Shown here piece by piece: positions 1 through 64,000 of a stretch of DNA of 64,000 nucleotides; the first letter of the stretch is position 1, and every line of letters begins with the position of its first letter. Below the pieces are notes generated by a model. It worked only from the letters and a program-made list of their open reading frames with translations, had not been told where the DNA came from and made no database searches. This DNA comes from Herminiimonas fonticola (GTDB lineage: Bacteria; Pseudomonadota; Gammaproteobacteria; Burkholderiales; Burkholderiaceae_D). The stretch covers positions 186,001-250,000 of the forward strand of contig NZ_PTLZ01000002.1 in assembly GCF_003293745.1 (NCBI RefSeq), in the 5' to 3' direction. Position numbers and translations under genes: made by a program.

Positions 1-123
1 GGTTACGCCTGGTTACACACCCGCAACGTTCCAGCTGAACTTCACCCTTTTATCCCCGTCTTACAAATACCAGTTTCTTGAGCCGCATCAGGACTGCCCA
101 AACCTCACACACCAGGATTTGAT

Positions 124-1377
124 ATGGCTAGCTCTTTCTTTGCACGCGCTGCGCTGCTTATCTGTCTGACGCTACCTGCTGCAAGCTGGGCGCGGGTGGA
201 TGTTTTCGTTTCATTTGCGCCGCCACCGCTACCGATTTATGTGCAGCCGCCGCTTCCCTATGAAGGCTATATCTGGTCGCCGGGTTATTGGGCGTACGAA
301 GACGGCGACTATTATTGGGTGCCGGGCACATGGGTTCGCCCGCCTGCAATCGGTTTGTTCTGGACTCCGGGTTACTGGGCATGGAGTAATGGTGGATACA
401 TATTCCACCGTGGTTACTGGGGTCCTCGCGTCGGTTTTTACGGCGGCGTGAACTACGGTTATGGATATAACGGTTACGGTTATCAGGGTGGTTACTGGAA
501 TCGCGGCGCGTTCTATTACAACAAGTCGATCAACAATTTCGGTAACCGCCATGTTACGCGGGTTTACAACAAGACCGTCGTGAATAACACGACAGTTAAT
601 AACATCAGCTATAACGGCGGCAATGGCGGCGTGAACGCCAGACCTAGTTCGCGCGAGCAAAATTATGCACGCGAAAAACATATCGCACCGACTTCTGTAC
701 AGAGACAGCATGTGCAGGCCGCCATCGGCAACCGCGAACAACGCGCATCGGTTAATCAGGGCAGGCCGCCGATTGCTGCAACCGACCGGCCTGGTCAGTT
801 CAAAGGTTCAGCAGTAGTACCTGCGCGTGCGGCGGGTGGCCCGTTGCCTGATCGATTACGTCAGAACGATGATAGGCGTTCGTATGACGGACGTCTGGAC
901 TCTGCGCAACCTTTGTCACGACCTTCCACGTCGCAGATCAATCCGCAGCGTGACAATGGACAGCAAGCGCGTCCGCAGTTTGATCGCCCACAGGATCAGT
1001 CACGTCCGCAACAACAACGCGACGAACAGGTGCGACAACAACGTGACCAATCGCAGCGCGAAGTTCAACGATCCCAGCAGCAACGTGAACAGCAGGTACA
1101 GCGCGAACAGCAGATGCAGCAACGGGAGCAACAAGGACAGCAACAACGCATGCAACAAGTGCAACGTGAACAGCAAGTTCAGCAGCAGCGTGCACAGCAA
1201 GCGGAGCGCTCACAAAAGATGCAGCAACAACGTGAACAACAGCAAGCACGTCAGGCGCAACCGCGACAGGAATCACAGCACGTGGAGCCTAGACAACGCG
1301 AGCAGCGCCGGTCTCAGGCCTACGAGCAGGACAAAGCACCGCAAAACGAGCCACGTCGTGAAAGAGGGCGCGATTAA
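124..1377 (+). CDS. exported WxPGxW (YXWGXW) repeat protein with Gln/Arg-rich tail
   Basis: A predicted exported protein of 417 residues. Residues 1-23 form a clear Sec signal peptide ending in ASWA. Residues about 48-105 carry four aromatic modules (SPGYW, VPGTW, TPGYW, HRGYW), the pattern of the YXWGXW repeat family found in proteobacterial envelope proteins. A Gly/Tyr/Asn-rich stretch follows to about residue 170. From about residue 285 to the end the protein is almost only Gln, Arg and Glu, probably helical or disordered and very basic. The family has no established function; surface or periplasmic location is inferred. A stem-loop terminator follows the stop, so it is probably monocistronic. 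The long antisense frames over the tail are artefacts of the CAA/CGT/GAA repeats. Confidence 0.8.
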   Translation: MASSFFARAALLICLTLPAASWARVDVFVSFAPPPLPIYVQPPLPYEGYIWSPGYWAYEDGDYYWVPGTWVRPPAIGLFWTPGYWAWSNGGYIFHRGYWGPRVGFYGGVNYGYGYNGYGYQGGYWNRGAFYYNKSINNFGNRHVTRVYNKTVVNNTTVNNISYNGGNGGVNARPSSREQNYAREKHIAPTSVQRQHVQAAIGNREQRASVNQGRPPIAATDRPGQFKGSAVVPARAAGGPLPDRLRQNDDRRSYDGRLDSAQPLSRPSTSQINPQRDNGQQARPQFDRPQDQSRPQQQRDEQVRQQRDQSQREVQRSQQQREQQVQREQQMQQREQQGQQQRMQQVQREQQVQQQRAQQAERSQKMQQQREQQQARQAQPRQESQHVEPRQREQRRSQAYEQDKAPQNEPRRERGRD

Positions 1378-1402
1378 CGGGTGGTTTTTATCTCTTCAGC
1401 AG

Positions 1403-1433
1403 AAAAAATGCCTGTGCGCGCGGGCATTTTTTT
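1403..1433 (+). terminator. rho-independent terminator of the WxPGxW gene
   Basis: A ten-base A/T-GC stem (AAAAAATGCC pairing with GGCATTTTTT) encloses a GC-rich loop and runs into a T tract, 26 bases after the stop codon. Confidence 0.75.
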
Positions 1434-1696
1434 GTGGTGGAGAAAGCAAATCAGGAGTTTGGTTTGCGGGGAGGATTTGAAGGGAATTGCTTGCAAGCGA
1501 TTCCGCAGCTTGCTCAGCAGTTTTGGATGGTGTTGCTTATAGAGATGACTCGATTGTCATAAGGTTTTACTCGGCGACTCTTTCTGCCGGGAATGGAAAT
1601 GCAGGTCAATTCCCACAAGAGAATATCTGCTTGTCTGATTTTTTGTTTTGATCCAGCAACGTAAGATCAACACACAATCATTCAAAGGAGACCGTC
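1434..1696. other. intergenic, no gene seen
   Basis: Together with the terminator this makes a gap of about 320 bases. I see no convincing ORF, RNA or repeat. The last 12 bases contain the AAGGAG ribosome binding site of the small gene at 1697. The promoter of that gene must lie here, but no strong -35/-10 pair stands out. Confidence 0.4.
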
Positions 1697-1864
1697 ATGA
1701 TGACGCAAGTCGATGCAGTGAAGCAACGCAACGCAGAATTAAAAGATCGTGCCGAACGCGAAACGATTGTTCATGAGACGGTGCCGGGCGAAGATCGTAT
1801 TCAGTCCGAACAAACGAAAAAAGACAAAGCGTCAGTCAGTACGACGGATGAGGATACTAACTAA
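1697..1864 (+). CDS. small hydrophilic protein of unknown function (55 aa)
   Basis: An ORF of 55 codons starting with a double ATG, preceded by a strong AAGGAG at ideal spacing and followed 16 bases later by a strong terminator. That gives it complete transcription-unit architecture despite its size. The product is very polar (rich in Glu, Lys, Asp, Thr), has no membrane segment or cysteine, and ends in an acidic run (TTDEDTN). I do not recognise a family. The charged, low-complexity composition resembles small stress-associated proteins, but that is only a resemblance. Confidence 0.6.
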   Translation: MMTQVDAVKQRNAELKDRAERETIVHETVPGEDRIQSEQTKKDKASVSTTDEDTN

Positions 1865-1880
1865 CATCGGTCTCAAATAA

Positions 1881-1917
1881 AAAACCGCGTCTCCTTTAAA
1901 AGAGGCGCGGTTTTTTT
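1881..1917 (+). terminator. rho-independent terminator
   Basis: Stem AACCGCGTCTC pairing with GAGGCGCGGTT (one G-T pair), short loop, then seven T. It ends the small gene at 1697-1864. Confidence 0.85.
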
Positions 1918-1965
1918 ATGTTTGCTTAAAAAACCATTCTTTATATGGTCCTCTTTTCTGATTTG

Positions 1966-2184
1966 TCAGGAAACTTTATAAACGTCGCTCGACTCGCTCA
2001 GTTTGAAAGTGCCATCGCTTTGCTTGACTGCGGTGCGATCGGTGTCTTTAACGCGATAGCCGTTGAAGCTGCGCGGGAGGTGGGTGAAGCCGTAATCGAG
2101 ATAGGTGATGCCTGGCACGAGATGTTGCAGAGTAACGGATTTGCCAGCGGCGTTCTTGACGTTGATTACTTCTGTAATTTTCAT
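1966..2184 (-). CDS. hypothetical protein (72 aa)
   Basis: A 72-residue soluble protein without signal peptide or membrane segment. I chose the internal ATG at 2184 because AGGAGATCTC lies directly upstream; a longer frame reaches 2217 without such a site. The sequence begins MKITEVINVKNAAGKSV and contains THLPRSFNGYRV in the middle. No family is recognised. It lies convergent to the small gene at 1697 and is the last gene on the minus strand before it. Confidence 0.55.
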   Translation of the reverse strand: MKITEVINVKNAAGKSVTLQHLVPGITYLDYGFTHLPRSFNGYRVKDTDRTAVKQSDGTFKLSESSDVYKVS

Positions 2185-2339
2185 GAGATCTCCTGGTGGT
2201 TGTGACGTTGCAGTCATGCAAGGAGGAGCGATGCACAGACCGCGTTTCTACTTATACCACCAGTCGGAACCATGAGTTTGCGATTGCCTGATTATCGTGA
2301 GCCTCCCATGACTGCTTCATCAAGAAGCTGGCGGCTAGG

Positions 2340-2951
2340 CTAATTGCTGTTGTCATAATTATTGTTAAAGCGGCCGCCTTTGTTATCCGGCGTCTTGTAT
2401 CCGTCACGGAATTTATCATCTGATTGGCGCTGGCGATTTGGGCTGCTATTCCAGTTGGGATTGGAGTTGGCGCGATCCGGTTTTCCATCTTTGTTGCGAT
2501 CGTATTCTCTGCTATCAGGTATGCCGTTGCGGTTGCGATCTTGCTCACGCTGATCGGGAACGCCATTATGATTACGGTCAACTTCTCTGCTGTCCGGTAT
2601 CCCATTGCGATTGCGGTCGACTTCGCGATTGTCGGGGATGCCGTTACGGTTTCTATCGGCTTCACGATTGTCAGGAATTCCATTACGGTTCCTATCGATT
2701 TCACGATTGTCAGGAATGCCGTTTCTATTACGATCGATTTCGCGGTTATCCGGAATGCCGTTGTGGTTGCGATCGTAATTGGGGTAGTAGGGCACTTCTT
2801 CGCGATACCAGGTTGTGCCGCCGTAGGAAGTCCCGTAGCTGCGTTGTTCAATGTAGGTGCCGCCCTGATTGCGATAGCCGTAACCATCGTCCACAGCGCA
2901 GCCTGTGAGTGCGCATGCGGTTGCGATGATGCTTGCGGTCAGCTTTTTCAT
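2340..2951 (-). CDS. lipoprotein with tandem calcium-loop (thrombospondin type 3-like) repeats
   Basis: A 203-residue predicted lipoprotein. The start at 2951 gives MKKLTAS, a short hydrophobic stretch and the lipobox ALTGC with Cys18. A Tyr/Gly-rich linker follows. Residues 60-160 are seven full and one partial 13-residue repeats of the type DRNRNGIPDNRE plus one variable residue. Each repeat has Asp1, Asn3, Asn5, Gly6, Asp9 and Glu12, the spacing of an EF-hand loop and of thrombospondin type 3 repeats, so calcium binding is a reasonable inference. The C-terminus is polar and Asn-rich. The start could instead be 2966 (MTTYK) or 3002. Anchored outer-membrane or periplasmic location is inferred. 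Confidence 0.75.
   Translation of the reverse strand: MKKLTASIIATACALTGCAVDDGYGYRNQGGTYIEQRSYGTSYGGTTWYREEVPYYPNYDRNHNGIPDNREIDRNRNGIPDNREIDRNRNGIPDNREADRNRNGIPDNREVDRNRNGIPDSREVDRNHNGVPDQREQDRNRNGIPDSREYDRNKDGKPDRANSNPNWNSSPNRQRQSDDKFRDGYKTPDNKGGRFNNNYDNSN
2472..2774 (-). repeat. tandem 39-bp coding repeats (8 copies, last partial)
   Basis: In-frame 39-base units encoding DRNxNGxPDxREx within the lipoprotein gene. Copies differ mainly at silent sites and at the thirteenth residue (I, I, A, V, V, Q, Y). This suggests duplication followed by drift under selection for the loop residues. Confidence 0.85.
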
Positions 2952-3014
2952 TTTGTATGTCGTCATGGATGATGGACTGCGTAAAATTCTGGAGTGATGC
3001 ACTAAATTTTTGAC

Positions 3015-3398
3015 TCAATGCAGCTTGCTTTTTGCTATCTGTAATTCCTGCAATTGCTTGACCGTTTCCAGTATCTGCGCGAGTTCGTTCTCTGCATCGG
3101 ACTGGATCAGTTCCTTCTCGTCGATATTGAGCTGGTTGTCGATGACGACCATTTCCACCCGGAAGATGTGTGGGTATTTATCCGTGATGGCTTGCAGCAG
3201 CACATCCAGCTTTTTGCGACCCAAGGCTTCCTTGATGCGCGCAGCGAGGAATAGTCTGACGATGGTGAGGCTATTGTCTTCGCTTAATTCCTGAATGGCG
3301 AGCGCTTCGCGGTGCAGCCATTCAGAGAATTGATCTGCAGTGACAAAGCTCGGTACGGTTAAAACGGAAACGTGAAACTGTACGTTCAGGTTGTCCAT
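3015..3398 (-). CDS. hypothetical protein (127 aa)
   Basis: A soluble protein of 127 residues if translation starts at the ATG at 3398, which has AGGGGA about eight bases upstream. The longer frame begins at 3422 but lacks a better site. The N-terminal half looks like mixed alpha/beta (NVQFHVSVLTVPSFV). The C-terminal 40 residues are predicted helical and charged (ENELAQILETVKQLQELQ), possibly a short coiled coil. No domain family is recognised. It lies between the calcium-loop lipoprotein and another small unknown gene on the same strand, with gaps that do not prove an operon. Confidence 0.5.
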   Translation of the reverse strand: MDNLNVQFHVSVLTVPSFVTADQFSEWLHREALAIQELSEDNSLTIVRLFLAARIKEALGRKKLDVLLQAITDKYPHIFRVEMVVIDNQLNIDEKELIQSDAENELAQILETVKQLQELQIAKSKLH

Positions 3399-3496
3399 TA
3401 TTTTCCCCTTGTTACTTGTCATTTGCGATCCTGCGAAGCTTTGATGCTTTCAGTTTATACGCGCGGATCGAGTTTGGGGAAGAGGGTTACATCCTT

Positions 3497-3862
3497 TTAC
3501 TTTACGAGTACGGCAGAGAGTTTTTCCATCACGCGGGTGACATCTTCTGCCGTCGCAAAACCGATGCGTGGCCAGTTCTGAACCTTGTTGGTTTCAGTTG
3601 GTTTGCCGGTCAGGTATTTGCATTCATCCAGCAAGCTGGTCAGTGCTGCAGGTGTGATGCGGTATGCGGAGGCAAGCGGATGCACGTTGAAGGCGATCTC
3701 TGCTTCGTTGCCGGGCGCGAGTTCTGTGTGATAAATCGTGATGGTGCCGTTGCGCAGGAAGCGTGCGCCACCTTTATTGACTAGCGGACGTGGGGTGCCG
3801 AAGAGATTTTTCAATGCGGTGAGTGCTTGGTTGTATACGGCGTTTTCCATCTTGTGATCCAT
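3497..3862 (-). CDS. hypothetical protein (121 aa)
   Basis: A 121-residue protein without signal peptide or transmembrane segment, beginning MDHKMENAVYNQALTALKN. It contains RFLRNGTITIYH and a C-terminal helix ending in EKLSAVLVK. I recognise no family. Neither candidate start (3862, or the ATG at 3850) has a strong ribosome binding site, so the N-terminus is uncertain. Codon use is like that of its neighbours, which supports a real gene. It is 98 bases upstream of the gene ending at 3015 and may be cotranscribed with it. Confidence 0.5.
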   Translation of the reverse strand: MDHKMENAVYNQALTALKNLFGTPRPLVNKGGARFLRNGTITIYHTELAPGNEAEIAFNVHPLASAYRITPAALTSLLDECKYLTGKPTETNKVQNWPRIGFATAEDVTRVMEKLSAVLVK

Positions 3863-4464
3863 TCAAATGTGTTGAGCTGCTTATGGTCGATATTGTAGCT
3901 CTCGTGCGTGAAGCTCATGGGGCTGTTTCAGTTTTGATTTAAAAGTGCCGTTACAGGTGAATAAGCGAATGATCAAATTGCAGAAACGCACGTTGGCAAA
4001 TGGCGATGGAATAGCGGCAATTGCGCAGGATGGGCTCGATGAAGTGGAGAATTGCGACAATTTGTTAACTATAAAATAATATTTTTGAAAAAAATATTTA
4101 TGCGAAATTCTCTGATAGAGAAAATTTCCAGTGTTGACGAAATATTATTTTATCCATTTATAAGGGTACTTTTCTCCCATGAATATGGGAGAAAAAATAG
4201 TGCAATTGGCATCTCTGCTATGTCAGGTTCTCCCTATGACAACAAAGGAAAAATGCATATATTTTTCATGACACATTTTTTTGCAAATAGATGTAGCTCC
4301 TAACAATTTTTTTACACTAGAATCATTTAAAACGTAGCCGTGCGGCAAGGTAGACACCGCGATTTTGGCAGCAAAAATATTTAGTTTTGTAGTGGTTCCA
4401 TTTCCTAAGAATATGTTCTGGATAACGTGCCTAGCGTTACTCAGGGAAAAATAAGCCGACAAGT
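3863..4464. other. 602-bp AT-rich intergenic region
   Basis: From about 4060 to 4420 the sequence is much richer in A and T than the rest of the window, with runs such as AAAAAAATATTT. I see only weak ORFs: 3969-4079 plus (36 codons), 4052-4303 plus and 4223-4462 minus, none with a convincing ribosome binding site. It separates minus-strand genes from the plus-strand signalling operon and must hold that operon's promoter. The composition is compatible with a horizontally acquired remnant or a bound regulatory region. Confidence 0.5.
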
Positions 4465-5862
4465 ATGGAAATGTCTGAGGATTCCAGATCAGAGTACATG
4501 ATCAAGAAAGAGTGGTTGACGAAGCTCGGCCTGGGGCTAGCCTTGTTCCTGCTCGTGCTGATTTCTTTCGTGACTTTTAATAGCGTCGATCAGTTTGAAA
4601 ATAGTTCAAAGCTGGTTGACCACACACATCTTGTTATCAAGCAAATCAATCAGATCGTGTCTGATGTGAAGGATGCGGAGTCCGCACAACGGGGTTATCT
4701 GATTACTTCCGAAGAATCGTTTCTGCAAGCACATCACGATGTGGTTGTCGAATTGCCGATAGAGATTAGCACGCTGAAATATCTGACGAGGGACAACCCC
4801 GAACAGCAGAAGACAATTAGTACCCTTGAAGAGTTAATCGACAAACGCATGCGGACCTTGCGTTTGGGTATCGATATGTTGGCGGATCGTGGTGCGATCA
4901 GTGGCCAGGAAGTGAGTGATCTTGTGGGGGGCAGTGGCAAGCAGGCGATGTCGCAATTGCGAGGACATGCTGATTACATGATCGCCGTCGAAGATAAATT
5001 ATTGGGTGAGCGGGCTCGACTAGTGGAAACCAAGGCTAGCTCAACCAAACTGTGGATTTTGTTTGGTAATTTTGTGGCGATGGTGCTGCTGCTTTCTGCG
5101 CTTTTTTTGATTTTGCTGGAAATCAAACACCGCAAAGATGCGCAACGATCAATAGAAAGAACGGCAGCGCAGTTGGAACTTACGAACAAGGAACTGGAGA
5201 GCTTCAGCTATTCCGTTTCACATGATTTGCGTTCACCGTTACGTGCGATTGATGGTTATTCGCGGATGTTTGAAGAAGACTTCGCTGATCGTCTGGATGA
5301 TGAAGGACGCCGCTTGCTGTCAGTCATTCGTGTCAGCAGCAAGAAGATGGGGCAGTTGATTGATGATTTGCTGGCTTTTTCACGCATGGGACGCAAGCCG
5401 GTCGATACGTCGAAGGTTGACATGAACGCCTTGGTCGATGAAGTCTGGTCAGAAGTCTGCGCCAGCTCCAGAACTTCATTGCCACTGAAGAAATCAAATT
5501 TGCCTGCAGCGTGGGGCGATCGTGCTTTGTTGCGGCAAGTGTTGATGAATTTGCTGGCGAATGCAGTGAAATACAGCAGCAAAAAGTCTGAACAGCTGAT
5601 CGAGATTACGGCGAAGCAAGGCGAACACGAAGTTGTATATAGCGTGCGCGACAACGGTGTCGGTTTTGATATGCGTTTCTATAACAAGCTGTTCGGTGTC
5701 TTTCAGCGATTGCATACAGAACATGAATTTCCTGGAACAGGTGTCGGGTTGGCCATTGCGCAGCGTGTCATTGTGCGCCATGGTGGACGGATCTGGGCCG
5801 AGAGCAAACCGGACGAATATACGATTTTTAATTTCAGCTTACCTAAAGAGGCCACCGCATGA
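4465..5862 (+). CDS. CHASE3-domain sensor histidine kinase
   Basis: A membrane histidine kinase of 465 residues. A first transmembrane helix (about 18-38) and a second (about 195-220) flank a periplasmic CHASE3-type four-helix sensor that contains the typical DVKDAESAQRGYLIT motif. The cytoplasmic part has a HisKA domain with the phosphate-accepting His253 in YSVSHDLRSPLRAI. It also has an HATPase domain with NLLANAVKYS, DNGVGF and GTGVGLAIA. There is no receiver domain. This layout is close to kinases that pair with Rcp1-like single-domain regulators, and exactly such a gene follows, overlapping by four bases (ATGA). The ligand is unknown. An internal ATG at 4498 is an alternative start. Confidence 0.9.
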   Translation: MEMSEDSRSEYMIKKEWLTKLGLGLALFLLVLISFVTFNSVDQFENSSKLVDHTHLVIKQINQIVSDVKDAESAQRGYLITSEESFLQAHHDVVVELPIEISTLKYLTRDNPEQQKTISTLEELIDKRMRTLRLGIDMLADRGAISGQEVSDLVGGSGKQAMSQLRGHADYMIAVEDKLLGERARLVETKASSTKLWILFGNFVAMVLLLSALFLILLEIKHRKDAQRSIERTAAQLELTNKELESFSYSVSHDLRSPLRAIDGYSRMFEEDFADRLDDEGRRLLSVIRVSSKKMGQLIDDLLAFSRMGRKPVDTSKVDMNALVDEVWSEVCASSRTSLPLKKSNLPAAWGDRALLRQVLMNLLANAVKYSSKKSEQLIEITAKQGEHEVVYSVRDNGVGFDMRFYNKLFGVFQRLHTEHEFPGTGVGLAIAQRVIVRHGGRIWAESKPDEYTIFNFSLPKEATA

Positions 5863-6308
5863 ACGACGATATGCAACCAGTGCATATTCTGCTTGCAGAA
5901 GATACGCCCACCGATGCCGAAATGACTTTACGTGCGCTCAAGAAGGTGGGCCTCGTCAACAATATTACCTGGGTCAAGGATGGACAGGAAGCGCTGGATT
6001 ATATTTTTCGTGGTGGCGATTTTACGGATCGGATCACGTCTGATCCGACCTTGATCATGCTCGATCTGAAAATGCCCAAGGTGAATGGACTTGAAGTCTT
6101 GAAGATGATCAAGACCACGGATACGACCAAGCTCATTCCAGTGATCATGCTGACGTCCAGCGCAGAAGAACCGGACATCGTGCGTTGCTATGAACAGGGC
6201 GTGAATAGTTACATCGTCAAGCCGGTTGAGTCGGACAAGTTTTTTGAAGAAGTTTCAAAGGCGGGTTTCTATTGGGCGATCCTGAATAGAATTCCCGGAG
6301 CACGATAA
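5859..6308 (+). CDS. single-domain response regulator (Rcp1-like)
   Basis: A stand-alone receiver domain of 149 residues, starting MNDDMQPVHILLAEDTPTDA. The acidic pocket is AED, the phospho-acceptor is Asp69 in IMLDLKMPKVNG, the switch Thr/Ser lies in MLTSS, and the conserved Lys in YIVKPV. Long receivers of this type, with an insert after helix 2, belong to the Rcp1/CheY-like group that takes phosphate from phytochrome-like or CHASE kinases. It overlaps the kinase gene by four bases and lies 26 bases before the LOV-GGDEF-EAL gene, so the three are almost certainly one operon. It has no output domain, so it probably acts by protein contact or as a phosphate relay. Confidence 0.9.
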   Translation: MNDDMQPVHILLAEDTPTDAEMTLRALKKVGLVNNITWVKDGQEALDYIFRGGDFTDRITSDPTLIMLDLKMPKVNGLEVLKMIKTTDTTKLIPVIMLTSSAEEPDIVRCYEQGVNSYIVKPVESDKFFEEVSKAGFYWAILNRIPGAR

Positions 6309-6334
6309 TCGCAATCTGATGTCGAGACAGACTC

Positions 6335-8794
6335 ATGATTAAAATCCTCATGGTGGAAGATACGCCGACCGATGCTGAACTCGCTTTACGCGAGTTGAAG
6401 CGGGGCGGCATTCAACATCAGGCAAGACGGGTTGAAACCGAGAAAGAGCTGCGGCATGAGCTACTCGACTTCAAGCCGGATGTTGTTTTGTCGGATTTTT
6501 CCATGCCGCATTTTGACGGCTTGTCCGCGCTCAAGGTTGTGCGTCAGGAGCAACCCGACCTACCATTTATTTTTGTCTCCGGTCGTATAGGCGAAGAGCT
6601 TGCTATCGAATCCCTGAAACTGGGCGCAAGCGATTACGTCATCAAGACCAATTTGTCACGCCTGCCGAGCGCGGTTGCACGTGCGATGGAACATGTGGAA
6701 CAAAGAGATGCGCGGCGCCGCATAGAGACAGAACTGATGGAAAGCAATTTGATGTTCCGCACTTTCATGGAGAATTTGCCGGGTGCAGCCTTCATCAAGG
6801 ATAAGGATGGTCGCTATCTGTACGGGAATCACGGCCTGGACAAGGCATTCAACGTTGAGAAGGGCTATTCCATCGGCAAGCTCGATACTGAACTGGTGCC
6901 GGTTCAAGTTGCGCATAAATTGCGTGAGATGGAAACGCGAGTAACGAACGCCGGCAGTGCTTTGCAGGAAATTGAAGCGATGTCGATGCCGTCGGGCGTG
7001 ACATATTGGCTATCGACGAAATTTCCGCTGGTGGGCGAAAACAGTAATTCACGACATATCGGCGGCATCGCGATCGAAATAACAGAGCGTATGAAGGTCG
7101 AACAAGACTTGTTGTTGCGTACGCGCGCGATCGAGGCTTGCGTTAATCCCATCGTGATCGTTGATACCGCAGCGCCGGGTATGCCGATGATCTATGTCAA
7201 CGGTGCGTTTGAAACAATCACCGGCTATACAAGTGAAGAGGCGATAGGCCGTAATTGCCGTTTCCTGCAAGGTACGGATACCGACCAGCCCGAGCTCGGT
7301 AAATTACGCGCGGCGATACGTGAACAGCGTCCCGCATCTGTCTTGCTGCGTAATTATCACAAAGACGGCAGCATGTTCCTGAACGAACTGTACATCGCAC
7401 CTGTTAGTGAAACGATAGATGGCAGCGGCGCAGGACATTTTGTCGGTGTGCTGTATGACGTCACGCAGATCAAGCGTTATCAGGAAGATCTGGAGCATCA
7501 AGCCAATTACGATACGCTGACTGGCCTTGCCAATCGCAACCTGCTTAACGAACGTACGCAGCAGGCGTTGATACACGCGCGTCGTCATGATCAATTCCTC
7601 AGTCTGGTGTTTATCGATCTGGATAATTTCAAGCTCGTCAATGACAGCATGGGACATGGCGCTGGGGATGAATTGATTGCCAATGTCGGCGCGCGTTTGC
7701 AAACCTGCATACGTGACGGCGACACTGTCGCGCGTATTGGCGGCGATGAGTTCGTGCTGCTGCTGACGAATCAGAATCCAGGCGACAGCAATTTGACGGT
7801 GATGCAGCGCATTCAACAAGAGTTGACCAAGCCGATGTTGATTCGCAGCCAGGAGCTTGTGGTGACGTGCAGTATGGGTATTGCGCGCTTCCCGGAAGAT
7901 GGCGAGGATTCGGAATCTTTGCTGGCGAATGCCGATGCAGCGATGTACCGAGCCAAATCAAATGGCCGCAATAATTTCCAGTTCTATACGAAGGAAATGA
8001 ATGCAACGACTGGCGAGCGACTGTCGCTGGAAAATGACTTGTGGCACGCAATGGCGAATGATGAACTGTTCCTTGTTTATCAGCCACAAATCGATTTCCG
8101 TGATGGTTCCGTGGTTGGGATGGAAGCCCTGATTCGTTGGCAGCATCCGAAGCGCGGACTGATCTCGCCTATGGATTTTATTCCGATGGCAGAATGCAAT
8201 GGCTTGATTATTCCGATTGGTATCTGGGTTATGGAAACCGCCTGCAAACATAATCTGCAATTGCAGAAAGAAGGTTTGCCGCCGATACGCGTGGCGGTCA
8301 ATTTGTCTGCGCGCCAGATTGGCGAGAGGAATTTTGTTCAAACCGTCAAGGATGTGATCGATGCTACCGGACTCGACCCTTCCTATCTGGAACTTGAAGT
8401 CACCGAAAGTATGGTGATGCATAACATCCAGGAAGTCGTGGTGATTCTGAACAGCTTGAACGAGATGGGCATTCAATTGTCGCTGGATGATTTTGGTACT
8501 GGCTTCTCCAGCCTGGCTTATCTGAAACGTTTTCCTATCGATCGCTTGAAGATTGATCAATCCTTTATCTTCCATTGCGATAGCGATCCGGGCGATGCGA
8601 TCATTTCGCAAACCATCATTGCACTGGCACACGGACTGAAGATCAAGGTCATTGCCGAAGGCATAGAAAAACCGGAGCATTTTGCCTTCCTGAAAGAAAA
8701 TGGCTGTGATGAAGGACAGGGTTATTTCATCAGTCGACCACTTGCATTCAAGGACTTGCGTAAGCTATTGATTAGCAGACAAAACCTTCATTAG
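6335..8794 (+). CDS. REC-PAS-LOV-GGDEF-EAL cyclic di-GMP enzyme
   Basis: An 819-residue soluble signalling protein. Domains in order: receiver (1-120, Asp54 in VLSDFSMPHFDG); PAS (about 140-255); a LOV-type PAS (about 265-378); GGDEF (about 385-550, intact GGDEF at 469-473, inhibitory-site R460-D463); and EAL (about 565-815). The EAL domain shows EAL at 597, NLSARQ, EVTES, LDDFGTG, LKID and AEGIE, so cyclase and phosphodiesterase motifs both look intact. The LOV domain has GRNCRFLQG with Cys308 and flavin-contacting Asn340 and Asn350. The usual flavin-contacting Gln in FVGVQ is Leu373 (FVGVLYDVT). Light sensing is inferred from family knowledge. Phosphorylation by the upstream kinase is likely but unproven. 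Confidence 0.92.
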   Translation: MIKILMVEDTPTDAELALRELKRGGIQHQARRVETEKELRHELLDFKPDVVLSDFSMPHFDGLSALKVVRQEQPDLPFIFVSGRIGEELAIESLKLGASDYVIKTNLSRLPSAVARAMEHVEQRDARRRIETELMESNLMFRTFMENLPGAAFIKDKDGRYLYGNHGLDKAFNVEKGYSIGKLDTELVPVQVAHKLREMETRVTNAGSALQEIEAMSMPSGVTYWLSTKFPLVGENSNSRHIGGIAIEITERMKVEQDLLLRTRAIEACVNPIVIVDTAAPGMPMIYVNGAFETITGYTSEEAIGRNCRFLQGTDTDQPELGKLRAAIREQRPASVLLRNYHKDGSMFLNELYIAPVSETIDGSGAGHFVGVLYDVTQIKRYQEDLEHQANYDTLTGLANRNLLNERTQQALIHARRHDQFLSLVFIDLDNFKLVNDSMGHGAGDELIANVGARLQTCIRDGDTVARIGGDEFVLLLTNQNPGDSNLTVMQRIQQELTKPMLIRSQELVVTCSMGIARFPEDGEDSESLLANADAAMYRAKSNGRNNFQFYTKEMNATTGERLSLENDLWHAMANDELFLVYQPQIDFRDGSVVGMEALIRWQHPKRGLISPMDFIPMAECNGLIIPIGIWVMETACKHNLQLQKEGLPPIRVAVNLSARQIGERNFVQTVKDVIDATGLDPSYLELEVTESMVMHNIQEVVVILNSLNEMGIQLSLDDFGTGFSSLAYLKRFPIDRLKIDQSFIFHCDSDPGDAIISQTIIALAHGLKIKVIAEGIEKPEHFAFLKENGCDEGQGYFISRPLAFKDLRKLLISRQNLH

Positions 8795-9102
8795 TCTCCT
8801 TCCTGCCCCTTCGCCAGAAGTGAGGCATCTCCTTGCGATAAATAGCTTTTTTGTGTTCATTACAGAAGCTGTAATAAAATACGGACTTGCAAGATGTAAG
8901 GGAGTATTTGCTTGAGAATGCCGGCACGCGCCGGCTTTTATTTGGGCGTTCCCTACCCATGCAAGCCATCTTGGCAGTAGATTTGTCTGTCGATGTGTTG
9001 TATAACTTCGACCACCGCGCCGGGCTGGATTTTTTTGCATATAGAGCCCGAACCATCAATAGCTAAGCAATCAGCGACTAACTCAAGTACTCATTTAAAT
9101 TC
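8795..9102. other. intergenic with one terminator
   Basis: About 308 bases without a credible gene. Apart from the terminator at 8917-8941 I see no structured RNA. The GTG start of the next gene at 9103 has no strong ribosome binding site. Confidence 0.4.
8917..8941 (+). terminator. rho-independent terminator of the signalling operon
   Basis: Perfect stem GCCGGC-ACGC-GCCGGC followed by TTTTAT, about 125 bases after the EAL protein stop. Confidence 0.75.
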
Positions 9103-9696
9103 GTGAATATTTATATCTGTGGGCAAAAGCACTTCGGTGCAGAAGTTTTTTCCTTGTTGTCGAATGCCGGACACACCATTGTCGGCGTCTCCGCACCAGC
9201 CTTGAACGGCGATGGTGGTGACGATCGTTTGAAAGCAGTGGCAGAAGCCGCTGGCGTCAAATGGATGAAGTCGGGTTTGCTGAATGAGAACACCATTCCG
9301 GACAACGTCGATCTGATCGTTGCGGCGCATTCGCACGATTTCATTCGTGAGCCGACGCGTGCAAAAACGACGCATGGTGCAATCGGTTACCACCCTTCGT
9401 TGTTGCCGCTTCATCGTGGCAAGGACGCGGTTATCTGGACGATCCGCATGGGCGATAAAGTCACTGGTGGCAGTGTCTACTGGTTGAATGAAGAGATGGA
9501 TGGCGGCCCGATTGCAGCGCAGGAACATGTATTTGTAATGCCTGACGATACGCCGGAAACGCTGTGGAAGCGTGACTTGGCGCCGTTGGGTATTCGTCTG
9601 TTATGTGATGTCTGTAACGACATCGCACACGGCAAGATCGTCAAGCAAGTGCAGGATGAAAGCATTGCGACGACCGAACCGTCGATCAAGAAGTAA
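9103..9696 (+). CDS. formyltransferase-like protein with altered active site
   Basis: A 197-residue protein of the formyl transferase N-terminal fold (the fold of Fmt and PurN). It starts with a Rossmann-like MNIYICGQKHFG, carries YHPSLLPLHRGKDAVIW with the conserved His97 and the SLLP loop, and has the conserved Asp133 in EMDGGPIAAQ. The catalytic Asn that normally sits two residues before the His (N-x-H) is Gly95 here. It also lacks the C-terminal tRNA-binding domain of Fmt. A formyl-folate reaction is therefore doubtful; it may belong to a divergent subfamily with another acyl donor or a different chemistry. Translation starts at GTG. Neighbours give no pathway hint. Confidence 0.75.
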   Translation: MNIYICGQKHFGAEVFSLLSNAGHTIVGVSAPALNGDGGDDRLKAVAEAAGVKWMKSGLLNENTIPDNVDLIVAAHSHDFIREPTRAKTTHGAIGYHPSLLPLHRGKDAVIWTIRMGDKVTGGSVYWLNEEMDGGPIAAQEHVFVMPDDTPETLWKRDLAPLGIRLLCDVCNDIAHGKIVKQVQDESIATTEPSIKK

Positions 9697-9708
9697 TTCT
9701 GCAATAAA

Positions 9709-9743
9709 GATGGATATGCCGCACATTTGCCGGCCTATCCATC
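9709..9743 (+). terminator. possible terminator after the formyltransferase-like gene
   Basis: GATGGATA pairs with TATCCATC over an inner TGCCG/CGGC stem; only a weak T-rich tail (GTTTCTC) follows. Confidence 0.4.
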
Positions 9744-9801
9744 GTTTCTCTTCCCGCCTTCATTCTTGCTCTCGTCACCTCAATCGACGGGGAATCTCAT
9801 C

Positions 9802-10710
9802 GTGAAACACATCAAACAAGTTTGGCGTGCAGCGACGCGTTCGATTGCAGTGATGCTGGCTATCGGATTTGTCACTGGATGTGCGAGCTCCACTGCAGAT
9901 CGTTATCGCACTATTGAACAGGAAGCAGCTGCCTCTGGATTTTCAGCATTACGTTTTGACCTTGCTCCGCCAGTGATCGGGATGCTGCGTGCGTCCGGGA
10001 TTTCACAAGCTGCGTCACGCAACGAACCGCAAACTCTGTGGGTCATGATCGAAGGTGATGGTCGTGCCTGGTTGAATGTGCGGGAGCCGTCACGTGATCC
10101 AACGCCTGTCGATGCGGTCGGCTGGCGGCTGGCGCAAAACATATCCAGGGACAATGTGCTGTATCTGGCGCGACCTTGCCAGTTTCTATCGTCGATTGAA
10201 TTGCAGGCATGTTCCGTTGACGACTGGACCAATGCACGTTTTTCTGAAAAATGGGTAGGGCGTTTGAATGCAGCGATTGATGATGCCAAGCGTACTACGC
10301 GTGCGCGACAGATCGTTGTCGCTGGATATTCTGGTGGTGGCGTCATGGCTGCATTGATTGCGGCGCGACGTGACGATGTTGCGATGCTGATTACGATTGC
10401 CGCTCCACTCGATCATGCGGCGTGGACAGCACATCATGGCGTAGCGCCATTGAAGGGTTCGCTAACTGTCTTGTCGGTGAGAGAAAGATTGATGCGTCTG
10501 CCGCAAGTGCATGTGACAGGTGCCGAGGATAAAGTTGTGCCAACTGGCTTGCTGCAGGATTTTTTGCGTGCGTATCCGGCGGATGTCCCGGCAGAGCTTG
10601 TGACCCTGCCCGGGATCGATCACCGTATGCGTACGCAGATCGACATCAGTCGCATCAGAAGTTCCAGATTGCTTTCGCAGTCAATTGATGGCCGAGATAC
10701 TTATCCTTGA
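9802..10710 (+). CDS. lipoprotein alpha/beta hydrolase
   Basis: A 302-residue predicted lipoprotein of the alpha/beta hydrolase fold. I chose the GTG at 9802: it has GGGGAA upstream and places a proper signal (basic start, hydrophobic AVMLAIGFVTGC lipobox) at the N-terminus. A longer frame from 9727 would bury it. The nucleophile elbow is AGYSGGGVM, a GxSxG variant. A later Asp lies in TGAEDKVVP and the catalytic His is probably in PGIDHRM. The substrate is unknown; esterase or lipase-like activity in the periplasm is inferred. Its 3' end overlaps the convergent autotransporter gene by 56 bases. Confidence 0.75.
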   Translation: MKHIKQVWRAATRSIAVMLAIGFVTGCASSTADRYRTIEQEAAASGFSALRFDLAPPVIGMLRASGISQAASRNEPQTLWVMIEGDGRAWLNVREPSRDPTPVDAVGWRLAQNISRDNVLYLARPCQFLSSIELQACSVDDWTNARFSEKWVGRLNAAIDDAKRTTRARQIVVAGYSGGGVMAALIAARRDDVAMLITIAAPLDHAAWTAHHGVAPLKGSLTVLSVRERLMRLPQVHVTGAEDKVVPTGLLQDFLRAYPADVPAELVTLPGIDHRMRTQIDISRIRSSRLLSQSIDGRDTYP

Positions 10711-13700
10711 TTTCCATATCGTAGCCAATTGCAATCGTGGTGCCTTCTGCTGTGACATTGCGATAACCGAATCCAAGCTGCAAGGAGTCACGTGCCGGTT
10801 GTGTGCCATCGAGACGGAATGATGGACCGCCGCTGGCGAAGGTGGCGTTGATCGCCGGAGTATCTGCAAATTCATGCAGGTAACGGGCACGCAAAGTCGC
10901 ACTGGAAGCTGCACTCAGTTTGTTGACGAACTCCACACCCAATACGCTTTGAGCTGAATTGGCACTTGCGCTGCCAACGTTTTGCGCCGAAGCACCGCCG
11001 TTTTCCGAGTACGCGTCGTTAGCGAGATAGCCAAGACGTGCACCCATTAACCAGCGACCACTCCATTTTTCATCCAGTGCAAACGGGATGCCGTATTCGA
11101 CACGCGCACCGACTTGATAGCCTGAGTATTTGCCGCTCAGTGTTTCGGTAAAGCCTGGGATGATGACCGTGCGTTGGCTGGAATAACGATTGGCAGAAAT
11201 CGCGACACCTGCATCCAGGGTGTAGCTGGCATCGGTACGGCTGAAGTAGGCACCGACATGGGTGGATTTGACGTCGGTATCATCGCCTGCGCCGCTATCT
11301 TTGCCGTCGCTGCCAGCTTGCGTATATCCGCCGGAGAAGCCCAGCATGTCGCGTGTGTTCAGATCGAACTCATAACCGACCGCCAAACCTTGCGCGTCGA
11401 GATCGTAACCATTCGCCCCTTTACGTGCATCCTGTTTGGCGATGGCTGCCAGCCCTTGCAACCAGAATCGATTGCCTACTGAGTCGCCACCAGAGAGGCC
11501 GGTTTTGCCCATCGCAAGTGGGCCGCCACTACGTGCGCTATCAATACGATTATCGAAGGCAGAGAACACGCTGCCTTGTGCAGCGCTTGCTGCTGATTGC
11601 GCGGCCGCATTGGTTTCCGGTGCGAGTTGTGCAGCGGCTTTGCCGACTGCTTCTGCATTTGGCAGCGATTCCAGCGCATTCAACAGGTTCACACTGGATT
11701 GCGAACCTGTGCTCAGCATTGCTTGCATACCGTTAGTGAACGCCACGCCGTTTTGTGGAGCAAGCGTTGCCAGGCTTTGTTCACGATGCGCGATCAGTTT
11801 TAGATCGTTGCCATCTTTTACCAGCGTGTAGGTCAGGAAGTTCGAGGTGCTATCAACCGTGAGGTTGGCCGCAGTTGCACTGAGTGTGCCGGCATTTAGC
11901 AGAGTGTAAGTCGTGCCGTCCGTTACATAGCCGTTCAAAATTGGACGTATGGTTGCACCATCTGTCAGTGTTGCAGCGCTTGTCACCGCAAGTTTGTCGC
12001 TCGCGCCGTTTGCACCAACGCGCGCTTCAAGTACGCCGGTCGCTGCCTGTACATAATTTCCTGCAACGCTGACGGTACGGAAAGCACCGCTGTCTGGTGC
12101 CTGCAAGGTACCGTTGACAGTCAGGTTGGTAGTAGCAAATGAGCCGTTGACGCGCAGATTGCCACCGAGGACGCTGATGGTCTGGAAGTTACGCAAGCCG
12201 CCATCAGCGAAACTTTGTGTGCCGTTGGTGTCCAATGTGTTAACGCCAGCGCCACCATCGATAGAGCCGATCACCGTGCCTCCCAGCAAATGCAGAGTAT
12301 CGTTGCCGTCGCCCATATCGATTGCCATACCGTTCCTGCCTTCGATACGGCCGGAGTTGCTCAAGGTATCGTTACCGCCACCCATCTGGATCGCGGCTGC
12401 GGCTGTGGAGCTCAGCAATTGATCGACGCGTACAGCGTTGGCACCGCCGATGATGACGCCGGTAGCACCATTGGTAACCGTGTCGTCGAAATTTCCTACC
12501 AGGCCGATCGCTACCTTTTGATCGCCAGTGATGGTGCCATTGTTGGTAATGGTGACGATGCCGCCGACACCCACACCTGAAGCCGCAGTGCCACGACCTG
12601 CGGCCGTTGCTGTGCCGTTTGCGCCGTCATCCACCAGAATGCCGTTACTCTTGCCCCAGATTGATGCGCCCGCATTGTTTGTAATGGTGCCGCCGCCCAT
12701 CGCGATGCCGTCACCACCATTTGGTTTGCCACCGGAATCGAAGCCACCACCACCCAGACCTTCAATACGTCCGTAATTGCTTACAGTGCCGATACCGTCG
12801 ATATCGACGCCATCACCGTCGCCATTGCTGGTGGTGCTGATGCCGCCGGTTCCCGGTTGCTGGAATGCATTGCCTTCGCCGGCATAGCGGCCGCTGATGG
12901 TGCCGTAGTTGGTCACTGTCGCGGTGCCATCGCTGCCGACGCCTGAACCGTTGCGGCCTATGATTTGGCCGCCGAGCTGATTCGTCACCGTAACTGCGTT
13001 ATCTGCGGTGATGCCGTGGCGCGGGCCGCTGATGGTGCCGTAGTTTTCAACAACGACGCCAAGATTGCCACCGATATCGATCGCATCGCTGGCACTGATC
13101 GCACTGTTGCACGCGGTGCCCAGATAGTCAGGGCATTTCGTATTGACGATGCCATTGCTGATGATCGTGCCGTAATTTGTAATCGTCGTATTGCTGCCGG
13201 CGCGAATCGCGTCATCCGCATCTGCACGAATCGTCGCTGCCGTGTTGGTGGCCGAGCCGTTGGTAATAAAGCTGCCAGTCGACGTTGCGCCAATGCCGCG
13301 AGAATCAATCGCTTGGCCCGCAGCCGCGCTGCCCGTACTCTTTTGCCAGATGGTGCCCTGATTATCGATCTGTATCGCGATGTTCGCTTTATTGGTGCGA
13401 ATCACATCATTGCCAGCAGCGGATATGATCGCGCCAGCTGCGTTATTCAGAATCAGTTTGACCCCGTTTCCAGTCACATCAATCGTGCGCTCGGTGCCGG
13501 TTTGTTCGATCGTGCCCGCGTTATTCAGCGTCGCTGCACCGCTTGTGCCAGTCACGGTGACAGCGATGGTCGCGCCGCCGAGACTCAAGCTTGCGCCGCT
13601 ACCGACTGTGCCGGTGTCGCCAGCGGCCAAGGTCTTTGTCGCCGTGCCGGAATCGGTAGGAATCGTGAAGCTCGCTGCCCACAATGGTGAGCAAAAGGCT

Positions 13701-13753
13701 GCCTGCAAAGCGATGACGAGGGGAAGCGGACGCAGCGAATGACTGAAACGCAT
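10655..13753 (-). CDS. type V autotransporter (1032 aa)
   Basis: A classical monomeric autotransporter. A signal peptide of about 26 residues (ending SPLWA) precedes a passenger rich in Gly, Thr, Asn and Ala. The passenger has many imperfect repeats such as VTNYGTISG and TITNNG, typical of a right-handed beta-helix. From about residue 765 (GNRFWLQGLAAI) to the end is the outer-membrane beta-barrel, finishing with the C-terminal Phe signature (AIWNF). The passenger has no obvious protease or lipase motif, so adhesion is the likeliest role. The stop lies inside the convergent hydrolase gene. The upstream region holds a Fur-like box. Confidence 0.88.
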   Translation of the reverse strand: MRFSHSLRPLPLVIALQAAFCSPLWAASFTIPTDSGTATKTLAAGDTGTVGSGASLSLGGATIAVTVTGTSGAATLNNAGTIEQTGTERTIDVTGNGVKLILNNAAGAIISAAGNDVIRTNKANIAIQIDNQGTIWQKSTGSAAAGQAIDSRGIGATSTGSFITNGSATNTAATIRADADDAIRAGSNTTITNYGTIISNGIVNTKCPDYLGTACNSAISASDAIDIGGNLGVVVENYGTISGPRHGITADNAVTVTNQLGGQIIGRNGSGVGSDGTATVTNYGTISGRYAGEGNAFQQPGTGGISTTSNGDGDGVDIDGIGTVSNYGRIEGLGGGGFDSGGKPNGGDGIAMGGGTITNNAGASIWGKSNGILVDDGANGTATAAGRGTAASGVGVGGIVTITNNGTITGDQKVAIGLVGNFDDTVTNGATGVIIGGANAVRVDQLLSSTAAAAIQMGGGNDTLSNSGRIEGRNGMAIDMGDGNDTLHLLGGTVIGSIDGGAGVNTLDTNGTQSFADGGLRNFQTISVLGGNLRVNGSFATTNLTVNGTLQAPDSGAFRTVSVAGNYVQAATGVLEARVGANGASDKLAVTSAATLTDGATIRPILNGYVTDGTTYTLLNAGTLSATAANLTVDSTSNFLTYTLVKDGNDLKLIAHREQSLATLAPQNGVAFTNGMQAMLSTGSQSSVNLLNALESLPNAEAVGKAAAQLAPETNAAAQSAASAAQGSVFSAFDNRIDSARSGGPLAMGKTGLSGGDSVGNRFWLQGLAAIAKQDARKGANGYDLDAQGLAVGYEFDLNTRDMLGFSGGYTQAGSDGKDSGAGDDTDVKSTHVGAYFSRTDASYTLDAGVAISANRYSSQRTVIIPGFTETLSGKYSGYQVGARVEYGIPFALDEKWSGRWLMGARLGYLANDAYSENGGASAQNVGSASANSAQSVLGVEFVNKLSAASSATLRARYLHEFADTPAINATFASGGPSFRLDGTQPARDSLQLGFGYRNVTAEGTTIAIGYDMEIKDKYLGHQLTAKAIWNF

Positions 13754-13937
13754 TTTATTGTCTCCGAATAAATTGCCGGAGTATGCGTAGCAGTTATGAC
13801 AAGCTCATTACCGTTTTGTTACAACACAATAAATTATCAAAAAATAACTTTCACTCAATTTGGTTATAAGCAAATGAGAATTCCATCGCAATCAAATTGC
13901 GACACTCGGGTATCCTGACGGGCAAGTGTTGCCGTGC

Positions 13938-13955
13938 TATAACGCTCGCGTTATA
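13938..13955. promoter_or_regulatory. perfect 18-bp palindrome TATAACGC-TC-GCGTTATA
   Basis: Eight-base perfect inverted repeat arms separated by two bases, directly next to the Fur-like box. It has the size of a homodimeric repressor operator and lies between the divergent autotransporter and ferredoxin reductase genes. The binding protein is unknown. Confidence 0.5.
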
Positions 13956-13956
13956 A

Positions 13957-13971
13957 TGAGAATAATTCTCA
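13957..13971. promoter_or_regulatory. Fur-like 7-1-7 box
   Basis: TGAGAATAATTCTCA is a perfect 7-1-7 inverted repeat. It differs from the Fur core TGATAATnATTATCA by one symmetrical base in each arm. It is about 204 bases upstream of the autotransporter start and 234 bases upstream of the ferredoxin reductase start, so either could be the iron-regulated target. Confidence 0.55.
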
Positions 13972-14204
13972 AGTAATGCGCTGTTTGCGACTACGAAAGC
14001 CCATCACTGCAGCGTCTTTCGGCCAGTCTGGCCAATACCTGCGACAGTTCAGTCCCGACTGGTAAAATACGCGCTCTTTTTCTCCGGAAACTTGGAGCGC
14101 AAGTGGCTTGCGTCCACAGCTTGCTTTCCGCTTATGCGTGGCATTTCGCGCTTTTTTCGTATTTTTGATTTACGACGATTTGATATTTAGGATGTATTGA
14201 TTTT

Positions 14205-14984
14205 ATGGCCGCTTTTGACACCGTTAAGATTTTGACTGTCCATCACTGGAATAACACGCTGTTTTCCTTCACCACGACTCGTGAACCAAGTTTTCGTTTT
14301 GAAAGCGGCCATTTCGTCATGATCGGCTTGCCGATCGATGGCAAGAACGTGCTGCGCGCATACAGTATCGCCAGCCCATCCTGGGAAGAGCATCTGGAAT
14401 TCCTGTCGATCAAAGTGCAGGAAGGTGCGTTGACCAAGTATTTGCAAAATCTGAAAGTGGGCGACGAGTTGCTGGTCGGCCGCAAACCAACCGGCACGCT
14501 GGTGATGTCCGATCTGTTGCCGGCTAAACGTCTGTTCCTGTTCGGTAGCGGTACCGGCCTGGCACCGTTCATGAGCATCATTCGCGACCCTGAAGCTTAC
14601 GAACGCTTTGATCAAATCATTTTGGTGCACGGTGTGCGTCTGGTGAGTGAACTGGCTTACAAGGATTACATAGCCAATGAATTGCTGGAGATCGAAGGCC
14701 TGGGCGAAGAAATCGCTGCCAAATTGCTGTACTACCCAACCGTGACACGCGAAACTTTCATTAATGAAGGTCGCATCACGACCGCAATTGAAACCGGCAA
14801 GATGTGCGACGACCTCGGCATTCCACCGCTGGATCCATTGACCGATCGCGCGATGATTTGCGGCAGTCCCGACATGTTGAAGGACACTGCGGCACGACTC
14901 GATCATTTGGGCTTTGAAGTATCGGCCGGTATCGGTCAGCCTGGCGATTATGTGATCGAACGTGCATTTGTGGATCGCGGTTAA
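14205..14984 (+). CDS. fpr: ferredoxin-NADP+ reductase
   Basis: A 259-residue FAD enzyme moving electrons between NADPH and ferredoxin or flavodoxin in the cytoplasm. Seen in the sequence: the FAD-binding RAYSIAS motif, GALTKYLQ, the NADP-binding GSGTGLAPF loop, CGSPDM, and a C-terminal FVDRG extension of the bacterial subclass of Fpr enzymes. Length matches the family. The start at 14205 follows AGGATG with good spacing. The gene stands alone, with a terminator downstream. In proteobacteria this enzyme is tied to oxidative stress and iron supply, which would agree with the Fur-like box 234 bases upstream. Confidence 0.93.
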   Translation: MAAFDTVKILTVHHWNNTLFSFTTTREPSFRFESGHFVMIGLPIDGKNVLRAYSIASPSWEEHLEFLSIKVQEGALTKYLQNLKVGDELLVGRKPTGTLVMSDLLPAKRLFLFGSGTGLAPFMSIIRDPEAYERFDQIILVHGVRLVSELAYKDYIANELLEIEGLGEEIAAKLLYYPTVTRETFINEGRITTAIETGKMCDDLGIPPLDPLTDRAMICGSPDMLKDTAARLDHLGFEVSAGIGQPGDYVIERAFVDRG

Positions 14985-15410
14985 TCATATTTTTCAAAAC
15001 AGATATTGATGTCGCCGAGTATTGCAATGAGTTGATTGCGGCGAATTGAAAAGTGGCGCTGGATGTTTGCATAAACATCGGCGCCATTTTTGTATCTGCT
15101 GCAAGCGACTGCTCACGTTTGCTTCAAGCGCAGTCTGCACTGACACACTCACACACATCTTCTTCACAATTCTTTACCTTGCAGAATCAGGGATTCGCTT
15201 GATAAACACAGGCGGACTCGTTATCGTTACCACCTACCAAACGTTTTGCGACGTCGCCAGCCATTCCCTTGCATCATCCGGATAGCCAGCCAGTTCCTTG
15301 CAGCATGCATGAATGGACGGCTTTGAAGTACCAGCCTCCTTGTGTGCTGTCAAAGTTGGATGTGATCTTGTTTTATCCTGTTGCCTGATTGAATAACCAC
15401 CAAACTCTGA
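14985..15410. other. intergenic, terminator then no gene
   Basis: After the terminator at 15054-15091 there are about 320 bases with no credible gene. They precede the efflux operon and must contain its promoter, but I see no clear operator. Confidence 0.4.
15054..15091 (+). terminator. rho-independent terminator of fpr
   Basis: TGGCGC and GATGTTT pair with AAACATC and GGCGCCA around a short loop, one bulged base, then TTTTT. Confidence 0.75.
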
Positions 15411-17141
15411 ATGTCCTTGTCCATGAAGTCATCTTCTTTCCTGTCTACTTTGCGCCAACGTGCTTTGCATCGTTATACCGTGCTGGCTTTGTTGGTCGTG
15501 CTGCTCACTGCTGCCGGTTATTGGGGATGGCACAAGTTTTATGCAAAGAAAGATCCGCGTGAAATTTATCAAGTCGCAGAAGTGCAGCGTGGCGATATTC
15601 AGGATCTGGTGACGGCAACCGGTACCGTGCAACCGCTCGAATACGTGGATGTCGGTGCGCAGGTATCCGGTCAGTTGAAAAAGCTGCATATTGAAGTTGG
15701 TTCGGTGGTCAAAGAAGGCGATTTGCTGGCCGAGATTGATCCGACCGTGTTTCGTGCAACGGTGGATGCACGACGTGCAGGTTTGCGCAATCAACAGGCG
15801 ACGATGAAGGAGCGTGAGTCGGCATTGGTATTGGCCAACCTGCAATACACTCGTCAAAAAAATCTGATGGCAGCTGATGCCACAACGGCGGAAGCTTTGC
15901 AAACTGCAGAAGCAAGCTTGCGTGCAGCCAAAGCACAGATAGATGCGTTGCAAGCGCAGATAGAGCAAACGCAATCGACTTTGCGTGCTGACGAAGCCAA
16001 TCTTAACTACGCAAAAATTTACGCCCCTATGGCAGGTACTGTTGTGTCGCTGACAGCGCGTCAAGGCCAGACACTGAACGCTAATCAAAACGCACCGACC
16101 ATTTTGCGTATTGCGGATCTGTCGACAATGACGGTACAGACGCAAGTGTCGGAAGCTGAAGTGGGCAAGCTGAGCAAGGGTATGGAAGTGTATTTCACCA
16201 CGCTGGGTAGTCAGGGTCGTCGCTGGTATGGTGCCTTGCGCAAGATTGAACCGACTCCTACTGTTACCAATAACGTGGTGTTGTACAACGCCTTGTTTGA
16301 TGTACCTAACAAGAACCAGGCATTGATGCCTAACATGACGACGCAAGTGTTCTTTATTGCGGCGACAGCGAAGGATGTATTGCTGGTGCCGACTGCTGCG
16401 GTGACGATCGCACGAGGTTCTGGTGGTGCAGGTGGAAAACGCGAACGCGGTGAGACTGCAGGAAAATCGACGAATGAAAAATCCGCCGATGCGTCCACCA
16501 CAAAGAACGCAGCTAGCAAGGCTGAGGCAAAAGACAAACCTGCCGATACTCAAGCTACCGCGCAAACAGCTGGAAAATCAGCTGATCCATCGGGCGATCA
16601 GTCATTCACGAACATGACGCAGGAAGAACGTCGCGCGTCATTCGAGAAGATGTCTCCCGAAGAACGCGAAGCCATGCGTGAGCGTCGCCGTGCGATGCGC
16701 GAAGCGGCCGGTAAATCTGGCGACTCTGCGTTGGCGCAAAGCGATAAATCGACGGGTGACGAGAAGTCCAAGGCAGGCAGTACAAAATCTGCAGCTGCAG
16801 ACAAGGTCGATCCGCTTGCAGCAACGTCGAACATAGGTAGTCCTCCAACGTCCTCTGTTTCTACCAGCGGCTTCGCGGAGCAAAGCACAACACGTACGCC
16901 ACGTAGTGGCACAGTCAAAGTCATAGATCAGGATGGCAAGATCGAACAACGCAAAGTCGAACTCGGTGTTACCAATCGCGTGCAGATGCAAGTAGTGAGT
17001 GGCTTGGTCGAAGGCGACACCGTCATTATCGGCATGAAGTTGCCACCATCAAGCAAACGCACACAAGCGGCGACTGGCCAGCAAGGCGGCATGCCACCAG
17101 GTATGGGCGGAGCTGGCGCTGGATCAGCACGGGGTCGTTAA
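15411..17141 (+). CDS. macA: MacA-type periplasmic adaptor with long insert
   Basis: The membrane fusion subunit of a tripartite ABC efflux pump. It has one N-terminal membrane helix (about 22-40), a beta-barrel and lipoyl half ([13 protein letters not shown]), a long helical hairpin (about 120-200), the second lipoyl half ([11 protein letters not shown]), and a beta-barrel up to about residue 334. Then comes an unusual low-complexity segment, residues about 335-497, rich in Ala, Lys, Ser, Asp and Thr. It contains a charged helix around [18 protein letters not shown]. The membrane-proximal domain resumes at [11 protein letters not shown]. At 576 residues it is far longer than usual MacA (about 370-400). 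An ATG at 15423 is an alternative start. The stop overlaps macB by one base. Confidence 0.88.
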
Positions 17142-19138
17142 TGAACAAAGAGATAGACCCAGCCGTCGTGGAAACAGTGCAAGCTGCCGGTGTCCGTGAT
17201 TCGGATGAGACGCCGCTGATTGAATTGCGCGGCGTGACCAAAACTTACCGCAACGGTGGCCTTGAAGTCGAAGTGTTGCACGGTATCGATTTGAAAATCT
17301 ATGAAGGCGAGTTTGTCGCCATCATGGGTGCATCGGGTTCCGGCAAATCCACGTTGATGAATATTCTCGGCTGCCTGGATAGACCAAGTACCGGCAATTA
17401 TTACTTCATGGGGCGTGATGTTTCGGACTTCGGTCGCGATGAACGCGCTTTGTTGCGTCGCGATGATTTCGGTTTCGTATTCCAGAGTTACAACCTGATC
17501 GCTTCCGCCAGCGCCGCAGAAAACGTGGAAGTGCCAGCCATGTATTCCGGCTTGCCGCCGGCGGAACGTCACGCACGTGCGCAAGCCTTGCTGGCTGAAT
17601 TGGGTTTGGCAGACCGCTCGCACCATAGGCCGAACCAATTGTCAGGCGGGCAACAACAACGGGTATCGATCTCGCGTGCGTTGATGAACGGTGGTCGCAT
17701 CATTCTGGCCGATGAACCGACAGGCGCGCTGGACAGCAAAAGCGGCCAGGATGTGATGAAGCTGCTGGCCGATTTGTCTTCCCGCGGCCACACGGTTTTG
17801 CTGATCACGCATGCGAAGGAAGTTGCAGATCACGCGCAGCGTTTGATTGAGATCAAGGATGGCCACATCCTGTCCGACCCAGGTCCTGCACATCCGTCGC
17901 CAACACAGACAGACTTTGTACGTCCGGTGGTCGCAGGCATAGGTTCGCGACTGACCGATATGCTGGAAGCGGCGAAGATGGCGCTACGTTCTTTGCGTGC
18001 GAATTTTTTCCGTTCTGTGCTGACCTTGCTCGGCATCGTGATCGGCGTTGCATCCGTGATCGCAATGCTGGCAATCGGCGATGGTGCCAAGGCTGAAGTA
18101 GTCGAGCGTATCAGTGCCATGGGTTCCAACCTGTTGCTGGTACGGCCGGGTGCGCCGAATCAACGCGGCTTTAATAGTACGGCGACGCTGGTAGTCGATG
18201 ACGTCAAGGCGATTGACGATTTGCCGAATGTGCTGGCGGCGGTGCCGGAGCAAAGCAGTAGCGTCACTCTGCGTTTTGGTACCTCGGATACGTCTACCAG
18301 CGTAACGGGTACGTCGGCAAAATTTCCGCTCGCACGGCAATGGCCGGTAGCGCAAGGCACCTTCTTCAGTGAAGACGATGAAACGAATTACGCCGCCGTT
18401 GCGGTACTTGGGAAAACTACGGCGAATGCATTGTTTGGCGACAGTAATCCAATAGGCGAATTCGTACTGATCAACAATCTGTTGTTTCAGGTGGTTGGCA
18501 TCATGTCGGAACGCGGTGCGTCGCCTATGGGCTCGGATCAGGATGACGTGGTGTTCGTCCCTTACTCAACCAGCAGCCTGCGTTTGTCGGGGCAACGTTA
18601 TTTACGTAATGTGACTGTGGCCGTGGAAAACGTCGATCACATCGACGATACGCAGGAAGAAGTCGACAAACTGCTGCTGGAGCGTCACGGCACCGTCGAT
18701 TACCAGATTCGCAATATGGCTTCCATCATGGAAGCGATGGAGCAGACGCAAAACACGCTGACTATTTTGCTTGGTTCGATTGCTGCGATTTCATTGCTGG
18801 TCGGCGGCATCGGCGTGATGAACATCATGCTGGTGTCAGTCACTGAGCGCACACGCGAGATCGGCATACGCATGGCGACCGGTGCGCGCGAGAGCAATAT
18901 CATGCAGCAGTTTTTGATTGAAGCCGTGGTGGTGTCTGCGATAGGCGGTGCCATCGGTGTGGTGTTTGGTTTGGCAACCGCAGCCGTGATTGACGCATTC
19001 GGCACTCCTATTAAATATTCAGCAGCACCTGTATTGCTCGCATTCGGTTGCGCGTTCATGACGGGATTGCTGTTCGGTTATCTACCAGCTAAAAAAGCTG
19101 CACAACTCGATCCTGTGGTCGCGTTGTCGGCAGAATGA
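17141..19138 (+). CDS. macB: MacB-type ABC transporter (ATPase fused to permease)
   Basis: A 665-residue inner-membrane efflux protein. The N-terminal ATPase has Walker [10 protein letters not shown], signature LSGGQQQR and Walker [14 protein letters not shown]. After a linker comes the first transmembrane helix (about 285-310), a large periplasmic MacB domain, and three C-terminal membrane helices with the FtsX-like region ([14 protein letters not shown]). MacB couples ATP hydrolysis to pushing substrates, such as macrolides, peptides or lipopeptides, through the outer-membrane channel. The gene overlaps macA by one base and is followed one base later by the outer-membrane factor, so the three encode one complex. 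Substrate unknown. Confidence 0.93.
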
Positions 19139-19139
19139 A

Positions 19140-20579
19140 ATGACAGTCATGACTTCACGTTTTAATTCAACAGGGTTTAATTTTCGACGGTCGCGTCTCG
19201 CGCTTGCCGTAGCCGTCGTACTTGCACTGAGTGCTTGTGCGCATAACATTGATGCAAGCAAACCGGATGTGGAAATTCCCGCAACATGGGCAGAGGCAGC
19301 ACCTGCTGGCGTTGAATTGCAGCGCGACTGGTGGCGTGGGTTTGGTTCAGAGGAATTGTCTGGCTTGATCGATCAGTCCCTGGCTGGCAGTCCGGATTTG
19401 ATCATTGCCGCAGAGCGTGTGACGCAAGCAGAAATTGCTGCGCGCAGCGCCGGTGCATCTTTGTTTCCGTTACTGACTGTGAGTGCGGGCACCGAAACCG
19501 GTCAGGTTAAACCAGGCCCGACAGGCAGTGGTTGGAGTAGAAGCGAATCAAGCGGTGTGGCGCTGAGTGTCAATTATGAAGTCGACGTTTGGGGCCGCGT
19601 GGCGGCAACCACCAAGAGTGCGAACGCATCGCTGAACGCCAGTCTCTATGGTCTGGAAACGGTGCGTCTGACGCTGACGACTGGTGTCGCGAATGCCTAC
19701 TTCCAGATACTGGCCTTGCGCATGCAATTGCAAGTGGCACAGGAAAATCTGGCTATTTCAGAAAAACTGTTTGCTATCGTCGAAGCGCGTTATCGCTTTG
19801 GCGCAGCGTCTGCCCTGGATGTCAGTCGTCAACGCAGTACGGTGTTGGCACAGCGCGCCACTATTTTTCCGCTACAGGTGCAAGAGCGACAAACCGTCAG
19901 CGCGTTAGCGATTCTGCTGGGTCGTCAGCCGCAGGCTTTACAGGTTGCGGCGCAAAGTCTGGAGGTGCTTGCTATACCGGAAGTCAGTGCCGGTTTGCCA
20001 TCCACGCTGATTACACGCCGTCCCGATGTCGCCAGTGTCGAAGCGCAATTGCTGGCTGGTTCTGCCAATGTGGCAGCGGCACGCGCGGCATTGTTGCCGA
20101 CGATTTCATTGACAGGCGCTGCCGGTAATTCGAGTGCTGCCTTGCTGTCTCTGGGTAATCCAACATACAGCGTAGGCATCGCAGCATCGATAGTCCAAAC
20201 ACTGTTCGATGGCAATCGCTTGCGCTTGCAGGTGGAAACCAATGAATCGACACGTCGACAACTGGCTGAAAGCTATCGTCGTACTGTGTATACCGCCTTG
20301 AAAGAAGTCGATGATGCGCTCGGCAATGCAACGCGCAATCGCGATCAGGAGCAGGCGCAGATCGAAATCAAGAAAGAAGCTTTACGTGCATTGCGCTTGT
20401 CCGAATTGCGCTATCGCGAAGGGGCAGATGATTTGAACGCTCTGCTCGATGCGCAGCGCACGCTGTTCACGGCTGACGATAGATTGACGCAGTTGAAGTT
20501 GCTGCGTCTGACCGGCACTACCGATGTATTCAAGGCACTTGGTGGTGGCTGGGACAAATCTCAGGTCGCAGCAAGATAG
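19140..20579 (+). CDS. NodT/TolC-family outer-membrane efflux lipoprotein
   Basis: The 479-residue outer-membrane channel of the pump. A lipoprotein signal with ALSAC near residue 33 is followed by two outer membrane efflux protein repeats (helical hairpins plus short strands). Typical motifs are ARYRFGAASALDV and ITRRPDVASVEAQL. The gene begins one base after the macB stop. The ATG at 19149 is a possible alternative start. A stem-loop lies just downstream, so the operon probably ends here. Function as the exit duct for MacAB is inferred from context and fold. Confidence 0.9.
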   Translation: MTVMTSRFNSTGFNFRRSRLALAVAVVLALSACAHNIDASKPDVEIPATWAEAAPAGVELQRDWWRGFGSEELSGLIDQSLAGSPDLIIAAERVTQAEIAARSAGASLFPLLTVSAGTETGQVKPGPTGSGWSRSESSGVALSVNYEVDVWGRVAATTKSANASLNASLYGLETVRLTLTTGVANAYFQILALRMQLQVAQENLAISEKLFAIVEARYRFGAASALDVSRQRSTVLAQRATIFPLQVQERQTVSALAILLGRQPQALQVAAQSLEVLAIPEVSAGLPSTLITRRPDVASVEAQLLAGSANVAAARAALLPTISLTGAAGNSSAALLSLGNPTYSVGIAASIVQTLFDGNRLRLQVETNESTRRQLAESYRRTVYTALKEVDDALGNATRNRDQEQAQIEIKKEALRALRLSELRYREGADDLNALLDAQRTLFTADDRLTQLKLLRLTGTTDVFKALGGGWDKSQVAAR

Positions 20580-20586
20580 TCGAGAG

Positions 20587-20620
20587 CGGATGATGAGTGA
20601 AATACCAGTATCATCCGTTT
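20587..20620 (+). terminator. stem-loop at the end of the efflux operon
   Basis: CGGATGAT pairs with ATCATCCG across a 15-base loop, followed by TTTC. The T tract is weak, so a terminator is likely but not certain. Confidence 0.5.
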
Positions 20621-20632
20621 CAACTATATTTG

Positions 20633-21936
20633 TTAAGCCGATTGCAGGGTAGGGTTGCGTGCCATGCGGTAAAGCGATCCCAGCAGCAGCGTGATTGCGA
20701 GGCTGGGTAGCGCGGAACCCACTTGCGGCCAGAGCATAGGGCAGATGTGGAATGCTGCGATGCCTATCAGCCAGATCGCGACAGGTACGACATTCACGGT
20801 TTTATCTGTCGCAGCTCCATTTTTTGCCAACTGCGAAATGACGACGCCGAACAAAGGTACGAACACCGAACTCAGTATCAGCAGAAAGGGTTCCAGGCCA
20901 TGCATGGGCAGTATCAGTGCGCAGCAGGTAGCGACCAATGCCAGCGCAATTCCCCAGAAGCGTATCGTGAATTTTCCATTCAGGAAGTTGAGCGAGACTG
21001 AGCCGGAATAGACGTCGCCGTAAGCGTTATCCATTTCATCGATCAGAATCAAGCCCAACGCAATCAAACCGCCTTGCGCCAACAATAATGTCGTCATTAG
21101 ATCGGCACCAGGATTCGACGTACTGACGATCAGCACACCCAATGCATGGCACCAGATATTGGCGATGGCAAAGCCCAGCCATGTACCACGGAAGGTGCTC
21201 GCACCGGCCTTGCCGTAACGCGCGAAATCAGCGACCAGAGGTAACCACGACACCGGCATTGCCATCACCAGATCTATGCCTGCGAGCGTACTCATAGAAC
21301 CATCGCCAGCCTTGTTCCAGATCGCATCCAGACCTTGCGTTTGCGCTTTGATGAAGAATTGATACGTCAGCCAGATTAGCGACAGAATTACCAGAGGCAA
21401 GCCGAAGCGGCCGACAAAGCGTCGAACCAGACCGATCATGGAGCCGGTGGCGAGTGCCACCAATAACAAGCCCCAGAAAATTGCCGTGACATACGGAATC
21501 CACGCTGCTCAATACCGGTGATGCCTTTGATCAGCGCGGTCGTACCGTCGCGCATGACGACCAGCTCAAATGCGGACCAACCTAACAATTGAATGATGTT
21601 CAGAATGACTGGTAATTTTGCGAAGGATGTTCCCAGTGTTTGGCACATCAGGATAGGGCTGGACAAGCCGCGCTCGTATCCTATGTAGGCAACCCAGCCG
21701 AGCAGGGCAGCGCCCAGCACTGAGCCGGCGACGATGGCGAACAAGGCAGTTTGGGTGCCGAGTGCGGTGCCGAGGAAGGCGCCGATCTGCATGACCAGCA
21801 AGCCTACGCCAAGGCTGAACCAGAGCGCGGCGTGATCGCGGAACGAGAAGACGCGTTCTGCAGCAGGAATTGGTATGAAAGCGGGTGTAAAAGCGGCATT
21901 GCTGCTTGCCGCAGGAGTATCGGTTAAAGCCATCAT
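20633..21936 (-). pseudogene. cytX: cytX-type hydroxymethylpyrimidine permease, frameshifted
   Basis: Two overlapping minus-strand frames make one NCS1/CytX permease. The first (21936 down to about 21510) begins MMALTDTPAASSN and covers the first membrane helices. The second, in another frame, covers IPYVTAIFWGLLL to the end at 20633. Reading continues cleanly if one base is restored near 21508-21512, where GAGCAGCGTGG should read as Glu/Asp-Ala-Ala-Trp. The whole would be about 434 residues with roughly 12 helices. CytX imports the thiamin pyrimidine HMP, and the TPP riboswitch upstream supports this assignment. Either the strain has lost the transporter or the assembled sequence has an error; codon use elsewhere looks undamaged. 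Confidence 0.8.
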
Positions 21937-21994
21937 CTTCTTTCAAAAGGATGGCAGGTCAGCCGGTTCTGCGCCGTGGAGGACGGCGATAGTT

Positions 21995-22088
21995 CGCATG
22001 CTTTCCTGCGCGAGGATTACCTCAATCAGGTTCAACGGGTATCTCTCACCCGCGCATGTTCTACCGCGCAGGACCCCGAGCCAGGAAT
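21995..22088 (-). promoter_or_regulatory. TPP riboswitch (THI element)
   Basis: Reading the minus strand, the segment contains CTCGGGG, then TGAGAGATACCCGTTGAAC, then CTGATTGAGGTAATCCTC and GCGCAGGAAAGC. These are the conserved cores of the thiamin pyrophosphate aptamer in the right order. The element ends about 60 bases before the cytX start. When TPP binds, expression is expected to fall. Confidence 0.92.
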
Positions 22089-22207
22089 TTCAACTGGGCG
22101 CTACTTTGATCTAAAAACTGCTTATAGGCAAGCCATACGTGACTGCGACTGCAGTATGAGGCACTAGAAATGAGGCGTGGGATTTTGGATGTAACAGGGA
22201 AGAAAGA

Positions 22208-22247
22208 GTCGGGCTGCACAGTAAAGCAGGAGGGGGAGCAGCCCGAC
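22208..22247 (-). ncRNA. strong stem-loop with C-rich anti-SD loop, possible small RNA or leader hairpin
   Basis: A perfect 10-bp stem, GTCGGGCTGC pairing with GCAGCCCGAC, encloses a 20-base loop. On the minus strand the loop contains TCCCCCTCCTGC, able to pair with Shine-Dalgarno sequences, and the stem is followed by TCTTTCTTCCC. It lies between a LexA-type box and the TPP riboswitch, so it could be the 5' part of the cytX leader, an attenuator or a separate small RNA. Transcription is not shown by sequence alone. Confidence 0.35.
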
Positions 22248-22261
22248 AGAAATACACATTA

Positions 22262-22277
22262 CTGTATATAAACACAG
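22262..22277. promoter_or_regulatory. LexA-type SOS box
   Basis: CTGTATATAAACACAG matches the CTGT-N8-ACAG LexA box perfectly, and flanking TA bases extend the dyad. No gene start lies close by in the plus direction. In the minus direction the stem-loop, TPP riboswitch and cytX follow. Confidence 0.5.
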
Positions 22278-22364
22278 TATAAGTGTGCTGCCTGTAAAAG
22301 TCACGGATTAATTCTTGAGAGCTGAATTGTCGAACGTATCAAGGCTGGGATGTCGCTGGAGTAG

Positions 22365-22397
22365 AAAGAAAAACGCCCCGCTGAAAGCGAGGCGTTT
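22365..22397 (-). terminator. rho-independent terminator of the downstream PhnD-like gene
   Basis: On the minus strand AAACGCCTCGCT pairs with AGCGGGGCGTTT (one T-G pair) around TTC, followed by TTTCTTTC. It lies about 38 bases after the stop at 22435. Confidence 0.8.
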
Positions 22398-22434
22398 GAT
22401 TTGATGCCAGATACCGCGAGGGCAGTTTGTAGAT

Positions 22435-23244
22435 TTACAAGCCTAGACGAGCAGTCGCTTCATCCATCACTTGCGTGTTCCAGGGTACAAAGCCGGTCAT
22501 GCCGATTTTCGACAGTGCATTTCTGCCTGCTTCGTTTTCCGACAAGTTGAGCAACAGGCTTTTGAGTTTTTCGCGGTCGGATTCACTGAGCTTTTTCGAT
22601 GCGAGGAATTGTTTGACTGGAATCGGTTTGGTTTCTGCCAAGACGCGACCACCTTTGGCTACCCATGCCTTGGCGACTGCAGCAGAACCCGTGACACCAG
22701 CGTCAACAAAACCGTTATCGATCATGAACGGCACGGCTTCCTGATAGCGTGTGGCAGTGAACGATTTTTCCGGTTGTGGAAAATTCAGCTCACGCAGATT
22801 GGCGGTAAACATCACGGTAGTAATCGAATCAAGCGAGGGCACGCCGACTTTTTTGGCGCGCAAATCCTGCATGGCTTTCAGTGGTGATGTGCTGGCGACC
22901 AGTACGCGTGCGCGGTAATCGGTGAATCCTTTGGCGGTGGCCAGGCCCTCATAGCCATTTTTCTTTACTGCTTGCAGACCGATGTGCGCTGCATGTATGA
23001 AGGCGATGTCAAATTTGTTTTCTGCCAGACCCTTGCCAAAGTTCGCAGCGTCTACGCTTTGCAGCTTCACATTTTGTTTGAGTTCTTTTGAAATCAATTG
23101 CAACAACGGTTTGTAACGTTCGCTGGCAGGTCCGCCATCTTGATAAGTAACACCTTCGTTAACTGCCAGAACAAGATCTTGTGCTGTTGCTGAGTTGATG
23201 CCTGCTGCGAGTAATGCAGTTGCTAAAAAAGAAGTGAGTTTCAT
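22435..23244 (-). CDS. PhnD-like periplasmic binding protein (copy 2)
   Basis: A 269-residue exported binding protein of the PhnD/SsuA/transferrin-like group. The signal peptide ends at SATAQ. The mature part starts DLVLAVNEGVTYQDGG and carries the two-lobe hallmarks (FVDAGVTGSAAVAKAW, DLRAKKVGVPS). These proteins bind phosphonate, phosphite or related oxyanions for ABC importers, but no ATPase or permease gene is adjacent. It is about 87 percent identical by hand alignment to the next upstream gene, and one residue shorter. Differences concentrate around residues 62-100, so ligand preference may differ. A terminator precedes and another follows it, suggesting separate transcription. Confidence 0.85.
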   Translation of the reverse strand: MKLTSFLATALLAAGINSATAQDLVLAVNEGVTYQDGGPASERYKPLLQLISKELKQNVKLQSVDAANFGKGLAENKFDIAFIHAAHIGLQAVKKNGYEGLATAKGFTDYRARVLVASTSPLKAMQDLRAKKVGVPSLDSITTVMFTANLRELNFPQPEKSFTATRYQEAVPFMIDNGFVDAGVTGSAAVAKAWVAKGGRVLAETKPIPVKQFLASKKLSESDREKLKSLLLNLSENEAGRNALSKIGMTGFVPWNTQVMDEATARLGL

Positions 23245-23342
23245 ATGCTGTATTCAGTGGAGATTGTTTGAAAATTTTAAGAACGCGAATACCGATAAGT
23301 ACCGCATGAAGATGTTGAAATGATAAAAACTGAAAGGGTAAG

Positions 23343-23375
23343 AAAAAACGCATTGCGACAAGCAATGCGTTTTTT
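23343..23375 (-). terminator. rho-independent terminator between the PhnD-like copies
   Basis: Perfect stem AAAAAACGCATTGC-GACAA-GCAATGCGTTTTTT, strong in both directions. It ends the upstream PhnD-like copy. Confidence 0.85.
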
Positions 23376-23381
23376 CTGATC

Positions 23382-23401
23382 AGCAAGCGCAAGCGCTTGC
23401 T
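23382..23401 (-). terminator. second inverted repeat after the upstream PhnD-like gene
   Basis: AGCAAGCG-CAAG-CGCTTGCT lies just after the stop of the upstream copy and immediately before the stronger terminator. It may help stop transcription or protect the mRNA end. Confidence 0.5.
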
Positions 23402-23406
23402 ATTTT

Positions 23407-24219
23407 TTACAAGCCGAGACGAGTCGTTGCTTCATCCATGACTTGTGCATTCCAAGGCACGAAGCCTGTCATGCTGATTTTGGACAGCGCGTTTCTACCA
23501 GCCTCATTTTCCGACAAGTTGAGCAACAGGCTTTTGAGTTTTTCGCGGTCGGATTCGCTGAGTTTTTTCGATGCGAGGAATTGTTTGATTGGGACTGGTT
23601 TGGTTTCTGCGAGGATGCGGCCGCCTTTGGCAACCCATGCTTTGGCTACGCCGGCAGAACCGGTGACACCAGCATCGACAAAACCATTATCGATCATGAA
23701 GGGCACAGCATCTTGATAGCGGGTGGCGGTAAAGGATTTTTCCGGTTGTGGAAAATTCAGTTCGCGCAGGTTGGCGGTAAACATCACAGTGGTAATCGAT
23801 TCAACCGACGGTACGCCGATTTTCTTGCCGCGCAGATCTTGCATGGTTTTCATCGGGGAAGCGTTGGCAACAAGCACACGCGCACGGTAATCGGTAAATC
23901 CCTTGGCGGTCACCAAACCTTCGTAGCCATTCTTTTTGACGGCGACCAAACCGACGTGTGCAGGATGAATGAATGCCAGATCGAATTTGCCTTCAGCGAG
24001 GCCTTTTTCAAAAACTGAATATTTGTCTACGGTTTGCAGCTTGACGTTTTGTTTGAGTTCTTTTGACAGCAATTGCAGCAATGGTTTGTAGCGTTCACTG
24101 GCAGGTCCGCCATCTTGATAAGTCACACCTTCGTTAACGGCCAGGACAAGATCTTGTGCTACAGCGGAATTGATGCCTGCTGCCAGCAATATCATTGCCA
24201 ACAAAGATGTGAATTTCAT
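23407..24219 (-). CDS. PhnD-like periplasmic binding protein (copy 1)
   Basis: A 270-residue exported binding protein, the upstream member of a tandem pair. It has an N-terminal signal peptide ending SAVAQ and the same DLVLAVNEGVTYQDGG start and FVDAGVTGSAGVAKAW motif as its copy. Near the binding cleft it reads FIHPAHVGLVAVKK, where the copy has FIHAAHIGLQAVKK. The closest recognised group is the phosphonate/phosphite binding family (PhnD). With no transporter genes next to it, it either serves a distant ABC system or acts as an orphan sensor. Long identical DNA runs between copies point to a fairly recent duplication. Confidence 0.85.
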   Translation of the reverse strand: MKFTSLLAMILLAAGINSAVAQDLVLAVNEGVTYQDGGPASERYKPLLQLLSKELKQNVKLQTVDKYSVFEKGLAEGKFDLAFIHPAHVGLVAVKKNGYEGLVTAKGFTDYRARVLVANASPMKTMQDLRGKKIGVPSVESITTVMFTANLRELNFPQPEKSFTATRYQDAVPFMIDNGFVDAGVTGSAGVAKAWVAKGGRILAETKPVPIKQFLASKKLSESDREKLKSLLLNLSENEAGRNALSKISMTGFVPWNAQVMDEATTRLGL

Positions 24220-24617
24220 ATAGGTCGCTCCGTTTAGAATATTTTTTTGAGGTAACTAATTGTAGAGTGAATGTTACATTAAGCAATCAAAAGCAAAGGA
24301 AATTTCTTGGTTTAAGTGACAAAAACGCACATAGATTTATTTGAGTTGCGCCAATAAACAGAGGGTTTTTGTCATGGCTGCTGACAGCTTTTGGCCGACA
24401 GGATTGCGCAACGAGTATGAGCTGGATGAAGTATGCATCGTGAATGCAGGATAAGGCCTTGCGCTTTGCCACTGTACGTTGCCGTACAAACAATTCCCGT
24501 CGAATGAGGGACAATCGCTACATCATCTGATGCACAGCTTTTGTAGCGCGCCGCCAGCCATATCTAGCTCGCGGTGAACGCTCCTTTCTTGAACCTCACA
24601 TTGAAAGCGCGCACATC
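24220..24617. other. 398-bp intergenic region between divergent genes
   Basis: Holds the promoters of the PhnD-like pair (minus) and the LapA-domain gene (plus). The only ORF of note (24287-24514, minus) has no family resemblance and no ribosome binding site. No structured RNA recognised. Confidence 0.4.
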
Positions 24618-25118
24618 ATGCAAATTCGGACATTGTTATTTGCCATTATCCTGGGTGCGATAGCGGCATTGGCTGCCTTGAATTGGGAAGCCTTCAATGC
24701 ACCAACAGCCCTTTGGCTGGGAGGTACGACCGTACAGGCACCCTTGGGTTTGGTGATGCTGGGGCTGACGACATTGCTGGCTGCATTTTTTCTGGCACTG
24801 TTCATTCAGTTGCAGTCGCACTCTTTACTGGAGTCGCGCCGTCATACCAAAGAATTGCAGCTTCAACGTGAGCGTGCCGATCAAGCCGAAGCCTCGCGTT
24901 ATACCGAGCTGCGTCAGTTTATCGAACTGGAAATGCGTACCATCGACAAGCAGAATCTGGAGCTGCGCGGCGCCTTGCTTGATCGTCTGGATCGCTTGAA
25001 TACCGGCATTGCGACTGCCATTGAGCAATCCGGCAATACGGTTGCTGCGCACATAGGCGAACTGGAAGACAGACTGGAACGCGGTAGTAATGGCGTGACT
25101 TTGAACCGTTTGGCATGA
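24618..25118 (+). CDS. LapA-domain (DUF1049) membrane protein
   Basis: A 166-residue inner-membrane protein with two N-terminal helices (about 4-22 and 42-66), separated by a short loop with the NWEAFNAP pattern. A charged cytoplasmic coiled coil follows (about 70-150, rich in Glu, Arg and Leu). The two-helix region matches the lipopolysaccharide assembly protein A (DUF1049) domain. In enterobacteria LapA works with LapB to control LPS synthesis, but here no lapB gene is adjacent and the tail is longer. A scaffold-like role at the membrane is inferred. Confidence 0.65.
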   Translation: MQIRTLLFAIILGAIAALAALNWEAFNAPTALWLGGTTVQAPLGLVMLGLTTLLAAFFLALFIQLQSHSLLESRRHTKELQLQRERADQAEASRYTELRQFIELEMRTIDKQNLELRGALLDRLDRLNTGIATAIEQSGNTVAAHIGELEDRLERGSNGVTLNRLA

Positions 25119-25216
25119 CGGTTTGAGGGTGGAAATATTTCCTTAAGGAAATTAATTGAGCTGTCCGTCCGGAAACATCGGTTAAACTAAGGCAATTCAC
25201 CACTCCGGGCATCATC

Positions 25217-25648
25217 ATGGCGAAAGCCAGCGTCAAAACCAAAACCAGGCAAATCGATACGAACGTCATCATTATCGGCGGTGCGTTGGCCATCGTATTG
25301 GTAGGCATGCTGTCGGTCTGGCTGTATTTTTCGTATGGTGCGCGCCCGGTGTCGCCATCGACTTATACAAGCTTTGGTCCGGTAGTGGTTCGCAGTTCCG
25401 AGTTTGCAATCAAGGCGACGATTGCTGTACAGACACGCAATGAAGATGCGACGTGGCTTGCCAGTAACAAGAAGCAACTGGATTTTGCATTGCAGGCAGC
25501 ATTGGCCAATGTCGATCTCAAGCGCTTGCGTGAGCCGGAAGGCCTGACTTATGTGCAGACAATTCTGCGCGATGCGGGCAATACTGCTTTGAATACTCGT
25601 AATATCGAAGCAGTGCTGCTAACCGACTTCATTGTGCAGGCACAGTAA
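25217..25648 (+). CDS. FliL-like single-pass membrane protein
   Basis: A 143-residue protein with a basic cytoplasmic start (MAKASVKTKTRQ), one membrane helix (about 18-40) and a periplasmic domain. That domain ends in the pattern LNTRNIEAVLLTDFIVQ. This end resembles the C-terminus of FliL, the flagellar stator-associated protein. The resemblance is distant and no flagellar genes are near, so the assignment is tentative. It could equally be an unrelated stomatin-like or hypothetical membrane protein. Confidence 0.45.
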   Translation: MAKASVKTKTRQIDTNVIIIGGALAIVLVGMLSVWLYFSYGARPVSPSTYTSFGPVVVRSSEFAIKATIAVQTRNEDATWLASNKKQLDFALQAALANVDLKRLREPEGLTYVQTILRDAGNTALNTRNIEAVLLTDFIVQAQ

Positions 25649-25706
25649 TTTTTGCCGGTTTGATAGACAATGCAGGTTCGATGGATAGAAGCACAGACTA
25701 TTTCGC

Positions 25707-25949
25707 ATGAGCAACAAAGATAATTCAGTAGATCAAGCAGCAGACCATAATTCGCCAGCCCCGACTCGCAAAGACGTACTTCGCCCGGATTCTCCTTGCG
25801 CCGGTTATTGCTCGACTTCACATGGTGACGAAATCTGCAAAGGTTGCGGCCGGACCTTTGACGAAGTGATTAACTGGATCATTTACGACGACGCTGAAAA
25901 AGACGCCATCTGGGCCAGGCTGGAAGCCGCCGGCTTGGTAAAACGTTAA
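25707..25949 (+). CDS. DUF1289 small cysteine-rich protein
   Basis: An 80-residue protein containing the DUF1289 signature: SPCAGYCS, then [16 protein letters not shown]. Its four cysteines could bind a metal. The family is common in proteobacteria, often near translation or Fe-S genes; its function is not established. The gene lies 59 bases after the FliL-like gene and 117 bases before prfC. The first 25 residues are polar and probably flexible. Confidence 0.8.
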
Positions 25950-26041
25950 GCGTTTCTGCTTCGGCAGGGCTTAAGTACTCAAAACCCATCGCTATTTTCC
26001 ATAGCCACATTAGACTTCAGGGCCAAGAGACGGTAGACTTT

Positions 26042-26060
26042 AGCCCTTTTCGCAAGGGCT
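26042..26060 (+). promoter_or_regulatory. hairpin next to the prfC start codon
   Basis: AGCCCTT-TTCGC-AAGGGCT forms a 7-bp stem whose 3' arm contains AAGGG, the likely ribosome binding site, five bases before the ATG at 26066. Folding would hide the site, so translation of prfC may be controlled here. Confidence 0.4.
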
Positions 26061-26065
26061 ATTCC

Positions 26066-27766
26066 ATGTCCACTACGCCCGAAACCCTCATGTCCGCTTC
26101 CGTCGATTCTGCAACACCCGATTCTGCTATAGACGCAGGATCCGAACCTGAAATACGTTCCGTTTCGTCCGAACTGATCGCCAGCGAAGTGGCGCGCCGT
26201 CGCACCTTCGGCATTATTTCCCATCCTGATGCGGGTAAAACCACGCTGACTGAAAAGCTGTTGCTGTTCTCGGGCGCGATTCAACTCGCCGGTACCGTCA
26301 AGGGACGCAAGAGCGGCCGTCATGCAACATCCGATTGGATGGATATCGAAAAGCAGCGCGGCATTTCCGTCGCCAGTTCGGTGATGCAGTTCGAATATCG
26401 CGACCACGTCGTCAACCTGCTCGACACGCCAGGCCATCAGGATTTTTCTGAAGATACGTATCGCGTATTGACCGCAGTCGATTCCGCACTGATGGTGATT
26501 GACGCGGCAAAAGGCGTGGAAGAACAAACGATCAAATTGCTGAACGTTTGCCGCATGCGCAACACGCCCATCATCACGTTCATGAACAAGATGGATCGCG
26601 AGACACGCGATCCGCTGGAACTACTGGACGAGCTGGAATCAGTGCTGAAGATCGAATGCGCACCGGTCACCTGGCCGATCGGCATGGGCAAGAATTTCCG
26701 CGGCGTGTATCACTTGCTGCGCGATGAAATCATGTTGTTCGCGCCAGGCAGCGAGAAAGCCGATCAGACATTTGAAGTCGTCAAAGGCATAGACAATCCG
26801 CGCCTCGCCGAGATGTTCCCGCTTGAGATCGAACAATTGAAAATGGAAGTGGAGCTCGTGCACGGTGCATCGCATCCGTTCGACCTCGACGCCTTCCTGA
26901 ACGGTACGCGTACGCCAGTATTTTTCGGTTCGGCGATCAACAACTTCGGTGTGCGCGAAATTTTGAATGCGCTGCTGGATTGGGCGCAGCCACCGCGCGA
27001 ACGCGATGCGACGGTGCGTGCAGTCAAGCCGACTGAATTGCCTTTCTCCGGTTTTGTTTTCAAAATTCAAGCGAACATGGATCCGGCGCATCGCGATCGT
27101 ATTGCGTTCCTGCGTGTGTGTTCCGGCCGTTTCCAGCGTGGCATGAAGGTCAAGCATTTACGCCTGAACCGCGAGATCAAGGTGTCCAGCGTAGTCACCT
27201 TCATGGCGTCCAGTCGTGAGCAGGTGGAAGAGGCATATGCAGGCGACATCATCGGTTTGCCGAATCACGGCAACATGCAGATCGGCGACAGTTTTTCCGA
27301 AGGTGAATTGCTGCAGTTCACAGGCATTCCATATTTCGCACCAGACTTTTTCCGCTCGGTGCGCATCCGTAATCCGCTGAAGATCAAGCAATTGCACAAG
27401 GGTTTGCAGCAGTTGGGCGAAGAGGGTGCGATTCAAGTCTTCAAGCCGGTCAACAGCAGCGATCTGGTGTTGGGTGGTGTGGGCGTGCTGCAGTTTGAAG
27501 TGGTCGCCAGTCGCTTGCTGAATGAGTATGGTGTCGATGCCGTATTTGAAGGTACCAGCATCAGCAGCGCGCGCTGGATTACCTGCGACGACAAGAAGAT
27601 GCTGGCTGATTTTGAGCGCTCTTCAGCCGGCCACAATCTGTCGCACGATGCGGCTGGCAATCTTGCGTATCTGGCCAGTTCCGGCGTCAATTTGCGTCTG
27701 ACGCAGGAACGTTGGCCGGGCGTGACTTTCCACGAAACACGTGAGCATGCCGTCAAGCTCGCTTAA
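26066..27766 (+). CDS. prfC: peptide chain release factor 3 (RF3)
   Basis: A translational GTPase that recycles RF1/RF2 from the ribosome after termination. It has G1 SHPDAGKTT, switch-type [14 protein letters not shown]3 DTPGHQDF, G4 NKMDRE, and the RF3 C-terminal region ([12 protein letters not shown]). At 566 residues it is about 35 longer than E. coli RF3. The extra part is the N-terminal Ser/Glu-rich stretch before [12 protein letters not shown], so the true start may be a later codon. A strong terminator follows, and a hairpin covers the presumed ribosome binding site. Confidence 0.95.
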
Positions 27767-27785
27767 TGGTGCTTGCTTCGATTGC

Positions 27786-27819
27786 AACGCCGGTTATCCT
27801 TGCGATACCGGCGTTTTTT
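27786..27819 (+). terminator. rho-independent terminator of prfC
   Basis: ACGCCGG and TATC pair with GATA and CCGGCGT around CTTGC, followed by six T. Confidence 0.85.
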
Positions 27820-27850
27820 GTTTGCTTTTGTTGATTGAGTGTCGCTTGTC

Positions 27851-29188
27851 ATGAAAAAAATTCTGAAATTCACCAGCTTTTCCCTGCGCGATCTATTTGT
27901 CACGGTCGGGCCGTTGGTGATTTTGATTGCTGCTGCATGCTATTTTGCTTACAAGCTGATCAATCCGTTTCCTCCGTCGCAGGTCGTTTTTTCGACCGGG
28001 CAGGATAGTAGTGCTTATGCAGAGTTCGGCAAAAAATATGCGCAGGAACTCGGCAAATTCGGGATTACGACAACACTGAAATCATCGCAAGGTTCAGCGG
28101 AAAATTTGCGCCTGTTGAACGATGAAGATTCGGATATCGACATCGCCTTCGTGCAAAGCGGTTCGACCCAACATGCCGATGCCGAGCGCTCCGGTTTGAT
28201 CTCGATAGGCAGTTTGTTTTATGAGCCGGTCTGGTTGTTTTATCGCGAGAATGCGCAGTTGAAAAATCTGACGCAATTAAAGAAGATGAAGGTCAATGTT
28301 GGTACCGACGGCAGTGGCGTACCTAAGTTGTTTAACGCGATTCTCGAAGCGAATGATATTGACATCAATAGCGTAAAAACGAGCAAGCTGGCCGATACGC
28401 CGGCGACCGTTGAATTGCTGGCAGGCCGTATTGATGCCTTGGTGTTCAGTTCTGCGCCGGATGGATTATTGATTCAGATGTTGTTGCGAACGCCAGGGAT
28501 CAAACTGTTTGATTTTTCGCAGGCGGAAGCGTATTCGCGTCGTTTTCCTTATCTGTCACATGTAGTTTTGCCGCGTGGCATTGTCGATTTTTCGCGGGAT
28601 ATGCCAGTCAAGAATTATCATTTGATTGCACCTACAGCCACCCTGGTTGCCCGTGAGGGTTTGCATCCGGCCCTGGTAGATTTGATTGCGCAGGCAGCCG
28701 TCAGTATTCACGGCGGCGCTGGGTGGTTTAACAAGAAGGGCGAGTTCCCGAACGGGAGCTACACGGAAATTCCAGTGGCGCCACAAGCCGAGAAGTTCTA
28801 TCGCGATGGCGCACCGCTGCTGCAGCGTTACTTTCCGTTCTGGGTGGCCAATTTTGTTGAGCGCATGTGGATTGTGATCGTCGCATTGGGTGCATTGATC
28901 ATTCCCTTGTCACGTATTTTGCCGCCCTTGTACGTATGGAAGGTGCGTTCGCGCGTGTATCGCTGGTATGGGCAATTGCGCTCTGTAGAACAGGCGATTG
29001 AGGATGTGCCACCGGAAAAACGTGCGGAGCTTTTCCCGGCGCAGTTGACGCGCTTGACTGAGATTGAAGAGAAAGTGAACCAGATTTCGATTCCACTTTC
29101 ATTTGCGGATGAGTTATATCGCTTGCGCAGCAATATCAATCTGGTACGCAAGCGTATCTTGTGGCTGAGTGGAGTGAAAGCAGCTTAA
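27851..29188 (+). CDS. TAXI-family solute-binding protein with C-terminal membrane helix
   Basis: A 445-residue protein starting at the ATG at 27851 (a GTG at 27839 is also in frame). An N-terminal membrane helix or uncleaved signal (about 16-38) is followed by a TAXI-type (TRAP transporter) binding domain. Typical motifs are VVFSTGQDSSAYAEFGKKYA, DIAFVQSG and VNVGTDGSGV. Unlike ordinary TAXI proteins it has a second membrane helix near residue 340 and a cytoplasmic helical tail of about 90 residues. No TRAP permease genes lie nearby. It may be a membrane-tethered sensor of small organic acids rather than a transport subunit. Confidence 0.8.
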   Translation: MKKILKFTSFSLRDLFVTVGPLVILIAAACYFAYKLINPFPPSQVVFSTGQDSSAYAEFGKKYAQELGKFGITTTLKSSQGSAENLRLLNDEDSDIDIAFVQSGSTQHADAERSGLISIGSLFYEPVWLFYRENAQLKNLTQLKKMKVNVGTDGSGVPKLFNAILEANDIDINSVKTSKLADTPATVELLAGRIDALVFSSAPDGLLIQMLLRTPGIKLFDFSQAEAYSRRFPYLSHVVLPRGIVDFSRDMPVKNYHLIAPTATLVAREGLHPALVDLIAQAAVSIHGGAGWFNKKGEFPNGSYTEIPVAPQAEKFYRDGAPLLQRYFPFWVANFVERMWIVIVALGALIIPLSRILPPLYVWKVRSRVYRWYGQLRSVEQAIEDVPPEKRAELFPAQLTRLTEIEEKVNQISIPLSFADELYRLRSNINLVRKRILWLSGVKAA

Positions 29189-29649
29189 GCGCCTATCCAG
29201 GGCAGGCCGGCTTTGCACCAGCCATTGACTGTTTTGCGATGGCCTTCGGCATCTTTCTCACCTTCAAATCCTTCGAGTACGTCGAAGGAGTGTGCATAGC
29301 CATTTTCCGTCGCCAGCTTTGCTGCGTGACGCGAACGTACCGCGCCGCGGCACAGAAATAACAAGACAGTGTCTTTCTCTGCAACTTGCGCAAGTTGCGA
29401 CAGGAAATCCGGATTTGGCGTGCCTCCAGGGTACAGATTCCATTGCACGGCGACCTGCTGTTCCGGTGCGACATTGACGCGGCCTATCCAGTCGCGTTCT
29501 GCATTTGTGCGTACATCGACTAGTTTTACTTTTGGATTGTCTTGCAAGAGTGCATAGGCTTCTTGCGGTGTCACAGCACCGGCATACGGTAATTGATTGG
29601 CTACCCCGCGCGCATGTGCGGTAACAAGGATGTCAGCAGAAGTCGTCAT
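29185..29649 (-). CDS. rhodanese-like sulfurtransferase
   Basis: A single rhodanese domain of 154 residues. It starts MTTSADILVTAHARGV, has VDVRTNAERDWIG in the substrate-binding half and the active-site loop with Cys in FLCRGAVRS. It ends GWCKAGLPWIGA, a tail often seen in proteobacterial rhodaneses of this length. The expected reaction is transfer of a sulfane sulfur through a Cys persulfide. It is convergent with the TAXI gene and overlaps its end by four bases. Confidence 0.88.
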   Translation of the reverse strand: MTTSADILVTAHARGVANQLPYAGAVTPQEAYALLQDNPKVKLVDVRTNAERDWIGRVNVAPEQQVAVQWNLYPGGTPNPDFLSQLAQVAEKDTVLLFLCRGAVRSRHAAKLATENGYAHSFDVLEGFEGEKDAEGHRKTVNGWCKAGLPWIGA

Positions 29650-29770
29650 GATGTAGGTTCAGGGTGATAGATCGTTTCATTATAAATGAGCACTTGCTTG
29701 CAAGTTTGTCGTCGGCTTGTATGGTGATGTCCATTGTTATAATCGGTGTTCACGTCCTCCAGGCAATCCA

Positions 29771-31024
29771 ATGACCACTATCCAGCTCATCGCAGCGCTC
29801 ATCTTTGCCATTGCACTTATTCATACATTCGCCGCAAAATCGTTTGAACGATTGGCGCATCATCATCCCAAACACGCGGGCTTATTGCATCTGTTGGGCG
29901 AGATCGAAGTCGTCTTTGGCTTCTGGGCCTTTGTATTGATCGTAGTGATGGCCTTGGTATCTGGCGGTACTACTGCACTGGATTATGCAGAATCGCGACA
30001 ATATACCGAACCGCTGTTTGTCTTCGTGATCATGGTCATAGCCGCTTCGCGCCCGGTGTTGGAAATCGTTAAAATATTGATTGCAACGATTGCGCGTATA
30101 GCGCCGGTGAATACGGCAATTGCGCATGTCTGGTTGTGCATGGCGCTGGTGCCCTTGATAGGTTCATTGATTACCGAGCCGGCCGCGATGACGCTGGCTG
30201 CCTTGATGCTGGCACCGCTGGTTTTTCGTCAAGGCATTCCTGAGTGGTTGAAATATGGTGCGCTTGGTGTGCTGTTCGTCAATGTGTCTATCGGTGGCAC
30301 GCTGACATCGTTTGCCGCGCCGCCGGTATTGATGGTGGCATCGACCTGGAGTTGGGATAGTGCTTTCATGGCGGCCAACTTCGGCTGGAAGGCGGCAATC
30401 GCAGTCTTGGTCAATGCGACTGGCGTGACTTTCTTGCTGCGTTCTTACATCAAACAGCCTGATGTGAAGAGTGAGCCGGATGCGGAATTGCGTATGCCTC
30501 TAATCGTCAGCCTGGTACACCTTGTATTCTTGAGCGGCGTGGTGATCTTTGCTCATCACCCGGTGATTTTTATCGGACTTTTTTTGTTTTTCCTTGGTTT
30601 TGCTAAAGGGTATGAGCAATTCCAGAATCCATTGATTTTGAAAGAAGGCTTGCTGGTTGGCTTCTTCCTGGCAGGTTTGGTGGTTTTGGGCGGCATGCAG
30701 CAATGGTGGTTGCAACCTATCGTTGCCAGTCTGGAGCCGACGGCACTGTTTTTCGGTGCGCTGGGTTTGACGGCGATTACGGATAATGCCGCGCTGACTT
30801 ATTTAGGCTCGCTGATCGAAGGGATGTCTGATTCGGCCAAGTACATGCTGGTTGCCGGCGCAGTCGCCGGCGGTGGTTTGACGGTGATTGCCAATGCGCC
30901 AAATCCGGCGGGTGTGGCTTTATTGCGTCAGGGATTCAACGATGAATCGATAGGCATGCTTGGTTTATTGTTGGGCGCTCTTTTGCCAACAGCAGTTGCT
31001 GTCGTCTTCTTCCTGATTTTTTAA
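29771..31024 (+). CDS. putative Na+/H+ antiporter (PF07399-type)
   Basis: A 417-residue membrane protein with about 11-12 hydrophobic helices. I chose the ATG at 29771 because the longer frame from 29717 adds a Cys/Arg-rich stretch unlike a membrane start. Characteristic parts are TEPAAMTLAALMLAP and GLTAITDNAALTYLGSLIEG, with polar Asp/Asn/Thr residues in the helices, and ANAPNPAGVALL near the end. This matches the uncharacterised Na+/H+ antiporter family related to NhaD/arsenite permeases. Ion specificity is inferred. It stands alone between the divergent rhodanese gene and the glnA promoter region. Confidence 0.75.
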   Translation: MTTIQLIAALIFAIALIHTFAAKSFERLAHHHPKHAGLLHLLGEIEVVFGFWAFVLIVVMALVSGGTTALDYAESRQYTEPLFVFVIMVIAASRPVLEIVKILIATIARIAPVNTAIAHVWLCMALVPLIGSLITEPAAMTLAALMLAPLVFRQGIPEWLKYGALGVLFVNVSIGGTLTSFAAPPVLMVASTWSWDSAFMAANFGWKAAIAVLVNATGVTFLLRSYIKQPDVKSEPDAELRMPLIVSLVHLVFLSGVVIFAHHPVIFIGLFLFFLGFAKGYEQFQNPLILKEGLLVGFFLAGLVVLGGMQQWWLQPIVASLEPTALFFGALGLTAITDNAALTYLGSLIEGMSDSAKYMLVAGAVAGGGLTVIANAPNPAGVALLRQGFNDESIGMLGLLLGALLPTAVAVVFFLIF

Positions 31025-31064
31025 TGATCAAAAATAGTGCATTAGTTAACTTTTATTAATAATT

Positions 31065-31081
31065 TGCACCTTAAAAGTGCT
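31065..31081. promoter_or_regulatory. NtrC binding site 1 of glnA
   Basis: TGCACCTTAAAAGTGCT fits the NtrC dyad TGCACC-N5-GGTGCA with two mismatches, about 135 bases upstream of the sigma-54 promoter. Confidence 0.65.
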
Positions 31082-31093
31082 TTATTAAATTAA

Positions 31094-31110
31094 TTCACCA
31101 TTTTGGTGAT
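31094..31110. promoter_or_regulatory. NtrC binding site 2 of glnA
   Basis: TTCACCATTTTGGTGAT fits the NtrC dyad, with CACC-N5-GGTG intact. It is spaced 29 bases (about three helical turns) from site 1, so dimers can bind side by side as an enhancer. Confidence 0.7.
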
Positions 31111-31214
31111 TGTTTTTTCAGATCAAAGATTCAAAGCGTGCTCCAAAAGGGCGCTTAGCCAGTAAACATCGGCTGCTCCAGCAAGGTGCGACTATATATT
31201 TTTGCTGAAGCCGG

Positions 31215-31230
31215 TGGCATGGAATCTGCT
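31215..31230 (+). promoter_or_regulatory. sigma-54 promoter of glnA
   Basis: TGGCATGGAATCTGCT has the invariant GG and GC dinucleotides at the right distance of the -24/-12 consensus TGGCAC-N5-TTGC. It lies about 100 bases before the glnA start and downstream of two NtrC sites. Confidence 0.75.
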
Positions 31231-31329
31231 ATCATTTCGGGCGAGTTATGGACACATGCTGTTAGTACACGCACGGCTCACAACCCATTAACTAATTTGT
31301 ATCACTTTGCTCAATTTTAGGAGATTCGC

Positions 31330-32745
31330 ATGGCAATGACGGCAGCAGAGGTCTTGAAGATGGTGAAAGACAACGAAGTTAAATTCGTTGATTTTCGCTT
31401 TGCTGACACACGCGGTAAAGAACAGCACGTCACCGTGCCAGTTTCGCATTTCGACATGGACAAATTTGAATCCGGTCATGCATTTGACGGCTCTTCGATC
31501 GCAGGCTGGAAAGGTATCGAATCATCGGACATGTTGTTGATGCCGGATCCAAATACCGCCAACATCGATCCATTCTTCGAAGAAACTACATTATTCATGC
31601 AGTGCGACGTGATTGAACCGTCGGACGGCAAAGGCTACGACCGTGATCCACGTTCGATCGCCAAACGCGCAGAAGCGTATTTGAAATCGTCCGGCATGGG
31701 CGACACTGCTTACTTCGGCCCAGAACCAGAATTCTTCATTTTCGACAGCATCCGCTGGAAAATCGGCATGGACGGCTGCTTCGTCAAGATCGATTCGGAA
31801 GAAGCATCGTGGAGCACCGGCGAAAAACTCGAAGGCGGCAACACAGGTCACCGTCCTACAGTTAAAGGCGGCTACTTCCCAGTACCACCAGTCGACAGCT
31901 TCCAGGACATGCGTTCGGAAATGTGCTTGATCCTGGAATCGCTTGGCATTCCAGTTGAAGTGCATCACCACGAAGTTGCTGGCGCTGGTCAAAATGAAAT
32001 CGGCAGCAAATTCTCGACTCTGGTTGAGCGCGCTGACTGGACCCAGAACTTGAAATATGTCGTCTGGAACGTGGCGCATACCTACGGTAAAACAGCGACC
32101 TTCATGCCAAAACCTATCGTTGGCGACAACGGTTCGGGCATGCACGTTCACCAATCAGTTTGGAAAGATGGCAAAAACCTGTTCGCAGGCGACGGCTATG
32201 CCGGTTTGTCGGATTTCGCCCTGTACTACATCGGCGGCATCATCAAACATGCTAAAGCACTGAACGCAATCACCAACCCAGGTACCAACTCGTACAAACG
32301 TTTGGTTCCAGGTTTTGAAGCACCAGTTAAATTGGCATACTCGGCACGTAACCGTTCGGCTTCGATCCGTATTCCTCACGTTTCGAACCCTAAAGGTCGT
32401 CGCGTTGAAGCGCGTTTCCCGGATCCTCTGGCAAATCCGTACCTGTGTTTCGCAGCATTGCTGATGGCAGGTTTGGACGGCGTGCAAAACAAGATCCATC
32501 CGGGCGAAGCAGCATCGAAAGATCTGTACCACTTGCCACCAGAAGAAGACGCGTTGATCCCAACCGTTTGCGCTTCGTTGGAAGAGGCTCTGGATCACTT
32601 GAACAAAGACCGTGAGTTCTTGACTCGTGGCGGCGTGTTCAGCGATTCCATGATTGATGCTTATATCGAACTGAAAATGCAAGAAGTTCAACGCTTCCGC
32701 ATGACAGCTCACCCAGTCGAATACGATATGTACTATTCACTGTAA
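31330..32745 (+). CDS. glnA: glutamine synthetase type I
   Basis: Makes glutamine from glutamate, ammonia and ATP as a cytoplasmic dodecamer. The 471-residue sequence has [16 protein letters not shown], the metal/ATP region GPEPEFF, the [12 protein letters not shown] loop, NRSASIRIP, and the adenylylation loop [10 protein letters not shown] with Tyr400. It therefore belongs to the GS I-beta class regulated by GlnE. The start follows AGGAGA. Codon use is strongly biased (many CCA, GTT and GGC codons), as expected of a highly expressed gene. Expression is nitrogen controlled through the NtrC sites and sigma-54 promoter upstream. A strong terminator follows. Confidence 0.98.
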
Positions 32746-32780
32746 ACTATCTTCGGATAGTCGCTGCTGATACAGGGCGA

Positions 32781-32817
32781 AAAAAGCGGGGAAAGCGCAA
32801 GCTTCCCCGCTTTTTTT
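32781..32817 (+). terminator. rho-independent terminator of glnA
   Basis: AAAGCGGGGAA pairs with TTCCCCGC and TTT around AGCGCAAGC, followed by seven T. Confidence 0.9.
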
Positions 32818-32960
32818 ATTGTTCTGTTATCGCTCGGTAAAGATTATTTGATAAATTGAAGTGTTGCTGACTTGCAGTAAATTGCCGTTCAATGTTTGTC
32901 AGCAAGTGTTTCTTGTCCTAAACTAAGTACCCCGGTTTAACAGTTTCAAAAAGAAAGTTT

Positions 32961-33446
32961 ATGAAACGTCAATTCGCCATTCTGTTGTTCTCTGCCGTCG
33001 CATTGCCTGCGCTTTCGGCTTTTGCGCAAAGCGAGGTTTATCTGTGTGTCGATAGCAATGGCAATCGTGAATACAAAAATACCGGTGCCACCAAAGGTTG
33101 TAAAAGAGTCGATCTGCCCGGCGTAACGACTGTTCCTTCATCCGCCGCCAAAAAGCCAGTGACGCAAACGGTATCGGCCAAACCGACAGACTTTCCGCGT
33201 GTCAACGATACGGTGCAGAAAGCGCGTGACAGTGATCGCAAGCAGATTCTGCAAGATGAAATGAGGACAGAAGAACAAAAGCTGGCGACTATTCGTAGTG
33301 AATACAATAACGGTGAACCGGAGCGTCGCGGCGACGAGCGTAATTATGCAAAATATCAGGAGCGCACTGCCGCACTGAAAGACGATCTTGCGCGTACAGA
33401 AAAAAATGTGGAAGCATTGAAACGAGAGCTAGGCAACCTGAAGTAG
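32961..33446 (+). CDS. DUF4124-domain exported protein
   Basis: A 161-residue protein with a signal peptide ending SAFA. A short DUF4124 domain follows (SEVYLCVDSNGNREYKN, with a second Cys in TKGCKRVDLPG), the pattern of small periplasmic proteins common in gamma- and betaproteobacteria. The rest (about 90-161) is a charged helical region (REQ-rich), probably a coiled coil. Function unknown. It lies between glnA and ntrB but has its own terminator, overlapping the gap before ntrB, so it need not belong to the nitrogen regulon. Confidence 0.75.
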   Translation: MKRQFAILLFSAVALPALSAFAQSEVYLCVDSNGNREYKNTGATKGCKRVDLPGVTTVPSSAAKKPVTQTVSAKPTDFPRVNDTVQKARDSDRKQILQDEMRTEEQKLATIRSEYNNGEPERRGDERNYAKYQERTAALKDDLARTEKNVEALKRELGNLK

Positions 33447-33484
33447 ATCGCTCAAGCAAGATCGGTACGATGTTTGCTAGGATT

Positions 33485-33512
33485 AAGCCGCGTTATGCGG
33501 CTTTTCTTTTTT
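33485..33512 (+). terminator. rho-independent terminator before ntrB
   Basis: AAGCCGC-GTTAT-GCGGCTT followed by TTCTTTTTT. It overlaps the first codons of the longest ntrB frame, which argues for the downstream GTG start. Confidence 0.85.
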
Positions 33513-33520
33513 GGATTCCT

Positions 33521-34594
33521 GTGAAAAAACCTTTAATTTCCTTTGGCGGTCTTGATTTGCTCGCATCAGCTGTGCTGGTGCTGAATGCGGAAGGCCGTAT
33601 CTCCTATGCCAATCCTGCGGCAGAAAACTTGCTGGAAAGTTCTAGCAAGACCTTGCTCAATCACAAACTGACTGAGCTGTTCCTTAATTATGAGGAGCTG
33701 GAGGAAGTATTCCAGCAGGCAGTAGAACATCAGTTTGCCGACAAGCGGCAAGACCTGACGCTGGAGAGAGTAGGGCGTGAACCTTTGCAGGTACATACGG
33801 TGGTGACCGCACTGGATGATCCCGATTCTCCGGTATTGATCGAGTTACGGGAAAACGTCCAGCAATTGAAACTGGATCGCGAAGAACGTTTGATCGATCA
33901 AAGCCAGGCCAACAAGGAGCTAATTCGTAATCTGGCGCATGAGATCAAGAATCCGCTGGGCGGCATACGTGGCGCGGCACAATTGCTTGAACTGGAATTA
34001 CCCGAGCGCCATTTGAAAGAACTGCGCGAATACACGCAAGTCATCATCAAGGAAGCTGATCGACTGCAGACTTTGGTAGATAGATTGCTGGCACCGCACC
34101 GCAGTCCGCATATCGTAGGCGACGTGAATATTCATGAGGTATGTGAGCGCGTGCGCAGCCTGATCGTCTCCGAGTTCCCGGCTGGCTTGAAGATCAAGCG
34201 CGACTATGATTTGTCGGTACCGGAATTTCGTGGCGACAAGGAACAACTGATACAAGCGGTATTGAACATTGCACATAATGCCGCGCAAGTGCTTTCTTCC
34301 CGCATGAAAACAGGCGACGCCGAAATTACCATCCGTACCCGTATTGCACGACAAGTGACGCTAGCCAAGGTGCGGTACCGGCTGGCATTAGACTTGCATA
34401 TCATTGATAACGGACCGGGCATCCCGCCGGACATTCAAGACCGCATTTTTTATCCTCTGGTTTCAGGCCGGGATGGCGGTAGTGGATTAGGGTTGACGTT
34501 GGCGCAAACATTCGTGCAGCAACATATGGGCGTGATTGAATGTGACAGTCGGCCGGGATGTACGGACTTCAGAATTCTGATTCCATTGCCGTGA
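33521..34594 (+). CDS. glnL: nitrogen regulation histidine kinase NtrB (GlnL)
   Basis: The cytoplasmic kinase/phosphatase that sets NtrC phosphorylation under PII control. I start at GTG 33521 (357 residues), because the longer frame from 33470 runs through a terminator hairpin. An N-terminal PAS domain (ISYANPAAENLLE) is followed by the H-box RNLAHEIKNPLGGIRGAAQLL (phospho-His140). Then come N, G1 DNGPGIPP, the F region IFYPLVSGRDGG and G2 SGLGLTLA. Motif order and length agree with NtrB. There is no membrane segment, as expected. ntrC follows after 66 bases. Confidence 0.95.
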   Translation: MKKPLISFGGLDLLASAVLVLNAEGRISYANPAAENLLESSSKTLLNHKLTELFLNYEELEEVFQQAVEHQFADKRQDLTLERVGREPLQVHTVVTALDDPDSPVLIELRENVQQLKLDREERLIDQSQANKELIRNLAHEIKNPLGGIRGAAQLLELELPERHLKELREYTQVIIKEADRLQTLVDRLLAPHRSPHIVGDVNIHEVCERVRSLIVSEFPAGLKIKRDYDLSVPEFRGDKEQLIQAVLNIAHNAAQVLSSRMKTGDAEITIRTRIARQVTLAKVRYRLALDLHIIDNGPGIPPDIQDRIFYPLVSGRDGGSGLGLTLAQTFVQQHMGVIECDSRPGCTDFRILIPLP

Positions 34595-34660
34595 CAGTTT
34601 CAAGATGGTCGCAGCAATGAATCAATAACTTTGCAATATGACTGCGGATATTAAAACTAT

Positions 34661-36175
34661 ATGAAACCAATTTGGATTGTTGACGACGACGAGTCGATCC
34701 GCTGGGTGCTTGAGAAAGCATTGGCCCGTGAGAATCTTGCAACCAAGAGTTTTTCCAACGCACGTGATGCTATGGAAGCGCTGAAAACCGGCGCCCCTCA
34801 AGTATTGGTATCCGATATACGCATGCCTGGTGAAACCGGTCTTGAATTGCTGCAGGCAGTCAAAGCCAAACATCCGGGTTTGCCGGTGATTATCATCACC
34901 GCGTTCTCTGATCTTGATTCCGCTGTTGCGGCATTTCAAGGTGGTGCATTTGAATATCTGGCCAAACCGTTTGATATCGACAAAGCAGTTGAACTGATAC
35001 GTCGCGCCTTGGAAGAAAGTCTGCGTGAAACCAGCGTAGAACAGGCTTCTGCCGAAACGCCTGAAATTCTCGGTCAGGCACCGGCGATGCAAGATGTTTT
35101 TCGCGCGATCGGTCGTCTCTCTCAATCGAACGTAACGGTGTTGATCACCGGTGAATCTGGTTCGGGTAAAGAACTGGTTGCGCGTGCATTGCATAAACAC
35201 AGCCCACGCGCATCGCAGCCATTCATTGCATTGAATACAGCAGCGATTCCAAAAGACTTGCTGGAGTCGGAACTGTTCGGTCATGAGCGCGGCGCCTTCA
35301 CCGGCGCGCAAGCTTCGCGTCGGGGTCGTTTTGAACAGGCGGATGGCGGCACTTTATTCCTCGATGAAATCGGCGACATGCCTTTCGATTTGCAAACGCG
35401 TTTGCTGCGCGTGTTGTCGGACGGGCATTTCTACCGTGTCGGCGGGCATCAACCGTTGAAGGCGAATGTGCGTGTCATCGCCGCAACGCATCAAAATCTG
35501 GAGCATCGCGTACGCGAAGGCTTGTTCCGCGAGGATTTGTATCATCGCCTGAATGTGATTCGCTTGCGCCTGCCGAGCTTGCGCGAACGTCGTGAAGATA
35601 TTCCTATCCTGACACGTCACTTCCTCGCACAAAGCGCCAAACAACTCGGTGTCGAGGTCAAGCGCATGTCGGAAGGCGCGATGCAGTTTTTGACCAGCCT
35701 CGAACTGCCTGGCAATGTACGTCAACTGGAAAATTTGTGTAACTGGATTACCGTGATGGCACCTGGGCAGACAGTAGAAGCCAAGGACTTGCCGCATGAG
35801 TTGACTGAAGGCCAGGCGTATTCATCGTCCACGCTGCCTGTGTCATCGACGAACGGTGCAGCTTATGTGCAGGAAAGCGATGGCAGTGCAGTCAGCAACA
35901 TCACGCCTCAAGCATCGTCTTTCCAGACTGGTATTCAGGCTGAACACACCAGCTGGATTTCATTGCTGGAAACCGAAGCGGCGAACTTGCTGGCAGCAGG
36001 ACAACCTGAAGTAATGGATGCCTTGGGTCGTCAGTTTGAATCGACCTTGATCAAGATGGCCTTGAAGCATACGCATGGTCGCAAGAACGATGCAGCAGTG
36101 CGTTTGGGGATAGGTCGCAATACCATCACGCGCAAAATCCATGAGTTGGGTATTGACGGTGCGAAAGACGATTGA
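34661..36175 (+). CDS. glnG: nitrogen regulation response regulator NtrC (GlnG)
   Basis: The sigma-54-dependent activator of nitrogen genes. Receiver domain with acidic pocket DDD and phospho-acceptor Asp52 in [13 protein letters not shown]+ domain with Walker A GESGSGKE, the sigma-54 contact GAFTGA, Walker [12 protein letters not shown]; and a C-terminal Fis-type helix-turn-helix ([19 protein letters not shown]). At 504 residues it is slightly longer than E. coli NtrC (469), owing to a Ser/Thr-rich linker before the DNA-binding domain. It probably acts on the sites upstream of glnA about 3.6 kb away. A strong terminator follows. Confidence 0.96.
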
Positions 36176-36211
36176 TGGTGTGTTGATCAATCTTGAGTTC
36201 GTGCATTAAAT

Positions 36212-36254
36212 AAAAAAGACCCTGCTTAGTTGAAACTAAGCAGGGTCTTTTTTA
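36212..36254 (+). terminator. bidirectional terminator between ntrC and cheA
   Basis: A 20-bp near-perfect stem (AAAAAAGACCCTGCTTAGTT with GAAA loop and its complement) ends in TTTTTT. It serves ntrC and may also stop the convergent chemotaxis transcript. Confidence 0.9.
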
Positions 36255-36326
36255 TTGTGCAGAGCTGAAGTACGAGCAACTTTTCTCAACAGATAAGGTT
36301 GCGAATGTCAGCTTGAGCGATCGGTT

Positions 36327-38165
36327 TTAAGCGGCCAGTTTTGCTGTGGAGCGACAGCCTTCCAGCAGGAAAGATAATCCAACTACCAATACCAGTTCGC
36401 CCTCAGCCGAGCGGGCAGTGCCGGCAATGCCTGCCACGGTAATCGCTGTCATCGGTTTGATCACCAGGTCGGCGGTACCTTCGACTGCACCAACGGACAG
36501 GATGTATGGTTGCGGCGCAGCGATGACGATGCCGACCCTTTCCATGCCGAGCTCATAGCCTAAGGAACCGGCCAGTGAACGTACCGGCAAGGGTCTTCCC
36601 TGATCGCGTAATACTGGTGCACCGCCTACATGTTCGAATTCTTCCGGCAATTCCACCACACGTTGTACAACCGACATCGGCAAGGCCAATGCTGCATCGG
36701 AACTACGCACCAGCATGGTCGGCACAATGGATAATTCAATCGGCAAACGTATCGAGAAGCGGGTGCCGATGCCAAGTTTGGAGTCGATGGTGATTGCGCC
36801 GCGATTTTTTTCGACTGCTGTTTTCACGACGTCCATGCCAACGCCACGACCGGATACGCTGTTGGCAACTTCCTTGGTGGAGAAACCAGGCAGGAAAACC
36901 AGTTGCAGCATTTCTTCCAGTGTTTGCGCGGCACTTTCGTTGATCAAACCTTTGGAGATGGCTTTGGCGCGCAATTGTTCGCCATTCATGCCTTTGCCAT
37001 CATCGGAAATCTCGATCATGACGCTACTGGCTTCCTGCCATGCCTTCAGAAGGATGACTGACTTGGTCGACTTGCCGTTGGCGATACGGGTCGCATTGTC
37101 TTCAATGCCGTGATCCAGCGAATTGCGCAGCATGTGGACCAATGGGTCGTACAAACTATCGACGACCACGCGATCAACTTCAGTCTCGGCGCCTTCGATT
37201 TGCAGATCGACATCCTTGCCCAGATCCTTCGCCAGTTCGCGCACCAGGCGTGGGAATTTCTGGAAGAGTTTGCCGACTGGTTGCATGCGGGTCGATAGTG
37301 TTGCGCGTTGCAGTTCAGTCGAATAACGCGAGGCACGACTCAAGGTTTCTGCCAATGCTGCCATCAGTGTGGCAGCTTGTCCTTCGACCGGGAATTGTGC
37401 AAGTTTTTCCAGCAGCACGCTAGCCTGATTGGCAGCTTGTACCGATTCGCCGGCAACTTCCAGCAAGGCGTCAAGCTTGACTGCATCGACGCGTATGCTT
37501 TCTTCCTTGATGCCGGCGGTGGCAGCAGTTTTGTTCTCGCTTCGTCTGTCGACACCATCCCAACCGCCTTTTGCTGGTGCAGCAGGCGCGGATGTTGTGG
37601 CTACAGCAGCACTAACTGGTGCGTTTGCAGCGATCGTCGTTGTGGAAACCGGAATGGCCGTGCCTGCAGGAACGACGGCCAGATACAGTGCGTTCCAATC
37701 CAGGCCGTCTGCAGCAACTGCGGCGGCAGTGTCACTCGCAACGGCGCCAGTCGGTGGAGTTGTAGCAGCAGGTACTGCATCTTTACCTTCAATGGCACTG
37801 TTGAGAATATCTTCCAATGCACTTGGCATGGCTGGCAGGCTATTTGGTAGTGCGCCGTTTGATAGTGCAGTTAATTGATCGGCGACGAAACCACTGGCTT
37901 GCAATGCAGCTTCAATGGCAATCGGTGTGACCGGGACTTCGCCGGTGCGCAATGCGTCGAACAGGTTTTCTGTCAGATGGCAGGCGGAGACCATTGCCGG
38001 CAGATTCATGAAACCGGCACCACCTTTGATCGTATGGAAAGAGCGGAAAACGGCGTTGAGTGTATTCAAATCACCAGGGTTGCGCTCGAGACTGAGCAAA
38101 TGCTCTTCTACGTTTGTGGCGAGCTCAAGTGCCTCGACAACGAAATCTTTGAGCATGTCGTCCAT
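36327..38165 (-). CDS. cheA: chemotaxis histidine kinase CheA, compact form
   Basis: The kinase that passes phosphate from chemoreceptor arrays to CheY. The 612-residue protein has an N-terminal HPt domain (phospho-His44 in FRSFHTIKGG) and an Ala/Thr/Pro-rich linker (about 130-215). It then has a dimerisation helix pair, the ATPase domain (HMLRNSLDHGIED, SDDGKGMN, GRGVGMDVVK) and a C-terminal CheW-like domain. I see no P2 CheY-binding domain; the linker occupies its place. The start overlaps the stop of cheZ by one base, so the two are translationally coupled. No cheY, cheW or receptor gene is near. Confidence 0.9.
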   Translation of the reverse strand: MDDMLKDFVVEALELATNVEEHLLSLERNPGDLNTLNAVFRSFHTIKGGAGFMNLPAMVSACHLTENLFDALRTGEVPVTPIAIEAALQASGFVADQLTALSNGALPNSLPAMPSALEDILNSAIEGKDAVPAATTPPTGAVASDTAAAVAADGLDWNALYLAVVPAGTAIPVSTTTIAANAPVSAAVATTSAPAAPAKGGWDGVDRRSENKTAATAGIKEESIRVDAVKLDALLEVAGESVQAANQASVLLEKLAQFPVEGQAATLMAALAETLSRASRYSTELQRATLSTRMQPVGKLFQKFPRLVRELAKDLGKDVDLQIEGAETEVDRVVVDSLYDPLVHMLRNSLDHGIEDNATRIANGKSTKSVILLKAWQEASSVMIEISDDGKGMNGEQLRAKAISKGLINESAAQTLEEMLQLVFLPGFSTKEVANSVSGRGVGMDVVKTAVEKNRGAITIDSKLGIGTRFSIRLPIELSIVPTMLVRSSDAALALPMSVVQRVVELPEEFEHVGGAPVLRDQGRPLPVRSLAGSLGYELGMERVGIVIAAPQPYILSVGAVEGTADLVIKPMTAITVAGIAGTARSAEGELVLVVGLSFLLEGCRSTAKLAA

Positions 38166-38950
38166 TAGAACCCCAGATCTGCAAGAAGGTCGTCAACGTC
38201 GTCCTGCACCATCGCAATGGTTGGTGCAGATGGGCCGTTCAACAATTCAACAGGTGTGTCGGCAGGTTTGGCTTCCGCACGCGCGGCTTTGATTTCCGGC
38301 GGAGCATTGTCGCGTAGCAGTTGGGCCAATTCGCTTTCTGCTTTGTGCGTGATGGTGACAATCCTCTTGATCAACTGACCTGTGATGTCCTGGAAATCCT
38401 GCGCCATCATGATTTCCAGAAGACGAGCTTTTTCGGCCTCGGTGACTATGACCACTTTATTGGAAAATTGGCGCGAGTCGTTTGCCAATGTTTTAAATTC
38501 TTCCACGTTCAGTTTGCCATCGAACAATTGGCCCCAACGTGTATTTATATCCTTGGCAGTTTTGGACAAGGCATCTTGTTCGGGCATGCCGATATCGATT
38601 GCGTTCAAGACCTTGTTCGCAGCTTGCTCGGTCAGCGTGGCGACGTACTCAAGGCGGCCTTGTGCGTCAGTGATTTGTGATGCGACATCCGATAAAGAGC
38701 GGTCGTAACCGAGTTCGCGCAAGGAGTCGTGCAGCAAACGAACAATGCCGCCCAAACGTTCAAACATCGGCTTGTCGGATACATCTTCGCTAGAGTTGGC
38801 TGCCGGCGAGGGCGCTGCAGTTGCTGCAGGAGTTGGAGGAGTCGCCGGTGCCACTGCAGCGGCTGCCGGCGCGACCGGCGCTACTGTTTCTGCACGTTGG
38901 GCGGAAATTTCTTCAAACAATGCATCAAAATCATCCAGGTCGCCGCTCAT
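38165..38950 (-). CDS. cheZ: CheY-P phosphatase CheZ
   Basis: Removes phosphate from CheY. The 261-residue protein has an acidic N-terminus, an Ala/Pro-rich linker (23-52), then a long helical hairpin with the catalytic region MMAQDFQDITGQLIKR. There Asp188 and Gln192 correspond to the enterobacterial Asp143 and Gln147. The C-terminal CheY-binding peptide is DDVDDLLADLGF. The linker and extended N-terminus make it longer than E. coli CheZ (214). It is first in a two-gene cheZ-cheA unit, an unusual order, since cheZ normally follows cheY. Confidence 0.93.
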   Translation of the reverse strand: MSGDLDDFDALFEEISAQRAETVAPVAPAAAAVAPATPPTPAATAAPSPAANSSEDVSDKPMFERLGGIVRLLHDSLRELGYDRSLSDVASQITDAQGRLEYVATLTEQAANKVLNAIDIGMPEQDALSKTAKDINTRWGQLFDGKLNVEEFKTLANDSRQFSNKVVIVTEAEKARLLEIMMAQDFQDITGQLIKRIVTITHKAESELAQLLRDNAPPEIKAARAEAKPADTPVELLNGPSAPTIAMVQDDVDDLLADLGF

Positions 38951-39495
38951 CTAATTTCTCTCTGTCTTGTTATTCGTTTGTACCGCTTGCATCTTGGCAT
39001 TCCCTGGGGAGCGCGTCAGCAATACAAGATTGTCGTGTGTAACTCTGCAATATTGCGCCATTCCATTTAAACAAGTCATGAGTAGGCACAACGATTTTGC
39101 GTATTAACCTGAGGCAATAATACCCAGATTTAGAGGGAGCGCATAGTTATTCAAGACAAGTTTTCAATGCGACGCAACAATTGCAAAATTTGGTTAAAAG
39201 AGAAGAGGATTTTGCGAATTTCAGCAGGTTTTTCTTGCTTCTGGGAATGAAATATGAGGTGCTTTTCCCGGTCGCGAACAATGGGCTTGGATGGGTATGC
39301 TTGTGCCATGTCGTTTGACGCGATGTTCCCTCGCGCCTACACTGCAGCTACTTTTATTTGGCCCCGGGTTTTACTTATGTGCAGAGGTGAAATCTACCTT
39401 CGTATGAGTGCGATTTTCAATTCGGCGGCGCAGATGCTTATTAACATGGCAGTTTCATTTTCAAGGATAGGGACCCTCTCGAGGGTACGGCAAGC
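38951..39495. other. 545-bp region between divergent cheZ and cobT
   Basis: It must carry both promoters. I see no cobalamin riboswitch, although cobT opens a cobalamin operon. The frame 39254-39499, which ends over the cobT start (ATGA), has poor composition and I do not call it. A small inverted repeat lies at the cobT ribosome binding site. Confidence 0.4.
39473..39486 (+). promoter_or_regulatory. inverted repeat at the cobT ribosome binding site
   Basis: ACCCT-CTCG-AGGGT, with the 3' arm (GAGGG) being the likely Shine-Dalgarno sequence ten bases before the ATG. A weak hairpin could modulate initiation. Confidence 0.3.
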
Positions 39496-40539
39496 ATGAC
39501 ATTTTCTTCTATCCCTTTTACTCATGATGTGGCGCTAGACCGGGCTTTGGACGCCGCGATCAATAACAAAACCAAGCCATTGGGCAGTCTTGGCATGCTG
39601 GAATCGCTTGCCAAACAGATAGGTTTGATTCAGCAGACTACGCAAGCAAGCATCAACGATCCGGCATTGATCGTGTTTGCTGGTGATCATGGCGTGGTTG
39701 CGGAAAACATTTCCGCCTTCCCGCAAAGCGTGACCTGGCAAATGATGGAAAATTTCCTTGCTGGCGGGGCGGCAATCAACGTTTTTGCGCGACAAAACAA
39801 GTGTGCACTGCATATCGTCGATGCTGGTGTTAATCATGATTTTGGGCCGCGTGATGGTTTGCTCGATCGCAAGGTGGCATATGGCACGCGCAATTTTGCG
39901 CAAGAGCCGGCGATGACTGCAGAGCAGTGTGCGCAAGCAATGCAGAGCGGTGCGGATCTGGTCGCAGGGCTGACGGGCAATGTAGTAGGTTTCGGCGAAA
40001 TGGGCATAGGCAATACGACGGCCGCCGCTGCCATCATGCATGCAATCACAAAAATTCCGGTGGCGGAATGTGTGGGTGCCGGAACAGGTTTGGCACCCAG
40101 CGGTGTGCAGCACAAACAAAAAGTGGTGGAGGCAGCGATTGCATTTCATGCTCCTGTCATATCGGTAGGCGAACCTTTGGGTATTCTCGCAAGCTTCGGT
40201 GGGTTTGAAGTTGCAATGATTGCAGGCGCGATGCTGGCAGCAGCCGAGCGCCGGATGGTGATATTGATCGACGGTTTTATTATCACGAGTGCCTTGCTGG
40301 TCGCGGCGCGTTTGCAGCCCGCTATCCTTGATTATTGCGTATTCGCCCATTGCTCGGACGAGCACGGCCACAGGCAAATGCTGGCTTACCTGAAAGGACG
40401 GCCGGTTTTGCAAATGGGTTTGCGTCTGGGTGAAGGAACAGGGGCTGTACTGGCTTTGCCGCTGCTGCAGGCTTCAGTGAATTTTCTGCGTGAAATGGCA
40501 ACCTTCGATTCGGCCGATGTGAGTAAAAAGAGCGCATAG
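39496..40539 (+). CDS. cobT: nicotinate-nucleotide-dimethylbenzimidazole phosphoribosyltransferase
   Basis: Activates the lower ligand of cobalamin by making alpha-ribazole phosphate from dimethylbenzimidazole and nicotinate mononucleotide. The 347-residue sequence shows the family marks KTKPLGSLG, FAGDHGV, GFGEMGIGNTT and CVGAGTGL. Length is standard. cobS follows after three bases and cobC 11 bases later, so these three genes form one operon for late nucleotide-loop assembly. The source of dimethylbenzimidazole is not encoded in the window (no bluB seen). Confidence 0.96.
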   Translation: MTFSSIPFTHDVALDRALDAAINNKTKPLGSLGMLESLAKQIGLIQQTTQASINDPALIVFAGDHGVVAENISAFPQSVTWQMMENFLAGGAAINVFARQNKCALHIVDAGVNHDFGPRDGLLDRKVAYGTRNFAQEPAMTAEQCAQAMQSGADLVAGLTGNVVGFGEMGIGNTTAAAAIMHAITKIPVAECVGAGTGLAPSGVQHKQKVVEAAIAFHAPVISVGEPLGILASFGGFEVAMIAGAMLAAAERRMVILIDGFIITSALLVAARLQPAILDYCVFAHCSDEHGHRQMLAYLKGRPVLQMGLRLGEGTGAVLALPLLQASVNFLREMATFDSADVSKKSA

Positions 40540-40542
40540 AAA

Positions 40543-41370
40543 ATGATGGAACCGGATATTATTCTCGATACAACTTGGCGTGCGCGTTGCTTGCAGTGTT
40601 GCATTCGTCAGCTGCGACTGTTCTTCATCGCCCTGCAATTTTTTACCCGGATACAAATCCCGCGGTGGGTAGGTTTTGACGAACGCTGGCTGCAACATGC
40701 TTCACGGTATTTCCCTGCGGTCGGTATCGTTGTCGCGCTGGTGACTGTACTGGTTTATGTCATCGCCTCGTTGTTGTGGACGCAATCGATAGCGGTGCTG
40801 CTATCGACGATAGCCGGCATTTATTTGACGGGCGCTTTTCATGAAGATGGTTTTGCCGATACCTGCGATGGTTTTGGCGGCGGTACGAGTAGCGAGCGCG
40901 TGCTCGAGATCATGAAGGATTCGCGCATAGGCGCCTACGGTGCAATTGGTATTGGTTTGATGCTGGCGTTGAAATGGATGACGCTTTCCAGCCTGCCATC
41001 GCCGGTAGTGGTTGTTACTTTGCTGGTTGCGCATCCGGTTTCACGTCTGGCTGCAGTCAGTTTGGTATGGCGGATGGATTATGCAAAAGCGAACGGCAAG
41101 GCGAAACCAATCGGCCAGGAGATGTCTAATCAAGAGTTTTGCATTGCCACTGCGACGACCTTATTGCCGATAGTCATACTTTGCTTGACCGGATTAATGC
41201 CTTTGCTTGCAATACTTACAGGCAGTCTTTTTGCTGCGCTGGTGTCCTTGTGGTTGGCAAGAATGTTTCAGCGTCGCATAGGTGGTTATACCGGTGATTG
41301 TCTAGGCGCCGTGCAGCAAGTTGCAGAAGTTGCTTTCTATCTGGGTGTGCTCGCCACTATTGCTTATTGA
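40543..41370 (+). CDS. cobS: adenosylcobinamide-GDP ribazoletransferase (cobalamin synthase)
   Basis: An integral membrane enzyme that joins adenosylcobinamide-GDP to alpha-ribazole (phosphate). It has 275 residues with five to seven hydrophobic helices, and the signature FHEDGFADTCDGFGGG with catalytic acidic residues, followed by MKDSRIGAYG. The N-terminal 25 residues (MMEPDIILDTTWRARCLQCC) are more polar and Cys-rich than usual; the core starts at LRLFFIALQFFTRI, so the true start might be later. It lies between cobT and cobC. Confidence 0.95.
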   Translation: MMEPDIILDTTWRARCLQCCIRQLRLFFIALQFFTRIQIPRWVGFDERWLQHASRYFPAVGIVVALVTVLVYVIASLLWTQSIAVLLSTIAGIYLTGAFHEDGFADTCDGFGGGTSSERVLEIMKDSRIGAYGAIGIGLMLALKWMTLSSLPSPVVVVTLLVAHPVSRLAAVSLVWRMDYAKANGKAKPIGQEMSNQEFCIATATTLLPIVILCLTGLMPLLAILTGSLFAALVSLWLARMFQRRIGGYTGDCLGAVQQVAEVAFYLGVLATIAY

Positions 41371-41381
41371 GGGGTTCTCAT

Positions 41382-41936
41382 ATGCACCTTTATCTCGTTC
41401 GCCATCCACGGCCCATAGTCGCTGCCAATACCTGTTATGGAAGCACCGATTTAGAGGTGACGGCGGAAGAGTTGGCGCTGGCGCATGCATCCTTGCTGCC
41501 GGTATTGCCAAAGAAGGCCGTGCTGTTTTCCAGCCCCTTGCGTCGTTGCAGAGAGTTAAGTGCCAGCCTGGCGGAAACGCTGGGATGCCAGGCACCGACT
41601 TACGATGAGCGTTTGGCAGAAATGCATTTCGGCGATTGGGAAATGCGCTCATGGGATGATATCCCGCGTGCATCTGTCAATGCGTGGAGCAATGACATGG
41701 TCGCTTATCAACCTGGCGGCGGCGAGAGTGTGCTGCAGGTTGCACAACGCGTACGCGCGTTTCGCGATGAGTTATCTGGCTTGAATATCGAACATGCCAT
41801 CGTGATTTGTCACGCCGGCATTATTCGCTTGCTGGCAGCCTGCGAACACGGCTTGTCAATTCCCGAGATGGCTTTATACGCCGCACAAAAACCGCACAAG
41901 ATTCGCTATGGTGAATTGCTAGTGGTGGATTGCTAG
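41382..41936 (+). CDS. cobC: alpha-ribazole phosphatase-type histidine phosphatase
   Basis: Removes the phosphate from adenosylcobalamin-5'-phosphate or alpha-ribazole phosphate. I start at the ATG at 41382 (184 residues), with GAGGGG upstream; the longer frame from 41298 overlaps cobS and adds an Arg/Cys-rich shadow. The catalytic motif is LVRHPRP, with Pro where most family members have Gly (RHG). The second His is in ICHAGIIR, and the acid is probably Glu in LAEMHFGDWE. Context in the cobTSC operon supports the role. Confidence 0.88.
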   Translation: MHLYLVRHPRPIVAANTCYGSTDLEVTAEELALAHASLLPVLPKKAVLFSSPLRRCRELSASLAETLGCQAPTYDERLAEMHFGDWEMRSWDDIPRASVNAWSNDMVAYQPGGGESVLQVAQRVRAFRDELSGLNIEHAIVICHAGIIRLLAACEHGLSIPEMALYAAQKPHKIRYGELLVVDC

Positions 41937-41938
41937 GA

Positions 41939-42718
41939 TTACTTAAGCTGTTTCGCAGCAAGATATAAAACCTGCGCTGCTGCTTGCGCCGAGATGACAT
42001 CTCTTCCCCACGGTTTGCGTTCGCTAGGCAGGGTACGCAACCAGCCAAACGTGCGCGCCGCCCGCATCACTTCACGCTGTATATCTTTTCCATCCTGTCG
42101 CAGATAAAGCAAAAAGTGTTGAACAATTTGTTGTGCATCCATGTTCAGGATGTAAGCAGTGGAGTGCAGATACAACAGCCAGTCGCGCGCCTGTGCCGAA
42201 GCCAGCGGCATGCTCTTGATCGGGTCGTCTTCAAAATCGATGAAGCTCACGGTGCCGTCGTGCCAAATCATATTTCGTGCAAAACACTGGCTGGCATTTT
42301 GACCCAGGCGATGCAGTTGCAAAATCGCCTGCAAACCGCTTTCCCAATAACTCAAAATTTTCTCTGGATCTTGCCGTAACAATTGATCAATCGAAGTTTT
42401 TCCGAGAAAAGAAATTGCAAACCATTGCGGCGTCACGTGCAGCACTTCCGGTACAGACACGCCTGCTGCTGCTAGCGAACGCAAGCGCGCGACTTCAATT
42501 GCCTGCGCAGCCGTGCCGCCAGGAGCCGGTACAGCGCGCAGCATAGGTTGACGCAAGACACATGCAAGCGTATTCAGTACCGGATAACCCCAATGTTTGA
42601 GCGGTGCCTCCAAACGTTTGACGATAACAGGCTGACCATCCACCTCCAGCAATGCGGTGCGGTCGGACGTGAGCGCCAACTGTGCGTCTATCGTTGTTAT
42701 TTGTTCGGGAGTAAACAT
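41939..42718 (-). CDS. protein kinase-fold hypothetical protein
   Basis: A 259-residue protein with marks of the eukaryotic-like or lipopolysaccharide kinase fold. There is an ATP-lysine region QPVIVKRLEA, a catalytic-loop-like ARNMIWHDG, and a metal-binding FIDFEDDP in place of DFG. The C-terminal third (WLLYLHSTAYIL) is helical. Whether it phosphorylates a protein, a sugar of LPS or a small molecule is unknown. It is convergent to cobC (two-base gap) and divergent from the riboswitch leader of the first receptor, so its place among cobalamin genes may be accidental. Confidence 0.65.
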   Translation of the reverse strand: MFTPEQITTIDAQLALTSDRTALLEVDGQPVIVKRLEAPLKHWGYPVLNTLACVLRQPMLRAVPAPGGTAAQAIEVARLRSLAAAGVSVPEVLHVTPQWFAISFLGKTSIDQLLRQDPEKILSYWESGLQAILQLHRLGQNASQCFARNMIWHDGTVSFIDFEDDPIKSMPLASAQARDWLLYLHSTAYILNMDAQQIVQHFLLYLRQDGKDIQREVMRAARTFGWLRTLPSERKPWGRDVISAQAAAQVLYLAAKQLK

Positions 42719-42852
42719 GCAATGAGTGGATGGCCGGGCAAGGCTGGATTATAGACCAGCGCTCTATGTGGCGACAGTCTGTGATCATGCAAATGAACAG
42801 GTAAAAGTCAGCGCTGTTGCCGCAGATGGGTGTGCGCCGTACAATGGCGCAG

Positions 42853-43045
42853 TTTTGGTGCTCGCGGACATGTTCATGTCTGCAGTTAAACGGGAAACAC
42901 GAAGCCGTCAGGCCAAGGTGTGCTGCCCCCGCAACGGTAAAACAAGCGTCACAATCATCAGGTGACCAATCATTTCTCGAGACCACTGTGCAGTTGCATG
43001 GGAAGGTGAAATGGTTTGCTTGTCAGCCCGGATACCGGCCAGAAC
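42853..43045 (+). promoter_or_regulatory. cobalamin riboswitch 1
   Basis: Contains GGTGCTCGCGG, TTAAACGGGAA, GGTGTGCTGCCCCCGCAACG, CACTGTG, TGGGAAGG and the B12 box AGCCCGGATACCGGCC, in order. It precedes the first TonB-dependent receptor by about 150 bases. Cobalamin binding is expected to reduce receptor synthesis. Confidence 0.95.
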
Positions 43046-43193
43046 AGGTGAAAGCAATGCGAACGGGGAACGTCGCAAGTGCGCGTCTGCATAAAATTGC
43101 ACGATGTCTGCTTGCTCTGATAGCCCTTGTCCCATTCTTTCGTTGAACTCGACTCGCGGGGAAGCAAGTCGAGTGCTCCTTATCAAAGAAGAC

Positions 43194-45146
43194 ATGATGA
43201 AACCTGTAACATCCCGCAGCATCGCTGCATGGAAACCACTCACGCTGGTTTCCGTACTCGCCACTTTGAGTTTCCCTGTTTTTGCGCAGGTTGAAACCGG
43301 ACAAAACCTGGCACCGGTCACTGTGTCGGCATCGCGTTTTGAAAGTGTGGAAGCACCGATTGACGCGACAGTCATTACCGCACAACAAATTCGCGATTCT
43401 GGTGCAGGCAGCATTAACGAAGCGATACGCAAGATTGCCGGCGTATTTGGACGTTCTAGCCAAAGCGGGACGTCTGACTCATCCCTTGATTTGCGTGGAT
43501 TTGGCTCAAGCAGCAATCAGAACGTGGCGATTTTTGTGGATGGAATTCGCATATCTGAAAACGAATTGCAACCTGCAGTGATGTCTGCAATCGCGATTGA
43601 ATCCGTCGAGAGGATTGAAGTGGTTCGTGGGGGCAGTAGTGTGCTGTACGGCGAAGGCGCAACCGGTGGCACGATCCAAATCATCACTAAACGCGGTAGA
43701 ACGAAAGGTACACATGGTTCTTTCGTCGCCGAAATAGGTAATCGTGGGCAGGAAGAAATACGCGCTTCCTTGAATACCGGCTGGGACGGCTTCTCCATTG
43801 ATGCCAATCTTGGCGCTTTGCGTACAGATAACTATCGCGCCAACAACGAATTGAAACAAGAGAATTTCAGCGGTGGTGTTCAGTGGGCACTACAGAATGG
43901 ACGAATAGGATTTCGTGTGGATGCAGCACGTCAGGATCTGCGCTTCCCGGGCTCTCTGACATTGAGTCAGTATCTGCAAAATCCAAGACAAACCTTAAAA
44001 CCGACGGAGAACGGATCTCTCGACTCCAATCGTTATACGTTCTTTGTTGATCAGCATTACGGCAATCTGGAGCTCGCTGCTGATTTGTCTTATCGGGAAA
44101 AGACATCCAAAGGAGACTTCAGTGGATTTCTGTCAACCGCTGAAAGTGAGGTCAAACAATTCTCTCCTCGCGCAAAATACGTATCGAACTTCGGCAGTAC
44201 GCGCAATGAGTTGATTGTCGGAATGGATTTTTCTGATTCCACGCGTTTTACCCAGAGTTCGTCCGGCGGGTTTGCGCTTGACGATGAACATGCCTCGCAA
44301 CAGTCAATGGCGATTTATGGGCGTAATGAAATAAAGTTTGGAAATATGCGTGTCGCAGCAGGTGCCAGACATGAAAAATTTGATCAGGATTTGCGCGCAG
44401 GAACTTCCTACGATCAATCTTTTTCACTTAATGCCTTCGATTTAAATGCAAGCTATGAATTAACGCCGCTTGTGAGCTTGTTTGGTAAAACCGGTAAAAG
44501 CTATCGTGTAGCTAACGTTGATGAAAATGCCTTTGTTTCCAAGCCACTAAATCCGCAAAGGTCGAACGATCTTGAGCTGGGTGGATTGTTGGGCAATGAA
44601 AATAATAAATTGATAGCCAAGGTATTCAGGCATAAGTTGAAAGATGAAATCTTTTTCGATCCTACATCGGGTGGTTTTGGCGCCAACGTCAATCTTGACC
44701 GCACAAAACGACAAGGTATTGAAATAGAAGGACGCGCACGATTGTCATCGGAATTTTTCTTGTCTGCGGTATTGCAACATGTCTCGGCAAAATTTACGGA
44801 TGGTCCTAACGAAGGCAAAGAAATGGTGTTGGTGCCAAAAAATACGGCAACTGTCCGCTTGAACTGGAAAGCGGACAAGCAGACCGCAGATGTTGGCGTG
44901 CAATGGGTGGATACACAACGTTATGGCAAGGATTTTTCGAATAGCTGTACAGCACTTATCCCGTCCTTTGCAACACTTGATGCGCGCTATGCAGTACGAG
45001 TGGGTGCTTGGGAATTTGCTGTGAGTGGTACAAATTTGACGGACAAGGACTATTACAGCCAGGCGTTTGGCGACTGCTCGAATAACCGAGGTATCTACCC
45101 TGATGCGGGTCGCTCGGTAAAACTCTCGGCACGTCTGGATTTCTAA
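43194..45146 (+). CDS. btuB: TonB-dependent receptor, cobalamin/corrinoid type (copy 1)
   Basis: A 650-residue outer-membrane receptor. Translation probably starts at the double ATG at 43194/43197, followed by a signal peptide ending PVFA. Next come a TonB box-like stretch (LAPVTVSAS), a plug domain (DLRGFGSSSNQNVAIFVDGI, YGEGATGGTIQIIT) and a 22-strand barrel ending in the aromatic terminal motif SARLDF. It is clearly different from the second receptor (only plug and barrel motifs shared). The riboswitch makes cobalamin or a related corrinoid the likely substrate. A terminator follows. Confidence 0.9.
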   Translation: MMKPVTSRSIAAWKPLTLVSVLATLSFPVFAQVETGQNLAPVTVSASRFESVEAPIDATVITAQQIRDSGAGSINEAIRKIAGVFGRSSQSGTSDSSLDLRGFGSSSNQNVAIFVDGIRISENELQPAVMSAIAIESVERIEVVRGGSSVLYGEGATGGTIQIITKRGRTKGTHGSFVAEIGNRGQEEIRASLNTGWDGFSIDANLGALRTDNYRANNELKQENFSGGVQWALQNGRIGFRVDAARQDLRFPGSLTLSQYLQNPRQTLKPTENGSLDSNRYTFFVDQHYGNLELAADLSYREKTSKGDFSGFLSTAESEVKQFSPRAKYVSNFGSTRNELIVGMDFSDSTRFTQSSSGGFALDDEHASQQSMAIYGRNEIKFGNMRVAAGARHEKFDQDLRAGTSYDQSFSLNAFDLNASYELTPLVSLFGKTGKSYRVANVDENAFVSKPLNPQRSNDLELGGLLGNENNKLIAKVFRHKLKDEIFFDPTSGGFGANVNLDRTKRQGIEIEGRARLSSEFFLSAVLQHVSAKFTDGPNEGKEMVLVPKNTATVRLNWKADKQTADVGVQWVDTQRYGKDFSNSCTALIPSFATLDARYAVRVGAWEFAVSGTNLTDKDYYSQAFGDCSNNRGIYPDAGRSVKLSARLDF

Positions 45147-45179
45147 TTTTAAAAATTACTGCAATGATTTGCAAGATCG

Positions 45180-45228
45180 TCCCGCGTGGATGTTGGAATA
45201 TGTTTTCCGACATCCACGCGGGATTTTT
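45180..45228 (+). terminator. rho-independent terminator of receptor 1
   Basis: TCCCGCGTGGATGT pairs perfectly with ACATCCACGCGGGA across a 16-base loop, then TTTTT. Confidence 0.85.
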
Positions 45229-45390
45229 ACATCTGCTTTTTTAATTGCAGACCTGATGCTCTTTTGCTTATTCAACATCAAAATCCTTGTTTGTTTCGAA
45301 GTAAGTCATGTGGTTCTGATGACACAGCCCTCGCACTAAGTATTTGGCACAGTTGCCGCAGAGTGTTGCTGGCCTTACAATGTCGCCAGT

Positions 45391-45580
45391 TTTGGTGCTC
45401 GCGGACATGCTCATGTCTGCAGTTAAACGGGAAACACGAAGCCTTATAGCTAACGTGTGCTGCCCCCGCAACGGTAATCAAGCGTCACGCATCTGTGACA
45501 GATTGTCTCTCAAACCACTGTGCAAGTAGCATGGGAAGGTGAGGCCATCATGCTTGCAAGCCCGGATACCGGCCAGGACA
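45391..45580 (+). promoter_or_regulatory. cobalamin riboswitch 2
   Basis: Same ordered cores as riboswitch 1. About the first 58 bases are almost identical to it (one difference), and the GTGTGCTGCCCCCGCAACGG core and B12 box are shared. The middle and expression platform differ. It precedes the second receptor by about 160 bases. Confidence 0.95.
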
Positions 45581-45739
45581 GGTGGAAATGCTGCGAACGG
45601 GGATCTTCGCGACGCGATTCGCGCACGTCCTGGTTATCCTGGCTCCTGTCGTCTCGGTCGTTGATTCTCTTCCTGCATTTCTTTTCAATTCAGCCTGCGG
45701 GGAAGCGGGCTGGATGCTGTGTCCCTATGAAAAGTAATC

Positions 45740-47614
45740 ATGACCTCATCCGTTTTACGGCGCACAAAAGTGGCGATCCGGCCGCTCGCCATTGCATTAT
45801 CCGTTTCCGCCGCATTCTCTCCGTTCAGCTTTGCGCAAACTTCAACAGAGTCATCGCTGGCTCCGGTGCTTGTGACGGCTTCGCGTACTGCGCAAAAAGC
45901 CAGTGATGTATTGGCAGATAATATTGTTATTACTGCAGAAGAAATCGCAGCGTCTGGCCAGACTTCTTTGGTTGATCTGTTGCAAACCAAACGCAGTGTC
46001 GAAATCAAAAGAAATGGTGGCGCTGGTAATGACTCTGACGTTTACATTCGCGGCGCGAATGGTAAGCAAACGATATTGTTGATTGACGGTGTACGTAGTG
46101 TGTCATCTACATCAGGAACGCCAACCTGGTCATCTATCCCGCTGTCCCAAATCGAACGCGTGGAAATTGTAATGGGACCTCTCAGCACGATGTACGGTGC
46201 AGATGCAGTGGGTGGTGTGATTCAGGTGTTCACCAAAAAAGGTGGTGGTGCGCCACGCCTGTCGTTTTCTGCCGGTGTAGGCACCTATGGCGAGCAGGTT
46301 GTGACGGCTGGTGTATCAGGTTCTACAGAAGGCGATCACCAAATACGCTATGCGATTAATGCATCGCACGAAGAGGCGGATGGTTTTTCTTCTCGGGTCG
46401 ATCCAAAACAGAATCCGGATGATGATGGATATTCAAAGCGCAGTATTAGCGGACAGTTCTCATGGGAATTGGCCAAAGGTCAGGAGCTCGGCCTTACATT
46501 TTTGAATAGCACCAATAATGGTGAGTACGACAACGGCGTGTCCGCGTATAACGCACACATCATTGGCGATGTGGACGTGTATTCGGTTTATTCACGTAAT
46601 CAAATTACTTCTGACTGGAGTAGTCTGGCGCAGGTTTCGCGTTCGTATACGAAACAACAGAACTTTACATCGGCTGTTCCCACCATCAATAATTCAAAGC
46701 AGGATCAAATCAGCTGGCAAAATGATTTCAAGATTGGAACTGACGTATTGCAATTCTTGATGGAGCATCGTGAAGAAAGCGTTTTCAACCCAAGTCAGCC
46801 GAAACAGAATCAGAGCCGTGATACGGACTCTTTGGCATTGGCTTATCAGTTGAATGCAGGTGCGCATTTGGCAAGTGCCAGCGTTCGTTACGATGATAGT
46901 TCGGTATATGGCTCGAATGTGACAGGCAGTATCGGTTACGGCTATCGCTTCACAAAAGAGTTAAGACTTAGCGGTAGTTACGGCACCAGTTTCCGTGCAC
47001 CTACATACAACGAACTGTATTTTTCACCTAACTTCGGCAATCCGAACGTGAAACCGGAAAAAGGCAAAAATGCCGAAATCGGGATCTACTATGACAATGG
47101 TCAATCCGATTTCAGTATCTCTTATTATCATAATCAGATTACTGACTTGATCATTACGAGGACACCGTGTTCTTTCCCGGGTTTGGGGACGAGTTGTACC
47201 GATAACGTGAATGACGCTTTATTAAAAGGCGTGTCAGTTGGTGCTTCAACTAAAATCGCCGATTTCCGCGTGTATGGATCATTTGATTGGCAGGATCCGC
47301 GCGATCAGACTACAAACAAGCTGATTGAACGTCGTTCACGATCACATGGAACTGTCGGTTTCAGTCATGCTTATGGTTTGTTTAAATCCGGTGCAGATGT
47401 CGTTTTCTCTGACTATCGCTATGATGCAGCTAATGAAACCAAGAGAATGGGCGGTTATGCATTGTTGAACCTGCACGCTAGCTATGACTTGACGGATAAC
47501 TGGCAATTGTTCGGCCGCTGGAACAATGTATTTGATAAATATTATGAGCTTGCACAAACTTATCAAACTCCAGGTTCCAATACATTTTTCGGCGTACGTT
47601 ACGGTTTCAACTAA
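45740..47614 (+). CDS. btuB: TonB-dependent vitamin B12 receptor BtuB (copy 2)
   Basis: A 624-residue outer-membrane receptor closer to classical BtuB. It has a signal peptide ending FSFAQ, a TonB box LAPVLVTASR and a plug with DLLQTKRSVEIKRNGGAGNDSDVYIRG in outline. LLIDGVRSVSS, then YGADAVGGVIQVFTKK follow, and the barrel ends FGVRYGFN. It imports cobalamin using TonB energy. It is the first gene before btuC, with 130 bases between that hold a stem-loop, so partial read-through into the large operon is possible. Confidence 0.93.
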   Translation: MTSSVLRRTKVAIRPLAIALSVSAAFSPFSFAQTSTESSLAPVLVTASRTAQKASDVLADNIVITAEEIAASGQTSLVDLLQTKRSVEIKRNGGAGNDSDVYIRGANGKQTILLIDGVRSVSSTSGTPTWSSIPLSQIERVEIVMGPLSTMYGADAVGGVIQVFTKKGGGAPRLSFSAGVGTYGEQVVTAGVSGSTEGDHQIRYAINASHEEADGFSSRVDPKQNPDDDGYSKRSISGQFSWELAKGQELGLTFLNSTNNGEYDNGVSAYNAHIIGDVDVYSVYSRNQITSDWSSLAQVSRSYTKQQNFTSAVPTINNSKQDQISWQNDFKIGTDVLQFLMEHREESVFNPSQPKQNQSRDTDSLALAYQLNAGAHLASASVRYDDSSVYGSNVTGSIGYGYRFTKELRLSGSYGTSFRAPTYNELYFSPNFGNPNVKPEKGKNAEIGIYYDNGQSDFSISYYHNQITDLIITRTPCSFPGLGTSCTDNVNDALLKGVSVGASTKIADFRVYGSFDWQDPRDQTTNKLIERRSRSHGTVGFSHAYGLFKSGADVVFSDYRYDAANETKRMGGYALLNLHASYDLTDNWQLFGRWNNVFDKYYELAQTYQTPGSNTFFGVRYGFN

Positions 47615-47666
47615 GTATTTGTAAAATGGCGCGGTAGTATTCGCGCTTGCAGTTGCAATCGATGTA

Positions 47667-47715
47667 TCGCGCATGCCAGTTTGGGGAAGCTCTCCGAGCT
47701 CGCATGCGCGAATTT
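47667..47715 (+). terminator. stem-loop between btuB copy 2 and btuC
   Basis: TCGCGCATGC pairs perfectly with GCATGCGCGA across a 25-base loop, followed by ATTTT. The weak T tract suggests attenuation rather than full termination. Confidence 0.5.
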
Positions 47716-47744
47716 TATGAAAATGACTGAATGATTTTTTTACC

Positions 47745-48794
47745 ATGAGCACGATGGCACATCGCGCGATCAGCACTCCCAGACCGCAAGGTCGCAAGCG
47801 GGCGTGGATGGTTTTGTCTACGCTGGTTTTCCTTGCCTTGTTGAGTGTGTTGATTGCATGTGTGGTGGGCTCGGTAGCGTTGCCCGTGCAGGATGTACTG
47901 TCCGCGATGCGTGAACTGACGCAGGGAACGAATTCGACTATGGCCGCGACCCTGGTTGATCTGCGACTCAGTCGCGCCTTGTCCGCATTCGTTACTGGTG
48001 CCACGCTGGCTTTGGCTGGTGTGATGATGCAGGCGCTGTTGCGCAATCCTTTGGCTGAGCCTTATGTGCTGGGTGTTTCTGGCGGTGCTGCAGTGGGTGC
48101 GTTAAGTGCGATGCTGTTGTTTTCGATGACATGGTCAATTGACGTCGCTGCCTTTGGTGGCGCGATGGCCGTGTCTGTCATGTTGTATTTGTTGGCGCAA
48201 CGCGATTTGCGCGGTAGTGTCAATTCGGATGGCGGTGCGCCATTATTGTTATTGACGGGTGTGATCCTCGCATCCGGCTGTAGCGCATTGGTGGCATTGA
48301 TGCTGTCGATTGCACCGGACAATCGCCTGCGTGGCATGGTGTTCTGGATGATAGGTGATTTGTCCGGTACGCAATTCCGCTGGTTGCCTTGGATCGTGTT
48401 GATAGGCGCCTTGATCTTTTCTACGCGTGCAGCGCGTGCGATCAATGTGATTGCATTGCATGCTGAAGCGGCAGTTACCTTGGGCATCAATGTCGCAAAA
48501 TTCCGTATCGGCTTGTTCTTATGTGCGGCATTGCTGACTGCAAGTGCGGTGAGTAACGCGGGCAGCATCGGTTTTGTCGGCTTGATCGTGCCGCATGCAT
48601 GTCGCTTTGTTCTGGGACCTGATCATCGTCTGCTGTTACCTGCCGCGGCACTGGTTGGTGGTGCGTTTCTTGTGTTGGCGGATACCTTGGCGCGTAGCGT
48701 CGTGGCGCCACAGCAGTTGCCGGTTGGTGTCATCACTGCAATCATCGGCGTGCCGGTATTCCTGCTGCAGTTGCATCAGTTAAGGAAGCGCTGA
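47745..48794 (+). CDS. btuC: cobalamin ABC transporter permease BtuC
   Basis: A 349-residue FecCD-family permease with about ten membrane helices. Typical parts are LRLSRALSAFVTGATLALAG in outline, MMQALLRNPLAEPYVLGVSGGA, the coupling-helix region ALHAEAAVTLGINVAKFR, and GSIGFVGLIVPHACRF. It moves cobalamin from BtuF through the inner membrane. The first 20 residues are basic and cytoplasmic. The stop overlaps the btuD start by one base. Assignment to cobalamin rather than siderophores rests on the cluster. Confidence 0.93.
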   Translation: MSTMAHRAISTPRPQGRKRAWMVLSTLVFLALLSVLIACVVGSVALPVQDVLSAMRELTQGTNSTMAATLVDLRLSRALSAFVTGATLALAGVMMQALLRNPLAEPYVLGVSGGAAVGALSAMLLFSMTWSIDVAAFGGAMAVSVMLYLLAQRDLRGSVNSDGGAPLLLLTGVILASGCSALVALMLSIAPDNRLRGMVFWMIGDLSGTQFRWLPWIVLIGALIFSTRAARAINVIALHAEAAVTLGINVAKFRIGLFLCAALLTASAVSNAGSIGFVGLIVPHACRFVLGPDHRLLLPAAALVGGAFLVLADTLARSVVAPQQLPVGVITAIIGVPVFLLQLHQLRKR

Positions 48795-49588
48795 TGCAAG
48801 CCAATAAGCTGCAGCTAAGAATTGCCGATCGTTTATTAGTCGATGGGCTGGACTGGCAAATCGGCGTTGGTGAATGCTGGTGCGTCATCGGCCGGAATGG
48901 TGCCGGCAAAAGCACTTTGCTACGTACCCTGGTTGGCTTGCGCCCGGCCGAAGGCGGTTCGATTGCATTGAACGGTCGCGCATTGAAAGATTGGCCCTTG
49001 CAGGATCTGGCGCGCCAGCGTGCGTTCTTGCCGCAGGGTAGAAACGACGCCTTCGCCTATCGCGTAATCGAAACGGTGTTGACCGCGCGTCATCCGTATC
49101 ACGAGTCCGCTTATTGGGAGTCCGATGCCGACTATGCCGTAGCACATTCAGCGCTGCAATTAATGGATGTCGATGGATTAGCCGACCGTGATGTGCGTTC
49201 CTTGTCAGGCGGCGAGCGGCAGCGCGTCGCGATTGCCGCCGTGTTGGCGCAGGACACGCCTTTGTTATTGCTGGATGAACCTACCAGTGCACTCGATCTG
49301 GCGCATCAGGTGAGTGTCATGAGCTTGCTCGACAAATTATGTCGGGAGCAAAAGAAATCTGTTGTCATGGTCAGCCATGATTTAAACCTCGCGCATAGTG
49401 TGGCGACCCACGCTTTGCTACTGATGGGCGACGGGCGCTGGTTTGCCGGTGCGGTCGACGAAGTCATGCAGGCATCGCTGCTTAGCGAATGTTTGGGTCA
49501 TCCGATCGAGATTATCAAACACGGCACGCGCACTATTTATCTGGCCGGCGATAGCGAACACGAAGTGAAGAAGAATGAATATGAGTGA
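48794..49588 (+). CDS. btuD: cobalamin ABC transporter ATPase BtuD
   Basis: A 264-residue ABC ATPase: Walker A GRNGAGKST, Q-loop LPQGRND, signature LSGGERQR, Walker B LLLLDEPTSALD and switch His in VMVSHDLNLA. It powers BtuC. The gene overlaps btuC by one base and its tail overlaps the next gene by 14 bases, a sign of tight translational coupling. The C-terminal residues (SEHEVKKNEYE) are charged and may be extra. Confidence 0.94.
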   Translation: MQANKLQLRIADRLLVDGLDWQIGVGECWCVIGRNGAGKSTLLRTLVGLRPAEGGSIALNGRALKDWPLQDLARQRAFLPQGRNDAFAYRVIETVLTARHPYHESAYWESDADYAVAHSALQLMDVDGLADRDVRSLSGGERQRVAIAAVLAQDTPLLLLDEPTSALDLAHQVSVMSLLDKLCREQKKSVVMVSHDLNLAHSVATHALLLMGDGRWFAGAVDEVMQASLLSECLGHPIEIIKHGTRTIYLAGDSEHEVKKNEYE

Positions 49589-50216
49589 AGACCAAAACAG
49601 CACAGACAAAGAAGTTGACGGCGTCACTGAACGTCACAATGCCCGCATGGCGCGGAAGAAAGAAGTTGTCGATAAAAAGATCGAAGCTGCCAAACGCGAT
49701 GCCGGTGTATTGCTGATTACTTGCGGCAACGGTAAAGGGAAAAGCTCCAGCGCTTTCGGTATGGCAGCGCGTGCGCTAGGTCACGGCATGAAAGTCGGCG
49801 TTGTGCAATTCATCAAGGGCGCGATTGCAACCGGCGAAGAAAATTTCTTCCGTCGTTTTCCAGACGAAATCAGTTTCCATGTGATGGGTGAAGGCTATAC
49901 GTGGGAAACGCAAAATCGTGAACGTGATGTGAAAAATGCAGAAATCGCATGGGATAAAGCTAAGGAATTATTAAGCGATCCCAAGGTCGGTTTGATCGTA
50001 CTGGATGAATTGAACATCGCATTGAAATACAAATATCTTGATGTACAACGCGTGATTGAAGATTTGCAGGCGCGTCCCGCCATGCAGCACGTAGTAATAA
50101 CTGGTCGCGGTGCGCCGCCTGAACTGATTGCTGTGGCTGATACCGTTACCGAGATGCAGCCCATCAAACACGCTTTTGCAGCTGGCATCGCTGCGCAAGC
50201 TGGTGTGGAGTGGTAA
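49575..50216 (+). CDS. cobO: corrinoid adenosyltransferase
   Basis: Attaches the adenosyl group to cobalt, using ATP, in cobinamide or cobyrinate diamide. The 213-residue protein of the CobA/CobO/BtuR family has the P-loop TCGNGKGKSSSAFG, a catalytic region VVQFIKGA, the acidic motif LIVLDELNIAL and ITGRGAPPELI. The N-terminal 35 residues are charged and resemble the lid region of CobA. It overlaps btuD by 14 bases; the ATG at 49581 is an alternative start. Confidence 0.95.
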   Translation: MNMSEDQNSTDKEVDGVTERHNARMARKKEVVDKKIEAAKRDAGVLLITCGNGKGKSSSAFGMAARALGHGMKVGVVQFIKGAIATGEENFFRRFPDEISFHVMGEGYTWETQNRERDVKNAEIAWDKAKELLSDPKVGLIVLDELNIALKYKYLDVQRVIEDLQARPAMQHVVITGRGAPPELIAVADTVTEMQPIKHAFAAGIAAQAGVEW

Positions 50217-50247
50217 CAATGGCTGTCATTTTTGCGAGCAAGGAATC

Positions 50248-51546
50248 ATGAGCAGCGCGCGCATCGTTTTGATTTCTGGGATTGCGTCAGGGCAGGGCAA
50301 GACGACGATCACCGCTGCGCTGGCGCGCAAATTGATCAAGCAGGGTTTGCGCGTACGTGTCTTCAAGACTGGCCCCGACTATCTGGATCCGATGATCTTG
50401 CAACGAGCCAGCGGCGCCGAAGTATATGCGCTCGACTTGTGGATGGTGGGACTGGATGATTGCCGCAGATTATTGGCGCAGGCTGCTGCTGAAGTCGATG
50501 TGATTCTGATTGAAGGCGTGATGGGTTTGTATGATGGCGATCCTTCATCGGCGGATCTCGCGCGTGCATTCGGTGTGCCGGTTGTGGTCGTGCTCGATGC
50601 TGCCAAGATGGCGCAGACTGTAGGGGCAGTGGTGCTGGGTCTGCAGCAGTACGGCCCGGTAGAGCTGGCCGGTGTAATTGTCAATCGCGTTGCGAGCGCA
50701 TCGCATGCAAGGCAGATTACGCAAGGGATACGCGGCGTCCCATTGTTGGCAACCTTGCCGAAACTGCAGGCATCGCTGCCGGAGCGCCATCTTGGTTTGG
50801 TGCAGCCAGATGAAATTGCGCAAGTGGATCAGATACTCGATCAACTTGCCGATCAGATTGATCTCGATATGGATGCGTGGAACAGCATTGCGCCTGTCAT
50901 GCTCGACGATAGTCTGGCCGCCGTAAAGGCACCACAATTCCTCGCAGGGAAAAATATCGCGATTGCACGCGATGCCGCGTTTGCATTTGTCTATCACGCC
51001 AATCTGGAATGTCTGCGCGCCTCTGGTGCGCAGCTGCAGTTCTTTTCACCATTGAAGGATGAGCCGGTGCCGGCCGATGCAGATGCTGTCTATATCCCAG
51101 GCGGTTACCCGGAACTGCATTGCGCGACCTTGTCCGCAGCGCAGCACTGGCAGGATTCCATGCGTGACGCTTATGCGAAGGACATCCCGATACTTGCAGA
51201 ATGTGGTGGCATGATGGTCGTGGCGGATACGCTCACCGATGCGCAAGGTAAGATCTGGCCCATGGTCGGTTTGTTAAAGGGCGAGGTCGTCATGCAGAAA
51301 AAGCTGGCCGGACTTGGCATGCAGGCATTGGCAACCGATAAAGGCGAACTGCGCGGCCACGCATTCCATTACTCGATTTTGAATACCGATGCCGCACCGG
51401 TCGCGCAGACTATCAAGCGATCCAATGGCGCGCAGGGTGAAGCCGTATATAAACAGCGGGCATTGACCGCGACCTATTTCCACGCTTACTTTTCATCCTG
51501 CCCGGCAGCGATGGCAAGTATCTTTTCAAAGGGAGAGTTGGACTGA
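50248..51546 (+). CDS. cobB: cobyrinate a,c-diamide synthase
   Basis: Amidates the a and c side chains of the corrin ring with glutamine and ATP. I start at the ATG at 50248, after AAGGAATC; the frame open from 50128 runs back through cobO. The 432-residue protein has the synthetase P-loop SGIASGQGKTT, GPDYLDP, VEGVMGLYDG-like IEGVMGLYDGD, and a C-terminal class I glutaminase domain with Cys in ILAECGGMMV and a His near GHAFHYS. Its presence suggests that corrinoids lacking amidation, or a pathway intermediate, can be processed. Its stop overlaps cobU by one base. Confidence 0.94.
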   Translation: MSSARIVLISGIASGQGKTTITAALARKLIKQGLRVRVFKTGPDYLDPMILQRASGAEVYALDLWMVGLDDCRRLLAQAAAEVDVILIEGVMGLYDGDPSSADLARAFGVPVVVVLDAAKMAQTVGAVVLGLQQYGPVELAGVIVNRVASASHARQITQGIRGVPLLATLPKLQASLPERHLGLVQPDEIAQVDQILDQLADQIDLDMDAWNSIAPVMLDDSLAAVKAPQFLAGKNIAIARDAAFAFVYHANLECLRASGAQLQFFSPLKDEPVPADADAVYIPGGYPELHCATLSAAQHWQDSMRDAYAKDIPILAECGGMMVVADTLTDAQGKIWPMVGLLKGEVVMQKKLAGLGMQALATDKGELRGHAFHYSILNTDAAPVAQTIKRSNGAQGEAVYKQRALTATYFHAYFSSCPAAMASIFSKGELD

Positions 51547-52091
51547 TGCGCACCCTGATAATCGGCGGAGCACGCTCCGGTAAAAGTGCTTATGCGGAGC
51601 GGCTCGCCGTCGCATCGAGAAAGCGCATCATCTACATCGCCACCGCACAGGCCGGCGACGACGAGATGAAAAGTCGTATTGCACATCATCGTGAACGCCG
51701 TGATGTCTATTGGACTACAGTCGAAGAACCCATCGAACTGGCGCGAACGATCGAGAAACATAGCGGGCCGGATACCTTGATACTTGTCGATTGTCTGACG
51801 GTCTGGCTTTCCAATCTTTTGTTTTCGGAAGCGCGAAGCTATCCCGAAGTGGGCGTGATAGAACCGCCTCCTGCCTTCCAGTATCAACGCGCATTATTGT
51901 TGAAGGCATTGGAAAATGCTAAAGGCGGCGTGGTTCTTGTGTCGAATGAAATCGGTCAGGGCGTGGTTCCGCAAGGTGCGATTTCGCGTTGGTTCGTCGA
52001 TGAATCAGGCCGCTTGAATCAGGACGTTGCTGCAGTATGCGATCGCGCTGTATTGATCGTTGCAGGTTTGCCGCTTGCGCTCAAGGGTTGA
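51546..52091 (+). CDS. cobU: adenosylcobinamide kinase / adenosylcobinamide-phosphate guanylyltransferase
   Basis: A bifunctional enzyme that phosphorylates adenosylcobinamide and then adds GMP. The 181-residue protein begins MRTLIIGGARSGKSAYAE, containing the P-loop. It has HRERRDVYWTTVEEP, where the His of the guanylylated motif lies in IAHHRERR, then VDCLTVWLSNLL and SNEIGQGVVP. All are CobU hallmarks. It overlaps cobB by one base and lies 18 bases before cbiB. Confidence 0.96.
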   Translation: MRTLIIGGARSGKSAYAERLAVASRKRIIYIATAQAGDDEMKSRIAHHRERRDVYWTTVEEPIELARTIEKHSGPDTLILVDCLTVWLSNLLFSEARSYPEVGVIEPPPAFQYQRALLLKALENAKGGVVLVSNEIGQGVVPQGAISRWFVDESGRLNQDVAAVCDRAVLIVAGLPLALKG

Positions 52092-52109
52092 TGTGGGGCT
52101 GATTTGTTA

Positions 52110-53054
52110 ATGGATTTGTCATTCGCTGCAATTGCGATCATGGTATTGCTGGGCGTGTTGCTGGACATGCGCCTCGGTGAAGCAACACGCTGGCATCCGC
52201 TGGTTGGTTTCGGCAATCTGGCGATCCGTGTCGAAAAAAAACTCAACGTAGGCGACTATCGATTTCTGCGCGGAGCTTTTGCTTGGATCTTGGTTGTGTT
52301 GCCTTTGGTCGCATTGACGTGGACGCTGACATTTGCGCTTGCTCAATTCGATATGCTGATTGCGTTTGCGGTACACGCCTTACTGCTTTACTTTTGCCTT
52401 GGATTGCGCAGCCTGCGTGATCATACTTTGCCGATTGCTCGCGCATTAATGGATGACGACTTGCCGCAAGCGCGTACCTTGACGGCGCGCATCGTCAGCC
52501 GCGATACCACGCAAGCGGAAGAATCCGATCTCGCCAAGGCTGGTGTTGAGTCCTTGCTGGAAAATGGCAACGATGCCGTGTTCGGCACCTTGTTCTGGTT
52601 CGTAATTGCCGGCGGTCCGGGTGCGGTGTTGTTTCGCCTGGCGAATACGCTGGATGCAATGTGGGGTTATCGCACACCGCGCTTTAACGATTTTGGTTGT
52701 ACCGCTGCGCGCATCGATGACGCGCTGAGTTTTATTCCTGCGCGTTTGACGGCGCTGTCGTATGCATTACTGGGTAATACGCGTCTTGCATGGCAATGCT
52801 GGCGCACGCAGGCGCCAGCATGGTCCAGTCCGAATGCCGGGCCGGTGATGTCTGCCGGTGCGGGAGCCTTGAATATTTCTCTGGGTGGCGCGGCAATTTA
52901 CGATGGTGAAGTTGAGCAACGTCCATCACTCGGTAGCGGCCCGCGTGCAACTGGCAAAGACATTCCCCGCGCATGGCGACTGGTTGCATTGACTACTGCC
53001 TTGTGGGTGGGAGTGATTTGCCTGATCAGTATTGCAGGAGCACTCTATGCTTGA
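52110..53054 (+). CDS. cbiB: adenosylcobinamide-phosphate synthase
   Basis: A membrane enzyme that links aminopropanol phosphate (or aminopropanol) to adenosylcobyric acid. The ATG at 52110 gives 314 residues; a TTG at 52104 is also in frame. Four to five hydrophobic helices, plus the family motifs EATRWHPLVGFGNL, ESLLENGNDAVFGTLFW, NTLDAMWGYRTPRFNDFG and GPVMSAGAGAL, support the call. Its end overlaps the following decarboxylase-like gene by eight bases. Confidence 0.95.
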   Translation: MDLSFAAIAIMVLLGVLLDMRLGEATRWHPLVGFGNLAIRVEKKLNVGDYRFLRGAFAWILVVLPLVALTWTLTFALAQFDMLIAFAVHALLLYFCLGLRSLRDHTLPIARALMDDDLPQARTLTARIVSRDTTQAEESDLAKAGVESLLENGNDAVFGTLFWFVIAGGPGAVLFRLANTLDAMWGYRTPRFNDFGCTAARIDDALSFIPARLTALSYALLGNTRLAWQCWRTQAPAWSSPNAGPVMSAGAGALNISLGGAAIYDGEVEQRPSLGSGPRATGKDIPRAWRLVALTTALWVGVICLISIAGALYA

Positions 53055-54036
53055 GCATGGTGGCAATCTGCATGATGCAATACGGCGTTATCAACGTCCG
53101 CGTGCAGACTGGCTGGATCTGTCCACCGGTATCAACCCGCAACCGTATCCGATTCCCGCCATCGCATCTGATGCCTGGCATCGTTTGCCGGAACCAAGTA
53201 CGGCCTTGCTGGAAGCTGCGCAAAGTTATTACGACGCTCCGCAACTGTTGCCGGTCGCTGGTACGCAAGCTGCGATTCAGGGCTTGCCGCGTTTGCGCTC
53301 GCATTCAAGAGTCGTGGTTGCGGCTCCTTCGTATGCGGAACATGCATTTCAATGGAGGCAGGCGGGGCATGAGGTAATAGAAGTACCGTACGCACAACTG
53401 GCATCGGCCGTGGACGATTGCGATGTGATGCTGGTCTGCAATCCGAATAATCCCACCGGCGAATGTGTAGACGCAGAAGTCTTGTTGCGTTGGTCGGCAC
53501 AACTGGCTGCCAAGGGTGGATGGCTGATAGTCGATGAAGCATTTGGCGATATCACACCGGAAGCGAGTGTCGCTGCGTCTACTGCGCAAGCTGGCATGAT
53601 CGTATTGCGTTCAGTCGGGAAATTTTTTGGCCTGGCCGGTTTGCGTTTGGGATTTGTCGCTGCGCATCCTGAGTTGCTCAAAGAATTGGCTGATTTGCTA
53701 GGTCCCTGGACTGTCAGTGGTCCGGCGCAGCAAATAGGCTTGATCGCATTATCGGATCGCGCATGGCAGCTTGCTATGCGTCAGCAATTAAAAGATAGCG
53801 GGCAGCGCTTGCAGCGACTGCTTGCAACGCATGGCATTGCATCAACGGGTTGTGCGTTGTATCAATACTGGCAACATGCAAGATCGGCGGAATTCGCGGA
53901 AAAGATGGCTGCGCATGGCGTCTGGATCAGACATTTTAACCATGGCGTGCGTTTGGGCTTGCCAGCTGATGAAGCAGGCTGGCAGCGCTTGCAGCAAGCA
54001 CTGGCCACATCGATCATTTCACGGGATATTGAATGA
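53047..54036 (+). CDS. cobD: threonine-phosphate decarboxylase-like aminotransferase fold enzyme
   Basis: A PLP enzyme that probably makes (R)-1-amino-2-propanol phosphate from threonine phosphate for CbiB. The ATG at 53047 follows GGAG and gives 329 residues starting MLEHGGNLHDA. It has DLSTGINP, CNPNNPTGE, VDEAFGD and the PLP lysine in RSVGKFFGLAGLRLGF. It matches the CobD/CobC aminotransferase family and overlaps cbiB and btuF by a few bases each. A PduX-type threonine kinase is not encoded in the window. Confidence 0.9.
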   Translation: MLEHGGNLHDAIRRYQRPRADWLDLSTGINPQPYPIPAIASDAWHRLPEPSTALLEAAQSYYDAPQLLPVAGTQAAIQGLPRLRSHSRVVVAAPSYAEHAFQWRQAGHEVIEVPYAQLASAVDDCDVMLVCNPNNPTGECVDAEVLLRWSAQLAAKGGWLIVDEAFGDITPEASVAASTAQAGMIVLRSVGKFFGLAGLRLGFVAAHPELLKELADLLGPWTVSGPAQQIGLIALSDRAWQLAMRQQLKDSGQRLQRLLATHGIASTGCALYQYWQHARSAEFAEKMAAHGVWIRHFNHGVRLGLPADEAGWQRLQQALATSIISRDIE

Positions 54037-54941
54037 GTATTCGTTTTGTAAAAACTGCTGTACTGGGCTTGATGTTGATTGCTGGCGCAGCGCATGCTGT
54101 TGTGAGCGTGCAGGATGATGGCGGCAATAAAGTGACTTTGGCGCAACCGGCGCAGCGCATCGTCTCTCTGGCGCCGCACGCGACGGAACTGATTTTTGCA
54201 GCGGGTGGCGGTGACCGTATTGTCGGCACCGTAGGCTATAGCGATTATCCGGCGGCAGCTTTGAAAATTCCACGCGTAGGCAGTCATCAGCAAATCGACG
54301 TGGAGCGCATCATCGCTTTGAAACCTGATTTGCTGGTGGTGTGGTTGCACGGCAATTCCGAGCGTCAGCTTGAACATATACGCAAGCTGGGCATTCCTTT
54401 CTTCTTCAGTGAGCCGAAAAAACTGACAGATATTCCGACCAGCATAGAGCGACTCGGCATCTTGATGGGTACCGAACAACAAGCGAACAAAGTCGCCGTC
54501 GCCGAGCGCGCAGAGCTGGCGCGTCTGGGTGCGCAGTACCGGAATCGTCCAAACGTGCGTATGTTTTATCAGGTGTGGGGCAAGCCGCTGTACACACTCA
54601 ATGGCGGCAATATCATGAGCGACGTGATTCGCCTGTGCGGTGGTGAAAACGTATTTGCCAAACTGCCTATCCCTGCGCCGACCGTCAGTCTTGAATCCGT
54701 GTTGCTGGAAAATCCCGAAGTAATGATGACCGGTGATAGACAGGCAGAAAAATCCGGCGGACTGGAAATGTGGAAGGCTTATCCAAATCTGCTCGCAGTA
54801 AAAAACGATAATCTGTTTTCAGTCGATGCCGATCTGGTGAATCGCGCCGGACCGCGCTTGATCGAAGGTGCGGCGATGGTTTGCGAAAAACTGGAGCTTG
54901 CACGTAGTCGTCGTACTGCCAAATCACCGACACAACCGTGA
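54033..54941 (+). CDS. btuF: periplasmic cobalamin-binding protein BtuF
   Basis: A 302-residue exported binding protein with a signal peptide ending GAAHA. The class III fold is indicated by [21 protein letters not shown] in outline, VGYSDYP, the interdomain helix region and [10 protein letters not shown]. It hands cobalamin to BtuCD. Its position among biosynthetic enzymes, about 4.4 kb from btuCD and with four-base overlaps on both sides, suggests the whole stretch is one transcript. Confidence 0.93.
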
Positions 54942-56413
54942 GATATGCAGCCGTGAAATTTCCTTTCCATACCTTGATGGTGCAAGGCACCACATCCGAC
55001 GCCGGTAAAACGACGCTGGTCGCTGCCCTGTGTCGTCTGCTCGCGCAACAAGGTGTGCAGGTGGTGCCATTCAAACCGCAGAACATGGCATTGAACAGCG
55101 CTGTTACTAGCGATGGTGGCGAGATAGGACGAGCGCAGGCATTACAGGCAGTCGCCGCTGGTTTGCCGCCGCACACCGACATGAATCCGATTCTGCTGAA
55201 GCCATCGAGCGACACCGGTGCGCAAGTTATCATTCACGGCAAGGCGCGCAGCGATATGAATGCGCGCGATTATCACGCCTACAAACCGATCGCGATGCAA
55301 GCTGTGCTGGGATCGTATGGTCGCTTGCGTACGCAATACGAAACTGTATTAGTGGAAGGCGCAGGCAGTCCGGCTGAAGTGAATTTGCGCGATAGGGATA
55401 TTGCCAATATGGGTTTTGCCGAGGCTGTCGATTGCCCGGTGATTCTGGTCGCGGACATCGATAGAGGCGGCGTGTTCGCGCACATTATCGGTACGCTGGC
55501 TTGCCTGTCTGAGAGCGAACGCAAGCGCACCATCGGTTTTGTCATCAACCGTTTTCGCGGCGATATCAGTTTGCTGGAACCAGGCTTGCGCTGGCTGGAA
55601 GAACAAACCGGCAAGCCGGTGCTGGCGGTACTGCCGTATTTGCACGGCTTGTTTCTCGATGCTGAAGATGCCGTCGAACAAACGCAAGCTGCGCGCGGTG
55701 CTTTTCGCATCGTCGTACCGGTACCGCCGCGCATCAGTAATCACACGGACTTCGATGCGCTGCGCGCGCATCCGGATGTCGATCTGCAATTGATAGGGCC
55801 GGGGCAGCCGATTCCGCCTGCTGATTTGATCATCCTGCCGGGCAGCAAAAATACACGTGGCGATCTGGATTGGTTGATAGCAAATGGCTGGCGTGAGGCA
55901 TTGATTCGTCATGCACGTTATGGCGGCAAGATCATAGGTATTTGCGGTGGCTATCAAATGCTGGGCAAGACGATAGACGACCCGCAAGGAGTCGAAGGCA
56001 AGCCGGGTATTTCGCAAGGTTTGGGTTTGCTGGATATCGCGACGGTATTGACGCAGGAAAAGCAGCTGGAGCAGGTCAGCGGTTTGTGTGCGTTTGCCGA
56101 CAAAGAGGAGGCTGTCAGCGGTTACGAAATCCACATGGGTGTTTCCGAAGGTGATGCACGTTCGCAACCGGCTTTCATTATCGATGGTCGTCCGGAAGGT
56201 GCCCGTTCTGCCGATGATCAAATTCTTGGCAGTTATCTGCATGGGATGTTCGATACGCCGTCAGCCTGTTCCGCCTTGTTGCGCTGGGCTGGACTGGACA
56301 GCGACGTCACGGTGGATACGGCAAGTCTGCGCGAAGCCAGTCTGGATAGACTGGCACAAGCAGCGCAGCCGTTGCTGGATGCATTGTGCGCACTGGATTA
56401 CCCCGCCGCCTGA
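54938..56413 (+). CDS. cobQ: cobyric acid synthase
   Basis: Amidates side chains b, d, e and g of adenosylcobyrinate a,c-diamide. The 491-residue protein has the N-terminal synthetase domain ([38 protein letters not shown]) and a C-terminal glutaminase domain with Cys in [10 protein letters not shown] and His near SYLHGMFD. The start is GTG, at 54938 (overlapping btuF by four bases) or at 54953. It is the last cobalamin gene of the cluster. Confidence 0.96.
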
Positions 56414-56590
56414 TCTTTTTCCCCTTATTTGCGTTGCCTTTGGCACGTCTGCAACAGCTGGTTGCGCAAGACCGACTACGAGATTGACCTTGCAATGCAG
56501 CATGATATTCTTGCTGCTGAATCAGCAATGGGCAAAGCGCAGGCTGGTTTTCAAGTGAATCGCCAATAACAACGCTAAAAGGGGAATTTC

Positions 56591-57205
56591 ATGCCAGTCA
56601 TCGTCATCGCCAATCCGAAAGGTGGCGTCGGCAAGAGTACGTTTGCCACCAATCTTGCCGGATATTTTGCTGCACAAGGACACAAGGTCATGTTGGGCGA
56701 CGTCGATATTCAGCAATCGTCCCGCTCCTGGCTCGACTTGCGTCCTGCTTCCTTGCCGGCGATTCAGCCATGGGAAATTGAAGACGGTCATGTCGCCAAG
56801 CCACCGAAAGGAACAACGCACATCGTGCTCGATACGCCAGCCGGTTTTAGCGGCAAGCGTTTTGACAAGGTGATGCAGATTGCCGACAAAGTGATCGTTC
56901 CTTTGCAGCCATCGATTTTCGATATCCTGGCAACGCAGGAATTTCTGCAAAAGCTGAAGGAAATCAAAGGTAAATTCGAGCTCAGTGTGCTCGGTATGCG
57001 GGTCAATGGTCGCACGCGCGCCGCCGATCAATTGACGCAATATGTGAATGGCCTTGGTATTCCCGTGCTCGGTTTTTTGCGCGACACGCAGAACTATGTG
57101 CAGCTCGCAGCGAACGGCGCAACGCTGTGGGATGTGGCACCTTCACGCGTAGAAAAAGATCTCGATCAGTGGCAAGAACTTTTGCAGTGGGTCGATAAAA
57201 AATGA
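56591..57205 (+). CDS. orphan ParA/MinD-family ATPase
   Basis: A 204-residue ATPase with the deviant Walker A KGGVGKST (residues 9-16), DVDIQQSSRSW as the A' motif and VLDTPAGFSG as the switch region. This short form resembles orphan ParA proteins such as ParC/PpfA-like positioning ATPases rather than chromosomal ParA, which carries an extra N-terminal DNA-binding part. No parB gene follows. Instead a DinB gene overlaps its last four bases. A good ribosome binding site (AAGGGGAA) precedes it. It may position a cell-pole or membrane cargo; the partner is unknown. Confidence 0.85.
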   Translation: MPVIVIANPKGGVGKSTFATNLAGYFAAQGHKVMLGDVDIQQSSRSWLDLRPASLPAIQPWEIEDGHVAKPPKGTTHIVLDTPAGFSGKRFDKVMQIADKVIVPLQPSIFDILATQEFLQKLKEIKGKFELSVLGMRVNGRTRAADQLTQYVNGLGIPVLGFLRDTQNYVQLAANGATLWDVAPSRVEKDLDQWQELLQWVDKK

Positions 57206-57720
57206 TTTCGCCAGAATACGCGCAGCTCTTGGCGCGTTACAACCGCTGGATGAATGACAAGGTGTATGCCGCCAGCGAGCAGTTGAGCGATGCGGAGCGC
57301 AAGGCCGATCGCGGTGCGTTTTTCAAATCGCTACATTCAACCTTGAATCATCTGGTGTGGGGCGATGCGATGTGGCTGGGGCGCTTTACCAAAGGCACAG
57401 TGCTGGAAAGAGCGATGCCGACCACGCCCGGCAATGTCGATGTACATGCCGGGTGGGAGGCATTGAAAGCTGCACGAATTGCGTTGGATGAAGAGTTGAT
57501 CGTCTGGGCTGCGAGTTTGGATGCAAGCTGGCTGGCAGGAGATTTTTCCTGGTATAGCGGTATGACCAAATCCACGCGTAGCGGTCCAGCCTGGCAATCT
57601 GTCACCCACATGTTCAACCATCAGACCCATCATCGCGGGCAGGTAACGACTCTGCTGTCACAACAAAAAATCGATCTTGGTGCGACTGATTTAATGATGA
57701 TGCCGCATCAGAATTCCTGA
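57202..57720 (+). CDS. DinB-family metal-binding four-helix protein
   Basis: A 172-residue member of the DinB/YfiT-like group. The metal-binding histidines are visible in STLNHLVWGD and HMFNHQTHHRGQ, the usual three-His site. N-terminal YNRWMNDKVYA is characteristic of the family. Members include thiol-dependent transferases and many uncharacterised proteins, so the reaction is unknown. It overlaps the ParA gene by four bases, suggesting cotranslation. Confidence 0.88.
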   Translation: MISPEYAQLLARYNRWMNDKVYAASEQLSDAERKADRGAFFKSLHSTLNHLVWGDAMWLGRFTKGTVLERAMPTTPGNVDVHAGWEALKAARIALDEELIVWAASLDASWLAGDFSWYSGMTKSTRSGPAWQSVTHMFNHQTHHRGQVTTLLSQQKIDLGATDLMMMPHQNS

Positions 57721-57848
57721 TTATTTTCTGCGTAATCTGCCGCATCCGCTTGCTCAAGCATCTTTAACATTTGAACCTTACGTTGTCATCAAATCGTCAT
57801 GCTGACTCCGTAGCATTCATGACTACTCCCTTTTGAGAAAGAGTCATC

Positions 57849-58226
57849 ATGAGTGCGCATGCAATGCTGGCTGCACAGGATTCAAGACGACAAGAACAAC
57901 GTTATGTATTTCGCCGGCGCGGCTTGATGACGACCGATGAGGCGACGCTGCAGATACGCACTGTGGATGTGTCTGCGCATGGTCTGGCTGTCATGAGTCC
58001 GTCGCCGATCAAGGCAGGGAAGCTGTGTTCCATCATGCTGGACGCGGTCATCGGTGCGCGCATCGTGCAGCTGCATTTTTCCTGCAAGGCGATTTATTGC
58101 ATATTGGCTGGTACCGAGGGGTTTCGTACCAGTCTGTATATCGATGGGAATGTGGACACGCACAAGCAGCAATTGCAAAAAATTATTGCAACCTGCTCAT
58201 CCGCATCCCTGGCTGCGTCGAATTAG
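57849..58226 (+). CDS. PilZ-domain protein, probable c-di-GMP receptor
   Basis: A 125-residue protein consisting essentially of one PilZ domain. The arginine motif is within DSRRQEQRYVFRRRG, and the second motif is VDVSAHGLAV (DxSxxG). Both c-di-GMP contact motifs are therefore present. The last 25 residues are helical and polar. It stands alone and may respond to c-di-GMP made or degraded by the GGDEF-EAL protein at 6335, although nothing in sequence links them directly. Confidence 0.8.
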   Translation: MSAHAMLAAQDSRRQEQRYVFRRRGLMTTDEATLQIRTVDVSAHGLAVMSPSPIKAGKLCSIMLDAVIGARIVQLHFSCKAIYCILAGTEGFRTSLYIDGNVDTHKQQLQKIIATCSSASLAASN

Positions 58227-58259
58227 AAAATCAAGACGAAGCCAAGGCGGAATGGAGAA

Positions 58260-59129
<870 letters not shown>

Positions 59130-59202
59130 TTAACAAGTAGTGCAAAACGAAATGATGAAATATCTGTATGAATGAAAAAGTAGGAAAGCTTTAAATGCGT
59201 GG

Positions 59203-60081
59203 TCAGCTAGGCGCGTAGGCCAGACGCACATAAATCGGTGCAAAAGGCTCGGCCTGCGTGATCTCGATCAAGGTTTCCTTGGCGAGTTCGAGCAGTGCGA
59301 CGAAGTTGACGACCACGACAGGCACGCCGCGTGACGGATCGAACAGATCGGCGAACTCGACAAACTTGGTCGATTGCAGGCGGCGCAAGATAGATGTCAT
59401 GTGTTCACGCACCGACAATTCTTCGCGGCTGATCATGTGATGCGCAGTCAGTTTGGCACGCTTGATCAGATCTGCCCATGCAGCCTGCAGATCCACGACT
59501 TCGACTTCCGGCCAGCGCGTGACGATGCTTTGCTCGATGTAAATCTGGGTGCGCACATAGTCGCGACCCAATTGCGGCAGGGCGTCGATTTGTTGCGATG
59601 CCAGTTTCATTTGTTCGTATTCGAGCAGACGACGTACCAGCTCGGCACGCGGATCGCTGGCTTCTTCGCCGGTATCGGCTTTGCGTACCGGCAGCAGCAT
59701 GCGTGACTTGATCTCGATCAACATCGCTGCCATCAGCAGATATTCGGCAGCCAGTTCAAGATTGTGCAGACGGATCTGATCGACGTATTGCAAATACTGC
59801 TTCGTCACCTGCGCCATCGGAATGTCGAGGATGTTGAAATTTTGTTTGCGGATCAGATAGAGCAGCAGGTCGAGTGGACCTTCGAATGCTTCGAGAAAGA
59901 CTTCCAGTGCATCCGGCGGAATATACAAATCCGTCGGCATGCGGAACAGCGGTTCGCCATACAGGCGCGCATACGCGACGCCATCGATGACATCCGGCGT
60001 GGTATCCGGCCTGCCATCGACCACAAGATCAGGCGCACTGGAAGGCAAGTGCGCCAGCATTGTGTTCGGCCCGTTGCTCAT
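59203..60081 (-). CDS. scpA: segregation and condensation protein A
   Basis: The kleisin subunit that bridges SMC heads in chromosome condensation. In 292 residues it has the ScpA marks FEGPLDLLLYLIRKQNFNILDI in outline, the LEYAAEYLLMAAMLIEIKSRMLLP-type region, and a C-terminal winged-helix end. The start residues up to about 65 are an extra N-terminal stretch compared with Bacillus ScpA, as often seen in betaproteobacteria. It begins directly after the DUF3460 gene with no gap. Confidence 0.93.
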   Translation of the reverse strand: MSNGPNTMLAHLPSSAPDLVVDGRPDTTPDVIDGVAYARLYGEPLFRMPTDLYIPPDALEVFLEAFEGPLDLLLYLIRKQNFNILDIPMAQVTKQYLQYVDQIRLHNLELAAEYLLMAAMLIEIKSRMLLPVRKADTGEEASDPRAELVRRLLEYEQMKLASQQIDALPQLGRDYVRTQIYIEQSIVTRWPEVEVVDLQAAWADLIKRAKLTAHHMISREELSVREHMTSILRRLQSTKFVEFADLFDPSRGVPVVVVNFVALLELAKETLIEITQAEPFAPIYVRLAYAPS

Positions 60082-60294
60082 TTACCGGACTTTGTTTTGA
60101 TACGGGTAAGCTTGTTGATCGATACGTGAAGCTTGATTGCGCGCTTGTGTTTCCAGATCGATAGGGCTTTTATCCCACAGCAATGCGCGACCTGCGAGCT
60201 GGGATGCTTCCAGGTTCGGATTTTTCTCTTTCAGCGAATCGATGAATTGAGTGATCTCGGACTGATAATTGGCGTGCTGTTTGCTGAGTTTCAT
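60082..60294 (-). CDS. DUF3460 family small protein
   Basis: A 70-residue protein beginning MKLSKQHANYQSEITQFIDSL and containing GRALLWDKSPIDLE, the DUF3460 pattern found almost only in betaproteobacteria. It is soluble and has no cysteines. It is directly fused in operon layout to scpA (stop at 60082, scpA start at 60081). The conserved link suggests a role connected with chromosome or cell-cycle functions, but none is established. Confidence 0.85.
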   Translation of the reverse strand: MKLSKQHANYQSEITQFIDSLKEKNPNLEASQLAGRALLWDKSPIDLETQARNQASRIDQQAYPYQNKVR

Positions 60295-60524
60295 GAGTAA
60301 ATTGGCAACAAGGTGGAATCAACCGCTATTTTACCCTGTCTTTTGCCGGGTTTTGATGGGCTTTACCGGATGAGTTGCTGGATGTTCCATAAGGATACAA
60401 TCCAGCTGCTCATTCAGCTATTTATGAACAGGCGAAATAAACTGCCATTTTGGCAATTGCCCGACGTCGATGCTGATAAAACCAATGTTCGGCAACTAGA
60501 TGCCGCTATTTAAATGGAAGCACC

Positions 60525-61025
60525 ATGAAGAATTTTTTACGTGCCTTGTTCAGCTTTGTTTGCGGTTTGTTGATGTTCGGCTGTAATGGCCGTGCGATTG
60601 AAGACTTCGGACTGGAAAAATTGAGCAAAGGCGTGTCGACCGAAACCGACGTGCGCAGTGCGATGGGCGAGCCGGAAATGGTCTGGAAAGAAGATAACGG
60701 ATCGCGCACGCTGGAATATCCAAAGGGGCCGGAAGGACATCGCACCTTCATGGTGAATCTGGATGCGCAGGGAATTTTCCAGAATTACACGCAGGTATTA
60801 ACGCAGCAGAATTTCGCAACAATCAAGGTTGGCATGAGCCGCGATCAGGTGCGCCGCATACTCGGCAAGCCGCGTACCGTCGTCAAGTTCGGTTTGAAAA
60901 ATGAAGAAGTGTGGGATTGGCGTTATCTGGAAGGCCCGACGACAGAGCGGTTTTTCAATGTGCATTTCGATGTCGACAGCGGCACGGTTACACAGACTTC
61001 TGTGAGCGATCCGGTGCGCGGTTAG
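60525..61025 (+). CDS. BamE/SmpA-like outer-membrane lipoprotein
   Basis: A 166-residue lipoprotein with a signal and lipobox LLMFGC (Cys20). The mature part holds two copies of the SmpA/OmlA fold pattern. The first is KLSKGVSTETDVRSAMGEP; the second is TIKVGMSRDQVRRILGKP, followed by EEVWDWRY. BamE proteins help the BAM complex insert barrel proteins, but a two-copy form at this location is more likely a paralogue of unknown role. It is convergent with the SulP gene (18 bases between). Confidence 0.8.
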   Translation: MKNFLRALFSFVCGLLMFGCNGRAIEDFGLEKLSKGVSTETDVRSAMGEPEMVWKEDNGSRTLEYPKGPEGHRTFMVNLDAQGIFQNYTQVLTQQNFATIKVGMSRDQVRRILGKPRTVVKFGLKNEEVWDWRYLEGPTTERFFNVHFDVDSGTVTQTSVSDPVRG

Positions 61026-61043
61026 ACCTAGATCCAAACAATA

Positions 61044-62738
61044 TCAGGAAGCCAGTATCTCGCTGCGCATGACGGCTTCCGGCAGTGTGCGCAGGCAGTT
61101 TTGTAATCCCAAACGATTCAAAAAACCGCTGCGTCGCATCAGATCCAGCGGTTGCTGATTCGGTCCACACAGAATGAGTTGGCTACCTTGCTGCTGCAAT
61201 GCCTTGTGTATGGTTTCCAGTGCGTCCAGGCCGGTTGCATCCATATTGATCAATTGATGCAATTCCAGAATCAACGCTTTTTCCGGCATCTCCTTCGGTG
61301 CGATCAATCCTTCCAGCTTGCCGACTGCACCAAAGAACAGCGAACCAAAGATCGAGTAAGCCATCACGCCTCGTGGCAAGGGTACGTGCAAACTGTCTGA
61401 TGGAATCAATTCGATACGCGTCAGGCTGGAGATTCGATAAATAAAAAACACGCACGCCAGCACCAACCCAACTTGCACCGCCACCGTCAAATCGACGATG
61501 ACCGTCAGCAGAAAAGTGGCGAGCATCAGAATCCGGTAGTTCATTGAAAAATGTCTGAGTCGTGCGAACTCATGCCATTCGCCCATGTTGTAAGCGACGT
61601 AGAGAAGAATGGCAGCGAGTGCGGCCAGTGGAATATTGTTGGCAAGCGGCGCGGCAATCAAGACGATGATCAGCAAAGTCAGTGCATGCAGGATGCCGGC
61701 AATCGGCGTTGCGGCACCCGCACGTATGTTGGTTACCGTTCGGGCAATTGTGCCAGTCGCAGGTATGCCGCCGAAGAAAGGCGTGACGACATTCGCGAGG
61801 CCTTGAGCCATCAATTCCTGATTCGGATCGTGCCGGTCGCCGGTGATGTTGTCGGCGACGCGCGCGCACAGCAGCGACTCAATCGCGCCCAGTAAAGCGA
61901 TGGTCAGCGCAGGCGGGAATAATTGCTTGACCAGTTCCCACGAAAACTGCGGCAACTGAAATGAAGGTATGTCTTGCGGAATGCCGCCGAACTTGCTGCC
62001 GATAGTATCGACTTTCAGATCGAACAGCGTGACCGCCAGGGTTGCGAGGATCAAGACCAGGATCGTGCCGGGTATGGCGCGCATGATGGCTGACAGGCGA
62101 TTGGATTTTTGGCTGGCTTGCCATTCAGGCAGATCCACTTTCTTTTTCCAGATCAATGGCCAGGCAAAAATCAGAATCAATGAAAGGATCGCAATCGCCA
62201 CGCTGATCGGATTGAAGGTGTCGATATGCGTCGTCAGTACCTGCAGTTGCGCAAAAAAATCGGCAGGCATCTTGTCTATCCGCAAGCCGAAAAAATCCTT
62301 CATCTGCGACAAGGCGATCAAAACGGCAATCCCGTTCGTGAAGCCGATCACAATAGGCACCGGGATATAACGTATTAGAGAACCGAGGCGGAACAAGCCC
62401 ATGGCGCACAGCATCATGCCGGCGAAGATGGTGGCAATTAAAAGGTTGGCGACACCGTAGGTTTCGACTATGCCGTAAATGATGACGATGAAGGCGCCGG
62501 CCGGGCCGCCGATTTGCACGCGCGAACCACCGAATGCAGAGATCAGAAATCCCGCAATAATTGCGGTAAAAATACCCGCTTCGGGTTTGACACCGCTTGC
62601 GATCGCAAATGCCATCGCAAGGGGAAGAGCAACGATACCGACAGTCAAACCTGCGCTCAGATCTCGGAAGAACAAACCAGCATCGTAATCGCGCAAGGAA
62701 TCGAACAGGCGCGGGTGGAACGAGAATTGGAACTTCAT
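61044..62738 (-). CDS. SulP-family anion transporter with STAS domain
   Basis: A 564-residue inner-membrane transporter. It begins with the short cytoplasmic part and DLSAGLTVGIVALPLAMAFAIASGV in outline, then QIGGPAGAF, and about 12 helices. The conserved NVVTPFFGGIPATGTIARTVTN region and a C-terminal STAS domain (about 450-560, MDATGLDALETIHK) follow. SulP proteins carry sulfate, bicarbonate or C4-dicarboxylates, often with sodium or protons. The substrate cannot be read from sequence, and no carbonic anhydrase or sulfur gene is adjacent. Confidence 0.9.
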   Translation of the reverse strand: MKFQFSFHPRLFDSLRDYDAGLFFRDLSAGLTVGIVALPLAMAFAIASGVKPEAGIFTAIIAGFLISAFGGSRVQIGGPAGAFIVIIYGIVETYGVANLLIATIFAGMMLCAMGLFRLGSLIRYIPVPIVIGFTNGIAVLIALSQMKDFFGLRIDKMPADFFAQLQVLTTHIDTFNPISVAIAILSLILIFAWPLIWKKKVDLPEWQASQKSNRLSAIMRAIPGTILVLILATLAVTLFDLKVDTIGSKFGGIPQDIPSFQLPQFSWELVKQLFPPALTIALLGAIESLLCARVADNITGDRHDPNQELMAQGLANVVTPFFGGIPATGTIARTVTNIRAGAATPIAGILHALTLLIIVLIAAPLANNIPLAALAAILLYVAYNMGEWHEFARLRHFSMNYRILMLATFLLTVIVDLTVAVQVGLVLACVFFIYRISSLTRIELIPSDSLHVPLPRGVMAYSIFGSLFFGAVGKLEGLIAPKEMPEKALILELHQLINMDATGLDALETIHKALQQQGSQLILCGPNQQPLDLMRRSGFLNRLGLQNCLRTLPEAVMRSEILAS

Positions 62739-62977
62739 TAGTCTGTACCTTCACGATCACTATGATTGCCGGATGCAGCGATTGCTACGAGTGGGTTTGC
62801 ATGGAGACGATGTTAGCAGCAGCTTTTGTGCCAGACAATGGCGTGCGTGAAGTCAGTATTCAAGACCGCGTCGAACTTGCGTCCAACAGCAAGCATCTGC
62901 ATTCCTCGCTGCACTTTCTTCCAAGAGATGAAGAGAGTTCGCAAAGGAAATGCAGATGCCAATACCAGCTCTGGTGA

Positions 62978-63769
62978 TCAAGCCTGATAACGTTTTGCCG
63001 CGTGTTCCTGCGCGAGATTAGGCAACATTGCCTGGCGTGCAGTGTTGAATGTTTCCCATTGCGCAGCATCTGGCAGTGGCGGAATCGTGATGACTTCAGC
63101 ACGGTCAAAGCCGACCAATGCCGCATCGACCAATTCGCCAACTTCCATTACGCCGTTGATCTCATTGACGTCACGTCCCGAGCGTTCCCAGATTTCTGTT
63201 CTTGTCGCTGCCGGCAATACCGCTTGAACATACACGCCGCGTGCACCGAGTTCTACGTGCAGTGCTTGCGAGTAGTGCAATACATAAGCCTTGGTTGCAC
63301 CGTACATGCCAAGTTGCAGTTCGGGGGCAAGTGCGACTACTGAAGCGATGTTCACAATCGCGCCTTGTCCCTGTGCCAGATAACGGGGAATGACCGCTGC
63401 GCTCAAGCGTGTCAGTGCGGTGATGTTCAATGCGATCAGATTTTCCTGCGCATCGGCGGTTGAAGTTTCAAAACCGCCATGTGCTGCTGCGCCAGCGTTA
63501 TTCAGCAAGATACCGATGTCTTTGTCATCGCGCAGGCGGGTTTCAACTTTTGCCAGATCGGCGGATTTGGTCAGGTCGGCGACGATGATGTCGACGGTCA
63601 CACCGGTTTCCTTGCGCAGGCGTGCTGCGACTTCTTCCAGTCGTGCGCCGTTGCGGGCGACGAGTATCAGGTTGTGGCCGCGTTTGGCGAAACGGTCGGC
63701 GTAGGTTGCGCCTATACCGGTGGAGGCGCCGGTGATCAAGACGGTGGTGATTTTGGCTTCGATGCTCAT
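62978..63769 (-). CDS. short-chain dehydrogenase/reductase
   Basis: A 263-residue classical SDR oxidoreductase. Cofactor motif TGASTGIG (residues 14-21), NNAG, the catalytic Ser in NIASVVA, Tyr-x-x-x-Lys in MYGATKAY. The residue pattern after strand 2 (VARNGARL) suggests NADPH preference. The substrate is unknown. It is divergent from a TetR gene across 158 bases containing an inverted repeat and direct repeats, so it is probably under that repressor's control. Confidence 0.9.
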   Translation of the reverse strand: MSIEAKITTVLITGASTGIGATYADRFAKRGHNLILVARNGARLEEVAARLRKETGVTVDIIVADLTKSADLAKVETRLRDDKDIGILLNNAGAAAHGGFETSTADAQENLIALNITALTRLSAAVIPRYLAQGQGAIVNIASVVALAPELQLGMYGATKAYVLHYSQALHVELGARGVYVQAVLPAATRTEIWERSGRDVNEINGVMEVGELVDAALVGFDRAEVITIPPLPDAAQWETFNTARQAMLPNLAQEHAAKRYQA

Positions 63770-63803
63770 GCTTATTCCTTTAATAATTAAAACGAGTCGG
63801 GAT

Positions 63804-63821
63804 AGCAGTCAAAGGACTGCT
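63804..63821 (-). promoter_or_regulatory. inverted repeat in the SDR leader
   Basis: AGCAGTC-AAAG-GACTGCT, perfect seven-base arms, about 35 bases before the SDR start. It could be a leader hairpin or a second operator half. Confidence 0.35.
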
Positions 63822-63837
63822 TTATGGCATCAAGATT

Positions 63838-63872
63838 AATCATGATGTTCATAATGATTGCAATCATGATGA
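63838..63872. promoter_or_regulatory. probable TetR operator region
   Basis: A direct repeat AATCATGATG occurs at 63838 and again at 63862, 24 bases apart. Between them lies the perfect palindrome ATGATTGCAATCAT (63854-63867). The site lies midway between the divergent SDR and TetR genes. Confidence 0.5.
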
Positions 63873-63927
63873 CTGTCATGTAAAGTGTCAAGCATTAATT
63901 TGTGATTATTTTCAGCTAAGGAAAAAG

Positions 63928-64000
63928 ATGAAAATCAGCAAAGAGCAGGTCGCAGAAAACCGGAAATTGATTCTGGATGCGGCGGCGCGCATGTTTCGCG
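63928..64000 (+). CDS. TetR-family transcriptional regulator (5' part only)
   Basis: The window ends within this gene. The first 24 codons, from the ATG at 63928 with AAGGAAAAAG upstream, read MKISKEQVAENRKLILDAAA followed by RMFR. This is the typical first helix of a TetR DNA-binding domain (ILDAAxRxF). It is divergent from the SDR gene and probably represses it and itself. Confidence 0.8.
   Translation, partial: MKISKEQVAENRKLILDAAARMFR

Follow-up and report, generated by a model that had tools for sequence, protein, structure and literature searches.

The flavin glutamine of LOV domains was long held to be essential for passing the light signal on. Dietler et al. 2022 (PMC9098866, accessible in part) described about 350 natural LOV receptors that are deficient in this residue and mostly carry Leu or Ile instead. 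This LOV-delta-Q class is defined by at least eight of nine YtvA residues (G59, N61, C62, R63, F64, L65, Q66, N94, and N104) together with the lack of Gln at the position of Q123. According to the same text, the engineered variants YF1 Q123L, NmPAL Q347L, and AsLOV2 Q513L retain adduct formation and signalling, with dark recovery slowed approximately 10-, 1.2-, and 22-fold, respectively. Gln-less mutants often respond more weakly, and AsLOV2 Q513L has half the CD change (PMC9098866). The paper also includes a natural Met-type LOV-GGDEF fragment, taken from a LOV-GGDEF-EAL protein of M. loti, in which blue light represses.

Among proteins that join LOV to a GGDEF domain, LadC (MsLadC, PDB 8c05) has a complete and highly conserved flavin pocket and no EAL or receiver domain (PMC10396304 and PMC12805367, accessible in part). 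The accessible text of these two papers also states that earlier LOV-GGDEF constructs cut from LOV-GGDEF-EAL proteins showed no light regulation. In the genus Herminiimonas, a 2014 census and review (PMC4844311) reported three LOV-GGDEF/EAL proteins in Herminiimonas arsenicoxydans. That review calls the flavin Gln of LOV important, and its accessible part contains no discussion of Gln absence in the H. arsenicoxydans proteins; we can only guess that these are of the same kind as the protein described below.

Here we analyzed a 64,000-nucleotide stretch of Herminiimonas fonticola DNA (contig NZ_PTLZ01000002.1, positions 186,001 to 250,000; hereafter, the window), which encodes a LOV protein in a three-gene operon (Table 1). 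Judged by its residues, this protein is a further case of the already described LOV-delta-Q class. New here are the conserved operon of a CHASE3 kinase, a response regulator, and the LOV protein; a Gln/Leu pair formed with a relative from another family (L412); and counts of Gln loss by output domain.

Table 1 Features of the LOV operon, in window positions
Feature	Position	Strand	Basis or detail
CHASE3-HisKA-HATPase sensor histidine kinase, first gene of three	4465..5862	+	Pfam CHASE3, HisKA, HATPase_c
Single-domain response regulator	5859..6308	+	Pfam Response_reg
REC-PAS-LOV-GGDEF-EAL protein	6335..8794	+	819 aa ORF
Receiver domain, aa 4-112	6344..6670	+	Pfam REC
First PAS domain, aa 146-252	6770..7090	+	Pfam PAS_4
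LOV domain, aa 265-378, GRNCRFLQ with Cys308	7127..7468	+	Pfam PAS_9 281-378, PDB alignments
Cys308 (TGC), adduct-forming cysteine	7256..7258	+	Codon read-out; Cys in 9/9 orthologues
Leu349 (CTG), next to the second flavin Asn, a site that is usually Trp	7379..7381	+	Alignment
Leu373 (CTG), flavin glutamine position	7451..7453	+	PDB alignments
D-V-T motif and helical linker to GGDEF, Asp375-Asp393	7457..7513	+	18 residues
GGDEF domain, aa 390-547	7502..7975	+	Pfam; GGDEF 469-473
EAL domain, aa 567-802	8033..8740	+	Pfam EAL

Domain architecture and flavin pocket

The Pfam domains of the window protein lie in the order given by the preliminary description, and the motifs that it regarded as intact are conserved. 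In the receiver, E8, D9, D54, S82, and K104, which we take to be the set of phospho-acceptor Asp, acidic pair, Ser/Thr, and Lys, are unchanged in 9/9 orthologues. The same is true of residues 469-473, D428, N436, and D445 of the GGDEF domain, presumably its GG[DE]EF signature and metal or substrate residues, and of an RxxD (R460 and D463) five residues upstream of the GGDEF motif that we assume to be the inhibitory site. In the EAL domain, E597, N656, E688, E691, D718, D719, K739, E775, and Q795, to which we ascribe signature and metal-binding or catalytic roles, are likewise unchanged in 9/9. The sequence requirements for a putative diguanylate cyclase (GGDEF), c-di-GMP phosphodiesterase (EAL), and receiver are thus all in place, while the sign of the light effect (c-di-GMP made or degraded) is not readable from sequence. 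Linker spacing of 18 residues is the commonest among both Gln (23/24) and non-Gln (22/25) relatives in a simple motif search in which 55 rows were unmeasurable, and in the linker at aa 379-389, 91% of the columns are invariant among eight orthologues.

Codons and alignments agree on the adduct-forming Cys308 and the two flavin asparagines named previously (Asn340, AAT at 7352; Asn350, AAC at 7382). A phmmer search with the second PAS domain against PDB sequences gave 143 matches at E ≤0.001, the best among those listed being Meiothermus Mrub_1259 (9vf7), YtvA, and Pseudomonas short LOV proteins. Leu373 is faced by Gln in 5/5 alignments to solved LOVs (9vf7, 9vf8, YtvA 2pr5 and 2mwg, and PpSB2-LOV 7a6p; E 2e-28 to 5e-25), which bears out the earlier assignment of this Leu to the flavin Gln site. 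In these alignments the last LOV strand is ungapped, gaps being confined to the preceding loop, which rules out that another residue supplies a Gln at this structural position. An AlphaFold2 model of aa 236-400 (45 sequences) has a core pLDDT of about 90, and its top Foldseek/PDB matches are LOV structures; the full-length model (pTM 0.38) has low confidence and is uninformative on domain packing.

All nine residues of the LOV-delta-Q filter are present (G305, N307, C308, R309, F310, L311, Q312, N340, and N350, where at least eight are required), and the residue matching YtvA Q123 is not Gln; the window protein therefore fits the definition of that class. With Leu373, it falls outside the canonical LOV domains, which carry the flavin glutamine on the last strand. 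That the window protein acts as a LOV photoreceptor is what we infer from these features.

As far as the accessible description of the M. loti protein WP_140774521.1 goes, both it and the window protein have a LOV domain fused to GGDEF-EAL, the pocket residues of the filter, and no last-strand Gln. The M. loti protein has Met at the Gln site, whereas Leu373 and Leu349 are present in the window protein, in which REC and PAS domains precede LOV; a receiver and an operon are described here for the window protein, and none is mentioned for M. loti in that accessible text. The Leu of the window protein is one of the commonest replacements in LOV-delta-Q receptors (PMC9098866, accessible part). AsLOV2 Q513L (PDB 7pgz, dark; 7ph0, light) and YF1 Q123L have the same substitution at the same position, but these were engineered from Gln-bearing receptors with different outputs, whereas the window protein is natural. 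LadC resembles the window protein in its LOV domain, helical linker, and GGDEF domain (8c05 is Foldseek rank 11), but the absence of Gln and the presence of EAL place the window protein outside the LadC group. The preliminary description had further offered the locus as a way into LOV signalling that does without Gln; in this it was anticipated, because engineered Gln-to-Leu mutants and the natural LOV-GGDEF fragment had already addressed such signalling (PMC9098866, accessible part).

Constraint within the genus

The search of the genus covered 13 genomes (H. fonticola itself and 12 others), eight of which contain a full-length orthologue of the LOV gene with 71% to 100% identity. Cys, both Asn, and Leu are kept in 8/8 of these separately assembled orthologues, and the Leu codon is CTG in six of them, TTG in a seventh, and TTA in the last, which rules out a sequencing error behind Leu373. 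The LOV domains of the other seven orthologues are 77% to 93% identical to that of the window protein. Invariant columns make up 69% of LOV, 68% of REC, 65% of GGDEF, 61% of EAL, and 35% of the first PAS, which is the least conserved domain among the eight. In three comparisons (with L009, L011, and L012), the LOV domain has a dS of 0.88 to 1.54 and a dN/dS of 0.04 to 0.07, a pace about that of GGDEF and EAL, versus a dN/dS of 0.06 to 0.17 for the first PAS. Since Leu is found in 8/8 orthologues through three different codons and at low dN/dS, it appears to be held by selection and to be no recent accident; by this evolutionary evidence, Leu373 is selectively maintained in the genus. The constraint and the intact motif also rule out a decaying pseudo-LOV for the window clade.

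Within this genus, the LOV-like domains of paralogous proteins no longer carry the Cys and are missing parts of the motif. In the H. fonticola genome itself, a paralogous PAS-GGDEF-EAL protein (L002, G000:C5:164787-166484) is 50% identical over residues 245-812 and has Leu for Cys and Ser for Asn in its LOV-like domain, with Gln kept; among its relatives in the genus, the Cys site holds Ile or Leu, and the Gln site holds Gln, Leu, or His. Four others in the genus (L150, L153, L163, and L189) form another paralogue group with Ser at the Cys site and Met at the Gln site, so that neither signalling residue is present, and keep both flavin Asn. A second, short LOV-GGDEF protein of about 320 aa with Gln and no EAL occurs in G010 (L252) and G004 (L253) of this genus, so that G010 has LOV proteins of both the Gln and the Leu type.

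Further variants were observed in other genomes. Genome G081 contains two close LOV-GGDEF-EAL paralogues (L149/L213 and L127), one with Gln and the other with His at the flavin Gln site and the Cys kept. Gln-to-His blocks the photocycle in YF1 and AsLOV2 (PMC9098866, accessible part), and therefore one copy may be light-blind. A LOV-GGDEF-EAL group with the genus code g35 (L146, L190, L195, L202, L273, L275, L280, and L284; about 640 to 730 aa as read) has Leu at the Gln site, Ser or Cys for the second flavin Asn, an intact adduct Cys, and apparently an extra PAS after LOV (by eye in L275).

Operon and genome context

The start codon of the response regulator overlaps the kinase stop by four bases, and the LOV gene follows the regulator after 26 bases. 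This gene order is kept in 7/7 orthologous loci and in L412 (8/8 compared). At E 1e-40, four near-complete genus genomes without the LOV gene (G001, G002, G005, and G011) give no kinase match, and the fifth genome that lacks the gene, G004 (90% complete, 350 contigs), contains a kinase fragment only. The earlier idea of a phosphorelay input to the LOV protein gains from the conserved upstream kinase and response regulator, which would be its plausible source. Searches of the H. fonticola genome found neither a second LOV with an intact motif nor a BLUF match, so a light role of the window protein would not be redundant with a sensor of these kinds.

A formyl transferase-like gene (window 9103-9696, plus strand; Pfam Formyl_trans_N) lies 0.3 kb downstream of the LOV gene, and in 4/7 genus loci such a match lies no more than about 1.4 kb from the LOV gene. 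Further on, a 1032-aa ORF (window 10655-13753, minus strand) has a repeat-rich passenger and, by eye, the look of a C-terminal autotransporter barrel.

A Gln-bearing relative with the same operon

L412, from a genome of the same order and a different family (G869), is 58% identical to the window protein over 814 aa and has the same domain order (Pfam) and the same three-gene operon. It differs in having Gln (FVGVQ, codon CAA) at the position of Leu373 and Trp at that of Leu349. In a tree of 78 Cys-bearing LOV-GGDEF rows (284 columns, with the Gln and Cys columns excluded), L412 is the nearest relative outside the genus and is joined to the window clade at 100/100. The window clade and L412 are, by sequence comparison, a natural Gln/Leu pair sharing one operon.

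The tree requires at least eight changes between Gln and non-Gln. Two-state models with equal rates (lnL -27.47) and with loss only (lnL -28.20) are separated by a gap too small to favour either. Under equal rates, the ancestor that the window clade shares with L412 is unlikely to have had Gln (P = 0.07), which implies regain in L412, whereas the loss-only model has Gln lost in the window's genus. The double change of the window protein, Leu for Gln and Leu for Trp, also occurs in a LOV histidine kinase (L355, genome G1013). Trp349-to-Leu is thus seen in the window clade and in this Gln-less kinase, but also in L394, which has Gln, and these events are too few to establish it as a companion of the Gln-to-Leu change.

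Gln loss across LOV proteins

Genomes were searched with a strict DNA pattern for the LOV motif G-x-N-C-x-F-L-Q, which misses LOVs with variant motifs. Matches were found in 105 of 392 genomes of the family (142 places, hand count), 21 of 369 of the class, 54 of 399 of the order, and 43 of 398 of the phylum, and the reversed control pattern had 0 matches in the family and one each in G547 (class), G935 (order), and G1358 (phylum). The census took all family, class, and order places and 46 of the 66 phylum places (hand counts). After identical sequence windows were merged and ORFs <100 aa excluded, 242 remained, two of which were not LOV domains. Six pattern matches lay beyond this set: five chance non-LOV frames and L029, a LOV-GGDEF-EAL protein with Gln. 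Output classes were assigned by phmmer against the GGDEF and EAL domains of the window protein and two kinases; some loci end 1.5 kb past the motif, and EAL may be missed in these.

A residue other than Gln is present in 58/86 LOV-GGDEF-EAL proteins (36/41 in the family and 22/45 outside it; 58/87 with L029), in 5/18 LOV-GGDEF proteins without a visible EAL, in 4/98 LOV kinases (family 0/81, outside 4/17), and in 2/38 short or other LOV proteins. The raw counts of 58/86 LOV-GGDEF-EAL versus 11/154 give a Fisher p of 4e-23. On well-supported branches, an independent-pairs test has only two pairs, a number at which significance is unreachable. The Gln of a D-x-D-Q-P loop is found in 63/63 Gln-less LOV-GGDEF(-EAL) rows versus 17/41 Gln-bearing rows. 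Because this loop Gln is common to all 63, the Gln-less rows appear to be largely one larger lineage; since the counts are non-independent, we treat the association of Gln loss with GGDEF-EAL output as a lead and claim no independent enrichment. We found no report of this excess in the titles and abstract starts searched, a scope that excludes supplements and most subscription papers.

One conceivable reading of these counts, which we regard as rather unlikely, is that Gln loss is a repeated, selected adjustment specific to LOV sensors that act on c-di-GMP through GGDEF-EAL tandems. A hydrophobic residue (here together with Leu349) would then be actively kept for a long-lived signalling state that suits slow lifestyle decisions, and the Gln flip would go unused.

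Proposed mechanism and alternatives

The window protein is probably a Gln-deficient (LOV-delta-Q) blue-light receptor that tunes c-di-GMP, and the most likely mechanism would combine a normal Cys adduct with a Gln-free relay and slower dark recovery. FMN in the LOV pocket would take up blue light and form the usual adduct with Cys308, upon which flavin N5 would be protonated. As Leu373 has no side-chain flip, the change in N5 hydrogen bonding would reach the central beta-sheet by another route, for which a transient water is the published proposal. The altered beta-sheet would in turn act on both the dimer and the linker helix (375-393) and shift the activity of GGDEF, EAL, or both. Leu373 would also be expected to slow the dark return and cause a slight blue shift of absorption, so that the protein would integrate its light input over a longer period. 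A second input would come through the receiver, for which the neighbouring CHASE3 kinase is the probable partner. Signature residues that are complete except for Gln, the slow evolution of the LOV domain, the conservation of Leu373 and of the operon, and the light responses published for the engineered Leu mutants and the M. loti fragment count for this explanation. The often weaker responses of Gln-less mutants count against it, as does the replacement of Trp by Leu349 beside Asn350, since the surroundings of the pocket therefore differ from those in the characterized Leu mutants.

A narrower version, compatible with the receptor explanation, would have light act on EAL only, with GGDEF in a regulatory role such as GTP binding. 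In GGDEF-EAL tandems, the GGDEF domain is often regulatory and the EAL domain active. Light sensing in LOV-GGDEF-EAL proteins has also been suggested to aim at EAL (PMC10396304, accessible part). The active-site and RxxD residues of the GGDEF domain are, however, unchanged in 9/9 orthologues, and we hold this version to be possible, if tentative.

It is unlikely, in our estimate, that the adduct forms and the signal is uncoupled, with Leu373 (and Leu349) making LOV a structural or constitutive module and leaving control to the receiver and kinase. The conserved phosphorelay partners would agree with such an arrangement, as would the persistence of Cys-less LOV-like paralogues in the genus as PAS-GGDEF-EAL proteins, which indicates that the architecture is viable without Cys-based light sensing. 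However, Cys and both Asn are kept in 9/9 orthologues under strong constraint, and the Cys-less paralogues are also missing parts of the pocket motif, except for the four with both Asn kept. Least probable is a domain that serves mainly as a flavin redox or ligand sensor and keeps its Cys for other reasons: LOV signalling through flavin reduction without Cys has been argued (PMC9098866, accessible part), but the adduct Cys is unchanged in 9/9 orthologues and the genome yielded no second LOV with an intact motif and no BLUF match.

Implications

On its own, the window protein extends a published class by a single case, and its setting could matter more. The natural test of Gln-independent signalling that the preliminary description had hoped for is best provided by the pair with L412 and the common operon. 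As one operon occurs with Gln (L412) and with Leu (eight species), the effect of the residue is testable in naturally evolved proteins, beyond engineered mutants. If the excess of Gln loss in LOV-GGDEF-EAL proteins survives wider, phylogenetically balanced sampling, it would mean that LOV signal relay depends on the output served.
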